Source: Deltaproteobacteria bacterium CG11_big_fil_rev_8_21_14_0_20_47_16 (lineage in GTDB: Bacteria > UBA10199 > GCA-002796325 > 1-14-0-20-47-16). From it: DNA of 64,000 nucleotides. Below, in pieces: positions 1-64,000 of this stretch. A program made the translations under genes and the position numbers. The stretch spans positions 1 to 64,000 of the forward strand of contig PCXA01000015.1 in assembly GCA_002796325.1 (NCBI GenBank), read 5' to 3'. Positions within the stretch are counted from its first letter, which is position 1. Each line of letters begins with the position of its first letter. The notes under the pieces were generated by a model. The model ran no database searches, was not told the origin of the DNA, and saw nothing but the letters and a program-made list of their open reading frames with translations.

Positions 1-3000
1 CCGTAAATGGCTACAAAGTAACCACCATTCAAAAGCCAACCGTCGATGCCTGTCACTCTGTCAGCGACACATGTGATCCCAAAAATGGGTATAAGATTGA
101 TGCCATAACAGTGCCTAGTGATGCACCAAACTGTGCCCAATACGACCCCAACAGCTGTGATGTCACCACAGGTAAGTTCGCATTAGTCCCGACCACATGT
201 CCTAGCGGACAAAGTTGTAATGAAGCATCTGGGAAGTGTGAAGATACAGACAAATGTGCCGACTGGAAGAAACCCAGTGATCTCTGCCACGACTATAGCT
301 GTGATTCCAATACGGGTGATGTGAAGCAAACAGATCTTGTAGCACCGTCGGACAGCAACTTGTGCCACACCTATAGTTGCGATTCGCGCACTGGATTTAA
401 TTTTACTGAAAAAACCTGTGCCAGCGGCCAATCATGTAACCCCACTAACGGTCAGTGTGAAACCATCTGCGTAGACAACGACCCTGGTGATGGCGAACAG
501 TATCAAGGTCATATCCGTATCAAGGGTGTGCCCACAGCCAATGACACCTGCTCCGGTGATTTGCTTGTCCAAGTTGATTGCGCCGCCGACGGAAGCGTTG
601 TCGTCCACGACCCTCAAAAATGTTCCAAAGGAATTTGCATGAGTGGCGTCTGCCGTGACCTGTGCCGTGGGAAATCAGCCCCACTACCCAGTAATCCCTG
701 TCAAGTCGTGGGATCTTGTGACTCCACTACAGGTATTTTCTCTGAATCAGCAAAGACCTGCGCAGCAGGGTTAAACTGTAACATCCAGACAGGTAATTGT
801 GAGGAACCACCCAAAGTGGCAGAGCCCACACCAGAGCCTACCCCCACCACTGAAGAAGCTCCAACTACAAGAGAAGCACCTGTGACACCTTCCGTTGCTG
901 AAGAAACTCCTGCTGCAACACCAGCTCCAGCTACCGTTGCGGAAGAAGTCCCAACAGCACCAGCACCATTTATTGAAACCGTTATTCCTGAGGTGAAGGT
1001 TGCACTTGAACCATCTGCAACTGAAACACCAGTGGAACCCGTCCGCGAGCCCGTTGTTGAAGAAACACCTGTTGCAACACCGGCACCAGCTACCGTTGCG
1101 GAAGATGTCCCAACAGCACCAGCACCATTTATTGAAACCGTTATTCCTGAGGTGAAAGTTGCACTTGAACCACTTGCAACTGAAACACCAGTGGAACCCG
1201 TCCGCGAGCCCGTTGTTGAAGAAACACCTGCTGCAACACCAGCTCCAGCTACCGTTGCGGAAGATGTCCCAACAGCACCAGCACCATTTATTGAAACCGT
1301 TATTCCTGAGGTGAAGGTTGCACTTGAACCACCTGCAACTGAAACACCAGTGGAACCCGTCCGCGAGCCCGTTGTTGAAGAAACACCTGTTGCAACACCA
1401 GAGCCGCAAGTTGTTGCAGAGGAAACCCCTGTCGAGCAAACTACAGGGCCAACTCCTGAGGAACAACTTGCCGCACGTGAAAAACTGGCACAACAACTTA
1501 TTACGATTGATCGTGCTCAATCAGATACGAGAACAATTACACCTGATTGCTACATGCGCGCTCGCCGAGTTTGCTGGATTGACACTCACCTCAATGACAA
1601 TCTGCCACCAGAAAATCGCACTGACGCAATTGTGATATCTGAAATCCAGCAGGATGAATTTGTACCAATTAGTGAGGATGACGAACGCTTAAAAAACACA
1701 TATCAAGTTGTAAGTCGTGAAGAGGTACAGTCAGGTACACTACAGGATGAAGCAAAAATTCAGCTCGCAACTTGCATCCGCCGGTACGCATCTCTGTGTG
1801 CAGATCCCAATCGTCCAACGACAGTTGCAGCAACATGTGATACAGCTGGATTTGCGCTACGTTACCCTGAGCGCTGCCCCATAGCTGCCGAAACGCCTCC
1901 CGTGGCTACTGCTGATAACACCCCTCCAACTATTTTAGATTGCAGTAACGCTCAATTTGCTGCGGATAACCCCGCACGCTGCAACACCGCACCTAATGAA
2001 CCCAATATACCAGACATTCAGGCAAAAAATGATCATCCCCCACTCGGCATGGCACAACCAGATGTCCCAGGAATGGAGATTAAAGCAGAACATCCACCAT
2101 TGGGTATGGCACAACCCGACGTTCCCGGCATGGAAATCAAAGCAAAGCATCCCCCACTCGGCATGGCACAACCCGACGTTCCGGATATGGAAATCAAATC
2201 CAAAATTCCACCAGCAGCTACCATTGATACCGCTCAACCCAATACTGCAGCTGTGGCGTGCAACGTTCCGCTCAAGTCAAATATCTTTGATATTCCCAAG
2301 ATTATCAAGGTGACAAACCCAATGAAGGACGTGTTATCAGTATCTGTTGTTAACGTTGATAAGCTTCATCAATTTGCCATTCTACAATCCAAAGAGGACT
2401 TTGCAATTTTGGATCCAGGCACCCCTGATTTAAAATCAGTATATTGCCAAAATAAAGACGGCATTGAAATGACCCCTGTTGGTGAAACAAAGGATGGCGC
2501 AACTCTCGCATTGGTATCACGCAACGGAACCATCATTTATAATCCAGGTGAATTCCTCTCGGCATGGATTGGCGCACATGGTAAGCCATTTGCTGAGCAG
2601 CTGAATTCAGAAGCTTGCAATATTGATACACTGCTCTCGGAATATGCCGCCATCAGCAAGAAAATGCCAATGCCAGAGACAAGCAACCCCACAGAAAAAC
2701 CCATGATCGGTAGTTTCTTTATGGACTCCAACAACCAACTCTACGCCACCATAATGGACGCCAACTCACCACAATTTGCACTGATTGGCGTGGCACAATG
2801 GACCATTGGTGGCATTGATGATGCAATTAACTTGGTATTCAAACCGATTCCACTAGAGTTGCTCAATGGCAAAAATGATAGTAGCCAATTACTTTCCGCC
2901 AGCATTAATAATGGCAAGATCTCTACAGATCTTCTCCGAATTGCACAATCCGGAAAGTCCCAGCTCTACCACTGTACATTTGCTGTAGACAGCGACATGA

Positions 3001-3959
3001 CATGCGCATCTGAAATTCCCGAAGAGATGAGCACATCGGATAGCAACAAGAAAGTATCTGGAAAAGCCTTCTTTGAAAAGGCACAAAAGGCTGTGAAGAA
3101 GGGTTCATTTGGCCAAAAACTCGCAGAGAAGATGGTCGACGATCAGGTGAACTCCGATACAACAATTGAACTTCACGAGTTCGAAAAATTTGCCACCATT
3201 CCCAATGCCATCATGGTTTCCCCTGAAGGCAGCTGGGCGGTGCGTGGCGATAGCAATGACAATATTACCAAGATTGATTCAGAAGCACTGCCTTGCGCTA
3301 ACTGGGCCGCCTCTGTGGATATGGACGCTTTCGGCGGTAAGGACCTGCTCCTGGTACAAAATACTGATAATGGCATAGAGGTATATGCCACACCCAATTC
3401 GAATGAAGCACCTGATCTTCAAGACATCAGCTTGAGCGACGGCACAAAACTCACACCCAAGACTGAAACTGAAGAAAATGAAGCCCTCACTTATAAATGG
3501 ACACTCATACAAAATGGTATTGATCGCAGCGATTGGTTAGACAATCGAAATGCAGAAACTACCACAATTAGTTGGCCAGAAGACTTTTCGGGTGAAGATG
3601 TCACAACAACTGTTACGGGCATGGCAAAATCAGTGGGCAAGACCATGGCACCTGATCAAAAGATCAATTTTGAAGCGCGTCTAGACGTCACTGATCCTGG
3701 TGGTGAAGTATCATCTGGCAAGATCACCATTACCAAGTCCACAGGCAGCCTAGCTGTTGCCAGTGACTTTAAAATAATACCATCCCCCATCAAGATTGGT
3801 TCAACAGGCTCGGTCGACTCTGGAGCTGATACCGTATCGGGAATCGGCATAGATGCTGTTGTTGGAGAAAGTGCGGGTAGTAGTGATATGACTGTTACTA
3901 CAGAACCTGCAAGCATTGGTGGTTCTATGCTACGCGGTGGTTGCACCTTGATTCGCTAA
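1..3959 (+). CDS. Large Cys-rich, repeat-rich surface protein (5' partial)
   Basis: The frame is open to the left edge, so the N terminus and any signal peptide lie outside; the GTG at 111 is just an internal valine. In order: Cys-rich modules (about 40-780) repeating a C-D-x-x-T-G core and a C-x-S-G-Q-S-C-N segment; a Pro/Thr/Glu-rich stalk (820-1440) with three 159-bp repeats; another Cys-containing part (1500-2000); three 57-bp repeats (2034-2204); about 1.1 kb with no family I recognise; an Ig/PKD-like stretch (about 3440-3770). It ends ...G-G-C-T-L-I-R. The Gly-Cys-Thr-Leu motif resembles the sorting motif of the proteins at 20700 and 57080, but no membrane helix follows. The modular, Cys-rich, stalk-like build suggests an extracellular adhesin or surface protein (inference). 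Gene is surely real; function unknown. Confidence 0.85.
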   Translation, partial: VNGYKVTTIQKPTVDACHSVSDTCDPKNGYKIDAITVPSDAPNCAQYDPNSCDVTTGKFALVPTTCPSGQSCNEASGKCEDTDKCADWKKPSDLCHDYSCDSNTGDVKQTDLVAPSDSNLCHTYSCDSRTGFNFTEKTCASGQSCNPTNGQCETICVDNDPGDGEQYQGHIRIKGVPTANDTCSGDLLVQVDCAADGSVVVHDPQKCSKGICMSGVCRDLCRGKSAPLPSNPCQVVGSCDSTTGIFSESAKTCAAGLNCNIQTGNCEEPPKVAEPTPEPTPTTEEAPTTREAPVTPSVAEETPAATPAPATVAEEVPTAPAPFIETVIPEVKVALEPSATETPVEPVREPVVEETPVATPAPATVAEDVPTAPAPFIETVIPEVKVALEPLATETPVEPVREPVVEETPAATPAPATVAEDVPTAPAPFIETVIPEVKVALEPPATETPVEPVREPVVEETPVATPEPQVVAEETPVEQTTGPTPEEQLAAREKLAQQLITIDRAQSDTRTITPDCYMRARRVCWIDTHLNDNLPPENRTDAIVISEIQQDEFVPISEDDERLKNTYQVVSREEVQSGTLQDEAKIQLATCIRRYASLCADPNRPTTVAATCDTAGFALRYPERCPIAAETPPVATADNTPPTILDCSNAQFAADNPARCNTAPNEPNIPDIQAKNDHPPLGMAQPDVPGMEIKAEHPPLGMAQPDVPGMEIKAKHPPLGMAQPDVPDMEIKSKIPPAATIDTAQPNTAAVACNVPLKSNIFDIPKIIKVTNPMKDVLSVSVVNVDKLHQFAILQSKEDFAILDPGTPDLKSVYCQNKDGIEMTPVGETKDGATLALVSRNGTIIYNPGEFLSAWIGAHGKPFAEQLNSEACNIDTLLSEYAAISKKMPMPETSNPTEKPMIGSFFMDSNNQLYATIMDANSPQFALIGVAQWTIGGIDDAINLVFKPIPLELLNGKNDSSQLLSASINNGKISTDLLRIAQSGKSQLYHCTFAVDSDMTCASEIPEEMSTSDSNKKVSGKAFFEKAQKAVKKGSFGQKLAEKMVDDQVNSDTTIELHEFEKFATIPNAIMVSPEGSWAVRGDSNDNITKIDSEALPCANWAASVDMDAFGGKDLLLVQNTDNGIEVYATPNSNEAPDLQDISLSDGTKLTPKTETEENEALTYKWTLIQNGIDRSDWLDNRNAETTTISWPEDFSGEDVTTTVTGMAKSVGKTMAPDQKINFEARLDVTDPGGEVSSGKITITKSTGSLAVASDFKIIPSPIKIGSTGSVDSGADTVSGIGIDAVVGESAGSSDMTVTTEPASIGGSMLRGGCTLIR
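894..1400 (+). repeat. Three tandem 159-bp coding repeats plus a partial fourth
   Basis: Copies begin at 894, 1053 and 1212, and a partial copy at 1371; the period is exactly 159 bp (53 codons). The copies differ at only a few bases, for example E/D and S/L/P changes. Each encodes a Glu/Pro/Thr-rich stalk unit containing A-P-F-I-E-T-V-I-P-E-V-K-V. Near-identity at the DNA level implies recent duplication or gene conversion. Confidence 0.95.
2034..2204 (+). repeat. Three tandem 57-bp coding repeats
   Basis: Copies start at 2034, 2091 and 2148 with an exact 57-bp period (19 codons). Each encodes H-P-P-L-G-M-A-Q-P-D-V-P-G/D-M-E-I-K. It is a second, unrelated tandem array in the same surface protein, again a probable spacer. 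Confidence 0.95.
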
Positions 3960-3979
3960 GCTCACAATGTTCTGTGAGC
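3960..3979. terminator. Short hairpin between convergent genes
   Basis: Seven-bp perfect stem (gctcaca at 3960-3966, tgtgagc at 3973-3979) with a 6-nt loop, directly after the stop of the surface protein and overlapping the stop of the convergent amidase. No T-run follows on either strand, so a rho-independent terminator is possible but weak. Confidence 0.35.
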
Positions 3980-4636
3980 AGCCTTCCCTGTTTCCAAATA
4001 CCGTTTAATACCCGATGCCATTGCTGATGCCAATTCCTGCTGATAGGCCGCGGAATTCAGCCTTTTTTCTTCTTTTGGATTGGTGACAAACCCACATTCT
4101 ACCAAAATACTCGGCGCCTTGCTCCCCACAAGTACGTAGAACAGTGCTGTTTTGACACGTTTGTCTACAACACCATTGTACTTCTTTGATATACCGCGAA
4201 TGACATTACTCTGTACCATCAGCGCCAGTTCATGAGACTCGTCTGTCGTCGCATTTTGATGCATGGTTGTAATAATGCGTTGGAGCGTGCCAATTTCTTT
4301 TCCAAATGCTCGGTTTTCTCGATCCGCCAATCGCTGAGCAGCCTTATTGGTTGCTGTATTAAGATAATAGGTTTCAATACCACTGGGAGCTGCTGATTCA
4401 GCAGCATTGATATGAACTGAAATAAACAGATCTGCTTTAATGCGATTACCAATTGCATTGCGCTGGTCCAAGGTGATGTAGCGATCCGTGGTGCGCGTCA
4501 GAATGACGGTTGCACCCAATTGTTGTTTGAGTTGATCTGCCAGACGTTTTGAAATGGCAAGTGTCAGATTCTTTTCTTTGATGCCGTGAGGACCAGTAGC
4601 ACCATCATCTTTGCCGCCGTGGCCCGGATCAATCAC
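3962..4636 (-). CDS. N-acetylmuramoyl-L-alanine amidase catalytic domain (3' part of a frameshifted gene)
   Basis: Amidase_3 family, a zinc enzyme cleaving the amide bond between MurNAc and the stem peptide in the periplasm. The zinc ligands and catalytic residues are in place: His in DPGHGG, Glu in KEKNLT, His in SVHINA, and the catalytic Glu in LVECGF near the C terminus. There is no true start: the only candidate is a GTG that encodes the valine of the family's usual I-V-I-D-P-G-H-G-G strand, and reading upstream in the same frame continues I-L-K-I-V. The preceding ORF (4642-5304) ends inside this region in another frame, after an A9 tract at 4656-4664. A -1 shift there gives one continuous protein with signal peptide, helical repeat domain, proline-rich linker and amidase, which is the architecture I know from deltaproteobacterial amidases. 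So this is one gene read as two. Confidence 0.9.
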   Translation of the reverse strand: MIDPGHGGKDDGATGPHGIKEKNLTLAISKRLADQLKQQLGATVILTRTTDRYITLDQRNAIGNRIKADLFISVHINAAESAAPSGIETYYLNTATNKAAQRLADRENRAFGKEIGTLQRIITTMHQNATTDESHELALMVQSNVIRGISKKYNGVVDKRVKTALFYVLVGSKAPSILVECGFVTNPKEEKRLNSAAYQQELASAMASGIKRYLETGKAAHRTL

Positions 4637-4641
4637 GATTT

Positions 4642-5304
4642 TCAGAATTTTGGTGTTTTTTTTTCTGGTGAAGGTGTCGCTGCTGAAACTGGCGGAGTTA
4701 CAGTCGCAATTTCATTGATTGGCTTGGGTGTCTTCTGCAAAATGGCGCCTTGGGGCTTTAATGACTCTTGGGGGGGCGCTTTTACTTTCCCCGCACGAAT
4801 ATCGGCCAAAAGATTTTTGGCGTCACGAACACGATCACCATCAGGGTCCCAGCGAATAATTTGAATCAAAAGCCGCTTCGCCTTTCGTTCATCGCCAAAT
4901 GTGTAGAGCTTAATCGTCGCCATTTGATAAAGCGCATCATCATTATAGCGACTCTTGCGGTAGTGCTTTGTAAATGAGTTGTATAGATTGTACGCTTCTG
5001 TTGCATCTTCTTTATTGTGCGACACGCCTGCAAGCAAACGATAGAGTTTGGCTTCGGTATAAAGCGCGTCTGGCCCCTTCTCTGTTTCTGCGTAATCACG
5101 CGCAATGGCTGCAAATTGGCCAATGCATGTTTCCCAGTTGGCCCGTATCTTTTGTTTAGACTCATTGAGCATCAGATTATTGTAGCAAGCACGCGCCTTC
5201 TCATACGCCTTGGCTGCTTCTTGCTCAGCCAAATCAGGCGCCGCATGGGTCATTGAGGCAACTAGAAGTATGGAGAAAATGCAAAAAAATACGCGCTTCA
5301 TCAT
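4642..5304 (-). CDS. Signal peptide plus TPR-like N-terminal domain of the amidase (5' part of a frameshifted gene)
   Basis: 220 aa if started at the ATGATG at 5304/5301, which opens a clear signal peptide (M-M-K-R-V-F-F-C then hydrophobic, cut after THA). In-frame upstream starts (ATG 5319, GTG 5343) would put extra residues before it. Residues 25-150 are helical repeats of the TPR/YbgF type (A-L-Y-x-x-A-K-L-Y, D-D-A-L-Y-Q-M-A-x-I), typical of the N-terminal region of deltaproteobacterial cell-wall amidases. A Pro/Thr-rich linker follows, and the frame stops shortly after E-K-K-T-P-K-F, at 4642. The A9 tract on the coding strand (T9 at 4656-4664) sits at the break; one base of -1 slippage joins this ORF to the catalytic domain. 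It is last in the trpS-scpAB-rluB run and starts about 50 nt after rluB ends. Confidence 0.85.
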   Translation of the reverse strand: MMKRVFFCIFSILLVASMTHAAPDLAEQEAAKAYEKARACYNNLMLNESKQKIRANWETCIGQFAAIARDYAETEKGPDALYTEAKLYRLLAGVSHNKEDATEAYNLYNSFTKHYRKSRYNDDALYQMATIKLYTFGDERKAKRLLIQIIRWDPDGDRVRDAKNLLADIRAGKVKAPPQESLKPQGAILQKTPKPINEIATVTPPVSAATPSPEKKTPKF

Positions 5305-5350
5305 AGATAAAGCGCGCATAGCATAACTTTGCAAATCGGTCACAGAAAAA

Positions 5351-6202
5351 TTATGATATTACCTCGTCCAACGCCATAATTTCATCTTTGGTCAGCTCAC
5401 GCCAATCACCACGCTCTAAACCTTTTAAACCAATTGGTCCCATGCGCACCCGTTTGAGCTTGATGACCGGTAAATCCACAGCACCAAACATGCGGCGGAT
5501 CTGGCGATATTTGCCTTCGGTGAGGGCCACTGTCAGCCAGGAATGTTGGGTCCCCAAAGGTTTGGCATTGGTGCCTTTTCGACGCACTTTTTTAACCGGC
5601 TCTGCAGAGGCTATTGGAGATTTGAGTGGTGTTACTTCAATTCCACCCATCTGTTCACCTTCTACCATCATGCCGCGCCGCAATTTTTCCAGTTGGGATT
5701 CAGTCGCAATCCCTTCGACCTTCACTTGATACGTTTTTTTGACATGGTAACGTGGATGCGTCAGTTTATTTTGCAATTCACCATCGTTGGTAAGTAGCAA
5801 AAGCCCCTCAGTTTGGAAATCCAGACGACCAATGGGATTGATACGCCCTTTCCATTTTTTGAGATATTCCCAGATGGTTTCTCGCCCCTGAGGATCATTG
5901 GCTGTGACCATGGTGTTACGGGGTTTGTGAAACGCAATCAAAATGCGCCGTGTGGGCATCATCAACAACTGCCCCTGATAGGCAATCCGATCCACACCCG
6001 GCGTGGCTTTCGCCCCCAGTGTGGTGACCGGCTTCCCATTCACAGTGACATCCCCTTGTTGAATGGCAGTCTCCGCGGCACGCCGCGATAGATCAGTTGC
6101 GAGAGCTAAAATCTTCTGAAGCCGAATCGGCTCCCGGGTCTTCTGAAGTGAGCGCGAGGGTTTCCCCTTCGGCGGTGTTTGTGTCGTCTTGCGCATTGGC
6201 AT
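5351..6202 (-). CDS. rluB: 23S rRNA pseudouridine synthase, RluB/RsuA family
   Basis: Isomerises a uridine in rRNA to pseudouridine. An N-terminal S4 RNA-binding domain (L-Q-K-I-L-A ... G-D-V-T-V-N-G-K) is followed by the synthase domain with the catalytic Asp in GRLDFQTEGLLLLTNDGE. ATG at 6202 or 6196 is preferred over the TTG at 6220: an AAGGA stands just before the ATG at 6196. The gene overlaps the end of scpB by about 110 nt, and scpB-rluB adjacency is widespread in bacteria. The substrate (U2605-type site) is inferred from family and context. A Lys-rich insert (V-K-K-V-R-R-K-G) sits near the C-terminal third. Confidence 0.92.
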   Translation of the reverse strand: MPMRKTTQTPPKGKPSRSLQKTREPIRLQKILALATDLSRRAAETAIQQGDVTVNGKPVTTLGAKATPGVDRIAYQGQLLMMPTRRILIAFHKPRNTMVTANDPQGRETIWEYLKKWKGRINPIGRLDFQTEGLLLLTNDGELQNKLTHPRYHVKKTYQVKVEGIATESQLEKLRRGMMVEGEQMGGIEVTPLKSPIASAEPVKKVRRKGTNAKPLGTQHSWLTVALTEGKYRQIRRMFGAVDLPVIKLKRVRMGPIGLKGLERGDWRELTKDEIMALDEVIS

Positions 6203-7010
6203 CCTTGCCTGGAACAGCAATCACAGCTGTTTCCTCACGCGGGAAAATCACGCGTTCTAGTTTACGGAGATCACGAATCTGTTCTTCCAATTCACCCAAT
6301 ACTTCGGTGTCTGCAGTTTCACGAGCAGCAATGGCTGTCTCATCCACCTGCGGCAATGGAAATTCTTCAGCCAATGTGGCCTGTGCCGCTTGAACATCGC
6401 CCGCTGTACCCGTTGGACGTTCCAGTTCTTCAACATCTTTAAGACTGGGCAACTCTGCGAGTGTCTTTAAGTTGAATACCGACAGGAATTTTTCTGTGGT
6501 GGCATAAATTAATGGGTTACCGGGATCATCGCTGCGACCCATAATTTTAATCAAATCACGCTCCAATAATGTTTTGAGTACCTGACCACTATCCACACCG
6601 CGAATCGATTCCAGCTCTGAGCGCATCACGGGTTGACGATAGGCAATAATTGCCAATGTCTCGAGAGAGGGCTGCGACAATTTGGTAGGTTTTGGGACAT
6701 TCAGCTTTTGAATCCATGCCGCCAAATTGGCCTTGGTGCGAAACTGAAAACCACCCGCAACTTCGCGCAACTCGATACCGCGCGCCGGATCGCTGGCGTA
6801 GCGGTTGCGAATGTCTTCAAGCGCTGTCATAATATCAGCCTTTTGCACACCTGCTTCTGCAAATAGCAAAACCAGTGCTTTTTGATTAATGGGTTCTTCG
6901 GCCACAAAAATAATGGCCTCAATTGCAGAGGCAAGTTCTTCGTTACTCAGACTTGTAGGAATAGCTGTCGTCGTTTCCACTGATGTCTCCGGTGTCTCCT
7001 GGTTGTCCAT
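6093..7010 (-). CDS. scpB: Segregation and condensation protein B
   Basis: Kleisin-associated winged-helix subunit that works with ScpA and SMC in chromosome condensation. The core (residues about 22-190) shows A-I-E-A-I-I-F-V-A-E-E-P, the T-L-A-I-I-A-Y-R-Q-P-V helix and R-G-V-D-S-G. About 100 acidic, low-complexity residues follow at the C terminus, longer than the family norm of about 180-200 aa; this tail is where rluB overlaps. The start is well supported: AAGGAGGG lies 5-8 nt before the ATG at 7010. It overlaps scpA by 68 nt. Confidence 0.95.
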   Translation of the reverse strand: MDNQETPETSVETTTAIPTSLSNEELASAIEAIIFVAEEPINQKALVLLFAEAGVQKADIMTALEDIRNRYASDPARGIELREVAGGFQFRTKANLAAWIQKLNVPKPTKLSQPSLETLAIIAYRQPVMRSELESIRGVDSGQVLKTLLERDLIKIMGRSDDPGNPLIYATTEKFLSVFNLKTLAELPSLKDVEELERPTGTAGDVQAAQATLAEEFPLPQVDETAIAARETADTEVLGELEEQIRDLRKLERVIFPREETAVIAVPGKDANAQDDTNTAEGETLALTSEDPGADSASEDFSSRN

Positions 7011-7776
7011 TGTCCCCTCCTTCTAAAGTTTCCATCACAGGCGTCACATAAATGGCTTCTGTGTTGCCCGCTTGGTGAATTTGTATCATACGCAAACGCC
7101 CCATTTCCAATAGGGCCAGAAACGTGACCACCACATCAAACTTTGTGGGATTTTCTGGAATCATTTGCTCCAACGTCATCATTTTTTTTGTTTTCAATTC
7201 TTCTACAATGCTCAAAATACGCGTGTTGACGCTAATGCGATCCACACGCACTTCATGATAGCGATCTGTTGGCACCTTCTTTAAAATCTTGTTAAAAGCA
7301 TTCACCAAATAAAACACATTGCCATCAATGGGCCCCTCAACATCTTTGGGCACACGCTCTGGCGACAATGGAACATAGACGTCGCGTTCCAACTGGTCAC
7401 GCGCCAACAATGTATTCGCCGCTTCTTTATAACGTTGATATTCCAACAAACGGCGTACCAAGTCTGCACGTGGATCGGGTTCGTCTTCTTCAAGCGCCGG
7501 CGCTTGCGGCAGCAGCATTTGACTCTTGATCTGCATGAGCTCGGCCGCCATCACAATAAACTCACCGGCCACATCCACGTCAATTGTTTCCATGTCATCA
7601 ATATATTTAAGATACTGCTCGGTAATAAAGGCAATTGGGATGTTCACAATATCGATGTCATTTTGCTTGATGAGATACAGCAATAAATCCAACGGACCTT
7701 CGAATTGATCTAAATTAATGCGATACGCACTGCTCTCTGCAAAGGATTCTGGAATTGGGTTGGTTGTCTCAGACAT
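6943..7776 (-). CDS. scpA: Segregation and condensation protein A
   Basis: Kleisin subunit of the SMC-ScpAB complex. The N-terminal signature F-E-G-P-L-D-L-L-L-Y-L-I and I-P-I-A-F-I-T-E-Q-Y are clear, and the length (277 aa) is typical. The start codon overlaps the trpS stop (TAATG), with a GGGGG about 8 nt upstream. No SMC gene is in this window. Confidence 0.95.
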   Translation of the reverse strand: MSETTNPIPESFAESSAYRINLDQFEGPLDLLLYLIKQNDIDIVNIPIAFITEQYLKYIDDMETIDVDVAGEFIVMAAELMQIKSQMLLPQAPALEEDEPDPRADLVRRLLEYQRYKEAANTLLARDQLERDVYVPLSPERVPKDVEGPIDGNVFYLVNAFNKILKKVPTDRYHEVRVDRISVNTRILSIVEELKTKKMMTLEQMIPENPTKFDVVVTFLALLEMGRLRMIQIHQAGNTEAIYVTPVMETLEGGDNGQPGDTGDISGNDDSYSYKSE

Positions 7777-8765
7777 TATTTAACCCCCATAATGGTTCGC
7801 ACTTCGGTCATTGTTTGCTCGGCCACTTTTCTGGCCTTCACCGCACCTGCATCAAAGATTTCATCTAATTGTTTGGGGTGTTGCATTAATTCCGTACGTT
7901 TATCACGAATCGGTGCGAGCAGCTTTTCCATACCTTCCAGTAATTTCTTTTTACAATCAACGCAACCAATTCCCGCGCGACGACATTCCACATTCACCAT
8001 TTCAACCGTGGCCGAATCTGAAAATAATTTGTGATAATCATAAATCACACAGACGTCGGGGTTACCCGGATCATCGCGACGCACGCGCGCCGGGTCTGTC
8101 ACCGCAGGCATGATTTTCTTTTTGACCTCTTCCGCTGTGTCCGACAAATAAATCGCATTGTTATAACTCTTGCTCATCTTACGGTGATCCAAACCAGGAA
8201 CCCGTGCATGGGGTGTTAAAAGAGGCGCAGGTTCGGGGAACACATTTTTTTGATAGAGAGAATCAAATCGGCGCACGACTTCTCGACACAGTTCTAAGTG
8301 AGACACTTGATCTTCCCCAACAGGGACCTTTTGGGCCTTATACAAGGCCACATCGGCCGTCTGCAGCAACGGATAACCCAGGAAGCCATACATGTTCAGA
8401 TCCTTGGCGGTCAGCTCGGCTTGCAGCTCTTTATAGGTGGGCACGCGGGTCAACCACCCCAACGGCGTCAGCATAGACAATAACAAGTGAAGTTCGGAAT
8501 GTTCCTTTACCTCGGATTGGATAAACAGGGTCGCCTTTTCGGGGTCGAGTCCCGCAGCTAGCCAATCGGCGGCCATTTCCCGGGTCCATTGGGGCAATTT
8601 TGAAGGGTCTGCATATTCGGTCGTCAGACTGTGCCAATCGGCCACGAAAAAGAAGCACTCATAGGCACTTTGCAGGGCCACCCAGTTTTTGAGGGCACCG
8701 AAGTAGTTACCAATATGAAGCGGCCCCGTAGGCCGCATGCCGCTGACAATTCGTTGTTGGGACAT
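7776..8765 (-). CDS. trpS: Tryptophanyl-tRNA synthetase
   Basis: Class I aminoacyl-tRNA synthetase charging tRNA-Trp. The HIGH motif is G-P-L-H-I-G-N-Y near residue 17 and the KMSKS motif is H-R-K-M-S-K-S-Y near 200; 329 aa is the usual size. A C-x(2)-C-like pair (C-V-D-C-K-K) occurs near residue 275. It lies 21 nt after the M50 peptidase and overlaps scpA by one base. No obvious ribosome binding site precedes its ATG. Confidence 0.97.
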   Translation of the reverse strand: MSQQRIVSGMRPTGPLHIGNYFGALKNWVALQSAYECFFFVADWHSLTTEYADPSKLPQWTREMAADWLAAGLDPEKATLFIQSEVKEHSELHLLLSMLTPLGWLTRVPTYKELQAELTAKDLNMYGFLGYPLLQTADVALYKAQKVPVGEDQVSHLELCREVVRRFDSLYQKNVFPEPAPLLTPHARVPGLDHRKMSKSYNNAIYLSDTAEEVKKKIMPAVTDPARVRRDDPGNPDVCVIYDYHKLFSDSATVEMVNVECRRAGIGCVDCKKKLLEGMEKLLAPIRDKRTELMQHPKQLDEIFDAGAVKARKVAEQTMTEVRTIMGVK

Positions 8766-8786
8766 AAGTGGACGCAGAGTAAATGA

Positions 8787-9461
8787 TTAGAGGCCCGCGG
8801 GCAACAGGATTCTGGTTAAATATTGAATAGGTACCGCAATAACATGAAGTGCACCGGTAACGAGCAGGATCAAAATAATCCACATGCCATATTGGGCAAA
8901 GCGATCATAGCTGTCCACCCACTTGGCGGGCAGCAGTCCACGAATAATCCCCCCACCATCGAGCGGAAAAATTGGCAGCAAATTGAATACCGCCAATGCA
9001 ATGTTCAACATGACTCCCAAGTGGCAAGCTGCTACTAAATAACCGAGTGCCGTTGCCCCAAAACTATCTCGAGTAAGCCCCTGAAAGACGCCTCTGTTAT
9101 CCAAGCCCACAATACCATGCGCAATTCCGGCAATCACAAGTGCCAAGAGCGTGTTGCTCACAGGCCCCGCCAGTGCAATCCACAAATGATCTTCGCGTGG
9201 GCGTTTCAGATTGCGAGGATCAACCGGCACCGGCTTTCCCCACCCAAAGAGCGGAAAGTTCATGAAGATAGCAACCACGGGCAACACAAAGGTACCGATG
9301 AAATCAATGTGCGGAAATGGATTGAGCGTAATACGCCCCAGCAAGCGCGCAGTCGGGTCGCCAAACTTGTTGGCGACCCACGCATGCGCGGCCTCATGCA
9401 AACTCAAACTAAAGAGCATGAGCGGATAAAAGATGATAAAAAATTCTAAGCGATCTGTCAT
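8787..9461 (-). CDS. Site-2-protease-type M50 zinc metallopeptidase
   Basis: Small polytopic membrane protease (224 aa). The zinc motif H-E-A-A-H is at residues 22-26 in the first helix, and the third-ligand motif N-L-L-P-I-F-P-L-D-G-G is near 165. This compact form without a PDZ domain is commonly found upstream of trpS-scpA in deltaproteobacteria; its substrates are unknown. A small hairpin (GTGCT/AGCAC, 9468-9481) sits directly before the start codon on the mRNA. Confidence 0.9.
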   Translation of the reverse strand: MTDRLEFFIIFYPLMLFSLSLHEAAHAWVANKFGDPTARLLGRITLNPFPHIDFIGTFVLPVVAIFMNFPLFGWGKPVPVDPRNLKRPREDHLWIALAGPVSNTLLALVIAGIAHGIVGLDNRGVFQGLTRDSFGATALGYLVAACHLGVMLNIALAVFNLLPIFPLDGGGIIRGLLPAKWVDSYDRFAQYGMWIILILLVTGALHVIAVPIQYLTRILLPAGL

Positions 9462-9506
9462 GATGTTGTGCTTGCTAGCACATCACCTTGCTTCCGCCAG
9501 TTTTTT

Positions 9507-11420
9507 CTAGAGATGACGTTCAACAAATGTGAATTTGTTTTTGTCAATCAAGCCATGGATCATTTTGTCAGCTAGCTTTGGCATTGCTGAAACCACATCT
9601 TGACCAAACTTCTGATAGCCTGCCAAATCACCATTGGCTTGGAAAGTCATAATGGCCTCGCGCAACTTAATGGCGGCAGCAAGAAGCTTTGGATAATCAA
9701 TTTTGATGCGTTGACCCTTTTTAGTGTTTACAAGCTTCATTGCACCTTCTTTAAAGAAGAAGGCAATTTCCAAAACCGCACCATAGGTATGATCACGCAG
9801 CTTTCCAGCTAAGAACGCATCTTTACCTTTTCTATAACGAAGCAATGAATAGCCTGCAATTTTACGCAACATAGGCTTTGCAGTCTCGATTGTCAGATCG
9901 CCTGCATCAATTTTCATTTTTGTAACCACTGCGTTTGTAAGATCTGCTTTGGGTTCATCGGCATCGCCCCAATGTGCACCAAAGATCGCTCCCATTTGTT
10001 GACCATTGGGTGTGATGTGACTGCGTTGCGGGCCCAATAAATGGCCGGACTCATGATTCACCACGTACTCAATGACCACTTGGAAATCGTTATGCTCTGG
10101 CAGTTTTTCATCAACAAGCAACAGCCCTAACTGCTCTTTGGATCTTGTGAGCCCACTTTGTAGTGAGTCTAACCAAATCAAACGGTTACTACCCTCAGTA
10201 CCATATGAGTAGTTGGGAATGTTATTGCCTGCAGGTTCTGTAATGGCAAATGTTCTCAAAAACCCGGCTGTTGTTAAATGGAACATGGGATCTGCAAAGC
10301 CACCCCGTGTAGATAAATTACGGGGTTTGTAATTTGGAATCTGTGTTGATGACTCCAGCTTGGGGAAGAGTTTTGCAATTGCTGATAGTTTCTGCATTGA
10401 CTGCGGATCCCGAACACCAACCTGCAACACATAAGGGAACTTGGTGTTGTCATCCCAATAGGATTCACTTGGGCCAATATGAACACGGAATAAACCACCA
10501 TCAACTTCGCCCGCATCGATTGTTGCCTGCATGGCTGCCTTTTCGTCGGCTGCGGAGCCCGTTGTGAAGAATTGGGCCCACTTGCGCAACTGATCTTGAA
10601 CCTTGGAATTTAAGCCCTGCCCATCCACTTGTAACGCCGCAACTTCAAGTAATGCAGCCGCAAGCTTCTGGTGCAATTCTTTCACAGGTGCATACAGTGG
10701 TAATGGTGTGGATTGGATCTTTCCGTTTGCATCACGTGACAACACTGTTGTGGGACGCAGTTCTTCGGCATTTGCAGGCAATGTCTGCCCCAACTTTTTA
10801 AAATCAGCCATGCTGATATCTGATGCAATCATGCCATTGATCGGTGAGCGATCTGGGAAGAATGGGAACAAGCTACAGGTTGGGTCAATAATATACGCAT
10901 CAAACCCCGCACAGGTATCATTCATAAAGCGGCTATAAAGAATCTTGGAATAGTAATCCCCGTAAGATGCCATATACGACGCTTGTGCATTGGCGTTGGG
11001 GTCTTCTTGAATGCTTTCAATATGATTAATGAGCGGTGCCACTTTAGAATCTAAAAGATATGCCGCTTTCTGTTCAACAGGACTGAGCAATTCAATGGGG
11101 CCTCTGTAGACAATACGTTTGTGAAATAGTGCGCTCGTTTCAACACGGGCCAAACGCTTGGCTTCGACCGCGTCCATAATGCCACGGATATCCTTAGCCA
11201 ATACGGAGTTAAACGCCGTGACATGTTCCTTAGTATTGTATGCCTTTTGTGCAACATCACTTAATTTGATTTCATCAGCATCGACCACCAGCGGGTTATG
11301 GGTATCCTTCTCCCAAATAATGCCCACTTTATTTTCATTGAATTGCTTGCGATAGCGCTCAGACGGCTGAGGATTTTCAGGAAGTGTAAATGGGGGAATC
11401 ACGCGTGTAACATCGGCCAT
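9507..11420 (-). CDS. Dipeptidyl-peptidase III (M49)-like zinc metallopeptidase
   Basis: 637 aa without a signal peptide. The zinc motif is N-H-E-S-G-H-L-L-G near residue 455, followed about 50 residues later by D-E-P-K-A-D, matching the E-x-x-x-D second motif of M49-like enzymes. Classical DPP III has H-E-x-x-G-H with an extra residue; here the spacing is the ordinary H-E-x-x-H. Active as an exopeptidase on short peptides if the family assignment holds. A strong AAGGAG sits 6-7 nt before the ATG. It lies between xerD and the M50 peptidase and is not part of any pathway evident here. Confidence 0.75.
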   Translation of the reverse strand: MADVTRVIPPFTLPENPQPSERYRKQFNENKVGIIWEKDTHNPLVVDADEIKLSDVAQKAYNTKEHVTAFNSVLAKDIRGIMDAVEAKRLARVETSALFHKRIVYRGPIELLSPVEQKAAYLLDSKVAPLINHIESIQEDPNANAQASYMASYGDYYSKILYSRFMNDTCAGFDAYIIDPTCSLFPFFPDRSPINGMIASDISMADFKKLGQTLPANAEELRPTTVLSRDANGKIQSTPLPLYAPVKELHQKLAAALLEVAALQVDGQGLNSKVQDQLRKWAQFFTTGSAADEKAAMQATIDAGEVDGGLFRVHIGPSESYWDDNTKFPYVLQVGVRDPQSMQKLSAIAKLFPKLESSTQIPNYKPRNLSTRGGFADPMFHLTTAGFLRTFAITEPAGNNIPNYSYGTEGSNRLIWLDSLQSGLTRSKEQLGLLLVDEKLPEHNDFQVVIEYVVNHESGHLLGPQRSHITPNGQQMGAIFGAHWGDADEPKADLTNAVVTKMKIDAGDLTIETAKPMLRKIAGYSLLRYRKGKDAFLAGKLRDHTYGAVLEIAFFFKEGAMKLVNTKKGQRIKIDYPKLLAAAIKLREAIMTFQANGDLAGYQKFGQDVVSAMPKLADKMIHGLIDKNKFTFVERHL

Positions 11421-11500
11421 ACAAGTCTCCTTTTTGCAGATTGTTGTGAGGTGCTAATTTGCGGGGCCAAGACCACAAAAACCCGCATCTGGCAAGGGTT

Positions 11501-12406
11501 TTACGACCGCGGGTGAAATTTTTTATAGATATCTTTTAGATGGGTTGTCGAGAGATGGGTGTAAATTTGTGTCGTGGTCACATCGGCATGACCCAACATT
11601 TCCTGTACAGATCGCAGGTCTGCACCGTGCTCAATTAAGTGCGTGGCAAAACTGTGGCGCAGCATGTGCGGTGTCACGCGCTGGGGAGCGGCAATTTTCA
11701 GCGCATGGTCGCGAATCATGCGCCAAGCACTTTGGCGTGTCCATTGCGTCCCACGCGATGAAATAAAGACCATGTCGGGCGACCTGTCTCGCTGCCACTG
11801 GCTGCGCGGCCCATTAATATAGTCACGCAAGGCATCGAGTGCTTCGCGCCCAATTGGAATAAGCCGCTCCTTACTGCCCTTTCCCATGGTAAGCAAATAA
11901 CCCTTGTCCCACTGAATTTGATGCAGCGGCAGATTCACGGCTTCAGACACACGCAACCCAGTTGCATACATCAATTGCAAAAAGGCACGATCTCGTATCC
12001 CTAGATTTGTATCAGATGCAGGAGACTCCAATAACCGCGACACCCAATCTTCATTCAAGACCTTGGGCAGTTTTTTCCAACCGCGCGGCGATTCAAATTC
12101 TTGCGCAGGATTTTTAGAAATTATTTTTTCGCTACACAAATACTGCAGCCAGCCGCGAATGGTTACAATGCTGCGTGCAATGCTGCGCGACTTGCGGCCT
12201 GCCTTGTGCGACGCTGCGACAAATTGAAAGACATGTGCATCCAAAATTTTCTTTGGATCTGTAACACAGGACTTCTCTAAAAAAGCTAGCCAATGCTGCA
12301 GGTCAGTGGAGTAGGCCAAAATTGTGTTTACCGAAAGACGCCGCTCTACTTTTAAGTAGCGAATAAAGTCGTCGACCGCTTGCGATAATGGGATGACCGT
12401 TGACAT
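11501..12406 (-). CDS. xerD: Tyrosine recombinase XerD/XerC
   Basis: Site-specific recombinase that resolves chromosome dimers at dif. It has an N-terminal SAM-like core-binding domain (residues 8-95) and a catalytic domain with all the family residues: Arg in A-T-G-L-R-V-S-E, Lys in G-K-G-S-K-E-R, H-x-x-R in H-M-L-R-H-S-F, His in L-G-H-A-D-V, and Tyr in T-Q-I-Y-T-H. At 301 aa with no nearby attachment sites it is a housekeeping Xer protein; D versus C cannot be decided from sequence alone. Its start codon is only 28 nt from that of the divergent EI24 gene. Confidence 0.92.
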   Translation of the reverse strand: MSTVIPLSQAVDDFIRYLKVERRLSVNTILAYSTDLQHWLAFLEKSCVTDPKKILDAHVFQFVAASHKAGRKSRSIARSIVTIRGWLQYLCSEKIISKNPAQEFESPRGWKKLPKVLNEDWVSRLLESPASDTNLGIRDRAFLQLMYATGLRVSEAVNLPLHQIQWDKGYLLTMGKGSKERLIPIGREALDALRDYINGPRSQWQRDRSPDMVFISSRGTQWTRQSAWRMIRDHALKIAAPQRVTPHMLRHSFATHLIEHGADLRSVQEMLGHADVTTTQIYTHLSTTHLKDIYKKFHPRS

Positions 12407-12417
12407 GAATGACCGCT

Positions 12418-12446
12418 AGTATAAAGAAGAGTCCATGAACGCTCAA
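12418..12446 (-). promoter_or_regulatory. xerD promoter, predicted leaderless transcript
   Basis: On the minus strand: TTGAGC (12446-12441), a 17-bp spacer, TATACT (12423-12418), then 11 nt to the ATG at 12406. No Shine-Dalgarno lies between. The elements extend into the first codons of the divergent gene. Confidence 0.5.
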
Positions 12447-13235
12447 GCGGGAATCCGAAAGATTGGCAGCTTTGCGCAAGGCACCCAGTGCATTTTGTTG
12501 GGGTTTCGGTATCTTTTCAGCAACCCCAAGCTCATTGCCTATGCGATTTTGCCGTTCATTGTACAAGTTGCGATTTTAGTGGCATTATTGGCAATGTTTG
12601 GTGGCAAGTTTTCAGCACTCTTTCAGTGGCTTTCAGGCTGGGTCCAAGCCTGGCACATCCAAAACCCCGATACCATCTGGCTTAAGACCATGAATTTCTT
12701 TTTATGGGGCGCGACTGAATTCTTCCGCATCTTGGTATTCATCGTTGGTATTATCTTGGTATCCATCGCCGGCTTTGTGATTGGCATGGTAATCACCTCA
12801 CCACTCAACGATCTGCTCTCAGAAAAAACCGAGGCCACACAACGCGAACCACAAACGGTACCATTTACACTGCACTACTTGTGGTACCTGATCCGCGGCG
12901 AATTGGCAAAAGCGGTCTTCTTACTCGCTGTGCCGCTCGCCTTACTGTTATTTAATTTAATCCCGGGGTTCGGCACAGTCATCTACGTCGCTTTATCCAG
13001 TATCTTTGGCATGTGGTCCATGGGGATTGCCTATATTGACTACCCGGTTTCTCGTGCAAACCCCACATTTGGTCCCCGATTTGCCTTTTACCGCGAGCAT
13101 TTTGCCGCAATTTCAGGCTTTGGTGTCATCTTCTTCATCCCCTTCTTTAACTTTATATTTAGCTCCCCACTCGTCGTTGGCAGCACACTTCTCTATATGC
13201 GCCTCACCCCACAAAGCCCACAAAGCCGCCCCTAA
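12435..13235 (+). CDS. EI24/CysZ-like integral membrane protein
   Basis: 266 aa with five or six hydrophobic helices. The motif G-F-R-Y-L-F-S-N-P-K-L-I-A-Y-A-I-L-P near the N terminus and L-F-N-L-I-P-G-F-G near 180 fit the EI24 superfamily (CysZ sulfate transporter in enterobacteria). No cysteine biosynthesis genes are nearby, so the substrate is unknown. TATAAA lies 9 nt before the ATG and there is no ribosome binding site. Its divergent neighbour xerD shares the intergenic space. Confidence 0.8.
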   Translation: MNAQAGIRKIGSFAQGTQCILLGFRYLFSNPKLIAYAILPFIVQVAILVALLAMFGGKFSALFQWLSGWVQAWHIQNPDTIWLKTMNFFLWGATEFFRILVFIVGIILVSIAGFVIGMVITSPLNDLLSEKTEATQREPQTVPFTLHYLWYLIRGELAKAVFLLAVPLALLLFNLIPGFGTVIYVALSSIFGMWSMGIAYIDYPVSRANPTFGPRFAFYREHFAAISGFGVIFFIPFFNFIFSSPLVVGSTLLYMRLTPQSPQSRP

Positions 13236-13236
13236 C

Positions 13237-13285
13237 TGCACCCCGTACATTTCGCCTAGGGTTTATCTTGTTTAAAATTAAATAG
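13237..13285 (+). repeat. Dispersed element, copy 1
   Basis: A 31-bp sequence (13237-13267, beginning tgcaccccgtacatttcg) recurs exactly, in inverse orientation, at 25685-25715. Similarity decays through an AT-rich tail that still shares tttaaaat. It lies just after the stop of the EI24 gene and before the convergent trmB. It is not a convincing hairpin. Confidence 0.8.
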
Positions 13286-13879
13286 TTAGACTGTTTTGTA
13301 TTTTTGGGAGTAGATGTTGCGGCCCATGGCACGCCACTTTTGATAGAAGTAACTGGGAAAGGTACCATCGTCGTCCGTTGAAATCGCCGGATGATTAAGC
13401 GATTCGAACCGGTCATTTGTTGCAATAATGTCGGCTGTCCACTCTGCGTAATCGCACCAGTCGGTTGTAAAATACAGAACCCCATTCGGGATCAAGGCGT
13501 CTGCACACGACTGCACGAACGGTGTTTGAATGAGCCGATTCTTAAAATGCTTACGCTTGGGCCACGGATCCGGAAACCAAATGTGAATCTCATGCACACC
13601 CTCGCGAAACACTTCGGGCAGCACACGCCGCGCGTCCCCTTGAATCAACCACACATTTTCTAATTTATTTTTTTCGCGGCGCACACAGAGCTTATCAAAT
13701 CGCTCGTGCATCAACTCAATGCCACAGACAAGTGCGTTGGGATGTTGTGACGCCAAGTGAAATAGAAAATCGCCGCGGCCCGGACCAATTTCCACAATGA
13801 TGCGCCCATCACTTGATTGAGGCTGGGCCGGATAGCACCACAACGGGTCCCGATAAACGTGAGGAAGATAGTCGTTCAT
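13286..13879 (-). CDS. trmB: tRNA (guanine-N7-)-methyltransferase
   Basis: SAM-dependent enzyme making m7G46 in tRNA. The SAM-binding motif I is E-I-G-P-G-R-G-D-F, followed by the family motifs I-H-I-W-F-P-D-P-W-P-K and K-R-H-F-K-N-R-L. The start is set at the ATG at 13879, which overlaps the folE stop as TAATG and gives 197 aa; the longer frame extension would run far into folE and encodes nothing family-like. Confidence 0.93.
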   Translation of the reverse strand: MNDYLPHVYRDPLWCYPAQPQSSDGRIIVEIGPGRGDFLFHLASQHPNALVCGIELMHERFDKLCVRREKNKLENVWLIQGDARRVLPEVFREGVHEIHIWFPDPWPKRKHFKNRLIQTPFVQSCADALIPNGVLYFTTDWCDYAEWTADIIATNDRFESLNHPAISTDDDGTFPSYFYQKWRAMGRNIYSQKYKTV

Positions 13880-14421
13880 TATCGATTGATGAGTGTCAGA
13901 AATTCGTCGCGCGTGGCTTGCTTGCTGCGGAAGTTGCCCAACATGTGTGAGGTCTGCATGGTGGCACCATGCTTTTGCACACCACGCATTTGCATGCACA
14001 AGTGCTGCGCTTCCACAATCACGCCCACACCACGTGGCTGCAAGATATCATTTAACGTGTCCGCAATCTGTGTGGTCAAACGCTCCTGCACTTGCAGGCG
14101 TCGCGCATACAAATCCACCATGCGCGCAATCTTTGAAATCCCAACGATCTTACCATTGGGAATGTACGCCACATGGGCGGATCCAAAAAATGGCATCAGG
14201 TGATGTTCACACAAACTATAAAGTGGAATATCTTTGAGAACGACCATCTCTTCGTACTTATCACTAAACGTGGCGTTGCGAATCAGCTCAATGGGGTCCT
14301 GGCGATAACCTTCTGTTAGAAACTGATAGCTCTCGGACACCCGCTTAGGCGTTTCCAAAAGCCCTTCTCTTTCAGGGTTTTCGCCGATTTCTGCAAGTAG
14401 TGCTTTAATGATGTTTTGCAT
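13879..14421 (-). CDS. folE: GTP cyclohydrolase I
   Basis: Converts GTP to dihydroneopterin triphosphate, first step of folate synthesis. The zinc ligands are visible in [10 protein letters not shown] and in Q-H-L-C-M-Q, and P-K-R-V near residue 25 and I-G-I/V-S-K-I-A-R are typical. The ATG at 14421 gives 180 aa, the family length; a TTG at 14454 would lengthen it but overlaps the predicted -35. Co-transcribed with trmB. Confidence 0.95.
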
Positions 14422-14430
14422 AGTGCGGGG

Positions 14431-14459
14431 CTTATAGGCAGGGCCCGCTATCAAAACAA
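14431..14459 (-). promoter_or_regulatory. folE promoter, predicted leaderless transcript
   Basis: Minus strand: TTGTTT (14459-14454), 17-bp spacer, TATAAG (14436-14431), 9 nt to the ATG at 14421. No ribosome binding site. A perfect 7-bp palindrome (gcaggac/gtcctgc, 14481-14496) lies 20 nt upstream of the -35. Confidence 0.5.
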
Positions 14460-14519
14460 GCGAAAATTGCTCGTAATAGCGCAGGACGGGTCCTGCACTG
14501 ATACTTCACTCAAGGAAGC

Positions 14520-14735
14520 ACACATTTCATTCGTAGAGCTACGCTGTGCTGAGTATTAAGGCATGTTTATGAGCGTAGTCGTATGACGATGGCAAAAATG
14601 CCATTGGCCATCGAGCTTGAAGGCCGACCAGCAGGAGGACATTCAAGCTCGTTTTATGGCCATAGCATTTTTGTCGAGTCATGACGGCGCGATTATGCCA
14701 CTCAGCACAGCGTAGATTCGGAGAATGAAATGTGT
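14520..14735. repeat. 216-bp inverted repeat: giant hairpin or MITE-like element
   Basis: Two arms of about 100 nt pair imperfectly around a 20-nt loop (14622-14641). Perfect blocks: 14520-14532 with 14723-14735 (13 nt, acacatttcattc), 14540-14554 with 14700-14714 (15 nt), 14593-14601 with 14665-14673 (9 nt), 14612-14621 with 14642-14651 (10 nt). The rest aligns with small gaps. It fills the non-coding stretch between folE and the GMC oxidoreductase (14460-14742); no ORF of note is inside. The perfect terminal repeats suggest a MITE or a structured RNA; I could not find a target-site duplication. Confidence 0.85.
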
Positions 14736-14742
14736 GGAGCTA

Positions 14743-16665
14743 CTACAAACATTCTCGACCAATATATCCAGCAATTTTGTGGGCGGCAGCCATGATGCTG
14801 AGTTGAGGATTAACTCCTAAAGAAGTTGGGAAAATACTGCCATCGGTGACGTATAAATTGTCAAAACCGTACAAACGACAGTGAGGATCCAGAACAGATT
14901 CGTGTGGGTCTGCGCCCATACGGCATGTACCCAATGGATGAAAGGCCTGGAGTTCCAAATCCTTGGCGTGAATGCGCGTATTGTAAATCGGCGCACTGCC
15001 CTGCTCGCGTGTTAACACCGGCAACTGATGAATGCCCGGAAACACCTTGGTCGCACCAGCGGCAAAGAAGATGTCCACCAATGTTGAAATACCACGCACA
15101 AATCGACGCACATCGGTCTTGTTCAAATTATAAAGTGCCAACGCGTGTCCATTGGGCATGCGCAAAATACGTCCACTGGTTGTGTCCGACACCATCAAAC
15201 CAAAACAGGCCAAGTGATTGTAGCGCTCCATTACCTCGCGATGTGCGGGGCCATTGAGCAAGAATGACGTCGCCGTGTATGCGGGCGGCGTAAAGATTCC
15301 TTCGAAGACAATTCCTTCGGCTGCCAAATCATGCACGACCATGCCCTGCGGAATTTCATCCCACCCACGGACTTCGTCTGGAAATAATGCAAGTGCCTTG
15401 GTGGCGGGATGCAATGTCAAATGTCGACCAATCAAACGCGAGGGATCAGGCACACCCGAGCGACGCAAGACCACCGGGGTATGAAAGGTACCACAGGCCA
15501 AAATGACAATTTTGGCTTCAACCGTTAATTTACCACGTCGCTTACCAGTTTGTGGGTCGCAAAAATAGGCCGTCACACCGGTGGCATGGCCGTGCCGAAA
15601 ATCCACGTGACTGACAAGTGTTGATGCATACAACCGCGCACCCGCTTCTAAGGCTGCGGGAATATAAGTAAGGGCCATACTTTGTTTGGCATTTGTTGGA
15701 CAACCAAACGCGCAAACACCACTGCCTTGACAGTTGGGTGCATTGCGAATTAGCGGTTCGGCGGTGAATCCCAACTTTTTAGCACCTTCTTGAAACAGGT
15801 GACTGTTGCGACCCAAATGCGATTCCGCCGCAGGTGCCACGTGCAGCATGCGTTCAACTTCTTCATAATGTTTACCCATGCGGTCGGGTGACCAATTGGC
15901 AAGACCATATTCCCGAACCCAACGGTCATACAAGCGATCCGATGCACGCAAACAGGTGCCTGAATTAATTTCGGTTGTTCCCCCCACACAGCGTCCAACA
16001 GGAGTCAAAATAGCAGGATATCCCACCGTATGCACCATACCGCCATAGCGATACATCTTGCGCGTTTCTGTAATGGCATCTTTACCGTAATCTTTGTGTG
16101 AAAAGTAACTTCCCTCTTCTAAGATCAACACAGAATATCCCTGCGATGCCAAGGTATGTGCAGCCACCGCACCACCAGCGCCACTTCCCACAATACAGAC
16201 ATCCACAATTTCAGTGCGATCACCTTCGGGTGCAAACTCAACATGGTCTGCACGCAACTGAGGCGTTGATTGTGGCGGTTTGAACTTGGGTGTGTAGCCA
16301 CATTGTGCGGCAACCTCTGGAACTGCATAGTAATTGGATACAATAATCGCTTCCAAGTAGCGACGCATCATGCGCCGCACCGACCAATGCGCACGCTGCC
16401 AGCGATCAACCAATTTGCGTCGCCGCTTTAATTTCATGCGACTAAAAAATTTTCCACTGAGTTGATAAAATGGACCCAACCATTCCAAACTATATAATAC
16501 GATTAGAAAGAGGATGCGTGAATCACGCGAAACAGATTGCAAGTGTTCATCCACGCGCTCTGCCAAGCGAACAGATGTTACAGAATGAGATAGCGACCCA
16601 CCTGGGACATCTAAGACCGCCTCTGCAAAGGCCTCAATGATCCGATGGCTGCGCGGGGACAACAT
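14743..16665 (-). CDS. GMC-family FAD-dependent oxidoreductase
   Basis: 640 aa. About 150 N-terminal residues are helical and basic; then the FAD-binding Rossmann motif G-S-G-A-G-G-A-V-A-A, the GMC segment C-V-G-G-T-T-E-I-N-S-G, and the C-terminal block H-P-L-G-T-C-R-M-G with the catalytic His, plus V-N-P-Q-L-S-I-M-A. A C-x(4)-C-x(3)-C cluster (C-Q-G-S-G-V-C-A-F-G-C) matches cholesterol-oxidase/long-chain-alcohol-oxidase-like members. Probably oxidises an alcohol or sterol-like substrate (inference). The ATG at 16665 has GGAG 7 nt upstream and is preferred to the TTG at 16686; it overlaps the end of dsbD by 32 nt. Confidence 0.88.
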   Translation of the reverse strand: MLSPRSHRIIEAFAEAVLDVPGGSLSHSVTSVRLAERVDEHLQSVSRDSRILFLIVLYSLEWLGPFYQLSGKFFSRMKLKRRRKLVDRWQRAHWSVRRMMRRYLEAIIVSNYYAVPEVAAQCGYTPKFKPPQSTPQLRADHVEFAPEGDRTEIVDVCIVGSGAGGAVAAHTLASQGYSVLILEEGSYFSHKDYGKDAITETRKMYRYGGMVHTVGYPAILTPVGRCVGGTTEINSGTCLRASDRLYDRWVREYGLANWSPDRMGKHYEEVERMLHVAPAAESHLGRNSHLFQEGAKKLGFTAEPLIRNAPNCQGSGVCAFGCPTNAKQSMALTYIPAALEAGARLYASTLVSHVDFRHGHATGVTAYFCDPQTGKRRGKLTVEAKIVILACGTFHTPVVLRRSGVPDPSRLIGRHLTLHPATKALALFPDEVRGWDEIPQGMVVHDLAAEGIVFEGIFTPPAYTATSFLLNGPAHREVMERYNHLACFGLMVSDTTSGRILRMPNGHALALYNLNKTDVRRFVRGISTLVDIFFAAGATKVFPGIHQLPVLTREQGSAPIYNTRIHAKDLELQAFHPLGTCRMGADPHESVLDPHCRLYGFDNLYVTDGSIFPTSLGVNPQLSIMAAAHKIAGYIGRECL

Positions 16666-18292
16666 AGGGTTGCTCCAATTTGCCAAGAATAGAGAGCATC
16701 TTCTCGGGTGAAATCACTTCACCAACACGACGGCTTTTGGGTATTTCGGTACCATCTGGATTTAAAAATAGAACAGTTGGCCACCCAACAACATTGAAAC
16801 GATCCAAGAGTTTTTTAAGTTCCGGTGTCATTGTTGTGGCATCAACCCGCCATGTCACCCAATGGGCAGATAACTTTGCAACCACATCCGGATTGTGAAA
16901 GGTTGTTCGATCCATTTCCAGACAAGGCGCACACCACTTGGCCGAAAAATCAACCAAAATGGGTTCATTCACAGCCTTGGCACGACTGAGAACTGTTGCT
17001 TCATCTGTGATCCAAACAACACCTTCTTGTTGTAGAAACGGCACCCGGTCAATCCACGGTACAAACGAATCAAAATAATAAAGTGCTGGCAGGAGCAATA
17101 AAATACCCAAGACCCGTTTTACCCAAACGGCAATATGGGGTTTGCGGGTATGATGGGATAGCGATCCATAAAACGTGCCGACGACAATAAAGAGTGTACC
17201 CATGCCCAGTGCAAAACTGCACATCAGTAAAAATCCGGTCCACACATCTTTGGTAAGGCCCACAAACGCTAGCAATGCACCCATCACAGGTCCCACGCAC
17301 GGCGCGGCCAAGAATCCCATGGAGATTCCCGCCAAAAATGCGCCCAGTGGACCTTTACCGCCAAGCTTGAGAAGAAGATTACGCAACCACATCGGCATTT
17401 GCAGCGTGATGATGTCAAACATGGATAAGCTCATAAAAACAAAGAACAGAATCACAAGCGCCAAGAACCATTTTTGTTGGAACAAGAAGCCCAATTGCAG
17501 TCCCAAGATCGCTGCCAATGACCCCAACAGTGCATAGGTAACGGTCATACCTAAGGTCAGCATGACAGCGAGTGCAAAATTGTGGTGGTGCTTGCGGTGC
17601 TGCCCCACACCAATCACCATTAAGGTAATGGGCAAGAGCGGTAACACACAGGGTGTAAAACTGGTCAGCAAGCCCCCAATAAAGGCTGCCAGGAAGGCCC
17701 AGAGCAGACCACGCTGCACCAACTCGTCTGCCGAGGTGGGCAACTGGAATACGGGCGCTTCTGCAACTTTCTCCTGAGGGACCGGTGCTTCACCTGTCAT
17801 TGCGGGTGTATCATCGGGAGTGGCTCCTGTAGCCGCCACCACCCGCACGGTCCATTGAATCTGTGTCTCTTCGGGGCGTAGACAGAGCTTCTCTGAACAG
17901 CCCTGGTAACTCAACGTTGCGATCAAATCATGGTCTGCAGGCTCCGCAGATGCCGGCACATGGATCTTGGCAGTAATCGGCACTTCTCCCATGTACACTT
18001 GGGCCGCCTGCCCCGTCACCGGATCTTCATGCAGAACCGACTTGGGATACGTTACCTTTTGAACCAAAATGCCCTCAAGGCTCATAAAGTCCAGACTGGT
18101 CTTATCTTGATAGACAAAATGGTTGGGCGGCATTCGTAAGGTAACAGTCAATGTGGCATCGTCACCCGGCTTGATCAGTATGGGGTCAAGATCCCATGAT
18201 GGTTGGAAGGGACTTCCTCCAAAACCCGCAAATGCAGATGCAGTAAGTGTTAAAACGGTGAGAAGAACGGTAATGAGCAGGTGACGTTTCAT
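16634..18292 (-). CDS. dsbD: Thiol:disulfide interchange protein DsbD
   Basis: Carries reducing power from cytoplasmic thioredoxin to the periplasm. Order: signal peptide (residues 1-22), N-terminal DsbD-alpha domain with the Cys pair in Q-G-C-S-E-K-L-C, an eight-helix CcdA-like domain with Cys in T-P-C-V-L-P-L-L and A-A-P-C-V-G-P, and a C-terminal thioredoxin domain with W-C-A-P-C. All six catalytic cysteines are present. The ATG at 18292 opens the signal peptide; an upstream frame extension to 18388 runs into the promoter. It is coupled to the downstream GMC oxidoreductase, an unusual partner. Confidence 0.94.
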   Translation of the reverse strand: MKRHLLITVLLTVLTLTASAFAGFGGSPFQPSWDLDPILIKPGDDATLTVTLRMPPNHFVYQDKTSLDFMSLEGILVQKVTYPKSVLHEDPVTGQAAQVYMGEVPITAKIHVPASAEPADHDLIATLSYQGCSEKLCLRPEETQIQWTVRVVAATGATPDDTPAMTGEAPVPQEKVAEAPVFQLPTSADELVQRGLLWAFLAAFIGGLLTSFTPCVLPLLPITLMVIGVGQHRKHHHNFALAVMLTLGMTVTYALLGSLAAILGLQLGFLFQQKWFLALVILFFVFMSLSMFDIITLQMPMWLRNLLLKLGGKGPLGAFLAGISMGFLAAPCVGPVMGALLAFVGLTKDVWTGFLLMCSFALGMGTLFIVVGTFYGSLSHHTRKPHIAVWVKRVLGILLLLPALYYFDSFVPWIDRVPFLQQEGVVWITDEATVLSRAKAVNEPILVDFSAKWCAPCLEMDRTTFHNPDVVAKLSAHWVTWRVDATTMTPELKKLLDRFNVVGWPTVLFLNPDGTEIPKSRRVGEVISPEKMLSILGKLEQPYVVPAQPSDH

Positions 18293-18304
18293 AATAGTTG
18301 CCGC

Positions 18305-18334
18305 GTTATAGCAAAAAGGATTGAATGACCGCAA
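18305..18334 (-). promoter_or_regulatory. dsbD promoter, predicted near-leaderless
   Basis: Minus strand: TTGCGG (18334-18329), 18-bp spacer, TATAAC (18310-18305), 12 nt to the ATG at 18292; no ribosome binding site. It overlaps the divergent dacZ promoter, so the two genes should interfere or be co-regulated. Confidence 0.45.
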
Positions 18335-18349
18335 TAAGTTCTGTAACAA
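18321..18349 (+). promoter_or_regulatory. dacZ promoter, predicted leaderless transcript
   Basis: TTGAAT (18321-18326), 17-bp spacer, TAACAA (18344-18349), 10 nt to the ATG at 18360. No Shine-Dalgarno. Confidence 0.5.
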
Positions 18350-18359
18350 TATACACTTA

Positions 18360-19250
18360 ATGGATGCAAATAGCCAGACCATGATCAAGGCCGCAATGCA
18401 AGTGGCCCAAAAAAACGGCGCACAGTCGGTGTTGATCTATGCCGATGCGCTGGATGATCTGATTTACGAGAGCCCCATTCCGCGCGGATTACAGATTATC
18501 GTCGCTACCAAAAAGAAAAAGCCGGACTATACGGCTGATGCCAAAAATTCCTTGGGGCGGCGCGCACGCAGTACGATTTCAATTCCAAAAATCCCCACCA
18601 CACGATTGGGTTTGATCAAGCTCTCACTCATACTGGGGACGTCACAGGGTGCCATCACCCCTGGTGAAGTCGTCGTGTGTATTGTGGGCAAAGAAGACCA
18701 AGGTCTGGATTGTTTTCAAATTGTAAATACATTGCGTGAAACAGAACTGTTCACCAGCCAAGCCGCTGGTGACATCCATGAAACCATCCCCCCTGCCATT
18801 TTCCAGGCGGTGTTGAATATCTGTATGGAGCTTTCCAGCAAAGGCCGCGAAGGCAAACCTGTGGGCACCATTTTTGTGGTGGGCGATGACGACAAAGTCA
18901 TGCAGCTGTCCAAACAAATGATTATCAATCCGTTCAAAGGCTATGATGAGGAAGACCGCAATATCTTGAACCCCTCCCTTAAAGAGACCATCCGCGAGTT
19001 TTCAGGTCTGGACGGTTCCTTTGTCATTAGTGCCGATGGCACCGTCATTACAGCTGGCCGCTACCTGGGGGCCACCGTAGGCGAAGGCGGACTCCCCCAA
19101 GGTCTGGGTAGCCGTCATATCGCTGCCGCCGGAATCACAGCCTTGACGAAGGCCGTGGCCTTTGTTATCAGCGAATCCTCCGGAGATGTCCGGATCTTCA
19201 AGGATGGCAAGGTTTTGATGGAAGTTGAAAAAGCCCCGTCCCGCAGATAA
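18360..19250 (+). CDS. Diadenylate cyclase, DacZ/DisA_N type
   Basis: Makes cyclic di-AMP from two ATP. The C-terminal DAC domain (residues about 180-290) shows the two catalytic motifs: F-S-G-L-D-G-S-F-V-I-S and G-L-G-S-R-H-I-A-A, followed by S-E-S-S-G-D-V-R-I-F-K-D-G. DGS and RHI replace the DGA and RHR of Bacillus DisA; as I recall, the G-L-G-x-R-H form is that of archaeal DacZ. The N-terminal 150 residues (A-Q-K-N-G-A-Q-S-V-L-I-Y-A-D) resemble the pyruvate-kinase-C-like domain of DacZ. There are no membrane helices, so it is cytosolic. ATG at 18360 chosen; a TTG at 18321 coincides with the -35. A 67-aa gene follows, probably in the same mRNA. Confidence 0.88.
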   Translation: MDANSQTMIKAAMQVAQKNGAQSVLIYADALDDLIYESPIPRGLQIIVATKKKKPDYTADAKNSLGRRARSTISIPKIPTTRLGLIKLSLILGTSQGAITPGEVVVCIVGKEDQGLDCFQIVNTLRETELFTSQAAGDIHETIPPAIFQAVLNICMELSSKGREGKPVGTIFVVGDDDKVMQLSKQMIINPFKGYDEEDRNILNPSLKETIREFSGLDGSFVISADGTVITAGRYLGATVGEGGLPQGLGSRHIAAAGITALTKAVAFVISESSGDVRIFKDGKVLMEVEKAPSRR

Positions 19251-19276
19251 GCACCATAACCCAAAAAGGAATCACA

Positions 19277-19480
19277 ATGGCAAAGCGCAGCGATGATCTG
19301 ATTTATGACAAACGACTGGTCGTATTAAACACCAAGTTTGGTTACGTAGATGAAAAAGCGTTGGAAGCACACACCCAAAAATTGCCTGACCTGAAAGATC
19401 AAGCCGAAGAATGGGCCATGTTCACCGAAGAAGTGGTTGATGGTGAAGAACCCACATTTGCCGCCATCGAACAAAAGTAA
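19277..19480 (+). CDS. Small acidic hypothetical protein downstream of DacZ
   Basis: 67 aa, not recognised. It has AAGGA 6 nt before the ATG, lies 26 nt after dacZ, and has normal-looking coding composition (K-R-S-D-D-L-I-Y-D-K-R ... E-E-W-A-M-F-T-E-E-V). Acidic, probably cytosolic, with a predicted helical C-terminal half. Its last 82 bp overlap the end of convergent lipB. Association with c-di-AMP is only a guess from position. Confidence 0.65.
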   Translation: MAKRSDDLIYDKRLVVLNTKFGYVDEKALEAHTQKLPDLKDQAEEWAMFTEEVVDGEEPTFAAIEQK

Positions 19481-20118
19481 TTACCCAAATCTTGTGCAAC
19501 GGTTTCAACAGACCATTTCTGCTGCGGCAGTAGTGTGCTCAATGACGTCACACCTTTCCCCTGAATGCCACACGGAATGCAGTAGGTATAGGGTGTTAAA
19601 TCAGTCGTCACGTTAAGCGCAAATCCGTGAAGTGTAATTCCCTTCTTCACATGCAAACCAATTGCGGCGATTTTCTGCTGCCCCACCCACACACCAGGAT
19701 TTTCAGCATCACGTGTTGCTGTGATGCCGTAGGATTTTAAATTGCCAATCAAACCCTCTTCAACCCAATGCACAAAATCGGCCACGCCAATCGATTGATT
19801 TTTTAAATCGCAAATGAAGTAACCCACCAACTGGCCAGGGCCATGATAGGTAATGCGGCCACCACGGTTGGTATTGACGATATCAATGTTGTGCGCACGG
19901 ATTTCATCTTGGGTGAGAAGCCAATCGTGGCTCACATCTTGACGACCGGTGGTAAAAACCGGCGCATGTTCCAGCAAAAGCAAGGTGTCGGGAATGGCAC
20001 TGCGCGCACGCTCCGCATGCAGGGACTCCTGCAGCGCATAGGCGTCTTGGTAAGGGAGTGGCCCCTTATTTAGCAGATGGCGTATTGTCAGCGATGATTT
20101 CAAGGCCGCGTCTCGCAT
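19399..20118 (-). CDS. lipB: Octanoyl-[ACP]:protein N-octanoyltransferase
   Basis: Transfers octanoyl from ACP to lipoyl domains. Family motifs: R-G-G-R-I-T-Y-H-G-P-G-Q-L-V-G-Y, N-P-G-V-W-V, the Lys in Q-K-I-A-A-I-G, and the nucleophilic Cys in I-P-C-G-I. At 239 aa it carries about 25 extra, Ser/Thr-rich C-terminal residues, encoded exactly where it overlaps the convergent 67-aa gene. The ATG at 20118 lies inside the end of pgsA (53-nt overlap). No lipA in the window. Confidence 0.93.
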   Translation of the reverse strand: MRDAALKSSLTIRHLLNKGPLPYQDAYALQESLHAERARSAIPDTLLLLEHAPVFTTGRQDVSHDWLLTQDEIRAHNIDIVNTNRGGRITYHGPGQLVGYFICDLKNQSIGVADFVHWVEEGLIGNLKSYGITATRDAENPGVWVGQQKIAAIGLHVKKGITLHGFALNVTTDLTPYTYCIPCGIQGKGVTSLSTLLPQQKWSVETVAQDLGNYFCSMAANVGSSPSTTSSVNMAHSSA

Positions 20119-20647
20119 ATTTGAGGGTTGTGAGTATTACCAAACCGGATGTGAAGAACATGGAACCGGTCATAAAATCCCCCACCGGATAACGCAGAAA
20201 TTCCAACGACGGAAACGATAGCACGATAAACCCTAGGAATACGGTAAAGATCAACATGAGTGTAGTCCATTTGCTCCACCAGAGGGGTTCCATTTCAACT
20301 TTGATGTGGCGGCGATTGAGGTACCAAAGACCGCCCAAGACAGATGCATCTTTAATGAGCACCAGCACAAAAAACCAATCAGGCAGTACCCGCACCCACA
20401 TGAGACAAAATGTGGTAACCAACATCAGCGACTTGTCCGCGATGGGATCAATAAAGGCACCCCACTCGCTGCGCTGCCCCATGGCACGCGCCACGCTGCC
20501 GTCGATGAGATCACTGCCAGCAGCAACGCAAAATAGTAAAAAAGTTGTGACGTAGTGATCTAAGAAGAAAGTTGTTGCGATAACCGGCACCAACACCAAC
20601 CGCAACAGCGTCAACCCATTCGCCCACGTCCACTCAAATTTTTTCAT
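20066..20647 (-). CDS. pgsA: CDP-diacylglycerol--glycerol-3-phosphate 3-phosphatidyltransferase
   Basis: Membrane enzyme of phosphatidylglycerol synthesis. The CDP-alcohol phosphotransferase motif D-G-x(2)-A-R-x(8)-G-x(3)-D-x(3)-D is present as D-G-S-V-A-R-A-M-G-Q-R-S-E-W-G-A-F-I-D-P then I-A-D-K. Five or six hydrophobic helices, 193 aa, usual size. The assignment to glycerol phosphate rather than another alcohol rests on similarity of the motif context. Confidence 0.88.
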   Translation of the reverse strand: MKKFEWTWANGLTLLRLVLVPVIATTFFLDHYVTTFLLFCVAAGSDLIDGSVARAMGQRSEWGAFIDPIADKSLMLVTTFCLMWVRVLPDWFFVLVLIKDASVLGGLWYLNRRHIKVEMEPLWWSKWTTLMLIFTVFLGFIVLSFPSLEFLRYPVGDFMTGSMFFTSGLVILTTLKYARRGLEIIADNTPSAK

Positions 20648-20655
20648 GGAACGAG

Positions 20656-20684
20656 GGTGTAGAGAAAGTGGTGGATTTTGTCAA
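20656..20684 (-). promoter_or_regulatory. pgsA promoter, predicted leaderless transcript
   Basis: Minus strand: consensus TTGACA (20684-20679), 17-bp spacer, TACACC (20661-20656), 8 nt to the ATG at 20647. No ribosome binding site can fit. Confidence 0.55.
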
Positions 20685-20699
20685 TATGATGCTATGGGC

Positions 20700-23597
20700 T
20701 TATTCACTATGACGCAATCGCAGACCCGTCAACACAGCGACTGAAAGCATCATGACCACCATACTCAAAGGAGACACAGGGCTGTTTGTTGGTGTCAGCG
20801 TACAGCTACCACCACCAAAACCATTGCCACCTTGGACAGCGGTTTGAGTTCCACCAGTTGGACTTAGTGGTGGCGTATTTGGATCTTTAATCACATTGGG
20901 GTTCGCATCACAGACATCTCCCACACCATCGCCATCAACATCGGATTGGTTGGCGTTTTCAATCAACGGGCAATTGTCGACGGTATCCAATACGCCATCG
21001 CCATCATCATCTGTATCACAAGCATCCCCTTGTGGGGCTACGCCTGCAGCAATTTCCTTAGCTTTATCTGCATTGGCCTGGTCTGAATTTTTCACAAAGG
21101 GGCAGTTATCATCGGCATCGGCAATACCGTCATTGTCTTTGTCGTTTGCGCCAGCGTTTTGGTGACAGAAATCTTCATTGGGGATGTGATAGTTGGCCGG
21201 GCAAAGGTCATCTTTATCCGAGAAACCATCATGTTCGCCGACTTTCTTATAATGATCGCTGTCTTTATCCCATGGTGACGTATGTTGTTTGTCTTCTACC
21301 CAATTGGGAACGCCGTCACCGTCAATATCCGGGTCGCAGGCATCACCAATACCATCCCCATCAAAATCTGCTTGGTCACGGTTAGTAATCACAGGGCAAT
21401 TGTCGCTGCCATTGGCAAACGTATCCTCATCGTAGTCTTTAACGTCTGCTGCAGACACCCCAGCACCAGTATTCGCACAGCCATTTGGGCCACCATTAGG
21501 GGAAATGCCTGGGCAGGAGTCTGCTTGAGGTGCAAAGAGACATGTCGCTTGACCTGAATTCTTGATTGGCCCAGGTCCTTCACCATCGCAAGCATCGTCA
21601 GTCTGACCATTTGCAGCACCATCAGAGTCGGCTTCCACGGGTGACAATACCGACCATTCGTGATCACCAAGATTGTTTATAGTATGATAGCGCGTCTGCA
21701 TTTCATAAACATCTGGAATACCATCGTTATCATCATCGGAGTCACAGGCATCCCCGATACCATCATTGTCAGTATCCAACTGTGGGGCACTGGTTTTGTC
21801 ATTATTGGCAACCATTGGACAATTATCCCTTAGCTTGGGGTCTGCTGCCCAATCTGGCTTACCATCACCATCACTATCCAAAAACGATTGAGCATTGTCA
21901 TCATTGAGATCACAGGCATGACCAATACCATCTTCGTCATTGTCCCATTGACTCATGTCAAATTTTAATGGGCAGTTATCACTGGGCTGACATGTCACTA
22001 TGTTAGAGGAATAATCTTGAAAACCAAACCCAGGACCATCGCAGAAACCGTCGCCATCTGTATCCGGTAAGAATGGATCTGTACCCGCTACAGCTTCTTG
22101 CTTGTCAGTTAATCCATCGTTGTCATCATCTGGATCACAGGCATCACCAATACTATCATTGTCAGTATCTTTTTGATCAGGATCTTTGACTGTGGGGCAC
22201 TTATCAATACTATTGGCAATACCGTCACCATCATTATCACCATCATTCAAATCAAGTTTTGGCAGAATTAAAATGAGTTTACAAAAATCTGGGTTTTGTA
22301 AGCACAAGAGAGAAATTGGGGATATAAGTGATTGTACCAGTGGATCCCCTTCACCCTTATCAAGCACACAATTCAAATTGGCATCTTCTTCACCATTTGA
22401 GAATTGATCGCCATCCTCATTACCATACCATGGATTGGGTGGCAGATTCGCTTCTACATTGGTAATGATGCGGTTGATAAACCAATTCTTTTGGCTCGCC
22501 AATGCACATCCGGTGGGGTTCGTTGAAATAACCGCACCCACGGATGGAATCGCAACTGGAGAAAATTCAGATGTCCCTGCATCACTGGTGGCCGTAAATG
22601 TAACAGACTCTGAGGCATTGTGTTTGTCGATCAAGACAACAAATAGACGATCACCATTTGAGAAGGTGCTGCTATTCAGAACACCCGCTGACAAAAACGT
22701 CTTACCCTGAGCTTCATTGCTACCGGCAGTTAAAAAAGCTTCAACCTGCTTGGTGTTGGATGATGCACGCAGGATTGCCACATAGTCGTTCTTGTCTTTG
22801 TTAATAACTGCTGTAATCAATTGAGGTGGTTGCATCCCACTATTACCACCATTCAATACAATGCCGGCTGTATTGCTAAAGATGCTATTGGCAATAAACT
22901 TGTTGCCACTGGCGTTGGCCGTTGACTGTATGGCAATAGTACTACTCTGAATTTCATTGCCTTCTTTGTCATCAATAAAACTTTTCGTGCTACCAATGGT
23001 ATATCCAAAACCAGTGAGCGAAACTGCGACTGTATTGCTTTTTACAAACCGGGAACTTCTAACAGCACCATCACTACCATTTAATTGAACACCAATCTTA
23101 TTGCTCAAGCTATCTAGGCCATCCACTATGATCCCAGCACTTGAATCATCAATCGCCTTGCTGGCGTTAGAAATACGAACATTGGAAATCGTGTGACCAC
23201 TTCCAAAGGCAACAATACCGCGTTTATCGTTGGCAACGAGGGCAATATTCGAAACACTTGAACCCGACCCTGCCAATTGAATCATCATGTCAGCAGAAAA
23301 GCTTCCCGCTGCAAATGTAACACTTGGGCTACCATCAATATTGGGAGTTGGCCCTTGTAAAGCACGTCCCTTCAACTCAAATCCAGATTCCAGAGTGATT
23401 GGTGTTGCACTGCTCAGTGAATTTGAAATAACAATAGGTGAGCAAGTTGAGTTCATCACAACATTTAATAGAGAGCAGCTTGTAGCGGCGCTTCCTGATG
23501 CGCTTGTGACTTGGCAATTACAAGCAGCATAGGCAACCGGCACCTGTACTGTTATAGATAGCCCTAAAATTCCTAAGATTATAAGTGGTTTGCGCAT
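20700..23597 (-). CDS. Secreted beta-helix / thrombospondin type 3 repeat protein with Gly-Cys-TM-Arg sorting tail
   Basis: 965 aa. The signal peptide starts at the ATG at 23597 (M-R-K-P-L-I-I-L-G-I-L), with GGAGG 7-8 nt upstream; the longer frame start at 23633 lacks support. Residues 60-290 look like a right-handed beta-helix (N-x-I-x-x-x-S/T-x-x-G repeats). Residues about 430-900 hold thrombospondin type 3 calcium-binding repeats, with six G-D/H-A/V-C-D units and many D-x-D-x-D-G loops. The tail is G-G-G-S-C-T-L, a hydrophobic helix and R-L-R-H, like the myxobacterial GC_trans_RRR (MYXO-CTERM) signal. So it is likely anchored on or released at the cell surface and stabilised by calcium. 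Paired divergently with the barrel-like gene at 23713. Confidence 0.88.
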   Translation of the reverse strand: MRKPLIILGILGLSITVQVPVAYAACNCQVTSASGSAATSCSLLNVVMNSTCSPIVISNSLSSATPITLESGFELKGRALQGPTPNIDGSPSVTFAAGSFSADMMIQLAGSGSSVSNIALVANDKRGIVAFGSGHTISNVRISNASKAIDDSSAGIIVDGLDSLSNKIGVQLNGSDGAVRSSRFVKSNTVAVSLTGFGYTIGSTKSFIDDKEGNEIQSSTIAIQSTANASGNKFIANSIFSNTAGIVLNGGNSGMQPPQLITAVINKDKNDYVAILRASSNTKQVEAFLTAGSNEAQGKTFLSAGVLNSSTFSNGDRLFVVLIDKHNASESVTFTATSDAGTSEFSPVAIPSVGAVISTNPTGCALASQKNWFINRIITNVEANLPPNPWYGNEDGDQFSNGEEDANLNCVLDKGEGDPLVQSLISPISLLCLQNPDFCKLILILPKLDLNDGDNDGDGIANSIDKCPTVKDPDQKDTDNDSIGDACDPDDDNDGLTDKQEAVAGTDPFLPDTDGDGFCDGPGFGFQDYSSNIVTCQPSDNCPLKFDMSQWDNDEDGIGHACDLNDDNAQSFLDSDGDGKPDWAADPKLRDNCPMVANNDKTSAPQLDTDNDGIGDACDSDDDNDGIPDVYEMQTRYHTINNLGDHEWSVLSPVEADSDGAANGQTDDACDGEGPGPIKNSGQATCLFAPQADSCPGISPNGGPNGCANTGAGVSAADVKDYDEDTFANGSDNCPVITNRDQADFDGDGIGDACDPDIDGDGVPNWVEDKQHTSPWDKDSDHYKKVGEHDGFSDKDDLCPANYHIPNEDFCHQNAGANDKDNDGIADADDNCPFVKNSDQANADKAKEIAAGVAPQGDACDTDDDGDGVLDTVDNCPLIENANQSDVDGDGVGDVCDANPNVIKDPNTPPLSPTGGTQTAVQGGNGFGGGSCTLTPTNSPVSPLSMVVMMLSVAVLTGLRLRHSE

Positions 23598-23614
23598 AGC
23601 CTTGCCTCCAAGGT

Positions 23615-23694
23615 GGTTATCGGCCAGTCCCATAAAAAGTTGCTAAAAAAATCTTATATTTAGAGGCAACATTTTCCGACATTGGCCGATAACC
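23615..23694. promoter_or_regulatory. Shared 12-bp motif in the divergent promoter region
   Basis: TGGCCGATAACC occurs at 23683-23694 on the plus strand and at 23626-23615 on the minus strand. In each gene's sense direction it ends 18 nt (plus) or 17 nt (minus) before the ATG. It is therefore either an operator for both genes or a shared element of both leaders. In the plus gene it abuts TATATA at 23695. Confidence 0.6.
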
Positions 23695-23712
23695 TATATA
23701 AGAGGGCTGATT

Positions 23713-24345
23713 ATGACTGATTTTAAACCGCAAAATTTACGGCTAACCACTGGATATACAATGGGTCCTTGGATCAATGTGGCCCCTATCCCCGCTGCAA
23801 CCACAACGCAAGCCGGAACCCCCTTTGCACAAGACATCCAAAAGTCCTTGGACAAGGCTGGACCATCAACCACTTCTCTATCTCAATTTAATGTAGGGCT
23901 CGACTGGGTACCCCTAACTGGATCAGCCAGTGGTGTGCCGATCCAAAGCGGTCTTGCCGTTCAATTTGGTTTTTCACCAAGCATGTTAGGTGTTGCAGAG
24001 GAAAACGTTCGCCACGACTACAGTGGAGCAATTGCATCACGCACGGTTCTTATGCTCCCCAGCGTCTATCCACTTGACCTTGGATTTAATGCTGGCGCTA
24101 CTGTTTATGTGATGGCCGACAAAGGAACACCCCGCGGTGCTGAATCCAAACAAGATACCAGCGGCGTTGTAGTAGCAGCGCATGTATCATCGGATATATC
24201 GGGCCCAATTGGCCTCGGCCTCTTCTGGAGCGCTGGACTTGGTATTTCACATGTGACGGGAACCACAGTGGGTCAAAGCGCCATTCCCGTTTCAAGTGAG
24301 AATGCATTTACTGCAACACTTTCCCTTGGCTGGAAACTTGATTAA
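23713..24345 (+). CDS. Hypothetical barrel-like protein
   Basis: 210 aa, no known family. The second half alternates hydrophobic and polar residues with Gly/aromatic pattern (L-G-F-N-A-G-A-T-V-Y-V, I-G-L-G-L-F-W-S-A-G-L-G-I) and ends T-A-T-L-S-L-G-W-K-L-D, resembling outer-membrane beta-strands, but there is no signal peptide and the last residue is not aromatic. A GAGGG lies 7-8 nt before the ATG. Divergent from, and sharing an upstream motif with, the TSP3 protein. It ends 4 nt inside the convergent trmFO. Confidence 0.7.
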   Translation: MTDFKPQNLRLTTGYTMGPWINVAPIPAATTTQAGTPFAQDIQKSLDKAGPSTTSLSQFNVGLDWVPLTGSASGVPIQSGLAVQFGFSPSMLGVAEENVRHDYSGAIASRTVLMLPSVYPLDLGFNAGATVYVMADKGTPRGAESKQDTSGVVVAAHVSSDISGPIGLGLFWSAGLGISHVTGTTVGQSAIPVSSENAFTATLSLGWKLD

Positions 24346-25664
24346 GTCTTTTGATTAAACCTTTGAAATTCGGTGCGCGCCCTTTCCAACATGGCTTCTT
24401 TGCGCTGACTTTTGGGAACGTCTTCGGTAAGCGGTAGAAACAAGCCCCAATTCACATTTTGCGGTTCAAATTGCTTGGCGTTGCCATGCAGCACATGGTT
24501 GAGCATGGCACCCAATGCTGTCGTCAACGGTGGACGCTGCGCGGCTTTTCCTGCAAGTTTTGCTGCAACAGTAGTACCCACAAAAAATCCACTCGCAGCA
24601 GATTCCAAATACCCCTCTACACCCGTCATTTGCCCAGCCAGGTGAATATCAGGTAGCACCTTCAAGCTATGGTCTTCGTTTAATACGGTTGGGCTGTTCA
24701 CATACATATTGCGATGCATGGCACCGTATCGCAAAATCTCGGCGTTTTCCAAACCGGGAATCGTACGCAAGATTTTGGCCTGCTCGCCCCACTTCATGCG
24801 CGTCTGAAAGCCCACCATGTTGTAAACGGTCCCCATGCGATTATCTTGTCGCAATTGAACGACCGCATAGGGCCAACGACCTGTACGCGGATCCGTCAGC
24901 CCCTTTCCTTTCATGGGACCAAATCGCAGCGTCAGCGGTCCGCGCTCGGCCATCACTTCAATTGGCATACAGCCTTCAAAGTAGATGGCTTTTTCAAAAT
25001 CTTTGGGTTCGATTTTTTCAGAGGCAACAACGGCTGCTACAAAGGCATCATACTGCTCTTGATCCATGGGACAATTGATGTAGTCGCCCACTTCCGTTTC
25101 ACTCACATCATAGCGGCCCGCTCGAAACACTTTGTCCATATCAATGGACTCTGTAAGAATAAGCGGCGCCAAGCTGTCATAAAAATACAGGGAGTCCGAA
25201 TGGGTCAGAGTGCGCAGCTCTTCAGCCAATGCTGGCGATGTGAGCGGACCCGTAGCCAAAATCACAGGTCCGTTTTTGGTGAGTGCTGTTGCAGACAAAA
25301 CTTCTTCGCGGTGAATAAAAACATTGGGATGCGTACAGAGACGATCTGTCACTTCTTGCGCAAACAGTTCCCGATCCACCGCCAATGCTTTTCCTGCGGG
25401 CACCGCAGTTGCATCTGCTACGTCCAAAATCAGTGACCCCAATTTGCGCAATTCTTCTTTCAACAACCCCACGGCACTGACGGGCTCTGATGATCGAAAT
25501 GAGTTGCTACACACCAGTTCTGCAAAATTTTCGGTGCGATGCGCCGGGGTGTTGGTTGCAGGTCGCATTTCATACAAATCGACCGCCACACCACGATTGG
25601 CCAATTGCCATGCGGCTTCGCTTCCGGCAAGTCCTGCCCCAACTATGGAAACGCGTTTTGTCAT
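24342..25664 (-). CDS. trmFO: tRNA m5U54 methyltransferase, folate/FAD-dependent
   Basis: Uses methylene-tetrahydrofolate and FAD to methylate U54 of tRNA. The N-terminal FAD motif G-A-G-L-A-G-S-E-A-A is followed by the family motifs Y-E-M-R-P and F-A-E-L-V-C-S-N-S-F-R-S, with the catalytic Cys in V-C-S-N, and later E-G-C-M-P-I-E and M-T-G-V-E-G-Y. 440 aa is standard. Last gene of the hem transcription unit, separated from hemA by the dispersed element. Confidence 0.96.
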   Translation of the reverse strand: MTKRVSIVGAGLAGSEAAWQLANRGVAVDLYEMRPATNTPAHRTENFAELVCSNSFRSSEPVSAVGLLKEELRKLGSLILDVADATAVPAGKALAVDRELFAQEVTDRLCTHPNVFIHREEVLSATALTKNGPVILATGPLTSPALAEELRTLTHSDSLYFYDSLAPLILTESIDMDKVFRAGRYDVSETEVGDYINCPMDQEQYDAFVAAVVASEKIEPKDFEKAIYFEGCMPIEVMAERGPLTLRFGPMKGKGLTDPRTGRWPYAVVQLRQDNRMGTVYNMVGFQTRMKWGEQAKILRTIPGLENAEILRYGAMHRNMYVNSPTVLNEDHSLKVLPDIHLAGQMTGVEGYLESAASGFFVGTTVAAKLAGKAAQRPPLTTALGAMLNHVLHGNAKQFEPQNVNWGLFLPLTEDVPKSQRKEAMLERARTEFQRFNQKT

Positions 25665-25715
25665 AAGTAATTGATTTTAAAACCGATAAACCCTAGGCGA
25701 AATGTACGGGGTGCA
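25665..25715 (-). repeat. Dispersed element, copy 2
   Basis: 25685-25715 is the exact reverse complement of 13237-13267, and the AT-rich continuation toward 25665 also matches copy 1 in part. Read on the minus strand it sits between the hemA stop and the trmFO start, so in both copies it lies in the same orientation just downstream of a gene end. Confidence 0.8.
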
Positions 25716-25737
25716 CAAAATGCACAAAAGAATGTGT

Positions 25738-26985
25738 TCATACTTCTAGCCCAAATAAACGGCGGAAGAAGTCCAGCGCTGGGCGTGAGGCATCTTCAGC
25801 ATGAGTTGCTTTGAGCTCCACAACTGGTTGATGCAAAATTTTAGCAACGATGGCCTGAGTGCAAGACTCCAACGCTTCACGCAATTGAGGGTCTTGAATT
25901 TTAGAGATCACCTTCTCAACTTCGTCGCGCCGTATCTGTTCACACTTTTGATGAAGGCTTGCAATTGCAGGTACCAATTGTAGCCCATTCAACTCATCTA
26001 CAAACTTTTGAACGCCACCGTCCACAATGTCCTCAGCCTTTTGACGCTCAGACTCACGCGCAGTCATGTTGGCATCCGCAATACCTTTGAGATCATCTAT
26101 ATTATAGAGATACACTCCATCCAGCGCATTCACATCCGCTTCCACGTTACGCGGCACCGCAATGTCCACACATAGAAGTGGTCGATTATGACGTTTCTTC
26201 TGAATACGCTGTACAAAAAGCTGATCTAAAAGTGGGGTTGCACTCCGTGTTGCTGTAATCACAATATCCGCACCAACTAACGCCTCTTCCAACTGCTCGC
26301 GCGACATCATCTCAGCATCAAATTTCTGGGCAAATTCTTCTGCATGGTCTCCGGCATTGGAGACAACAACCAACTGTTTGGCGCCTGCACTCCGAAAATG
26401 CTCTGCTGCAAGAGCACTCATGTCACCGGTCCCGACGAGCAACACACGACAATCCGTTACATCACCAAATATTTGCTCAGCCAAGGTGACCGCCACACTG
26501 CTGGCCGAAATCGGTAAGCGACCAATATCAGTTTCGGTACGCACCTGTTTGGCCACAGAGAATGCGCGCTGACAACTACGATGCAGAACATGCTGGAGTA
26601 GTCCCATCTCTTTCGAACGTGCATACGCTGTCTTTACCTGACCCAAAATTTGGGATTCACCCACCATCATGGCATCCAAACTTGCCGTTACACGAAACAA
26701 GTGGCGAATCGCATCCACACCATCCTTTTCATAAAACGGTAAAACATCGAGGCCTTTGGATTGTGACAGATGATTTTTAAGATCGTTTAATCGATTAGTA
26801 CTTTCCAGCGCGACATAGAGCTCGGTGCGATTACATGTCGAAAGCAGCATGGCTTCTTCGACCAAAGCAGCGTCTCGCAACTGAGCCAAGAGCGTTGTGG
26901 CTTCAGTATCAGAAAAACTCATTCGCTCACGCAGATCGAGACCCGTTGTATGGTGGCTCACGCCGATGATGGCCAACTCACTCAT
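25738..26985 (-). CDS. hemA: Glutamyl-tRNA reductase
   Basis: First committed enzyme of C5 heme synthesis, reducing glutamyl-tRNA to glutamate-1-semialdehyde. G-V-S-H-H-T-T at the N terminus, the catalytic Cys in L-S-T-C-N-R-T-E, and M-V-G-E-S-Q-I-L-G-Q-V-K are all present. The NADPH-binding domain is G-T-G-D-M-S-A-L-A. 415 aa. Overlaps hemX by 4 nt. Confidence 0.97.
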   Translation of the reverse strand: MSELAIIGVSHHTTGLDLRERMSFSDTEATTLLAQLRDAALVEEAMLLSTCNRTELYVALESTNRLNDLKNHLSQSKGLDVLPFYEKDGVDAIRHLFRVTASLDAMMVGESQILGQVKTAYARSKEMGLLQHVLHRSCQRAFSVAKQVRTETDIGRLPISASSVAVTLAEQIFGDVTDCRVLLVGTGDMSALAAEHFRSAGAKQLVVVSNAGDHAEEFAQKFDAEMMSREQLEEALVGADIVITATRSATPLLDQLFVQRIQKKRHNRPLLCVDIAVPRNVEADVNALDGVYLYNIDDLKGIADANMTARESERQKAEDIVDGGVQKFVDELNGLQLVPAIASLHQKCEQIRRDEVEKVISKIQDPQLREALESCTQAIVAKILHQPVVELKATHAEDASRPALDFFRRLFGLEV

Positions 26986-27761
26986 TTGGAATGGGCCTCC
27001 AAAAATGTTAATAGAATAGCCAGAAAGCCCACGAGAGACAGCAGCATACCTTTACGACCGCGTGCGCCCTGCCATAAGCGGGAATGTAACACGACTGCAT
27101 AGATAAGCCATGCCGTCACCGCCAACCACCAGTGTCCCCCTAGATCGATGCTCCCGTGTGATGCCATCATGACTACACCCGTCGCCAACACCACCGTCAA
27201 TAATACCCAACCTGCCGAAACCAGCGCTGACAAAACTGATTCCAAATTGGCAAGCGACGGCAAGCGAAAGCGCATGGGCTTATGATTTTTGAGCTGTCGA
27301 TCTGAAATCACCAGCAAAACACCTGTAATCATAGCAACTGCAAACACAGCCACTGCGGTCATGGCTGCGGCCAGGTGCACTGGCACCACCCATGCATGGG
27401 GCCAGAGATAAATGGCCGCATAGTTCGCACCGCGATAAAAAATTCCCAGCAGCATGACCACCAACACAGCAGCACTAAAGAGTGTGCCCAATGTTTGCCA
27501 GCGCTCACGTCGACCTAAAATTAAATAAAGTGTGGCGATGACCCACGAAATCAAAAAAATGGAATCCCCTTGTGTGACCACAAATGGGGCGCCCACTTCG
27601 CGGTACCAGAAGAAAAGATACGCCGTTTGCGAAATCCAACCGACAATAAAAAGGCGGCGCCCCCACACGCGCAACTTGGCCTCCCAGCGTCCCAGACCAT
27701 CGAGAACGCTTGCCAGAAAAAATCCCAACACACTCGGGAGTATGCACCAATGCGTCATCAT
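26982..27761 (-). CDS. hemX: HemX/CcsA-like cytochrome c assembly membrane protein
   Basis: 259 aa, about eight membrane helices. The segment W-P-H-A-W-V-V-P-V-H-L and a late S-H-G-S-I-D-L-G-G-H-W-W fit the heme-handling CcsA/CcmC/HemX superfamily. Location directly before hemA, with start/stop overlaps on both sides, supports the HemX role (modulating HemA level or heme handling). There is no tryptophan-rich WWD loop as clear as in CcmC. Confidence 0.78.
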   Translation of the reverse strand: MMTHWCILPSVLGFFLASVLDGLGRWEAKLRVWGRRLFIVGWISQTAYLFFWYREVGAPFVVTQGDSIFLISWVIATLYLILGRRERWQTLGTLFSAAVLVVMLLGIFYRGANYAAIYLWPHAWVVPVHLAAAMTAVAVFAVAMITGVLLVISDRQLKNHKPMRFRLPSLANLESVLSALVSAGWVLLTVVLATGVVMMASHGSIDLGGHWWLAVTAWLIYAVVLHSRLWQGARGRKGMLLSLVGFLAILLTFLEAHSK

Positions 27762-28666
27762 GGATTGGCCTTTGCCTCTGTCTTTGGAATGAGTTTGGTC
27801 ATTTTTGTTGCCGGCTCCTTTGGTGTGTCTGGTGATGCTAATTTATAACTATAAAAAAATGATTCAACCGCAGCTGTAACATCATACTGCCATTGTTTAC
27901 CATGCACTGATTGGTAATGACGATAGTTACCCGATAGCATCAACGCACCATAATATTTTTTAGCAATATCATGATTATCGATATTCAGCGTCATTCTAGG
28001 AAGTAATCGCGTATATGGCGCTACCTTTATATGAATATCTGCTTCAATTGCAGGTCTACGCCCATCCTTTTCAAAGATCAGGCGGTCAATTTTAAGGTAT
28101 TTGACTCCGTTACAATCCCATTTTTCCTTGTGTGGATGAACATATTCAAAATAATCAGACTGCGGATTAGTGACGCAACATTTATGATCACCACAATTTT
28201 CTTTTTCATTGCGCTGGCACCAACCATCCTCGGTCTTAAGCTCTTCTGCAGTTGGCATCGGCTTCATTGAATAGGTTGCAGCGCTATCATCGGCACAATA
28301 AAAGAAATAGTTACCGCCCCACGGCTTAGAGAATCTTAGTTCGGCTTTTTGCAAAACCACCTCGCGCTTATCCTCACACTTACCCTTATTCTTTTGCGCA
28401 TCTTCGCCCTCGCATTTTTCTTTGGGCAATGGCCGATCACCATGGATACGAAACCACACCTTCATTGTAACGCCAGTGTTATTACCAGAAGAATGAAACA
28501 TGCCATTAAACCCTGAAAAGAAACCCAGGGTTGCACGAAAGTCCGTTGGAAATGGGATGGCATCTTTATCACGTGCAAATGGCTTTTGATTATCCGCTGC
28601 AAGAATCGCTTCACGCGGACTCACCCCGAAAACCTGCTTTAATACTGCGCTTTGGACTTGTACCAT
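27758..28666 (-). CDS. Unknown Cys-containing protein heading the hem operon
   Basis: 302 aa, unrecognised. Start at the ATG at 28666 with AAGGAAGG 2-6 nt upstream; the longer frame to 28723 lacks a site. There is no signal peptide, yet it has eight to nine Cys, clustered in K-C-E-G-E-D ... G-K-C-E-D and C-G-D-H-K-C-C-V-T, plus many aromatic residues. The first 60 residues include A-T-L-G-F-F-S-G-F-N-G-M-F. It overlaps hemX by 4 nt, which implies one mRNA. Function unknown; a cytosolic or non-classically exported protein is possible. Confidence 0.75.
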   Translation of the reverse strand: MVQVQSAVLKQVFGVSPREAILAADNQKPFARDKDAIPFPTDFRATLGFFSGFNGMFHSSGNNTGVTMKVWFRIHGDRPLPKEKCEGEDAQKNKGKCEDKREVVLQKAELRFSKPWGGNYFFYCADDSAATYSMKPMPTAEELKTEDGWCQRNEKENCGDHKCCVTNPQSDYFEYVHPHKEKWDCNGVKYLKIDRLIFEKDGRRPAIEADIHIKVAPYTRLLPRMTLNIDNHDIAKKYYGALMLSGNYRHYQSVHGKQWQYDVTAAVESFFYSYKLASPDTPKEPATKMTKLIPKTEAKANP

Positions 28667-28796
28667 AACCTTCCTTTCAACTGCCCCCATTTGCCGGCTT
28701 CTGCCAGCGGGGTCAACACTCAAAAAAATGATGGACGATCTGCCACAAATTGGGCCATATGCGCTATATTCACTGCATCATAAAAGGAGACGCACA

Positions 28797-29126
28797 ATGT
28801 CATCAGCCAACGTAAAAGAAGTCAGCGACGCCACCTTCGAAGCCGAGGTACTAAAGGCCGAAACCCCTGTTTTAGTAGACTTTTGGGCCCCTTGGTGCGG
28901 TCCTTGCCGTGCACTTGGCCCAACCATTGATGCCATTGCCGACGAAAATACAGGTAAGTTGAAGGTCGTCAAAGTAAATGTTGATGACAATCCCAATGTT
29001 GCTGCTCAATTTGGTATTCGTGGCATCCCTGCTATCATGTGCTTTAATAAGGGTGCAATTGCCAATCAAGTGGTGGGTGCAGTTCCCAAAGATAAGCTTG
29101 AAGCCCTTTTCAATACATTGGTCTAA
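28797..29126 (+). CDS. trxA: Thioredoxin
   Basis: 109 aa, active site W-A-P-W-C-G-P-C-R, then cis-proline region G-I-P-A-I-M. The ATG at 28797 has AAGGAG 7-8 nt upstream, better than a start at 28728. It would supply electrons to DsbD in this organism (established for the family). Faces rodA convergently with a 3-nt gap. Confidence 0.97.
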   Translation: MSSANVKEVSDATFEAEVLKAETPVLVDFWAPWCGPCRALGPTIDAIADENTGKLKVVKVNVDDNPNVAAQFGIRGIPAIMCFNKGAIANQVVGAVPKDKLEALFNTLV

Positions 29127-29129
29127 TCG

Positions 29130-30245
29130 TTAAAAGAGCGTCGAACGACGCGACACCGATATCACCAAACCCAGCGCTGCAAATAGACTGAGAGTCGATG
29201 ATCCGCCATAACTAAGTAATGGTAGAGTGACACCTGTCATAGGTAGCAGTCCAAGCACGCCTCCTACGTTGACGGCCACTTGCCAAAACAAATAAATGGC
29301 AACACCCACGCACAAGAAGCTGCCCAGTCGATCACAGGACCGCTCGCCAATTTGCACAATCACCCACATCAGTGCACCGTAGAGCATCAGAACAAAACTG
29401 CTGCCAAGAAACCCCCACTCTTCGGCCAGCACTGGAAAGATAAAGTCAGTGTGTTTTTCCGGAAGGTATTTGAGTTTATTCACACTACCATTACGATATC
29501 CCTTCCCCAGCCAGCGCCCTGAACCAACAGCAATTTTGGACTGTGTTACTTGATACCCTTGCCCGCGGGTATCCCGACTTGGATGAACAAACTCCATGAT
29601 ACGTGCTTTTTGGTATGGCGATAGAACTGTAAAATAGCCGACAGGTACTGCAGCGATCACAACCAAAGCAATGAGCATCAGACTCATTTTGCGAATCCCC
29701 GCAAAGAGTGTGATTGTAAATCCCATAAGCAACAAATAGAGTGTGCCACCCAAGTCTCCTTCCGCGGCAATCAATCCTGCAGGGATCACGGTGATGAGTG
29801 CGGGCCAGCCCAAATCGCGCAAACGGTACTCAGTAGGATTGGGGTTATCTGAAAAAAATCGCGCCAACGCAATAAGCGTGGCAACCTTTGCAATTTCAGA
29901 CGGCTGAATACCCAAGCCACCTACTCCCAACCAGCTACGATGACCAGAAATGACCCGCCCAGCAAAAAGAACAAGAACCAATAAGAAAATAGCGACACCA
30001 TAAACCACACGCGTCCACCGATTCAACAATCGGTAATCCCAAAATGCCATAACAACCAATAGTGTAACTCCAGCAATATCCCAAATGAGTTGCTGCCACA
30101 TCAAGTGCATACCACTGGATTCGCCCCACGAATAAAGCGCACTTCCCAAATTGATCAGGCCCACAACTGATAGCATCATCACCAGAATGACAAATCCCCA
30201 GTCAAAAGATCCGGAACGTGGTTCATTCACACTATCTTGTAACAT
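29130..30245 (-). CDS. rodA: Rod-shape SEDS peptidoglycan polymerase RodA
   Basis: Glycosyltransferase of the elongasome, 371 aa with about ten helices. SEDS motifs: G-H-R-S-W-L-G-V-G-G-L-G-I-Q-P-S-E, E-K-H-T-D-F-I-F-P-V-L-A-E-E-W-G-F, and M-T-G-V-T-L-P-L-L-S-Y-G-G-S-S near the C terminus. Overlaps mrdA by 14 nt and is last in the mre cluster, so it should form the RodA-PBP2 pair. Confidence 0.96.
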   Translation of the reverse strand: MLQDSVNEPRSGSFDWGFVILVMMLSVVGLINLGSALYSWGESSGMHLMWQQLIWDIAGVTLLVVMAFWDYRLLNRWTRVVYGVAIFLLVLVLFAGRVISGHRSWLGVGGLGIQPSEIAKVATLIALARFFSDNPNPTEYRLRDLGWPALITVIPAGLIAAEGDLGGTLYLLLMGFTITLFAGIRKMSLMLIALVVIAAVPVGYFTVLSPYQKARIMEFVHPSRDTRGQGYQVTQSKIAVGSGRWLGKGYRNGSVNKLKYLPEKHTDFIFPVLAEEWGFLGSSFVLMLYGALMWVIVQIGERSCDRLGSFLCVGVAIYLFWQVAVNVGGVLGLLPMTGVTLPLLSYGGSSTLSLFAALGLVISVSRRSTLF

Positions 30246-32007
30246 GGTGCTCCTCCTGCAAATAGGCTTTGATCACATCTGCAACAATGGGCGCTGCTGT
30301 AGTACCACCGTGCCCTCCATACTCTACAATTGCAGCTGCCACAATTTTGGGGTCATCATATGGAGCGTAACCCACAAACCACGCATGGTCCCCTCGCTGA
30401 ACTTTGCTCTCGTAACCCACAGTCTGCGCCGTTCCGGTCTTTCCAGCGATTTTTAAATTAAGAGACGCAAGACGATGTGCGGTACCTGATGGTGAATTCA
30501 CTACTGCTTCCATACCCTTTCGAATTTGCTCGAGCATTTCTATATTCAAAGGAAGTGGAGCTGGATCATTTGGCGTCGCAATTTTCGCTATATGCGGCAC
30601 AATAGGTACACCACCATTTACAATACGCGCCACCATCAATGCATCTTGCAATGGTGTAACAGTATCATACCCTTGGCCAATCGATGCCGACACGACATCC
30701 CCTGCCATTACGTCTCGACCAAAACGCTTCTGCTTCCAATCTTCAGTAGGAATATTGCCTGCACGCTCGTGTGGTAAATCAATCCCCGTCTTCTTCCCTA
30801 GCCCCAACATCTTGGCATACTTTGCTAATCGATCCAGCCCCAAGCGATATCCAACCGTATAAAAATAGACATCGCATGATTCCGCAATCGCGCGTGTCAG
30901 CGAAACAGCGCCATGACCACCTTTATTCCAGCAACCAAAACGACGACCCCCAAACTCCATCCCCCCATGACATGTAACGGTTTCATCCGGCGTGATCACA
31001 CCCTCCATCAAACCTGCCAGAGCTGTTACCATTTTAAAGGTTGATCCCGGTGGGTAGGCACCCTGAATACTACGATTATACAATGGATGTCGCTCATCTG
31101 TAGACAAGCTCTGCCATGTGCGATTACGATTAACGCCTGTCAATTCCGACAAATTATACCCAGGGCTGCTATATATCGCCAATACATCGCCTGATTTAGG
31201 ATCTAGAGCTACAATGGCGCCACTACGATTGCCAAAAGCACGTCGTGCTGCCTCCTGTAGTCGCAGATCAACTGTCAACTGCAGTGTTTTCCCTGGCACA
31301 GGGGCCTTATTGGATAATTTAGCCAAAATATCAGGGTAATCCACAACATGACCATATGCATTCACAATCCGCTCTCGTCGCCCGGGCACACCACGCAGTT
31401 CCTTATCATAAACCGCCTCAAGCCCATTCGCACCCATAGGCTCACCAGTGTCAGAATCTTTTAAATATCCCAATGTATGCGCTACCAACTCACCCTCTTT
31501 GTAATAGCGGGCAGCGCGTGCATGAATTTCCACACCCCTTAAATCATATGGGTCTTCTAAAAAATACCACGGTGTTTTGTTGGCACGAATAACCGACACT
31601 TGGTCCAGACTCAGATCAGGTAATAATGTGAGTGGTTGATAAGATGGCTTCCCATGCCGCACATCCCAAACCCGATCAAGAACGTCCGATGGGATTTGTA
31701 AAAGTGCCCCGAGCGAATATTTTACTTTTTCCCAGTCAACCACGTATTGCGGAATTATCACCAAATCAATTGCAGGTCGATTGTCTGCAACAACACGCCC
31801 ATTGCGATCTAAAATTAAACCTCGAGGTGCTGGTACCAACACGTTGCGAAGGCTATAGTTGAGAGAGAAACGATAATATTTTTCGCCATTCAGCACTTGC
31901 AGCCAAAAAAGTCTCGCCACCACAACAAGCAACAACAACGCAATTAAGAGTTTTAGCCAGCGATACCGATCAACAATGTCATGTGTATATTTTTCAGTAA
32001 GCTGCAT
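30232..32007 (-). CDS. mrdA: Penicillin-binding protein 2, transpeptidase
   Basis: 591 aa class B PBP. One N-terminal membrane helix (residues 19-38), dimerisation domain with R-G-L-I-L-D-R-N-G, then the transpeptidase domain with the serine motif G-S-T-F-K near 320, S-C-D as the SxN-type motif near 375, and A-G-K-T-G-T-A near 530. Start codon shares its last base with the mreD stop. Cross-links peptidoglycan with RodA. Confidence 0.96.
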   Translation of the reverse strand: MQLTEKYTHDIVDRYRWLKLLIALLLLVVVARLFWLQVLNGEKYYRFSLNYSLRNVLVPAPRGLILDRNGRVVADNRPAIDLVIIPQYVVDWEKVKYSLGALLQIPSDVLDRVWDVRHGKPSYQPLTLLPDLSLDQVSVIRANKTPWYFLEDPYDLRGVEIHARAARYYKEGELVAHTLGYLKDSDTGEPMGANGLEAVYDKELRGVPGRRERIVNAYGHVVDYPDILAKLSNKAPVPGKTLQLTVDLRLQEAARRAFGNRSGAIVALDPKSGDVLAIYSSPGYNLSELTGVNRNRTWQSLSTDERHPLYNRSIQGAYPPGSTFKMVTALAGLMEGVITPDETVTCHGGMEFGGRRFGCWNKGGHGAVSLTRAIAESCDVYFYTVGYRLGLDRLAKYAKMLGLGKKTGIDLPHERAGNIPTEDWKQKRFGRDVMAGDVVSASIGQGYDTVTPLQDALMVARIVNGGVPIVPHIAKIATPNDPAPLPLNIEMLEQIRKGMEAVVNSPSGTAHRLASLNLKIAGKTGTAQTVGYESKVQRGDHAWFVGYAPYDDPKIVAAAIVEYGGHGGTTAAPIVADVIKAYLQEEHHVTR

Positions 32008-32501
32008 TACGGCACCACAATACTATTTGGCCGTCGCAATTCATCCCAAGTAATCGTCAGGCAATAGCGAAGGATCGGGCTGACAGCAGCCGCAAGAATA
32101 CCCAAAAAAATGAACATTGGTACTTGGTGCAGAAACACCTTCCACAAGTACAAAGCTTCACCATCACGAATGGTCAATATACACGTACTGATCACACCAT
32201 AGAGTATTGTTGATAAGCTGGCCCATACGACGCGAGACATAAAGTTATTAACGTAAATGAGGTTCTTCAAAAGATGTAAAAAAATATAGACCAGTATTAG
32301 CGGCAAAAAGGAAGTTGCTAGCGGTAAGATACCAGAGTGATCCATAAAGAGCGCACTGACCCAAATAATGAAGAAATCACCGATCACCATTTCATCAAAC
32401 GAAAGTGCCACTACCAGGACAAGGATTGCATTAACAGGACTATGTGTCGCTACGACAGTCGCAGCAGTCAGCAAAACGATCATGCGAATCACGCGCTTCA
32501 T
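32007..32501 (-). CDS. mreD: Rod shape-determining protein MreD
   Basis: 164 aa, five hydrophobic helices, no charged domain. It is poorly conserved and identified mainly by size, topology and position between mreC (4-nt overlap) and mrdA (1-nt overlap). Confidence 0.88.
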   Translation of the reverse strand: MKRVIRMIVLLTAATVVATHSPVNAILVLVVALSFDEMVIGDFFIIWVSALFMDHSGILPLATSFLPLILVYIFLHLLKNLIYVNNFMSRVVWASLSTILYGVISTCILTIRDGEALYLWKVFLHQVPMFIFLGILAAAVSPILRYCLTITWDELRRPNSIVVP

Positions 32502-33331
32502 AAAATCAAAACCTCCTCAAGGCGCTCCATATCCGCTAACGGCACAACCCATGCATCTTCGAATAGTCCAAACTCACCTCGATTCACTTCCTGCACTTTC
32601 CCCACAGGCAATCCCTTGGGGTACACACCATCCATACCAGAGGTCAGAAGTTCATCGCCTTCAAGTAAATCGCTATCATGAGTCACATATTCCAACTGAG
32701 TCAGCGCAACAGGACGTTTTAAAACTGTCTCATTCATACTACCAGCCAGCAAACCTCGCACACGGGAGCGGCTATCGATCACATCCACGGCACTCGATGA
32801 ATCAGTAATCAGTAACACCGTTGCAGTATGTTCACTCAACATTCGAATACGACCCACCAACCCAGAACCCGACATAACAGGCCTGTCGCGCACAACGCCA
32901 TCTGCCCAGCCTTTATCAATAACCAACGTTCGAACATCTGGTTGGGGTGTTATTGCGATCACACGCGCCACAATAGGTAACTTGCTCCAATGCGCACCCA
33001 TTGCTAAGAGATCATGAAGACGATCATTTTCAAGAGCCGCCTCTTGGCCCAAAATAATCTTATTACGAAGTTCGCCAACTTCCTTTCTTAATTGGTCATT
33101 TTCTTCAGCGGTATGAATCAAATAGATATAATGATTCCAAACGGATGTGATCCAGTCACCAACAGAAGTTGTTGCTACATGTAATGGACGAAAGAGATGA
33201 AATAATTCTTGGTGGAGAATACCTACACGGCCTTCAGTAGCGGGCATGAATAGACTGTAACCCACCAAGACCAGGAACAAAGCTGCCACCACCCCGATAG
33301 ACCTGCGGCGAATGTAATGCGTTTTCTGCAC
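32498..33331 (-). CDS. mreC: Rod shape-determining protein MreC
   Basis: 277 aa. An N-terminal membrane helix (residues 10-28), a coiled coil (A-E-E-N-D-Q-L-R-K-E-V-G-E-L) and the C-terminal beta domain (V-I-A-I-T-P, G-L-V-G-R-I, L-T-S-G-M-D-G-V-Y-P-K-G-L-P-V-G). GTG start with GGGGGA 4-5 nt upstream. Periplasmic scaffold linking MreB to the PBP2-RodA pair. Confidence 0.95.
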   Translation of the reverse strand: MQKTHYIRRRSIGVVAALFLVLVGYSLFMPATEGRVGILHQELFHLFRPLHVATTSVGDWITSVWNHYIYLIHTAEENDQLRKEVGELRNKIILGQEAALENDRLHDLLAMGAHWSKLPIVARVIAITPQPDVRTLVIDKGWADGVVRDRPVMSGSGLVGRIRMLSEHTATVLLITDSSSAVDVIDSRSRVRGLLAGSMNETVLKRPVALTQLEYVTHDSDLLEGDELLTSGMDGVYPKGLPVGKVQEVNRGEFGLFEDAWVVPLADMERLEEVLIL

Positions 33332-33351
33332 GAATCCCCCGGTGGGAAAGG

Positions 33352-34401
<1,050 letters not shown>

Positions 34402-34494
34402 CTATATTGTTAGGACATCAGGTGAGGATGCGCCCTACCAAGCCCCCTCCAAGTTCGCAACCAGATTTTACGTAAAGGTTTGACTTGAGGAGCT

Positions 34495-35457
34495 GTGTCT
34501 GACTATGAAGTCCGCCCTATGCTAGATATCATTCGACGAAAAGCCAATTCATGGGCCACCCGCATCATCTTTGCGACCATTGTGCTCGTGTTCATATTCT
34601 TCTTTGGGTACAATCAAATTTTCGTGCCCAATCAGGGACCTCAGGCCGTTTTAGTCCGCGTTAACGGTTTTGACATCCGCCAGAATGAGTTCAGTCTGGC
34701 CTACAAAGGGGTCTTGGAGTCCTACAAGCAGGTCTTTAAAGGGGAAATCCCAGACGGCATGAGCAAAATGGTAGTCAATACCACCCTCCAACAACTCATC
34801 AACCAGCGCTTATTAATCGACGCCGCGCAAAAGATGGGACTTCGTGTTTCTGATGAAGAACTGGCCAAAACCATTGAAAATAGCAAACAATTTCAAAAGG
34901 ATGGGAAATTCGATCGTAGCGCTTATCGTGATTATTTTTTACCCACCTTCCAACGTGAAACAGGTCTTAACTACGAAGACCTGTTACGCAATGAATTATT
35001 GGCTAAAAAAATCGATGACCTACTGCACAGCTCCGTCAAAGTCAGTCCCAAGGAAGCTCAGGATGCTTATCGTCTGAATAAGACCAAATTCACATTCCAG
35101 GTTATCAAGACAGGTACTGATGGCAAACCCCTTCCCAGACAAACAGTTGGCCCCATCACTTTAGATGAACGCGAGCAACTATTTGGCAAGGAAGCCAGCG
35201 ACACCGACTATGCCAAGGTCTTTGCACTCACATCCGAAGCACCAGATCTAGCTTTACCGCTCACGATTGCAGGTGTTCAATATTCTATTCATCTTATCAA
35301 AAAGGATACTCCTGCAGATGGCGCTTGGGTTAAAGACCAAGCAACATTTACACAAGACTATCTCTTACGTAAGCAAGGCCGTGTGAGCCAAGAGTGGATT
35401 AGTCACCTCACAAGTAAGGCCACGATTGAGCAGTTGTCAGCACCCCATGAAGGATAA
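34495..35457 (+). CDS. PpiD/SurA-N-like periplasmic chaperone without PPIase domain
   Basis: 320 aa. Short cytosolic start M-L-D-I-I-R-R-K-A, one membrane helix (about residues 20-38), then a SurA_N-type helical domain (V-N-G-F-D-I-R-Q-N-E-F, L-I-N-Q-R-L-L-I-D-A-A). The parvulin PPIase domain expected in PpiD is missing; the remaining 120 residues contain only an A-x-x-Y-R-L-N-K-T-K-F segment. So it is likely a membrane-anchored chaperone rather than an isomerase. A GTG at 34495 follows a GAGGAG; an ATG at 34519 gives the same family start. Overlaps cca. Confidence 0.8.
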   Translation: MSDYEVRPMLDIIRRKANSWATRIIFATIVLVFIFFFGYNQIFVPNQGPQAVLVRVNGFDIRQNEFSLAYKGVLESYKQVFKGEIPDGMSKMVVNTTLQQLINQRLLIDAAQKMGLRVSDEELAKTIENSKQFQKDGKFDRSAYRDYFLPTFQRETGLNYEDLLRNELLAKKIDDLLHSSVKVSPKEAQDAYRLNKTKFTFQVIKTGTDGKPLPRQTVGPITLDEREQLFGKEASDTDYAKVFALTSEAPDLALPLTIAGVQYSIHLIKKDTPADGAWVKDQATFTQDYLLRKQGRVSQEWISHLTSKATIEQLSAPHEG

Positions 35458-36889
35458 TTTCCTGAAGTCCATTTTGGATGCCGGCGGCAATGTATATGAA
35501 GTCGGCGGTTGTGTACGCGATCAGCTCCTTGGTCACCCCAGCAAAGATAAAGATTATCTTGTTACCAAACTTCCAATTGAAAAATTAACATCGTTACTCA
35601 AACCATTGGGTAAAGTGGCCCTTGTGGGCAAAAGCTTTGGTGTCATTAAATTCACACCCCACAGTGAACCCGATGTCGTTTATGATATCGCACTCCCCCG
35701 CACCGAAAAATCAACGGGCACGGCACATCGTGAATTCGAAGTCACGTTTGATGAAAACTTACCCGTCGAAGTGGATCTGGCACGGCGCGACTTTACGATC
35801 AACGCCATTGCAAAAGACTTGAGCACGGGCAAACTCGTTGATCCGTTTCATGGGCAAGATGATTTAAATAAAAAGCAACTTAAGCAAGTCTTCCTTCAGG
35901 CATTTCCAGAAGATCCACTACGTATCCTGCGCGGTATTCAGTTTGCGGCACGCCTTGGATTTACGATTGAACCCGAAACTGCGGCCAGCATGCAGCAGCA
36001 TGCTGAACTTCTCAAAACCGTCTCTGGTGAACGTATCATGGAAGAAATGGTAAAACTCTTTAAAGCACCCAAGCCATCCGTTGGGTTTATCTTGATGCGC
36101 GACCTGGGTATTTTACCGATTGCCATTCCAGAGCTTGCGGCCAATGTTGGCGTGGAACAAGACAAACAAGCAGGCGATGATGTGTTCGCGCACACCATGC
36201 GCGTTGTTGATGCGGCACGCGGCGATCAGAAAGTCCGCAACGCAGGCGACTTAACGTTAATGCTAGCAGCCCTCTTTCACGACGTGGGTAAAGCACGCAC
36301 CAAACAGTTCGATCCCAAAGTGGGCCGCATTACATTTTATGGTCACCAATTGGTTTCTAAGCGACAAGCACGCAAGCGACTGGCAGAGTGGCACTGCCAA
36401 ACGGTGGGCATCGACCCGGCACGCGTGCTTAATTTAATTGAACACCACATGTTTGAAACCAAATCTTTCTTTTCTGATAAAGCCATTCGCCGCTTCATTC
36501 ATAAAGTAGGACAGGATGAAATTTTGTTACTCATGGATTTTCGTTTGGCCGATAACCGTGGCGGCAAACACCCCAATTCCATTGGGGGTGTTGAAAAACT
36601 ACGCGCACGTGTCCAAGCAGAGCTGGATCGCAAGCCCCCATTTGGGCCAAAGGACTTGGCCATTCGTGGTGACGACCTGATGGGCATTGGCGTCAAGCCC
36701 AGCCCACTCATGGGCTATATCATTCAACAGTGTGTCGATTTGGTTTTGGACGAACCCGAAAAGAACACCAAGGAAGAATTACTTGCCCTGGCAGTCCAAA
36801 TTCGCGACAATCCACCTGATGCAAGCCTCCTCCAAAAAAAGCACCACGGTCAAGATAGCGAAGAAGGATCTTCCGAAGCCAAGGCTTAA
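35447..36889 (+). CDS. cca: CCA tRNA nucleotidyltransferase with HD domain
   Basis: 480 aa. Class II nucleotidyltransferase motifs G-G-C-V-R-D-Q-L-L-G, K-D-K-D-Y-L-V, R-R-D-F-T-I-N-A-I-A, E-D-P-L-R-I-L-R-G; then an HD domain with L-F-H-D-V-G-K near 280. Adds or repairs the tRNA 3' CCA (poly(A) polymerase is the less likely alternative). ATG at 35447 sits in the 3' end of the preceding gene, ATGAAGGATAA. Near the end is an A7 tract (around 36834-36840); see the basic ORF that follows in the +1 frame. Confidence 0.92.
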   Translation: MKDNFLKSILDAGGNVYEVGGCVRDQLLGHPSKDKDYLVTKLPIEKLTSLLKPLGKVALVGKSFGVIKFTPHSEPDVVYDIALPRTEKSTGTAHREFEVTFDENLPVEVDLARRDFTINAIAKDLSTGKLVDPFHGQDDLNKKQLKQVFLQAFPEDPLRILRGIQFAARLGFTIEPETAASMQQHAELLKTVSGERIMEEMVKLFKAPKPSVGFILMRDLGILPIAIPELAANVGVEQDKQAGDDVFAHTMRVVDAARGDQKVRNAGDLTLMLAALFHDVGKARTKQFDPKVGRITFYGHQLVSKRQARKRLAEWHCQTVGIDPARVLNLIEHHMFETKSFFSDKAIRRFIHKVGQDEILLLMDFRLADNRGGKHPNSIGGVEKLRARVQAELDRKPPFGPKDLAIRGDDLMGIGVKPSPLMGYIIQQCVDLVLDEPEKNTKEELLALAVQIRDNPPDASLLQKKHHGQDSEEGSSEAKA

Positions 36890-36893
36890 GTGG

Positions 36894-36986
36894 ATGCGCA
36901 ACCCTGCCACAAAATTAAAGCCAAGCACTAAAGTTTACTCTCGCAGCAAGGCCAAGCAAACCGCCCGAAAGGTCAAAGATGAGTGA
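36894..36986 (+). CDS. Possible 30-aa basic ORF or frameshifted cca tail
   Basis: The 90 nt between cca and coaE is open as M-R-N-P-A-T-K-L-K-P-S-T-K-V-Y-S-R-S-K, then more Lys/Arg, ending in D-E. The same frame is open further upstream, back through an A7 tract inside cca, and reads strongly Lys-rich there too. The stop overlaps the coaE start (ATGAGTGA), which would couple translation. It may be a tiny gene, a shifted C-terminal tail of cca, or chance. Confidence 0.3.
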   Translation: MRNPATKLKPSTKVYSRSKAKQTARKVKDE

Positions 36987-37701
36987 CGATCTTAAAGATT
37001 TGGTGGATGACATTGATCAGATCATGACACAGCAAGAAAAGAGCAATCGTTACGTTGCACGTGTTCACGACTACCTTCGCCGCAACATTATGCAGCTCCC
37101 CCTCTTTCGCTTGGGATTAACAGGCGGCTTTGCCACAGGCAAATCCAGTGTGGCCGCCATTTTTGAAGAACTGGGCTGCCCCATCGTAAATGCTGATCAC
37201 ATCGTTCACGACCTGCTCGCCAACGATCAAAAAGTGAAAGAGGACATTCGCTTTCTATTGGGTGATGATGTTTTTAATACCGATGGCAGTGTGAATCGAA
37301 GCAAGGTGGGCGCGCGTGTTTTTGCCAACCCTGAAGAGCTCCGTGGACTAGAAGCCATTCTGCATCCCAAAGTGAAGGACATCATGATGCAAGAAGCCAA
37401 TCGCCTGGAACAAGAAGGTTACAGCATTGCCTGCTTTGAAATCCCGCTGCTTTTTGAAGCATCTTATGAACATTGGTGTGACAGTGTTGTGGTTGTTACC
37501 TGCGACGAAGAAACACAAATTCAACGCGCCATGCAAAAATTCAAACTCTCCCGCGAAGACGCTGCTGCACGCATCCAGGCGCAAATGCCACTCACTGAAA
37601 AAGAAAAACGGGCCGATGTTGTGATTAGCAACACCAGCCCGCTCGAAAATCTAAAATCTCAGGTCGAAGCGATTTACACCCAGCTTCTTCCTCAAACTTA
37701 A
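36979..37701 (+). CDS. coaE: Dephospho-CoA kinase
   Basis: Last step of CoA synthesis. The P-loop is G-L-T-G-G-F-A-T-G-K-S-S near residue 50, then V-N-A-D-H-I-V-H-D, H-P-K-V and E-I-P-L-L-F-E. A 42-residue N-terminal extension (D-D-I-D-Q-I-M-T-Q-Q-E-K) precedes the usual start; an internal ATG before Q-L-P-L-F would give the standard length. Ends 1 nt from convergent pnp. Confidence 0.94.
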   Translation: MSDDLKDLVDDIDQIMTQQEKSNRYVARVHDYLRRNIMQLPLFRLGLTGGFATGKSSVAAIFEELGCPIVNADHIVHDLLANDQKVKEDIRFLLGDDVFNTDGSVNRSKVGARVFANPEELRGLEAILHPKVKDIMMQEANRLEQEGYSIACFEIPLLFEASYEHWCDSVVVVTCDEETQIQRAMQKFKLSREDAAARIQAQMPLTEKEKRADVVISNTSPLENLKSQVEAIYTQLLPQT

Positions 37702-37702
37702 A

Positions 37703-39811
37703 TTACATCTCAATTTCACCTTCATGTCCAACGGCTTCCTTCATGGACAGGCGAATCTTGCCGCTCTTGGCATCAATTTCCATCACCTTGACGACAACTT
37801 CTTCACCTTCTTTTACAACGTCATCCACCTTGGCCACACGCTGCTCGGAAAGCTGCGAGATGTGCACCAAACCGTCAGTACCAGGCAGCACTTCCACAAA
37901 CGCACCGAAGTCCATAATTTTGCGAACGGCACCCTTGTAGTACTTGCCCACTTCCGGCACCGCCACAACGCCTTTAATGCGCTTGAGGGCCATCTGTGCA
38001 GCAGCAGAGTCAACAGCTGCCACGTGAACGGTACCATCATCATCAATATCAATCTTCACACCGGTTTCTTCGGTAATCGCACGGATGTTCTTACCACCCG
38101 GTCCGATCAACGCACCGATCATGTCCTTTGGAATCTTGATGGTCGTAATCTTTGGCGCATACTGCGAAATTTCTGCGCGGGATTCCGTGATCACCTTGGC
38201 CATCTCACCCAAAATGTGCAAGCGACCTTCCTTGGCTTGTGCCAGGGCTTGGTTTAGCAATTCGTCCGACAGACCTTCAATTTTAATATCCATCTGCAAA
38301 GCGGTCACACCCTTTGATGTACCCACCACCTTAAAGTCCATGTCGCCCAAGTGATCTTCATCACCCAAGATGTCCGATAGAACAGCGGTGTCTTTGCCTT
38401 CTTGAATCAATCCCATCGCAATACCTGCAACAGGCGCTGTGATTGGCACACCGGCTTCCATCATTGCGAGTGTTCCACCGCAAACGGTGGCCATGGATGA
38501 CGACCCATTGGATTCCAAAATTTCGGACACAATGCGAATGGTGTATGGGAACGCTTCTTCACTTGGGAGTACTTGGAAAAGACCACGCTCTGCCAACGCA
38601 CCGTGACCGATTTCGCGACGGCCCGGTGAACGGAGTGGCTTGGCTTCACCCACTGAGAATGGTGGGAAGTTATAATGTAACAAGAAGCGCTTATAATAGG
38701 TGCCGCCGATCGCATCGATCATCTGTTGATCGTCTGCTGTACCCAACGTCACTGTGGCCAATGCTTGCGTTTCACCACGGGTGAATACCGCTGAACCGTG
38801 GGCACGTGGCAACATTCCCAACTCAATCCAGATTGGACGCACAGTCTTATAATCACGACCGTCAATGCGAACCTTGTCATTCAAAATCATCTGACGCACG
38901 AGTGTGCGCTTGAGTTCTTCATATTCCGCCACGACCTTCTTCTTCAAACCTGTTGTATCGTCAGCAGGAACAAGGGCGGCCACCAAATCTTTTTTGATCT
39001 GGTCGATGGTGCCATAACGGTCTTGTTTGACTTTAATACGGACGGCTTCTGACAATTTGGCCTTGGCCAATTCAGTCACTTTTTTGCGCAAGTCGGTATC
39101 GACTTCCACAGCAGCCACTTCCCATTTGGTCACTCCCACCTTCTTTTGCAATTCGTCTTGGGCATCCAGGATTGGCAAAATGCTCTTATGCGCAAAGCGA
39201 ATTGCAGCAACGATATCTTCTTCTGGGACTTCTTGCGCGCCACCTTCTACCATCACCACCGCTTCACGACTGGCAGCTACAATCAGGTCAATATCACTTT
39301 GTTCCATTTGTTCCGGTGTTGGATTGCAAACCAACTCGCCATCCACACGACCCACACAGACACCAGCAATCGGACCCGTGAATGGAATTGGGGAAACATG
39401 CAGTGCTGCAGATGCACCAACCATTGCCATAACATCAGTTGCATTGTCCGCATCCGATGAAAGCACGGTGGCCACAATTTGCACGTCATTACGGTAGCCT
39501 TCTGGGAACAATGGACGCAGCGGACGATCAATGAAGCGGCTGGTCAAAATGGCGCTTTCTGTAGGGCGGCCTTCACGCTTGAAAAAGCCACCTGGGATTT
39601 TACCAGCGGCAAACGTTTTTTCAATGAAGTCCACGCTCAATGGGAAAAAATCAATGCCTTCGCGGGGGGATTGGGTGCCTGTTGCGGTCACGAGCACAAC
39701 GGAATCACCGTAACGAACAACAACGGAACCTGAGGCCTGCTTGGCCAATTTACCTGTTTCAATGGTTAATTCACGACCCCCAAATTGGGTCTTAACGACT
39801 TGATGCGACAT
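37703..39811 (-). CDS. pnp: Polynucleotide phosphorylase
   Basis: 3'-5' phosphorolytic exoribonuclease, 702 aa: two RNase PH domains (R-P-L-R-P-L-F-P-E near 100; second core around 330-540 with G-D-M-D-F-K-V), a KH domain ([11 protein letters not shown]) and a C-terminal S1 domain ([12 protein letters not shown]). ATG at 39811 has AGGAG 6 nt upstream; the ORF extension to 39901 crosses the hairpin leader and is not coding. Downstream of rpsO, as in many bacteria. Confidence 0.97.
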
Positions 39812-39828
39812 AATCGCTCCTATTCTGA

Positions 39829-39909
39829 CGGGGCTCCGTGCGTCCCGCACGGCGGGACTCCGATAGCCCCGCACCCCACGCCAAACAGCTGGCAAAGCCA
39901 CTGTTTGGC
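39829..39909 (-). promoter_or_regulatory. Structured pnp mRNA leader with two or three hairpins
   Basis: Upstream of pnp on the mRNA: a stem of 9 bp (39880-39888 with 39901-39909); then a compound stem, outer cggggct (39829-39835) with agccccg (39865-39871), inner gtcccgc (39842-39848) with gcgggac (39852-39858). The last arm ends about 17 nt before the ATG. In E. coli, the pnp leader hairpin is cut by RNase III and lets PNPase control its own mRNA; the layout here fits that (inference). Confidence 0.7.
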
Positions 39910-40103
39910 TTAGTTAAATTACTAGTCCAAAGCCAACACGGCCTTGGCGTTTGTTGTGTGCAATGGATTTGCTACGGGACTAATAGAATATACTTTAGGA
40001 ATTGAATCTGGGGTGGAGCTTTTGATAACTTACTTCAGAAAACCAACCATAACCCGTTGATTTTACGAAAAAAATTATCAGTCCCGCACCAACCCCATCC
40101 TGT

Positions 40104-40373
40104 TTACTTACGTAAGCCTAATTCGGTGATGAGCTTGGTATAACGCTCAGCACTCTTGCTCTTCAAATAGTTCAACAAGCGACGACGCTGACCGACCAAT
40201 TTGAGCAATCCACGGCGGGAGGTATGGTCCTTTTTATGGGTACCAAAATGCTGATTCAGCTGAGTAATGCGGGCTGAAATCAATGCCACCTGAACTTCAG
40301 GCGAACCAGTGTCACCTTCGTGGGTCTCGAATTTATTGATTACTTCACTCTTTTGGGTCGTTGTCATTGTCAT
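40104..40373 (-). CDS. rpsO: 30S ribosomal protein S15
   Basis: 89 aa. Family motifs [11 protein letters not shown] and H-F[17 protein letters not shown]. The mRNA continues toward pnp through about 190 nt without ORFs (39910-40103) that contain only a small gccaa/ttggc stem and a T7 run. Confidence 0.98.
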
Positions 40374-40384
40374 AAGTGGGCGGC

Positions 40385-40413
40385 GTCCTACCCTGCTTAT
40401 ATATATGTGTCAA
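40385..40413 (-). promoter_or_regulatory. rpsO promoter
   Basis: Minus strand: consensus TTGACA (40413-40408), 17-bp spacer, TAGGAC (40390-40385), 11 nt to the ATG at 40373. The TAGGA could instead be a distant Shine-Dalgarno, so leaderless status is uncertain here. Confidence 0.45.
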
Positions 40414-40442
40414 ATAAAATATCAGCATTTGGGCATTAATGA

Positions 40443-40470
40443 TTGCGCCGCGCCCCACGCCCATCATAAG
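40443..40470 (+). promoter_or_regulatory. Cysteine desulfurase promoter, predicted leaderless
   Basis: TTGCGC (40443-40448), 16-bp spacer, CATAAG (40465-40470), 8 nt to the ATG at 40479. The weak -10 lowers confidence. Confidence 0.35.
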
Positions 40471-40478
40471 AAGCCCCT

Positions 40479-41618
40479 ATGATCTACCTCGACAACAACG
40501 CAACCACACAGCCTCTGCCAGAAGTCATTCAGGCAATGCTCCCCTATTTGACCGAGCGTTGGGGAAACCCCTCCAGCCTCTACCCGTTTGGAAATACCCT
40601 TGGGCAGGCATTGGATAAATCTCGGGAGCAGGCAGCTGCACTTATTGGCGCCAACCGCCCTTCTGAAGTTACTTTTACAGGCGGCGGCACCGAATCCAAC
40701 CATATGGCCATACGGGGTATTTTAAGAGCCTATCCTCAAAAGCGACATTTAATTACGTCGGCCGTTGAACATTCCAGCATCATCAATTTATGTAAACAAC
40801 TTGAGGGCGACGGTATTGCGGTAACTTATCTTCCCGTAGATACCCATGGGCAAATTGAGCTTAAAGACTTGGAAGCGGCCATTCGACCCGATACCGCGCT
40901 TGTCTCTTTGATGTGGGCCAACAACGAAACAGGCATCATCTTTCCCATCGATAAGATCGCCAAGTGCTGTGAAGCCAAAGGGGTTCCCTTCCATACCGAT
41001 GCCGTCCAGGCGGTGGGGAAACTCCCTCTCGATGTCAGCAAACTCCCTATCAATCTACTATCAATCGCTGCGCATAAGATCCACGGCCCCAAAGGTGTTG
41101 GCGCGCTCTATATCCGCCGCGGCACCAAATGGCTTTCGCCCATGACGGGTACCCAAGAACATGGGCGCCGCGCAGGCACCGAAAATGTGGCAGGGATTGT
41201 TGGATTAGGCGTGGCCACCCAACTTGCCGGAGAATATCTTAAAACAGGTGTAACACATACAGCCACACTACGGGACAGATTGGAGCAGACCCTGTGCCAG
41301 ACCATCCCCGGCGCTAGAATCGCTGGAAAGCCAGGCCCCCGTGTCGCCAACACCTGCAACATCCTGATTCCCCAAATCAATGGCGAGGCCTGTATTACAG
41401 CGCTTGCCCAAGACTATAATGTTTGTATTTCCACCGGATCCGCCTGCAGTGCTGGTAATATTGCAGGGTCACACGTCCTCACCGCTATGGGGGTCGATGT
41501 CAAAACCGTCTCCCCCCTCCGCATTAGCCTCTCCCGCACCACAACAGAGGCTGAAATCGCGACTTTCTGCGATATTCTCCCCAGATTAGTATTGACAGAC
41601 TCGGCGCGGATCAGTTAG
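40479..41618 (+). CDS. Cysteine desulfurase, NifS/IscS family
   Basis: PLP enzyme releasing sulfur from cysteine for Fe-S clusters or tRNA thiolation. Y-L-D-N-N-A-T-T at the N terminus, substrate/PLP region G-G-T-E-S-N-H, H-T-D-A-V-Q-A, the PLP lysine in S-I-A-A-H-K-I-H-G-P-K-G, and the active Cys loop S-T-G-S-A-C-S-A-G. 379 aa. No IscU, TusA or MnmA partner is adjacent, so the role (nifS, iscS or other) is open. Confidence 0.93.
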   Translation: MIYLDNNATTQPLPEVIQAMLPYLTERWGNPSSLYPFGNTLGQALDKSREQAAALIGANRPSEVTFTGGGTESNHMAIRGILRAYPQKRHLITSAVEHSSIINLCKQLEGDGIAVTYLPVDTHGQIELKDLEAAIRPDTALVSLMWANNETGIIFPIDKIAKCCEAKGVPFHTDAVQAVGKLPLDVSKLPINLLSIAAHKIHGPKGVGALYIRRGTKWLSPMTGTQEHGRRAGTENVAGIVGLGVATQLAGEYLKTGVTHTATLRDRLEQTLCQTIPGARIAGKPGPRVANTCNILIPQINGEACITALAQDYNVCISTGSACSAGNIAGSHVLTAMGVDVKTVSPLRISLSRTTTEAEIATFCDILPRLVLTDSARIS

Positions 41619-41672
41619 TTGCCCCGGCTTTGTAAATCCGCCCAAAAGGCTTTGAAATTAAAGGAAAACCGT

Positions 41673-42098
41673 ATGTCAACAACCAGCTATACTCGGAAAG
41701 ACGTCGATGCAAAATGGGTCGTCGTAGATCTTGCAGGAAAACCACTTGGACGCGTCGCTACTGAAATTGCCGACATTCTCCGTGGCAAAAACAAGGCGTC
41801 ATATACCCCAAATGCCGATACCGGTGATTTCGTGGTCGCCATTAATGCCAGCCAACTCAAGCTGACTGGTAAAAAAATGACCGACAAAATCTATTACCGC
41901 CACAGCGGATACATGGGTGGTCTTAAAGAGCGCACCGCGCAAGAGCAAATGGATCGCAATCCAGTGCTTATTGTTCAAAAAGCAGTTAAGGGCATGCTTC
42001 CTAAGAATGCATTGTCCCGTACCATTATTTCAAAATTGAAGGTCTATGCCGGTGCCGAGCATCCGCATGGTGCCCAGAACCCTCAACAGAAGGCTTAA
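41673..42098 (+). CDS. rplM: 50S ribosomal protein L13
   Basis: 141 aa; W-V-V-V-D-L-A-G-K-P-L-G-R-V-A-T near the N terminus, Y-R-H-S-G-Y-M-G-G, and G-M-L-P-K-N. ATG at 41673 with AAGGA 9 nt upstream. Followed 11 nt later by rpsI, the usual pair. Confidence 0.98.
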   Translation: MSTTSYTRKDVDAKWVVVDLAGKPLGRVATEIADILRGKNKASYTPNADTGDFVVAINASQLKLTGKKMTDKIYYRHSGYMGGLKERTAQEQMDRNPVLIVQKAVKGMLPKNALSRTIISKLKVYAGAEHPHGAQNPQQKA

Positions 42099-42109
42099 GG
42101 AGTTAAGTT

Positions 42110-42505
42110 ATGGCAGCAAGCACGATCTATGCAGCAACAGGTAAACGTAAATCCGCAATTGCCCGCGTCCGCATTAAACCAGGCAGCGGTGAAATCATTG
42201 TCAACAAGCGAGCCCTCGAAGACTACTTTGGACGTGCCACCTTGCAGATGAAGATTCGTCAGCCCTTTGAAGTAACGGGCGATCTCAATAAATATGATGT
42301 CAGCGTCAATGTCATCGGTGGTGGTTTGGCCGGTCAAGCTGATGCTGTTAAACATGGTATCTCACGCGCACTACTCGAAGTGAGCGCTGACAATCGCAAA
42401 AAGCTCAAGCCTGAAGGCTTGCTCACTCGCGATTCACGCATCAAGGAGCGTAAAAAATATGGGCGCAAGAAAGCCCGCAAACGCTTCCAGTACTCGAAGC
42501 GCTAA
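42110..42505 (+). CDS. rpsI: 30S ribosomal protein S9
   Basis: 131 aa; [12 protein letters not shown] at the N terminus and the basic tail ending R-K-R-F-Q-Y-S-K-R, whose C-terminal Arg reaches the P site. AAGGAG upstream. Confidence 0.98.
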
Positions 42506-42530
42506 AAAAGAATTCACAGCAGCCGCTGCA

Positions 42531-42564
42531 AAACCCCGCGTGTCTTCAACACGCGGGGTTTTTT
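42531..42564 (+). terminator. Rho-independent terminator after rplM-rpsI
   Basis: 13-bp perfect stem (aaaccccgcgtgt 42531-42543 with 42549-42561), loop cttca, followed by a T-run. The clearest terminator in the window. Confidence 0.95.
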
Positions 42565-42610
42565 GTTTTCATGGTTTCGAGTGTTGACACCAAGAGAAGC
42601 GAAAGTGTAG

Positions 42611-44350
<1,740 letters not shown>

Positions 44351-44392
44351 TCAATTTGCTGCGCGCCTTGTATGACGTGGCAATACGTTGGC

Positions 44393-44421
44393 TTGACATT
44401 TGCATCAGCGCCTCTTATCAT
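44393..44421 (+). promoter_or_regulatory. rpoN promoter, predicted leaderless transcript
   Basis: Consensus TTGACA (44393-44398), 17-bp spacer, TATCAT (44416-44421), then only 9 nt to the ATG at 44431. No ribosome binding site. The best example of the leaderless pattern in this window. Confidence 0.6.
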
Positions 44422-44430
44422 TGACGAGTC

Positions 44431-45921
44431 ATGGCAATCGAACTCAAACAAAGTCTCAAACTCGGTCAACATCTCGTCATCACGCCACAACTTCAGCAAG
44501 CGATCAAACTCCTCCAATTGTCTCGGATGGAGTTATCCACCATGATTCAAAAGGAACTCGTTGAAAACCCCATTCTAGAAGAATTGGGTGAAGGTCCCTC
44601 TGATGAAGACATTGCTGCAGAAACCGCAGAAAAATCACAAGGTGAAATCACAGAACAGGCTAAAGAAGAAGATAAGGGGCACTCCCATGAAATGGAACCC
44701 GTGGGTAATGCTGATGGTGAGTTAAAAGAACCGGCTGACTTTGATTGGGAAAATTATCTAGGCAATTATACATCTCCGCTCCCATCTGCTCCTGCCGCAA
44801 ACTTTGATGATCTGCCCAGTTTCGAATCTACTCTCACCAAATCAGAATCCTTACAAGAACATCTATTATGGCAGCTCCATCTATCCAATTATAATTCGGA
44901 CGAAGTTGTGATTGGCTCTGAAATTATCGGCAACATCAACGACGATGGTTATTTTGCAGCAACCATTGAAGAAGTCGCAGCTCAGCTCAAAATCGCACCT
45001 GAGCGTGTTGAATCAGTATTGAAGCGCATCCAAGGAATGGATCCTGTTGGTGTTGGTGCCCGAGACCTTCAAGAGTGCATGATGCTACAAACTAGACATT
45101 TGGGAGCAGATGGTGAACTAATTCAGGAAATTATTGCCAATCACTTACACGACCTAGAACGTCATAACTATGTACATATTGCCAAAAAATTAAAGCAGCC
45201 CGCTGATCACATCCGTGAACTGGCCCAGATCATTCATAGTCTTGAACCCAAACCGGGACGCCCTTTTACTGAGGAAAATACTCACTACATCACCCCTGAT
45301 GTTTATGTATATAAGGTCGCGGATGGCTATGAGGTTGTTTTGAACGAAGATGGACTCCCCAAATTACAGGTCAGTAATTTTTATAAGCGCACCCTCATGC
45401 AAAAAAATCATAATGGGTCAGATGGACAAACCAAAGATTATATTCAAGACAAACTGCGTTCGGCATTGTGGTTAATCAAGAGCATCCACCAACGCCAGCA
45501 GACTTTATACAAAGTCACCAAAAGTATCTTCAAATTCCAACACGATTTTCTTGAAAAAGGTGTTGGCGCCCTTAAACCGATGATTTTAAGGGATGTTGCT
45601 GAAGATATTGAAATGCATGAATCTACCGTAAGCCGGGTAACCACAAACAAGTACGTCCATACCCCACGCGGAATTTTTGAGTTGAAATATTTCTTCAATA
45701 GTAGCATCCAGCAAGTAGAAGGTCGGGACATCGCAGCAGAAGCTGTGAAATCCAAGATCAAGCAGCTGATTGACACAGAGGACCCCAAGAAGCCTCTCAG
45801 TGATCAAGATTTGGTGGCGACACTCAAGACTCAGAATATCGCCATTGCCCGTAGAACGGTGGCCAAGTACCGCGAGATGCTGAATATTCCATCTTCGTCA
45901 CATCGCCGCCGCATGGAATAG
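44431..45921 (+). CDS. rpoN: RNA polymerase sigma-54 factor
   Basis: 496 aa. Region I glutamine-rich helix L-V-I-T-P-Q-L-Q-Q-A-I-K-L-L near the N terminus, acidic region II (about 50-130), core-binding region, and the C-terminal RpoN box A-R-R-T-V-A-K-Y-R near 480, which reads the -24 element. Heads rpoN-hpf-ptsN-hprK-IIA-HPr-EI. A strong target promoter is at 52199 in the same window. Confidence 0.97.
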   Translation: MAIELKQSLKLGQHLVITPQLQQAIKLLQLSRMELSTMIQKELVENPILEELGEGPSDEDIAAETAEKSQGEITEQAKEEDKGHSHEMEPVGNADGELKEPADFDWENYLGNYTSPLPSAPAANFDDLPSFESTLTKSESLQEHLLWQLHLSNYNSDEVVIGSEIIGNINDDGYFAATIEEVAAQLKIAPERVESVLKRIQGMDPVGVGARDLQECMMLQTRHLGADGELIQEIIANHLHDLERHNYVHIAKKLKQPADHIRELAQIIHSLEPKPGRPFTEENTHYITPDVYVYKVADGYEVVLNEDGLPKLQVSNFYKRTLMQKNHNGSDGQTKDYIQDKLRSALWLIKSIHQRQQTLYKVTKSIFKFQHDFLEKGVGALKPMILRDVAEDIEMHESTVSRVTTNKYVHTPRGIFELKYFFNSSIQQVEGRDIAAEAVKSKIKQLIDTEDPKKPLSDQDLVATLKTQNIAIARRTVAKYREMLNIPSSSHRRRME

Positions 45922-45938
45922 CAACCCAAGGAGGCTTT

Positions 45939-46235
45939 ATGGAACCCACTTTTACCTTTCGGAACCTGGATGCATCTGAAAGTCTTAAAGAGCATACCCG
46001 TCAAAAGATTTTAAAACTCGATAAGTACCTTTTAAAACCCATCGCAGCCCATGTCATTCTGAGCATCGACCGCCATGAACACAAAGCCGAAATTACTTTA
46101 GTTGATATGGGGCATGAATATGTCAGCATTGAACGATCAACTGATATGATGGCATCTATTGACAGCGCGGTTCATAAAATTGAAAGTCAGCTCCGCAAGG
46201 CCAAAGACAAGATCAAGAACCACCATAAGCCTTAG
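45939..46235 (+). CDS. hpf: Ribosome hibernation promoting factor, short form
   Basis: 98 aa, single S30AE/HPF domain (F-R-N-L-D-A-S-E-S-L-K-E-H ... K-I-L-K-L-D-K-Y). Lacks the C-terminal dimerisation domain of long HPF, so it would act in the YfiA/HPF manner of gamma- and delta-proteobacteria. AAGGAGG upstream; 17 nt after rpoN. Confidence 0.94.
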   Translation: MEPTFTFRNLDASESLKEHTRQKILKLDKYLLKPIAAHVILSIDRHEHKAEITLVDMGHEYVSIERSTDMMASIDSAVHKIESQLRKAKDKIKNHHKP

Positions 46236-46290
46236 CGGACAATCCCCTACTTCTATTGCAATCGTATCGCAAATGAGCTAGATCGGCCAC

Positions 46291-46797
46291 ATGCAGCTTG
46301 AGTCGTCTACCAGGATATCGGCACAACCTATGCGTCCTTCCGAGTATTTGTCGCTCGACAGAATTTGTCCGTGCATTCACTCATCGAGTAAAGAAGAATT
46401 ATTGCTTCAAATATCGCAGCACCTTGCTTTGGCTGCACCTCAACACACCGCTCAAGATATTTACGCCACGTTAATGGCACGTGAGGCTTTGGGAAGTACA
46501 GGCATTGAAGATGGCATTGCAATTCCGCATGGCCGCCTCACAGCACTTCAAACCCCATTATTGGCATTTACTAGCACAACCGCCCCTATTGATTTTGGCG
46601 CTATTGACGAACTGCCCTCTGATCTTTTTTTTGTATTATTGGCCCCACTCTCCAAAAGCAGCACACATTTGGCAATTTTGGCATCTCTGTCACAGCTGTT
46701 TCACCAACCTGAATTTTCACAACAACTTCGATATTGTAAAACTGCGGAGGCGGTAATGCACTGCATACAGCGATGGGAGGATACGCTACTGTGTTAA
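46291..46797 (+). CDS. ptsN: PTS EIIA-Ntr-type regulatory protein
   Basis: 168 aa, PTS fructose/mannitol EIIA fold. The phosphorylation site is the His in G-I-A-I-P-H-G-R; R-E-A-L-G-S-T-G precedes it. No sugar permease is nearby, so the role is regulatory. The start is uncertain: ATG at 46291 or 46330, neither with a ribosome binding site, and the first 15 residues look non-conserved. Confidence 0.92.
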   Translation: MQLESSTRISAQPMRPSEYLSLDRICPCIHSSSKEELLLQISQHLALAAPQHTAQDIYATLMAREALGSTGIEDGIAIPHGRLTALQTPLLAFTSTTAPIDFGAIDELPSDLFFVLLAPLSKSSTHLAILASLSQLFHQPEFSQQLRYCKTAEAVMHCIQRWEDTLLC

Positions 46798-47759
46798 CCA
46801 TCCCAATTATTCAGCTCATGAAGGACAAGGACCACCAACTACAACTGGAACTGCTCGTTGGCGAAAAAGGCCTTGGCCGAAAAATTACAGTACCTCGCAT
46901 TCAGAAACCTGGGCTTGCACTCACAGGCGACGTCTCTCATCTGCACCCAGGTCGTGTACAAATTTTGGGTAAATCCGAGATACGATACCTCAATTCATTG
47001 TCACCTGCAGATCAAAAGCGTGTCATTTCAGCGCTATGTAAAATTGAAATTGCGTGTATTGTTATTACCAACAAGAACGAGGCACCCCCTCTCTTGCTTG
47101 AAACCTGTAAAAAGAAAAACATTCCTCTATTACGTTCAACACTTCTGACCGCTACACTAATAAATCGAATTACACGCTTTTTGGAAGATCAGCTGACCGC
47201 ATCCACAACCATTCATGGCGTCTTAATGGATGTGTATGGAATTGGCGTTATGATTATCGGTAAAAGTGGTATTGGAAAAAGCGAATGTGCCTTGGACCTT
47301 ATTCTGAAGGGCCACCGACTGGTTGCGGATGATATTGTAAATGTTAAAAAGAAACCGCCAGCGACTCTTTATGGAATGGGATCAGAGATTATTAAGTATC
47401 ATATGGAAATCCGTGGCTTGGGAATTATTAATATCAAAGACCTGTTTGGAGTCGCCGCAATCCGTGATCGCAAATTGATTGAATTGGTTGTTGAGCTTCA
47501 TGAATGGGATGCAAAGGCCGAATACGATCGGCTTGGTATTGAGGAGAAGAACTATACCCTACTCGATGTCCACGTCCCCTACATTTTAATTCCTGTCCGA
47601 CCCGGCCGTAACATTACAACTATCATAGAAGTTGCAGCACGCAATCAACTACTCAAGAGCGCAGGTCATCATTCTGCGCGTGAATTTCAAGAATATTTAA
47701 CCAATGAAATTAGTGCCCGTACACCTGGCCAAAAAAACGCGTGGGAAATGCTTGAATAA
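46791..47759 (+). CDS. hprK: HPr kinase/phosphorylase
   Basis: 322 aa from the GTG at 46791, which has GGGAGG 10 nt upstream; an ATG at 46773 would add six residues. The N-terminal substrate domain is followed by the P-loop G-K-S-G-I-G-K-S-E near 160, and the HprK signature E-I-R-G-L-G-I-I-N-I near 210. Phosphorylates or dephosphorylates Ser46 of HPr in response to metabolites. Overlaps ptsN by 7 nt. Confidence 0.95.
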   Translation: MLTIPIIQLMKDKDHQLQLELLVGEKGLGRKITVPRIQKPGLALTGDVSHLHPGRVQILGKSEIRYLNSLSPADQKRVISALCKIEIACIVITNKNEAPPLLLETCKKKNIPLLRSTLLTATLINRITRFLEDQLTASTTIHGVLMDVYGIGVMIIGKSGIGKSECALDLILKGHRLVADDIVNVKKKPPATLYGMGSEIIKYHMEIRGLGIINIKDLFGVAAIRDRKLIELVVELHEWDAKAEYDRLGIEEKNYTLLDVHVPYILIPVRPGRNITTIIEVAARNQLLKSAGHHSAREFQEYLTNEISARTPGQKNAWEMLE

Positions 47760-47774
47760 AAGGAGTTTAAGTCA

Positions 47775-48185
47775 ATGATCGGAATTGTTGTTATTGCACA
47801 TGACAGTCTTGCAGATGCATTACTTACCACTGCGAAGAAAATCATCCCAGATTTCGAAAATGTAGTAGCCCTAGGCATTGATTCAAATGCGCCGGTAGAA
47901 AAAAATCGCCAGGCAATTGCCGGAGCCATTGCACAAGTTGATAAGGGCGATGGCGTTCTCCTGTTGACAGACTTGTTTGGTGGTACGCCTACAAACATAT
48001 GTCTCTCATTTTTGTCGCCCAATAAATATGAGGTTATAAGTGGCGTTAATTTACCCATGTTACTCAAACTTGCAAGTGGCATGCAAAGTAAGCCATTTGA
48101 TGAAGTGATCCCATTTATTCAACAATATGGTGAGCGCAACATTGTCATCGCCAGCCGTGTTCTTCATGGAAAAATTGAGAGGTAA
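47775..48185 (+). CDS. PTS EIIA component, mannose family
   Basis: 136 aa, EIIA-Man fold; the phospho-His is in V-V-I-A-H-D-S-L and the D-L-F-G-G-T-P-T-N loop is typical. Stand-alone, without IIB, IIC or IID, so probably a regulatory phosphoryl acceptor. AAGGAG upstream. RapZ, which in related genomes often sits between HprK and this gene, is missing. Confidence 0.93.
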   Translation: MIGIVVIAHDSLADALLTTAKKIIPDFENVVALGIDSNAPVEKNRQAIAGAIAQVDKGDGVLLLTDLFGGTPTNICLSFLSPNKYEVISGVNLPMLLKLASGMQSKPFDEVIPFIQQYGERNIVIASRVLHGKIER

Positions 48186-48188
48186 TTT

Positions 48189-48485
48189 ATGAAAGAAAAT
48201 GCCGCAACAGCATCTACCCACTGTAAAGAATCATTTACCATTCAAAATGAGTTGGGCCTCCACGCTAGAGCAGCCGCACATTTTGTCAAAATTGCAAATC
48301 GGTTTAGATCCTCTATTACGGTTCACAAAGATGCAGTTGCTGTGAATGGCAAAAGTATCATGGGTGTTCTTATGTTAGCTGCTGCAAAAGGGACCGTCAT
48401 TGCAATAGAGGCCGAAGGAGCTGATGCAGAAAGTGCGATAAAAGCCCTTGGTCAATTAATCGAGGACAAGTTTGGTGAGCACTAA
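48189..48485 (+). CDS. ptsH: Phosphocarrier protein HPr
   Basis: 98 aa. His-15 in G-L-H-A-R-A-A-A for EI-dependent phosphorylation and the regulatory Ser in G-K-S-I-M-G-V for HprK. About ten extra N-terminal residues. Confidence 0.96.
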   Translation: MKENAATASTHCKESFTIQNELGLHARAAAHFVKIANRFRSSITVHKDAVAVNGKSIMGVLMLAAAKGTVIAIEAEGADAESAIKALGQLIEDKFGEH

Positions 48486-50202
48486 AGTACTTAAACTCGA
48501 AGAAAAGTCAGTAGCAAGCCCCGGTATTGCTATCGGACAGGCCTATATTGTGCCGTCGCGAGGGACCCATTTTCCAAAGTATTGGATTACAGACAAAGAA
48601 ATTTCATCTGAAGTTTCACGTTTCAAGCAAGCCGTATTAAAATCTGCTCGGCAACTTGCCATTATTAAAGACAAATTATGCCGCTTCCAAGGAAAAGAAC
48701 AGATTCAAATTCTTGAATCACACGTTCTCTTACTTAAAGATCCTATGTTGAATGACAGCAGCATTCAAATCATTACAGATAGTTGTATCAATGCCGAATG
48801 GGCACTTGATAAAGTCTTGGCACAACTAAAGCTAGCGTTTGCAAGTATGCGTGATGAGTATTTAAGAGAGCGCAAAAATGATATTGATTATGTTGGTAGA
48901 CGCATCATGAGCAATCTTATGGGGCAGCAAGAACACGGTTTTAAAGAGCTGCCCTACCCCAATACAATCGTTATTGCGTACGACATGTCTCCCGCAGACT
49001 TTGCCTCATTGCCACGTCATCAACTAGCAGGAGTTATCACTTCTGTTGGTGGTGAGACATCTCACATGGCTATCATGGCACGTGCACTGGAAATACCGAC
49101 TATCGTTGGATTTGGTGATATCACAAGTCATGTGAATGAGGGCACGCAACTTATTATTGATGGTAATTCACAGCAAATTCATATTCAGCCAGATAAATCC
49201 CTTCTGACATTATTTAAACGCAAGCAAAGACAACAACGCGCAGCAACAAGAAAGCTATTACGTGAAAGTCGTACACCCGCTGTGACTCTGGATGGCTACC
49301 ATATGCATCTTATGGCCAACATCGACCTAATCGATGAAATCCCAATGGCACTGGAATATGGTGCAGAGGGTATTGGCATGTATCGTACAGAATACCTCTT
49401 TTTAAATCAGTTGGATTATCCTAGTGAAGAGGAACAATATAAGCACTACAAAACCATCCTAAAAATGATGAAAGGACGTCCTGTCACGATTCGCACACTG
49501 GATATTGGTGGTGACAAATTATTTGGTAATATTGAAGAACATCTCAATCCTGCGCTTGGGCTCCGAGCAATTCGACTGTGTTTAAAGGAAGTTGAAATTT
49601 TCAAGACACAATTACGCGCTCTGTACCGCGCAAGTCCACATGGACAACTTCGAATCATGTTCCCAATGATCACAACATGTGACGAGCTTCGTCAAATTCG
49701 ATCCATCATTCGAGAAGTTCATGCAGAATTAACACGTCAAAAGCACAAATTCCGCCACAACATTCCGCTTGGCATCATGGTAGAAGTACCCTCAACTGCC
49801 ATCATTGCAGATCAACTTGCACGTGATGTCCAATTTTTCAGCATTGGAACTAATGATCTCATCCAGTATACTCTAGCAATTGATCGTACCAACGAACAAG
49901 TATCCTACCTCTATCAGCCCTTTCACCCAGCAATTATGAGACTCCTACATATGACAGCCACCGCTGGGCGTCAGGCTCAAATTGAAGTGGCCATGTGCGG
50001 AGAAATTGCTGGGGATCCCAAATATATCGTCCCACTTTTGGGATTAGGCCTGAACTCACTCAGTATGAACCCAATATCCATCCCAAGGGTCAAAAAATTA
50101 ATCCGTAGCCAGAATCAACGTGATGCCATCAGGCAACTGGAATCGGCCCTGCTGGCAGGAACTGCGGACGAGGTCAGTGACCACTTTCCATCTGGTGACT
50201 AG
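48475..50202 (+). CDS. ptsI: Phosphoenolpyruvate-protein phosphotransferase (EI)
   Basis: 575 aa from the GTG at 48475 (GAGGA 8 nt upstream); it overlaps ptsH by 11 nt. The phospho-His is in G-G-E-T-S-H-M-A-I-M-A-R; the PEP-binding barrel shows E-G-I-G-M-Y-R-T-E and the Cys in A-M-C-G-E. Starts the PTS cascade from PEP. Confidence 0.96.
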   Translation: MSTKVLKLEEKSVASPGIAIGQAYIVPSRGTHFPKYWITDKEISSEVSRFKQAVLKSARQLAIIKDKLCRFQGKEQIQILESHVLLLKDPMLNDSSIQIITDSCINAEWALDKVLAQLKLAFASMRDEYLRERKNDIDYVGRRIMSNLMGQQEHGFKELPYPNTIVIAYDMSPADFASLPRHQLAGVITSVGGETSHMAIMARALEIPTIVGFGDITSHVNEGTQLIIDGNSQQIHIQPDKSLLTLFKRKQRQQRAATRKLLRESRTPAVTLDGYHMHLMANIDLIDEIPMALEYGAEGIGMYRTEYLFLNQLDYPSEEEQYKHYKTILKMMKGRPVTIRTLDIGGDKLFGNIEEHLNPALGLRAIRLCLKEVEIFKTQLRALYRASPHGQLRIMFPMITTCDELRQIRSIIREVHAELTRQKHKFRHNIPLGIMVEVPSTAIIADQLARDVQFFSIGTNDLIQYTLAIDRTNEQVSYLYQPFHPAIMRLLHMTATAGRQAQIEVAMCGEIAGDPKYIVPLLGLGLNSLSMNPISIPRVKKLIRSQNQRDAIRQLESALLAGTADEVSDHFPSGD

Positions 50203-50302
50203 TCGGCCCAAGAAAGCCTTGACACTCAATCCCATATGTCGCTAGTGAAATGGAGTTTTACCAAAAATGAAGCCAACTAAACGTCGAAGAAGGAGAAAGC
50301 CA

Positions 50303-51475
50303 ATGACAGCCATACAAAGCCATCTCTTCACATCTGAATCCATTACAGAAGGTCATCCCGATAAAGTTGCTGACCAGATCTCTGACTCTATTTTAGATGC
50401 AATATTAGAGCAAGATCCCAAATCTCGTGTTGCCTGTGAGACCCTTGTTACCACAGGAGTAGCTGTCATTGCTGGTGAGATCACTACCAATGCACGTGTT
50501 AACTACGCAGATATTACCCGCAACACAATCAAAGACATTGGCTATAATAGCAAAGAGATGGGCTTTGACTGGGAAACTTGCGCGGTCATGGTCACACTCG
50601 ATCGCCAGTCCCCTGACATTGCACAAGGCGTTAATGAAGAAGAAGGACTCCACAAAGAAATGGGTGCAGGTGATCAGGGGCTTATGTTTGGCTATGCATG
50701 CACAGAAACTGAAAATCTGATGCCCATGCCAATTGACTTGGCACATAAACTAACAAAGCGCCTCACAGAACAGCGCAAATCTGGTAAAATTTCTTGGTTA
50801 CGTCCAGATGGAAAAGCACAGGTCTCTGTTCAGTATGATGGTCAAAAACCGGTTCATATTGACACCGTTGTAGTCTCGACGCAGCACGCCGAGAACATCA
50901 CACATGAAGCTATTGTAGACGCTGTTAAGAATGATATTATCCTGCCTGTACTGCCAAAAGAATTAGTCAGTGCAAAAACACAATTCTTGATTAACCCAAC
51001 AGGTCGCTTTGTCCGCGGTGGGCCGTATGCTGATTGCGGGCTCACTGGACGGAAGATCATCGTGGATACTTACGGTGGTATGGGGCGTCACGGTGGCGGA
51101 GCCTTTTCGGGTAAAGACCCTACCAAAGTGGACCGCAGCGCTTGTTATATGGCCCGTTATATTGCTAAAAATTTGGTTGCCACAGGCGCGCTTGATCGTT
51201 GTGAAGTTCAAGTGGCGTATGCCATTGGTTATCCGGACCCTGTTTCACTTGCAGTCAATGACTTTGGAACCGGGAAAATTGCCAACGACAAATTGGTAAC
51301 AGCGGTCCGCGAAATCTTCCCACTTAAACCATCCGGAATTATCCAGAGTTTGCAGCTCCAGCGTCCTATTTTCCGAAAAACTGCCAATTACGGTCACTTT
51401 GGGCGTAATGAACCAGAATTCACCTGGGAAAAATTAGACAAAGTTGCTGCACTCAAGAGCTTCTTGGGTATATAG
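50303..51475 (+). CDS. metK: S-adenosylmethionine synthetase
   Basis: 390 aa. [24 protein letters not shown] and [10 protein letters not shown] are all present. ATG at 50303 with AAGGAG 7-8 nt upstream. A TTGACA at 50219 with weak TAGTGA 18 bp later may be its promoter. No SAM riboswitch seen in the 100-nt leader. Confidence 0.97.
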
Positions 51476-51483
51476 TTCCGGAT

Positions 51484-52077
51484 ATGGACCCGATTCATGT
51501 ATTGTACCTAGAGGATAATACAGATCATGTCTCTCTTGTGTCCGATTGCCTTCAGGTTCAATTTCCCGGTACACGACTAGAGTCGGTACAGCACATCGAT
51601 GACATGATTGCATGTCTTCATAGCTCCCCTTATGATATTGCGCTGACAACTGCATTTCTGCAGACCGGATCTACTCTACCCCGTCTTAGTGAAATTTCGG
51701 ATGCTGCAGGAGAAGTGCCACTTATTGTGGTTGCGGGAAATGGCGAAGAAAAGAGTGCTGCTAATGCCATCAAACGTGGCGCCACAGATTACCTTGTCAA
51801 ATCAAGAGAATCATTGGAACTTCTGCCATATCTCATTTTGCGCTTACTCAAAAAACGCCGCCCCACTCTGCAGCAAACTAGACTAGTAGCACCTACAACA
51901 GATTCGGTAGGCCAATTGTTGCACGAAATTGATCTTGTATCGCGACGCGTTCATAATTTACATGAACCTTCTTTGAATGAGATTTCCATTGCAGCACTTC
52001 GTGAAGAAGTAAAGCAACTCAAACGCTATGCTGAAACGCTAAAAGATCAAAAAATCCAAAAATTTCGAAAAAAGTAA
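51484..52077 (+). CDS. Degenerate receiver-domain protein
   Basis: 197 aa. Residues 1-120 follow the CheY-like receiver pattern: acidic pair L-E-D-N near 10, and D-Y-L-V-K near 104. The phospho-acceptor Asp is replaced: Y-D-I-A-L-T-T stands where Y-D-x-x-x-x-D is expected, and the usual Thr/Ser is Ala (V-V-A-G-N-G). The rest is a helical, Lys-rich tail (L-K-R-Y-A-E-T-L-K-D-Q-K). So it probably works without Asp phosphorylation. It lies 8 nt after metK, and just upstream of the sigma-54 promoter. Confidence 0.8.
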   Translation: MDPIHVLYLEDNTDHVSLVSDCLQVQFPGTRLESVQHIDDMIACLHSSPYDIALTTAFLQTGSTLPRLSEISDAAGEVPLIVVAGNGEEKSAANAIKRGATDYLVKSRESLELLPYLILRLLKKRRPTLQQTRLVAPTTDSVGQLLHEIDLVSRRVHNLHEPSLNEISIAALREEVKQLKRYAETLKDQKIQKFRKK

Positions 52078-52123
52078 GTGGGAACTCAACCCCCCATTTA
52101 GGTGTCAGTTGCCCCACTCTTTT
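52077..52123 (+). terminator. Probable terminator after the receiver-like gene
   Basis: agtggg (52077-52082) pairs with cccact (52113-52118), with an inner caac/gttg pairing and a ctttttaaaa tail. It would separate the metK unit from the sigma-54-driven genes. Confidence 0.55.
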
Positions 52124-52198
52124 TAAAAGCCCCCACCAAACCAGATTATAAAACACTTATATTTCATATAGTTATGAACTATTAACTTCTGTAGGTTT

Positions 52199-52214
52199 TG
52201 GCAAGGGTTTTGCT
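52199..52214 (+). promoter_or_regulatory. Sigma-54 (-24/-12) promoter
   Basis: TGGCAAGGGTTTTGCT matches the consensus TGGCAC-r-N4-TTGCW at all invariant positions: GG and GC separated by exactly 10 nt; the only clear mismatch is A for C at position 6. Transcription would start near 52225, 30 nt before the ATG at 52255. A TATAAT at 52216-52221 lacks a matching -35. Bases 52124-52198 upstream are AT-rich and may bind an enhancer protein; I saw no obvious inverted repeat. Confidence 0.75.
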
Positions 52215-52254
52215 GTATAATAGACGAGCGCTCACTAAGGGCGCAGGGGTGAAA

Positions 52255-54483
52255 ATGACAGCAATTAGCTACAAAACAAGTATTCCGGGTAAAGCAGATA
52301 CGGCTACACAGACGCCGAATAACACTGATTTATCCAACTTGGTAGACGCTACCCAGAATCAGCCACCACAGGATTCCTATGTCGATCAGCTGACAAAACT
52401 GGGTTACGCCAAAATGGGTAAATCCATGCCATCCGATAGCAATGTACAATCAACAGACCCTGTTGGTGACATGATGGCAGCATTGAATCAGTTTGACAGT
52501 GCAACTACGGGATCGGGTCCATTTAAGAAAATCAGTGCGGAAAGTGTTCTTAGCAGCTTCCCAGACAGTCCCGAAGATGTCTTGGATAAATTTAAATCAG
52601 TGGCAACACTGCTGAAATCTAAACTTGATGAGGTCAATCAAGTACTCGCAAGTGGTAAAGGCAACCTTCAACAATTGCACCAGACCCAACAATTCAAGGG
52701 CAAGTTGGAAGATCTTCTTTCTTTCTATAACAATCAGGTGGCCAAGGTTGCGGCCTATGTACCAGTCAAAAATGCACAATGGCAAAAGGAACTTACCAAT
52801 TTTCAACAGCATGGCGGCTCGGCCAAGCCTGAAAACTTCGATCTCGATGGTGATGGCTGGATTGGCAAACCTGGCGCCCCTGGAAGCTATCGTATTGGTG
52901 TTCATACTTATGACAAGAAATATACAGACCCTGTTGCTAAAAAGTTGGGGCTCAAATGCGACTTTAAAAAAGGCGATACCCAAAGTTGGGCGATCAACCC
53001 TGAAACCAAGCAGCGCGTCATGTTTGATCCCATCAGCAAAAAAGTCGTGAACGAACAAATTGCCGCTCCTGATTATATTGCTAACCTGGGAAATGGCTTT
53101 AATTCATTAGTGGATCAAGCAGATGGTAAGATGACTCTGACTGTCAATAACGCCACGGGCACCTACTTTGCTGAAGCTGGTCTCGAACTCCACACGCCAG
53201 AATATATTTATGTGGAAACAGATGCTGATGGTGAAGTCATTACTCCACCACAGGTGGCTCCATTCAAATTAGAAAATGGCGCATTAGTACAAGACAAACC
53301 CGAAGGCAATTACAAGCAGGTCTACATCAAAGAAATGCGTGTAAGCTCTGAACGCGGCGAAGACGGCACACCTGGTGGTGATATTACAGTCGAATTCCGT
53401 GGTGGTTTGGATGGTGATACCAAAAAGATTTTGTCACTTCGTATCAAAGGCACGGGTGACATACAAAAGGCCACAGACGTTGCGCTGGCGATCACATCTG
53501 GTGATAAAAAGGGTGACATCAATAGCTACCGAGAAACCCCTGTCATTATTGATGCGGGTTCATATGAGTCCACCTGCCGTGCTGGGATTAACAACTTTAG
53601 CTATTTTGATGATCTTGAAAATAAGGACCCCAACAACACGTCACAAATTAATGACACACTTGATAAGTTCCGGGCCGTCAATGGCTCCGAAATTAATTCA
53701 GTCTTGAATCGTGGTATTACATTTAAGACCAAAGGCCACATCTCTGGCACCAACTCCAACGACCTATACATTGTGGAAGAACCTGCTGATTACTTGGGCG
53801 TTGATGATCCTGCGTATACAACCGTCATTGAAGGTGGCAAAGGCAACAATGCTCTCTTTGCTGAAGGCAAAGGATCCCTCTTTGCCAATGGTATTACACT
53901 GGCCTCCAAAGAGAGCGGTGATGCCGAGGATACAATCAGCATTGGTATTAATCCTTATGGATATAAAAAAGACAAAACAACCGGCATCATTCAAAGTGCT
54001 GAAGGCGAGAGCAGTAACAAGATCTACATGCACATCAATGCCATGAATTCGACGATACAAGTTGAAAATGCACCTGATATACCCAATGAAACCAATAAGC
54101 CCGGTGTTATCCCCTGGGAGAGTGACGACATCTACGACGTACATGGCAAAGAAGTTCATGTTGTCGAATCAGAACTCGATACAGATGTCAGTAATATCCA
54201 AGGGCTTAAAGTTGATGAAGTAGCGGGTAGCGGTGACTTCACCAGTGGTGGATCTGTCTTTGATGAAAAGGTTAAGGGCCTCGAGGCCAGCATTGGTAAA
54301 CCCGCCAGCAATGAATTAGATGAATTCCAGGTTGAGGGGGAAAATTTTGTCTGGCAACAGGGTAAACATTACCAAGAAGACAAAAACATGTTGGATGGCT
54401 TCTTTACTGATTTTAGTAGTGCCAACTTGGACACAGCAGATCCGTTTAAACAACTTGAGGATCTTGATAAGAAAGTAAGTTAA
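52255..54483 (+). CDS. Large unknown protein, RTX-related, without signal peptide
   Basis: 742 aa, not recognised. ATG at 52255 has AGGGGTG about 4-9 nt upstream; a frame extension to 52198 crosses the promoter. Residues 1-200 are Gln/Ser/Asp-rich and helical. At about 52843-52880 is an EF-hand-like loop D-L-D-G-D-G-W. Around 53380-53460 is a block G-D-I-T-V-E-F-R-G-G-L-D-G-D that resembles two blocks of the next gene. Around 53830-53900 it has beta-roll-like text, I-E-G-G-K-G-N-N-A-L-F-A-E-G. Only one Cys pair. Co-transcribed with the RTX gene 11 nt downstream. Probably exported without a Sec signal (inference). Confidence 0.85.
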   Translation: MTAISYKTSIPGKADTATQTPNNTDLSNLVDATQNQPPQDSYVDQLTKLGYAKMGKSMPSDSNVQSTDPVGDMMAALNQFDSATTGSGPFKKISAESVLSSFPDSPEDVLDKFKSVATLLKSKLDEVNQVLASGKGNLQQLHQTQQFKGKLEDLLSFYNNQVAKVAAYVPVKNAQWQKELTNFQQHGGSAKPENFDLDGDGWIGKPGAPGSYRIGVHTYDKKYTDPVAKKLGLKCDFKKGDTQSWAINPETKQRVMFDPISKKVVNEQIAAPDYIANLGNGFNSLVDQADGKMTLTVNNATGTYFAEAGLELHTPEYIYVETDADGEVITPPQVAPFKLENGALVQDKPEGNYKQVYIKEMRVSSERGEDGTPGGDITVEFRGGLDGDTKKILSLRIKGTGDIQKATDVALAITSGDKKGDINSYRETPVIIDAGSYESTCRAGINNFSYFDDLENKDPNNTSQINDTLDKFRAVNGSEINSVLNRGITFKTKGHISGTNSNDLYIVEEPADYLGVDDPAYTTVIEGGKGNNALFAEGKGSLFANGITLASKESGDAEDTISIGINPYGYKKDKTTGIIQSAEGESSNKIYMHINAMNSTIQVENAPDIPNETNKPGVIPWESDDIYDVHGKEVHVVESELDTDVSNIQGLKVDEVAGSGDFTSGGSVFDEKVKGLEASIGKPASNELDEFQVEGENFVWQQGKHYQEDKNMLDGFFTDFSSANLDTADPFKQLEDLDKKVS

Positions 54484-54494
54484 GGAGATTAATA

Positions 54495-56294
54495 ATGGCC
54501 GTTAATTTTTCTAATATTGGTAAGGCAAGCTCGAGTGGCGTTAAATCTACACAAGAGTTGAAGGTTGAAGTTCAGGATCGCATTGACCAGATCCATAAGG
54601 TTAAAGAAGAACAATCCGCCTACCTATCAATGGATGACACTGCCAAGCTTGAAGAAATGGAAGCCTTGTTACAGGGCTCGCTGGCCATTCTGGACCAATA
54701 CGAAAAAACAGGCGGTTCTCTTCCCTCTTCTGCAACTGACCAGTCTCAATTGCCAGATGACATTCGTTCTAGCCTTCCAGATATGCATGTAGGATGGAAT
54801 GGGACATTTCAGATGGATGACAGTGACGGCGTCTATAACCACATTTTGAAAGTAGTCAATCAAGGTGCTGACGCTAAAAATGGCCTGGTATTTAAGATGG
54901 ATGATAGCATGAAGTCCGTTGAAGGAAGCAATGTTGGAAAAGATATTCTCGTAACAGTTACGTATAAAGATAATACCAAGGAAACATACCTTTTAAAAAA
55001 TCAGGTCAACAGCAATACGCAAATTACATTTGCTTCAACATCACCTGATGGTGTGACCATGAATTTTTCTCAAGTCAAACGCATCAATTCTGAAGCCCCG
55101 GGACTTTTCCTATTGGGCGGCATTGGTGATGATACCCTCATTGGTTCACAAGGTAAGGACTATATAGACGGTGGCGAAGGTGCCGATACCCTGTATGGTT
55201 TGGGCGGCATGGATGCGCTCCAGGGTGGTTCCGGTAAGGATACCCTCGTGGGTGGTGGTAATGGGGATACGCTAGACGGTGGTGCTGATTACGATAAAAC
55301 GATCACAGGTAGTGGTGATCATGTGGTGGATGAAGAGGACACATCTACGCAGACAACACAATATTTTGACCATAAGTATCTAAGTGGCACTGACGGTTGG
55401 TCATCTGATGACAAAACCATTAATGGCCAAAAGGAAACCATACTCGTCAAGGACCCCTCTTCATCGAATAATACGATTCATCTGAAGGTACCCGATGGGT
55501 ATATGGCATTTGGTCAACCCGACGGAGCTGACCTGGTCATGACACTCCAAAAACTAGACGACAATGGCATTCCCACGGAAACCTCTATTGTTCGTTTTAA
55601 AGGGGTCTTGGCCAAGGATAATCAAACTCACATCAACATTGAGAGTGGCAGCAAACTTCACAATTCGGTTATTGACTTGGGTGGCGTTAATACAGGGTTT
55701 AACATTGTTTCAATGAAGAAAGGAAAGGCGGATGACGTTCTGATTGCCCCTAAAAACGAATTGGATAACTTGGGAATAAAGATTGATGAACTGGGTCATT
55801 CGACTGTCACGAAACCAGAAGCCGATAAAATCAACAAAGCCATGACGGGTAAAGATTCGGACAAAGTACAACACTATTGGATTGAAAGCACGACTGACAA
55901 GGACAACAAGCCCCTTACTACTGCGGAATCAACAGTCAATTCTGATGGCTCCATTAGCTTGTCATTGAAGGGACAGGCAATTGAAGATCTTGATTTAAAT
56001 CTACCAGAGGGTTACCTCAACCCCATGACCCAACAAGGAAATGGTGAGCTGATTGTGACTGCGTTTCAATATAATCCAGATAAAAAGGTCATTGGTCAGT
56101 TGGTCATTAAGATCAAACAAGATGCCAACGGAAATCCAAAATCAGTGAACGGTGCCCCCACCGCTGCAATGGCCATCAAACTGATTGGTCAGAATAAAAA
56201 GGATAGTGGTGGTGTATTTGTGGGCAGCCAATTCTCAACAGACTCTTCCGAAGCTGGCGATAACGACATTATTTTCAATAATGAAAATCAGTAA
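54495..56294 (+). CDS. RTX-repeat calcium-binding protein
   Basis: 599 aa, no signal peptide, AAGGAG before the ATG. Coiled-coil-like N terminus (residues 15-75). The nonapeptide region lies at about 55110-55300: G-G-I-G-D-D-T-L-I-G-S, G-G-E-G-A-D-T-L-Y-G, G-G-S-G-K-D-T-L-V-G, G-G-N-G-D-T-L-D-G-G. These fold as a calcium beta-roll. Two related blocks follow, L-K-V-P-D-G-Y (near 55485) and L-N-L-P-E-G-Y (near 55995), each followed by D/E-L-V/I-M/V-T and ending in a K-rich strand. RTX proteins are usually secreted by type I systems; none is in the window. The repeats are central rather than C-terminal, which is unusual. Ends 7 nt inside convergent truA. Confidence 0.9.
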   Translation: MAVNFSNIGKASSSGVKSTQELKVEVQDRIDQIHKVKEEQSAYLSMDDTAKLEEMEALLQGSLAILDQYEKTGGSLPSSATDQSQLPDDIRSSLPDMHVGWNGTFQMDDSDGVYNHILKVVNQGADAKNGLVFKMDDSMKSVEGSNVGKDILVTVTYKDNTKETYLLKNQVNSNTQITFASTSPDGVTMNFSQVKRINSEAPGLFLLGGIGDDTLIGSQGKDYIDGGEGADTLYGLGGMDALQGGSGKDTLVGGGNGDTLDGGADYDKTITGSGDHVVDEEDTSTQTTQYFDHKYLSGTDGWSSDDKTINGQKETILVKDPSSSNNTIHLKVPDGYMAFGQPDGADLVMTLQKLDDNGIPTETSIVRFKGVLAKDNQTHINIESGSKLHNSVIDLGGVNTGFNIVSMKKGKADDVLIAPKNELDNLGIKIDELGHSTVTKPEADKINKAMTGKDSDKVQHYWIESTTDKDNKPLTTAESTVNSDGSISLSLKGQAIEDLDLNLPEGYLNPMTQQGNGELIVTAFQYNPDKKVIGQLVIKIKQDANGNPKSVNGAPTAAMAIKLIGQNKKDSGGVFVGSQFSTDSSEAGDNDIIFNNENQ

Positions 56295-57073
56295 TAAACT
56301 TTCATTAAATAGAGCCCTTCAGCGGGTGCGCAAACACCACCTGCGCGACGGTCTTTGGCATCAAGCGCTTTCTTAATGTCCCCTGCCTGACGTCGCCCTT
56401 CCCCCACCTCCAAAACGGTGCCGACGATATTGCGAACCATCTGCTTTAAAAAGCCTTCACCTACAACATCACAGGCAATGAGGTGCCCTGCAAGTGGTGC
56501 CGCAGAGGCCACTTCCAGACGCGCATCTGCTTTCAATTCATGCCACTGGATATCCAATACAGTTCTTTCCTTGGACTTACTTTGATCATCAATTGCACAG
56601 TACGCCGTAAAATCATGTTGACCAACCAGCTGCTGGCTGACTTCATTCATTAGATCAATATTCAAGTCTCTAAACCGATGCCATGACCGATTGGATAAAA
56701 TTGCGCTCGCATGGGGTGCATTCAGAATCAGATACCGATACCATTTCTTTTTGGCATCGCGTTGTGCATGAAAGTCAGATGGGGCGTCCTCAACGCTTAC
56801 AACACGAATATCCGATGGCAAGATCGAATTGAGACCACGCAAAAATCCAAATGTCGGAATTTCGGTTGTGGTGTCAAAATGAACCGGCAGGCCCAGGGCA
56901 TGAACACCGGAATCTGTACGCGATGAACCCACTAGAGACACATCATGCCCCACCATCGCTTTTACAGCTGACGTGACAACCTCTTGAATGGATAGGCCAT
57001 TGTCTTGCACTTGCCAGCCACAATAGGCAGTGCCCACATATTCCAAAATCATTTTAATTCGACGTGAAAACAT
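56288..57073 (-). CDS. truA: tRNA pseudouridine synthase A
   Basis: 261 aa, forms pseudouridine at positions 38-40. The catalytic Asp lies in S-S-R-T-D-S-G-V-H-A-L-G; V-R-N-I-V-G-T near 215. ATG at 57073, or 57052 which begins directly at M-I-L-E-Y. Last gene of the psd run, 6 nt after the chimeric surface protein. Confidence 0.96.
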   Translation of the reverse strand: MFSRRIKMILEYVGTAYCGWQVQDNGLSIQEVVTSAVKAMVGHDVSLVGSSRTDSGVHALGLPVHFDTTTEIPTFGFLRGLNSILPSDIRVVSVEDAPSDFHAQRDAKKKWYRYLILNAPHASAILSNRSWHRFRDLNIDLMNEVSQQLVGQHDFTAYCAIDDQSKSKERTVLDIQWHELKADARLEVASAAPLAGHLIACDVVGEGFLKQMVRNIVGTVLEVGEGRRQAGDIKKALDAKDRRAGGVCAPAEGLYLMKVYY

Positions 57074-57079
57074 ACGAAC

Positions 57080-59599
57080 TCAAAAGGTAAAAAGGCAACC
57101 CAGGGAATACAGAGCGCCAGAAAGATTTAACCCACCACCACCAAAATTGTTGACCCATTTATACATACCTTCCAATATTATATAAACTTGTGTTTCCTTT
57201 TTTGACTCAGCAAAAGATTCATCAAGCCAGTGTGTTACTGGAATTTGCAACCCCGCCCCTCCATACAAGCCCTTCTTTACACCATATATTTTACTCCCAG
57301 AGTCATTCTCGCGGAATACGTCAAATTCAAGTCCACCACGAACATAGGGCGCTACCCACTGCTTTCGTGAGTACAAGAAATGGTATGATCCACCCACAGT
57401 AACGGGGAAAACCATCAGCGAAAAACTATCTTGAGAAACTGCGCCGGAGGTCGCGCCAATTGCGCTTCCAGTCTTGTAAAACATTCCGACCCCTACTTCG
57501 GCACCAATGCGCTCATTAAATAGAAAGCCCCCCTCTACCATTCCTTGCAAATTATAAAATGCTGGGAAAAAAACCTTCGTGGTACTTGCCGTTGGTTGCC
57601 ACAAACTTAGTTTAGCATCGACAAACCAACCATACTTAATGAAGGGTGATTGAGGGACTTCAATGGTGCTATGCTCCGTAAAGTCACCAGCGATTGCCTT
57701 CGACTGCATAGACAAGATCACTAGAGGCATTAGCATGATAACTACTGCACGCCGTAGTCGAAGCCTCCAAATGGCGAGAACCAGAAGGAACCCCATCCAA
57801 TAGAAATTGAATGAAGTCGACTGTTCTGCATTGGAAATCAAGCTACACCCAGATTCACCAGTATAACCCGCTGGCCCTACTGTTTGCTCAGGAGTTGCAG
57901 TAATCTCCAATCCACCCGAAAATGTATTCGTACGCGGACCCACATTGCCTGAATCATCAACACCTTCAATTGCCAAATAATATAGTGTTCCGTTGGTCAG
58001 CCCACCCACGACTCCTGTTAAAACTGAGTCACTGCCTTGCGTAACTGTTGCAGCCACAGTTGATTTAGTCGTAACAAGAACAGGATCTGTATCGGCATAA
58101 ACATTATAGTGGTTGATGTCATTTTGGGTCAGTCGTACAAAATTGATATATGCACGCGTGTTGCCAAATGATGAACTCAAGACTGAAACTGCCGGTGGTG
58201 GCGTATCTACCGAAATTGATGCCACACGGCGTCCGACATTCCCTGCGCTATCTGTCACAAAGAAGTAGACTGAATTGGACCCTTCTTCGAAAGCAGATGA
58301 GTTGCTATCGTACGGAATGATCACATCCTGCGCTGTGTTAGCAGTCGTCACAGTTCCGTTTGTATTCCCACTGGAATCTTGCAGCAACGTTCCCGTTCCG
58401 GCAACAGTCCCACCTGATCGCATCACATAGGTGCCCGCTTCATCCGCTTGAAAATTAACCGTCACAGTTTCACCCACGCCCAAGCTACTGCCACCCCCTG
58501 AGTATGTTGTTGAATTAATCGTGACCCATGGATTATCCGAAATGACACCAATGTTACCACTCGCACCTGACACATAAATATAACCGTCTGTACTGGCAAC
58601 CATGGGGCCTACGTTTGTAGATGCAAGAGGCTCATTATCATCTGTCGTAGTGCCTTCATCAAACACATCATTGTTTGTTGTATCGAAAATAGAAATACCC
58701 CCACTCCCCGCCACATAACCATAAACCCCTGTTGGTTGAGTGACATTGGTTATCAAAAGTTGGTTAAGATTACCATTGGGTGTGAGCGTAAATGTGGAAA
58801 CCACACTTTTTGCAGAAATACTAAATTGCACGGCATTAATGGCTGTTTTATCAATCACATAAATGTACTGGCGGTCTGGCGTTGGATAAATCCCCATCAA
58901 CTGATCGTTAGATGCATTGGTAAGCGACTGGTTTTCACTATTCACTGCAACCGCAAACGCCGCAGGAGAACCCAATGGAAAATAAATAATCGCACCCAGA
59001 TTGGTACTCATATACACTTCGCTGGCATCCGAAGTAGATTGCGGCGAAAACACAATATTCTGCACCTGAAAGTTACCTACCAAACCCGTATCATTCAATG
59101 GAATCTGCGTTGCCGTGTTGGTACTGATAACATACTGGATAACACTGGTATCTGTCACATCAACAACAAAGAGCTTGTTGCCCCCAACAGAATCCGCGAC
59201 ACCCATTCCCAGTTGCTTTCCAGCCGCCAGTGTAATCAAAGTCGGAGCAGCAGTAATATTCCCCAAATCGTATTTGATCAAATTACCGTTATCTTGAGAG
59301 CAATAAACCGCATTTTGGGCAGATGAGTACATAAGCCCTACAAAGCTGGCTTGCGGAAAGGTATCAGTATCCTGTGTAATGTCGTAGGGTTGGGTCGCAG
59401 AAAGAGCAAAGGTACCTGTATCTACAATGGCAAACGTACTACTATAGCATACATAGAGAGAGGCATTATCGCTGCTAATCGCAAATTGAACCGCCTGACT
59501 GAGCCCAAGACTTAAATTGGCACTCACCTTGTTTGGAAAGGCCTGCGCAACACTGCTGAGAAGAACTCCCAACACTATGATTAATGCAGCACGCCTCAC
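57080..59599 (-). CDS. Chimeric exported protein: propeller/Ig region, Gly-Cys-TM-Arg tail, then an outer-membrane-type barrel
   Basis: 839 aa. GTG at 59599 (AGGGGGG 3-9 nt upstream) opens a signal peptide ending V-A-Q-A; a TTG at 59623 is weaker. Residues 25-370 look like a beta-propeller (repeated V-Y-V-x-D/S, V-Q-F-S-I-S); 370-590 are Ig/fibronectin-like with D-S-A-G-N-V-G-R-R. Then comes S-G-C-S-L-I, a membrane helix and R-L-R-L-R-R, matching the sorting tail that elsewhere ends proteins. Here it is followed by a second hydrophobic stretch ending S-K-A-I-A-G-D-F, like a signal peptide, and about 180 residues of beta-barrel-like sequence (A-P-Y-V-R-G-G-L-E-F-D-V) ending in Phe. It reads as a fusion of two genes. 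Confidence 0.85.
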   Translation of the reverse strand: MRRAALIIVLGVLLSSVAQAFPNKVSANLSLGLSQAVQFAISSDNASLYVCYSSTFAIVDTGTFALSATQPYDITQDTDTFPQASFVGLMYSSAQNAVYCSQDNGNLIKYDLGNITAAPTLITLAAGKQLGMGVADSVGGNKLFVVDVTDTSVIQYVISTNTATQIPLNDTGLVGNFQVQNIVFSPQSTSDASEVYMSTNLGAIIYFPLGSPAAFAVAVNSENQSLTNASNDQLMGIYPTPDRQYIYVIDKTAINAVQFSISAKSVVSTFTLTPNGNLNQLLITNVTQPTGVYGYVAGSGGISIFDTTNNDVFDEGTTTDDNEPLASTNVGPMVASTDGYIYVSGASGNIGVISDNPWVTINSTTYSGGGSSLGVGETVTVNFQADEAGTYVMRSGGTVAGTGTLLQDSSGNTNGTVTTANTAQDVIIPYDSNSSAFEEGSNSVYFFVTDSAGNVGRRVASISVDTPPPAVSVLSSSFGNTRAYINFVRLTQNDINHYNVYADTDPVLVTTKSTVAATVTQGSDSVLTGVVGGLTNGTLYYLAIEGVDDSGNVGPRTNTFSGGLEITATPEQTVGPAGYTGESGCSLISNAEQSTSFNFYWMGFLLVLAIWRLRLRRAVVIMLMPLVILSMQSKAIAGDFTEHSTIEVPQSPFIKYGWFVDAKLSLWQPTASTTKVFFPAFYNLQGMVEGGFLFNERIGAEVGVGMFYKTGSAIGATSGAVSQDSFSLMVFPVTVGGSYHFLYSRKQWVAPYVRGGLEFDVFRENDSGSKIYGVKKGLYGGAGLQIPVTHWLDESFAESKKETQVYIILEGMYKWVNNFGGGGLNLSGALYSLGCLFTF

Positions 59600-59615
59600 A
59601 GTCCCCCCTAACTGA

Positions 59616-60638
59616 TTAGCCAATTAATTTTTGCTTCAACAGTAACTCAGCAATCTGCACAGCATTTGTTGCTGCTCCTTTGCGAATATTATCTGCAACA
59701 ATCCAGCAATTTAGACCATGTGCAACTGTTGGATCATTGCGAATTCGTCCTACAAAAACTTCATCTCGTCCGGCACATTCAGAAGCAAGTGGGTAAATCT
59801 TCTCACCGGGATCATCCAGCACAACAACACCAGGTGCTCTCTCTAAAAACTCGCGTGCGGTCTCAGCTGACATCGGCTTTTCAGTCTCAATATTGACTGA
59901 TTCACTATGGCCGAAATACACAGGCACACGAACTGCAGTTGCAGACACCTTGATTGAGTCATCCCCCATAATCTTGTTTGTTTCCTTAATCATTTTAATC
60001 TCTTCTTTAGTATACCCGTCCTCTGTAAATACATCAATATGGGGCAAACAATTGAAGGCAATTCGATGCGCAAATACACGTGGTTCTAAATCTTCCCCAG
60101 CATATAATGCTCGAGTAGAGCACGATAGTTCTTCAATCGCCTCTTTGCCAGCACCCGACACTGACTGATAGGTAGAAACAACAACGCGCTTAATCTTAGC
60201 TGCATCATGAATTGGTTTTAGGACTACAACAAGCTGGATTGTGCTGCAGTTTGGGTTTGCAATAATACGCCGTTCTGGGAGCTTATTCAGTGTCTGTGGA
60301 TTCACCTCAGGTACCACCAGAGGAATATCTGCTTCCATACGAAACGCAGAGCTGTTATCAATGGCTACCGCTCCCGCTGCAGCAGCGACAGGACAAAAAT
60401 CTGCGCTGACATTGCCACCCGCAGAAAACAATGCAACATCAACTCCCTTGAATGAGTCCTTGCTCAGTGTTTGCACATCCCAAGTCTTTCCATTGAACTC
60501 AACGGATTTTCCTGAAGAGCGTTCAGAGGCCAACGGAACTAACTTTGCCACCGGAAACTTACGTTCTTCTAGAACGCGAATCATTTCCTCGCCCACCAAC
60601 CCTGTAGCACCTACCACTGCAACTGTTAACCCAGACAT
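59616..60638 (-). CDS. asd: Aspartate-semialdehyde dehydrogenase
   Basis: 340 aa; makes aspartate semialdehyde for lysine/DAP, threonine and methionine. NADP motif V-G-A-T-G-L-V-G, active Cys in N-P-N-C-S-T-I-Q, G-H-S-E-S-V-N and the C-terminal I-V-A-D-N-I-R-K-G-A. AGGAG 6 nt upstream of ATG. Confidence 0.97.
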   Translation of the reverse strand: MSGLTVAVVGATGLVGEEMIRVLEERKFPVAKLVPLASERSSGKSVEFNGKTWDVQTLSKDSFKGVDVALFSAGGNVSADFCPVAAAAGAVAIDNSSAFRMEADIPLVVPEVNPQTLNKLPERRIIANPNCSTIQLVVVLKPIHDAAKIKRVVVSTYQSVSGAGKEAIEELSCSTRALYAGEDLEPRVFAHRIAFNCLPHIDVFTEDGYTKEEIKMIKETNKIMGDDSIKVSATAVRVPVYFGHSESVNIETEKPMSAETAREFLERAPGVVVLDDPGEKIYPLASECAGRDEVFVGRIRNDPTVAHGLNCWIVADNIRKGAATNAVQIAELLLKQKLIG

Positions 60639-60647
60639 ACCATTCTC

Positions 60648-60932
60648 CTATTTCTTAAATAATTTTTCTAACGCCTCTTTTGCTGATTCAGTACGATCAT
60701 CTACCGTGACAAACTTTTTTTCATTCAACTTAAAATAATCGCAGAAGTTTGCTTTTTCTTTATCTGCAACCCAATCCGCCATTGGTTCTCGACATTGTTT
60801 TGCGACATGAGTGTCATACCAGTAACATTGACGGCAGGCATGAAAATCTGCGGTACACTTTTTACAATGTGCCTGTCGACTGATTGGCAACGGTTCATCG
60901 ATCGGCGTGCCACATCCAACACACACACCCAT
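60648..60932 (-). CDS. Small zinc-ribbon protein
   Basis: 94 aa. Cys pairs C-V-G-C, C-K-K-C, C-R-Q-C plus later C-R-E-P and F-C-D-Y-F suggest one or two zinc sites. The second half is helical (A-K-E-A-L-E-K-L-F-K-K). Function unknown; similar small zinc-ribbon proteins are common among deltaproteobacteria. Its ATG overlaps the pssA stop by one base, so it is in the same mRNA. Confidence 0.82.
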   Translation of the reverse strand: MGVCVGCGTPIDEPLPISRQAHCKKCTADFHACRQCYWYDTHVAKQCREPMADWVADKEKANFCDYFKLNEKKFVTVDDRTESAKEALEKLFKK

Positions 60933-61783
60933 CAGTGCAAATCCTCACCTGACTGATCAAAACCATGAACATCTGATGGACGATGCCCACCGCGGTGTGC
61001 ATCCCTGCGTTCCTTAATACGCTGAACCAGTGCCCGACTCTTGCGAAGTGTAATTAACTCCTCAGCAAGGCCACTCACCACATATAGCAACACCAGAACA
61101 AACAATGTAATCTGGGGCTCAGATGCAATGATAAAAATTGTCCCCACTGTGAGCACCAACGAGAAAAATGGCCAACGGGTGTGAAAGTCCATGTGTTTGA
61201 AACTGCGATACCGAATCGTCGAAACCATCAATAAGGCCAAAACAGCCACCATACCAACCATGACAACACTCCGCTTTGGAAGGAGGCTATCAGAAATATA
61301 GTCATGTAGAATAACGGTTGTTGCAATCATGTAGGCTGCAGAAGGAATTGGAAGACCTTGGAAGAAATTTTTCTCAACACTGTCTATTTGCACATTAAAA
61401 CGAGCAAGGCGAAGTGCACCACACGCAAAATAAAGAAACGCCACAAGCCACCCAACACGCGGAAATCCTGATAGAGACCAAAAGTACATCAAAATACCCG
61501 GTGCCAGACCAAACGATGCCAGATCAACCAACGAATCATATTCAATTCCAAATTCAGATTCCGCATTGGCGAGACGTGCAACACGGCCATCTAAAAAGTC
61601 AAAAATCCCACCTGCTATAATTGCCACAGCAGCAGTCACAAACTCCATCTGAAGCGTCGAAACAATCGCAAAAAATCCGCAGAATAAATTGGCTGTTGTA
61701 CACAAATTAGGCAGCAAAAAAACACCACGTTTAATACCGCGGCGACGTCCACGTTGTAAAAACATATCAGGGTCCATACTCAT
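60932..61783 (-). CDS. pssA: CDP-diacylglycerol--serine O-phosphatidyltransferase
   Basis: 283 aa membrane enzyme. CDP-alcohol phosphotransferase motif D-G-R-V-A-R-x(8)-G-x(3)-D-x(3)-D (F-L-D-G-R-V-A-R-L; E-Y-D-S-L-V-D). Start N-L-C-T-T-A-N-L-F-C-G-F near 25 is typical of PssA. A hydrophilic His/Arg-rich tail ends the protein. Overlaps psd by 4 nt; both make phosphatidylethanolamine. Confidence 0.95.
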   Translation of the reverse strand: MSMDPDMFLQRGRRRGIKRGVFLLPNLCTTANLFCGFFAIVSTLQMEFVTAAVAIIAGGIFDFLDGRVARLANAESEFGIEYDSLVDLASFGLAPGILMYFWSLSGFPRVGWLVAFLYFACGALRLARFNVQIDSVEKNFFQGLPIPSAAYMIATTVILHDYISDSLLPKRSVVMVGMVAVLALLMVSTIRYRSFKHMDFHTRWPFFSLVLTVGTIFIIASEPQITLFVLVLLYVVSGLAEELITLRKSRALVQRIKERRDAHRGGHRPSDVHGFDQSGEDLH

Positions 61784-62448
61784 GGCAACCTCCCAAGAAT
61801 GGTCTCACCTGCACGCACATTTTGATTTTTGGAAACGTTCAACACAGTGTCTATGGGAAGTAGCACATCAACACGCGATCCAAATCGAATCAAGCCACAG
61901 CGGTCACCTACTACAGCCTTATCACCCGCTTGGGCATAGCAAATGATACGTCGCGCCAACCAACCTGCTATTTGGGTAAACACAATTGGAGAACCCGAAC
62001 TGCTTTCCATATAAAAGCTATTACGCTCATTTTCTAATGAGGCTTTATCAAGAGATGCCATTAGGAATTTCCCAGGATGGTATTTTACGTCTTTGACCAC
62101 ACCTGAAACAGGAAAGCGGTTGACGTGGACATTGAGTGGCGACATGAAAATACTCACCTGTCGCATCGGTCCATTTGTAAATTCCGACTTGGCGATTTCA
62201 CAAATTTGGACCACACGGCCATCAGCAGGTGAAATCACCGCCTTGGGGTCATCGGGTATCTTGCGCCAAGGATTTCTAAAGAAATACAGGGAAAATGCAG
62301 CAAAGAAACTGGCAACCCAAGCAAGGATCGACCAGCCCAAAAGCTGTGCAATGATCGCCACAATAAAACCGCCGCCCACAAAGGGCCAGCCCTCGCGTGC
62401 AATATAGTAAGTCCGTGGGGCCGGACGATAGCATGAGTCCTGAGACAT
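61780..62448 (-). CDS. psd: Phosphatidylserine decarboxylase, short form
   Basis: 222 aa. Two N-terminal helices, P-A-D-G-R-V-V near 85, N-V-H-V-N-R near 125, and the self-cleavage site R-F-G-S-R-V near 195, where Ser becomes the pyruvoyl group. The short family form typical of delta- and alpha-proteobacteria. Confidence 0.95.
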   Translation of the reverse strand: MSQDSCYRPAPRTYYIAREGWPFVGGGFIVAIIAQLLGWSILAWVASFFAAFSLYFFRNPWRKIPDDPKAVISPADGRVVQICEIAKSEFTNGPMRQVSIFMSPLNVHVNRFPVSGVVKDVKYHPGKFLMASLDKASLENERNSFYMESSSGSPIVFTQIAGWLARRIICYAQAGDKAVVGDRCGLIRFGSRVDVLLPIDTVLNVSKNQNVRAGETILGRLP

Positions 62449-62457
62449 AGACTGAGG

Positions 62458-62486
62458 GAATTAGCATTAACCCTCTGTTTCTCCAA
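62458..62486 (-). promoter_or_regulatory. psd promoter, predicted leaderless transcript
   Basis: Minus strand: TTGGAG (62486-62481), 17-bp spacer, TAATTC (62463-62458), 9 nt to the ATG at 62448. No ribosome binding site next to the start. Confidence 0.45.
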
Positions 62487-62508
62487 CAGAATTTTAAAAG
62501 TTTTTCTT

Positions 62509-62536
62509 TTGAATTTTTACCAATTCCCCATATACT
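62509..62536 (+). promoter_or_regulatory. FHA-GGDEF promoter, predicted leaderless transcript
   Basis: TTGAAT (62509-62514), 16-bp spacer, TATACT (62531-62536), 11 nt to the ATG at 62548; no Shine-Dalgarno. Confidence 0.5.
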
Positions 62537-62547
62537 GCCCGCTCTTT

Positions 62548-63450
62548 ATGAGCAAAGACACTGCAGATCGAACGGTCATCACTGCCGTCCATGACATTAC
62601 ACCTGATTCCGAAGCCAAGCGGGCCTATATCCTGTTTCTGACAGGCCCCCTTGTTGGCAAAATCCACCTACTGGAAGAAGGAACAACTTCGATTGGCCGT
62701 AGCGGGGATGTAGACATTGCTATCAATGACACACGCATTTCCCGTCATCACATTACTATTCGCGCACATGGCAATAAAGTCTCCATTGAAGACCTTGGCA
62801 GCACAAATGGTACGTACGTCAATGGAAAGCGCATTAATGGCACAACAGAATTACGGGATGGAGACAAGATTCAGTTGAGTTCTAACACCATTTTCAAATT
62901 TGCATGGCAGGATAAGACAGAAAATATTTTTCATAAAGAACTCTACAAAATGGCTGTTTTGGACCCCGCAACCGCTCTCTACAACAAGCGATATTTTTTA
63001 GAGCGTTTTACAGAGGAGTTTAGCTTGGCAAAGCGCTCTAAATCGCCTCTCTCCATACTCATCATGGACATCGATTTTTTCAAGAAAGTCAATGATACCT
63101 ATGGTCATCTGGCAGGCGATTTGGTCCTACAACAAGTCGGTCAGCTCTTGAAAAAATTAACCCGCTACGAGGACGTCGTTGCCCGCTACGGTGGTGAAGA
63201 GTTTATTGTCCTCCTGCGAGGGAATGGTGAAGATGCCGCCTATCTAATGGCAGAGCGTATTCGCAAATCCATTGAAAGCAGCCATTTTGAATTTGAGGGA
63301 AAGCAGATTCCCGTCACCGTCAGCCTAGGTCTTTGCGCACTCCCCACAACCGACGAAAACATCACCACAGAAGCCATGATTAAAATTGCGGACGAACGAC
63401 TATACCATTCTAAAGAAAGTGGCCGTAATCGTGTCACGAGGGCCATATGA
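62548..63450 (+). CDS. FHA-domain diguanylate cyclase
   Basis: 300 aa. The FHA domain (residues 30-120) has I-G-R-S-G-D, I-S-R-H-H and S-T-N-G-T-Y-V-N-G, so it can bind phosphothreonine. The GGDEF domain (about 150-300) has A-R-Y-G-G-E-E-F and an intact inhibitory site R-Y-E-D five residues before it. So it should make c-di-GMP and be product-inhibited; a Ser/Thr kinase signal is implied but none is in the window. Start at 62548; an upstream TTG at 62509 is the -35. Confidence 0.93.
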   Translation: MSKDTADRTVITAVHDITPDSEAKRAYILFLTGPLVGKIHLLEEGTTSIGRSGDVDIAINDTRISRHHITIRAHGNKVSIEDLGSTNGTYVNGKRINGTTELRDGDKIQLSSNTIFKFAWQDKTENIFHKELYKMAVLDPATALYNKRYFLERFTEEFSLAKRSKSPLSILIMDIDFFKKVNDTYGHLAGDLVLQQVGQLLKKLTRYEDVVARYGGEEFIVLLRGNGEDAAYLMAERIRKSIESSHFEFEGKQIPVTVSLGLCALPTTDENITTEAMIKIADERLYHSKESGRNRVTRAI

Positions 63451-64000
63451 CCAACAACATCTCCGAACTTTTTTCACGCATTGCCCCCAGTTATGACAAG
63501 CTCAACCATCTACTGAGCTTCTCTCAGGATAAACGTTGGCGCAAATTGATGATTGATGCCATTACGCCCAAGCTATCGCTACGGGTTGTGGATTTATGTG
63601 CTGGCACACTTGATTGCACAGTCGCCCTACTCCGAAAATTTCCACAAGCTGAAATTGTTGCAGCTGACTTTAGCCAAGAGATGCTTGATAGGGGTATGGA
63701 AAAGGTTCCCCATGTCTTTCAAAACCATGTCAGCATTCAGTGCGTCGACGCTCTACAAATGGAATTGCCCCCACGTTCGGTTGACGTCGTGCTTTGTGCC
63801 TATGGCATGCGTAATATTCCTGACCAAAGCGCTATGTTACGCAAGATCCATACTTGGCTCGCCCCAGGTGGCGAATTGATTATTTTAGAATTCTTCCGCC
63901 CACGTACACGCTTGGCGCGATTTTTTTCAAATACCTATAGCAAATATATTTTACCAACTATCGGTGGATTGGTGTCAGGCGACAAACAAGCCTACAGCTA
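63447..64000 (+). CDS. UbiE/MenG-type quinone C-methyltransferase (3' partial)
   Basis: Runs off the right edge. M-T-N-N-I-S-E-L-F-S-R-I-A-P-S-Y-D-K-L-N-H is the family N terminus; motif I is V-D-L-C-A-G-T-L-D, with Leu in place of the usual Gly; then A-D-F-S-Q-E-M-L-D and Y-G-M-R-N-I-P-D. Methylates demethylmenaquinone or the ubiquinone precursor. Its ATG overlaps the previous stop (ATGA), implying co-transcription. Confidence 0.93.
   Translation, partial: MTNNISELFSRIAPSYDKLNHLLSFSQDKRWRKLMIDAITPKLSLRVVDLCAGTLDCTVALLRKFPQAEIVAADFSQEMLDRGMEKVPHVFQNHVSIQCVDALQMELPPRSVDVVLCAYGMRNIPDQSAMLRKIHTWLAPGGELIILEFFRPRTRLARFFSNTYSKYILPTIGGLVSGDKQAYS

Follow-up and report, generated by a model that had tools for sequence, protein, structure and literature searches.

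What a palindrome of more than 200 nucleotides is doing between two bacterial genes is the question raised by this locus. The window, meaning the whole stretch of 64,000 nucleotides analysed here, holds the palindrome in the spacer between a GMC oxidoreductase gene and folE. A sequence-only reading had suggested a MITE or, at the 3' end of the GMC mRNA, a long double-stranded RNA. As set out below, the hairpin is probably a copy of a non-coding, non-autonomous mobile element that is restricted to one phylum and resembles REPINs or MITEs, with some of its copies arranged as inverted doublets.

The inverted repeat, first described at 14520-14735, is real and proves one base wider on each side (Table 1). 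Folding of this 218-nt hairpin gives -120 kcal/mol, with 81 Watson-Crick and 6 G-T pairs. Together with its flanks it reaches -123.4 kcal/mol (z -11.5), a value equalled by none of 200 shuffles. The opposite strand folds at -112.9 (z -11.1), so that each strand is far more stable than its shuffles. When the 64 kb were scanned for folding energy in 240-nt segments at steps of 40 nt, the lowest value fell on the hairpin (-116.5, against a mean of -57.9 and a standard deviation of 10.5).

The repeat had been described as perfect blocks of 9-15 nt with 13-bp ends. Perfect blocks are indeed present, but they measure 16, 14, 12, 10 and 7 pairs, the block of 14 forming the ends of the hairpin (CACACATTTCATTC/GAATGAAATGTGTG). 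Between these ends lies a core that consists of a GGCGC-type stem, two purine-rich internal loops, an A-rich stem and a variable apical stem. Likewise, the GGAGGA reported at the apex is there, but in place of a plain purine-rich loop of 20 nt the apex is a conserved structured module, made up of a bulged A, two G-C pairs, a probable tandem G.A/A.G and an invariant closing C-G pair. The same spacer holds a smaller, separate quasi-palindrome upstream of folE (14438..14496, GCAGGGCCCG...CGGGTCCTGC), which is outside the conserved family core.

Table 1. Position of the hairpin, its parts and the neighbouring genes in the window
Feature	Coordinates	Strand	Basis or remark
Giant hairpin, 87 pairs	14519..14736	+ (strand with conserved purine-rich internal loops)	Fold, energy scan, genome copies, strand asymmetry
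Outer stem, left arm, copy-variable	14519..14532	+	14 consecutive pairs with 14723-14736; copies differ yet pair
Outer stem, right arm	14723..14736	+	Pairs with 14519-14532
Conserved core, 141 model positions	14558..14699	+	R1 match 152 bits, R2 match 134 bits
Apical module GGCCGACCAGCAGGAGGACA, 20 nt	14622..14641	+	Alignment, pair counts
GMC oxidoreductase gene	14743..16686	-	Pfam GMC_oxred_N/C
folE, GTP cyclohydrolase I	13879..14421	-	Pfam GTP_cyclohydroI
GMC-folE spacer, 321 bp	14422..14742	.	Relatives G001 and G005: 29 and 56 bp

The two genes are adjacent, in equal order and orientation, in G001 and G005. Both belong to the order of the window, the genomes compared including none from its genus or family, and their folE proteins are 64 and 69% identical to that of the window. 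At this site the relatives lack the insertion: the GMC-folE spacers of G001 and G005 are only 29 and 56 bp long. As the spacer is 321 bp in the window, the simplest account is that the hairpin was secondarily inserted into a conserved gene pair. The short spacers in the relatives also suggest that the pair forms one transcription unit.

Alternatively, the hairpin might be a cis-acting element of a neighbouring gene's mRNA, such as a terminator, a stabiliser or a 3'-UTR structure. It lies 6 bp past the GMC stop codon, and many other copies are likewise near stop codons. This is improbable, since no terminator-like site (a short G+C-rich stem with a run of T after it) is present within 14380-14800, the copies occur in either orientation, inside operons and beside unrelated neighbours, and the spacer is short in the relatives. 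The double-stranded RNA proposed for the end of the GMC mRNA fails as an explanation for the family: elsewhere the copies adjoin unrelated genes and sit within operons in both orientations, and GMC and folE are co-directional genes with short spacers in the relatives.

Further copies are found in the window's own genome, about 9-10 dispersed relatives in all. By BLAST, four of them are nearly complete and 88-90% identical, one is a half copy and others are more distant. Nine sequences were used to build the covariance model R1, which gives eight strong matches, one truncated or chimeric match (C12) and one half copy (C8:227868); seven or eight of its matches in this genome are sequences used to build it. 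Compared with its four closest paralogues, the window copy has 6 to 10 pairs changed on both sides, and all of these are still paired. Other long nested palindromes adjoin family copies in the same genome (L016 and L014 in C8, L017 in C14, L019 in C1), an example being CCAAATTTACCTCGCCGTCTCGCTCGTCGGGC...CGAGACGGCG...TAAATTTGG.

A second covariance model, R2, was built from 48 sequences. It finds the family in 16 of the 46 genomes of the phylum examined, a set that was identical in a class-level search, with 1-58 copies each. The richest genomes are G009 (58 copies), G014 (27), G015 (17) and G029 (14). These counts are lower bounds, given the number of incomplete assemblies and of copies located at the ends of contigs. 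The distribution is uneven even within a genus: five copies in G019 contrast with none in G007, and in another case G020 has seven, G042 two and G025 none.

Outside the phylum no family match was found in any of 339 genomes, with 8 candidates per genome scored, and no member was found among the viral contigs, phages and plasmids searched. Contig scans with the GMC protein and an apical-loop pattern gave no true relatives; the pattern matches failed the covariance model. Rfam has no match to the window hairpin at the gathering threshold, and at relaxed thresholds five related loci matched only unrelated models, all of them below threshold. In the literature on long dispersed bacterial hairpins, only work on REPs and REPINs was found. 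The hairpin family is thus apparently undescribed, and the alignment and covariance model make it possible to annotate it elsewhere.

Within the family, the purine-rich loops and the apical module are conserved, while the sequence of the stems turns over with nearly perfect pairing. In the alignment of 48 copies, standard pairs make up 92.3% of pair cells, and double changes that preserve pairing occur at 47 of 50 pairs. Double-changed cells number 584, against 154.5 after shuffling and 66-140 when partners are slid by 1-3 columns. Fitting of the alignment to the model biases these figures towards the structure; the same hairpin is also obtained from single copies folded individually. A chance palindrome, which a single copy lacking compensatory changes would have left as the explanation, has next to no probability given the z score of the fold, the many copies and the many compensatory changes across a phylum-wide family.

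The two strands of the hairpin are not equivalent. When a symmetric DNA score was used to align the left arm with the reverse complement of the right, purine-purine mismatches (465) far outnumbered pyrimidine-pyrimidine mismatches (47), and G-U (95) outnumbered A-C (32). It is therefore the + strand of the window that carries purine-rich internal loops. Read by hand, these loops contain repeated tandem G.A/A.G steps, for instance UGAGGAG opposite CGACGAG, and they probably adopt tandem G.A geometry. The apex has the consensus YGAC-N3-5-GGAR, and its closing C-G pair is the same in all 48 copies.

Such a pattern could also be produced by a dispersed structured non-coding RNA, cellular or selfish, whose + strand transcripts fold, bind a protein through the G.A loops and were multiplied as a working RNA. 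Strong covariation, a one-strand preference for G-U over A-C and internal loops that stay purine-rich are all expected of such an RNA, but folded single-stranded DNA predicts identical signals. The G.A loops do not discriminate between the two, because tandem G.A pairs are formed by DNA as well as RNA. In addition, no promoter-like site was found adjoining the window copy, Rfam gives no match, the copies in the window and in G019 are antisense to their operon, and inverted doublets have no obvious reason in an RNA. A working RNA is therefore rather unlikely, though it deserves more weight than an mRNA element.

How the arms stay complementary can be seen most clearly in G009, where the sequence of the outer stems differs from copy to copy. 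In 29 hairpins of this genome, the outer stems have 966 Watson-Crick, 7 G-U, 4 A-C and 45 other aligned positions; most of these 45 belong to disrupted copies or to the ends of stems. An example is found in G009:C34, where the 3' tail of thiC and a hairpin have seemingly been duplicated; the outer stems of the two differ by several double changes, all of them paired.

Template switching within hairpins has been described for RNA genes (PMC8794818). In both cases the arms remain complementary while their sequence changes, and few intermediates are seen. The present case differs in that template switching would act on a dispersed repeat. Stepwise compensation should leave more intermediates than template switching, and the near absence of half-changed pairs suggests that template switching also corrects the arms of this family. 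The dozens of young copies in G009 make the long-standing choice between stepwise compensation and template switching directly testable.

The copies are intergenic and lie in either orientation to their neighbours, as judged by ORF length only. They are dispersed, patchy in distribution and found in spacers that are short in relatives. In G019, for instance, a hairpin stands between murG and murC, a spacer that is nearly absent in G024, G034 and G014, and one copy in G014 lies within an operon beside a menD-like gene. No target-site duplication was obvious by eye in flanks from G011 and G009. Duplex folding of the flanks was uninformative on the extent of the palindrome, as it leaves loops unlimited.

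Nine inverted doublets, all of them minus-then-plus, occur in G000 (the window's own genome), G009, G014 and G019, which represent four genera. Their core-to-core gap is mostly 101-109 bp, with 83 and 133 bp in two. Many genomes that carry the family have single hairpins only. The singles in G009 keep remnants of the missing partner's base and look like decayed doublets.

The genes between paired copies were considered as an autonomous element and rejected, as they look chromosomal and include no transposase; read from their sequence, they resemble HigBA, a phosphatidyltransferase, a radical SAM protein, MenD and an NHL-repeat protein. The HigB/HigA-like toxin-antitoxin pair, also named from its sequence, lies between two inverted copies at L062:2145-3500 (G009:C34), where the duplicated 3' end of thiC adjoins the second copy.

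Integron attC sites have a variable stem with strand-specific unpaired bases. The family shares these traits, and two copies sometimes flank genes, so that its hairpins could be attC-type sites of recombination or integration, with extrahelical or mismatched positions on a folded strand recognised by a tyrosine recombinase. The hairpin is longer than attC, however, and is conserved across many loops; no conserved core boxes were noticed by eye, the loci read hold no cassette arrays, and the genes between copies look chromosomal. Such a site is very improbable.

A close likeness is to REPs, which measure 20-40 bp, carry a GTAG or CGTC tag and are linked to RAYT (Y1) transposases (PMC3116915, PMC3733652), and to REPINs, their inverted doublets (PMC3116915). 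Many-copy extragenic palindromes, inverted doublets (here in some genomes), decayed-looking singlets, a patchy distribution, conserved and variable parts and compensatory changes are common to both. The differences are that a single hairpin here exceeds 200 nt and has several conserved internal loops, and that the proximity to RAYT genes expected from REPs was not found. As for the MITE first suggested, that idea stands with respect to dispersed, non-coding, intergenic and foldable copies of about 200-560 bp that are missing at orthologous sites in relatives. It does not extend to a fixed terminal inverted repeat or a parent transposase: the outer stems vary by copy, neither a target-site duplication nor a parent transposon was seen, and conservation resides in the internal loops.

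A mobile element is thus favoured because the copies are dispersed, patchy and in part doubled, because orthologous sites are empty, and because structure and strand asymmetry are conserved. The most economical account is a mobile hairpin family resembling REPINs or MITEs, which stands out from them by its size, its loop pattern and its restriction to one phylum. By analogy with REP and REPIN hairpins, the folded + strand, as single-stranded DNA or possibly RNA, would be recognised by a trans-acting enzyme, with the tandem G.A loops and apical module as the recognised features. Template switching inside the hairpin as it is replicated would be part of what keeps the arms complementary, and selection would maintain the loops. 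If the family is mobile, the REP/REPIN idea extends from palindromes of 20-40 bp to hairpins of more than 200 nt with elaborate conserved loops.

Two candidates for the trans-acting partner were considered and rejected. A reverse transcriptase, which a retron or another RT-dependent element would require, is absent from most genomes that carry the family, among them the window's own and six other near-complete ones. Y1 transposases, the RAYT type, are present in 12 of 12 near-complete positive genomes and in 13 of 17 negatives (one-sided p about 0.1), and of 20 Y1 loci only 1 lies within about 2 kb of a hairpin. The association is weak and lacks proximity, and some of these genes have their own short repeats on their flanks. 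Such REP-like repeats are seen at L214 (G032:C14) and at L210 and L223 (G014). Upstream of the Y1 gene in G032, CACTCGTCAGACGGAGCAA is repeated; it may belong to the CGTC-tagged REPs (PMC3733652).

A further, more specific proposal can be made only tentatively and is itself doubtful. It holds that phylum-specific machinery reads the giant hairpin in its folded state, with its tandem G.A loops in a fixed series, that its arms are template-switched and that families of cores are interchangeable. If true, one plan would serve several unrelated core families and allow multiplication to tens of copies. An example that bears on the cores is the acyl-CoA dehydrogenase/carboxyltransferase locus, where a member of the present family in G020 is replaced in G025 by a hairpin with an unrelated core. 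Because the outer stems at this locus look homologous while the cores are unrelated, hairpin cores may have been exchanged within a shared outer stem.

The core in G025 is of a third, branched hairpin type (L126, G025:C250, about 340-640). In G020 and G042, a second unrelated hairpin family is represented by at least 15 matches (L087:2261-2421, which is G020:C80, and L130-L137). Its core reads GACCCTCAGAAAGATCGAACACCTTAAGGCCTATATAAT...GCGGAGGGC...GTGTCGC and has a branched fold, and its outer stems are copy-specific and nearly perfect.
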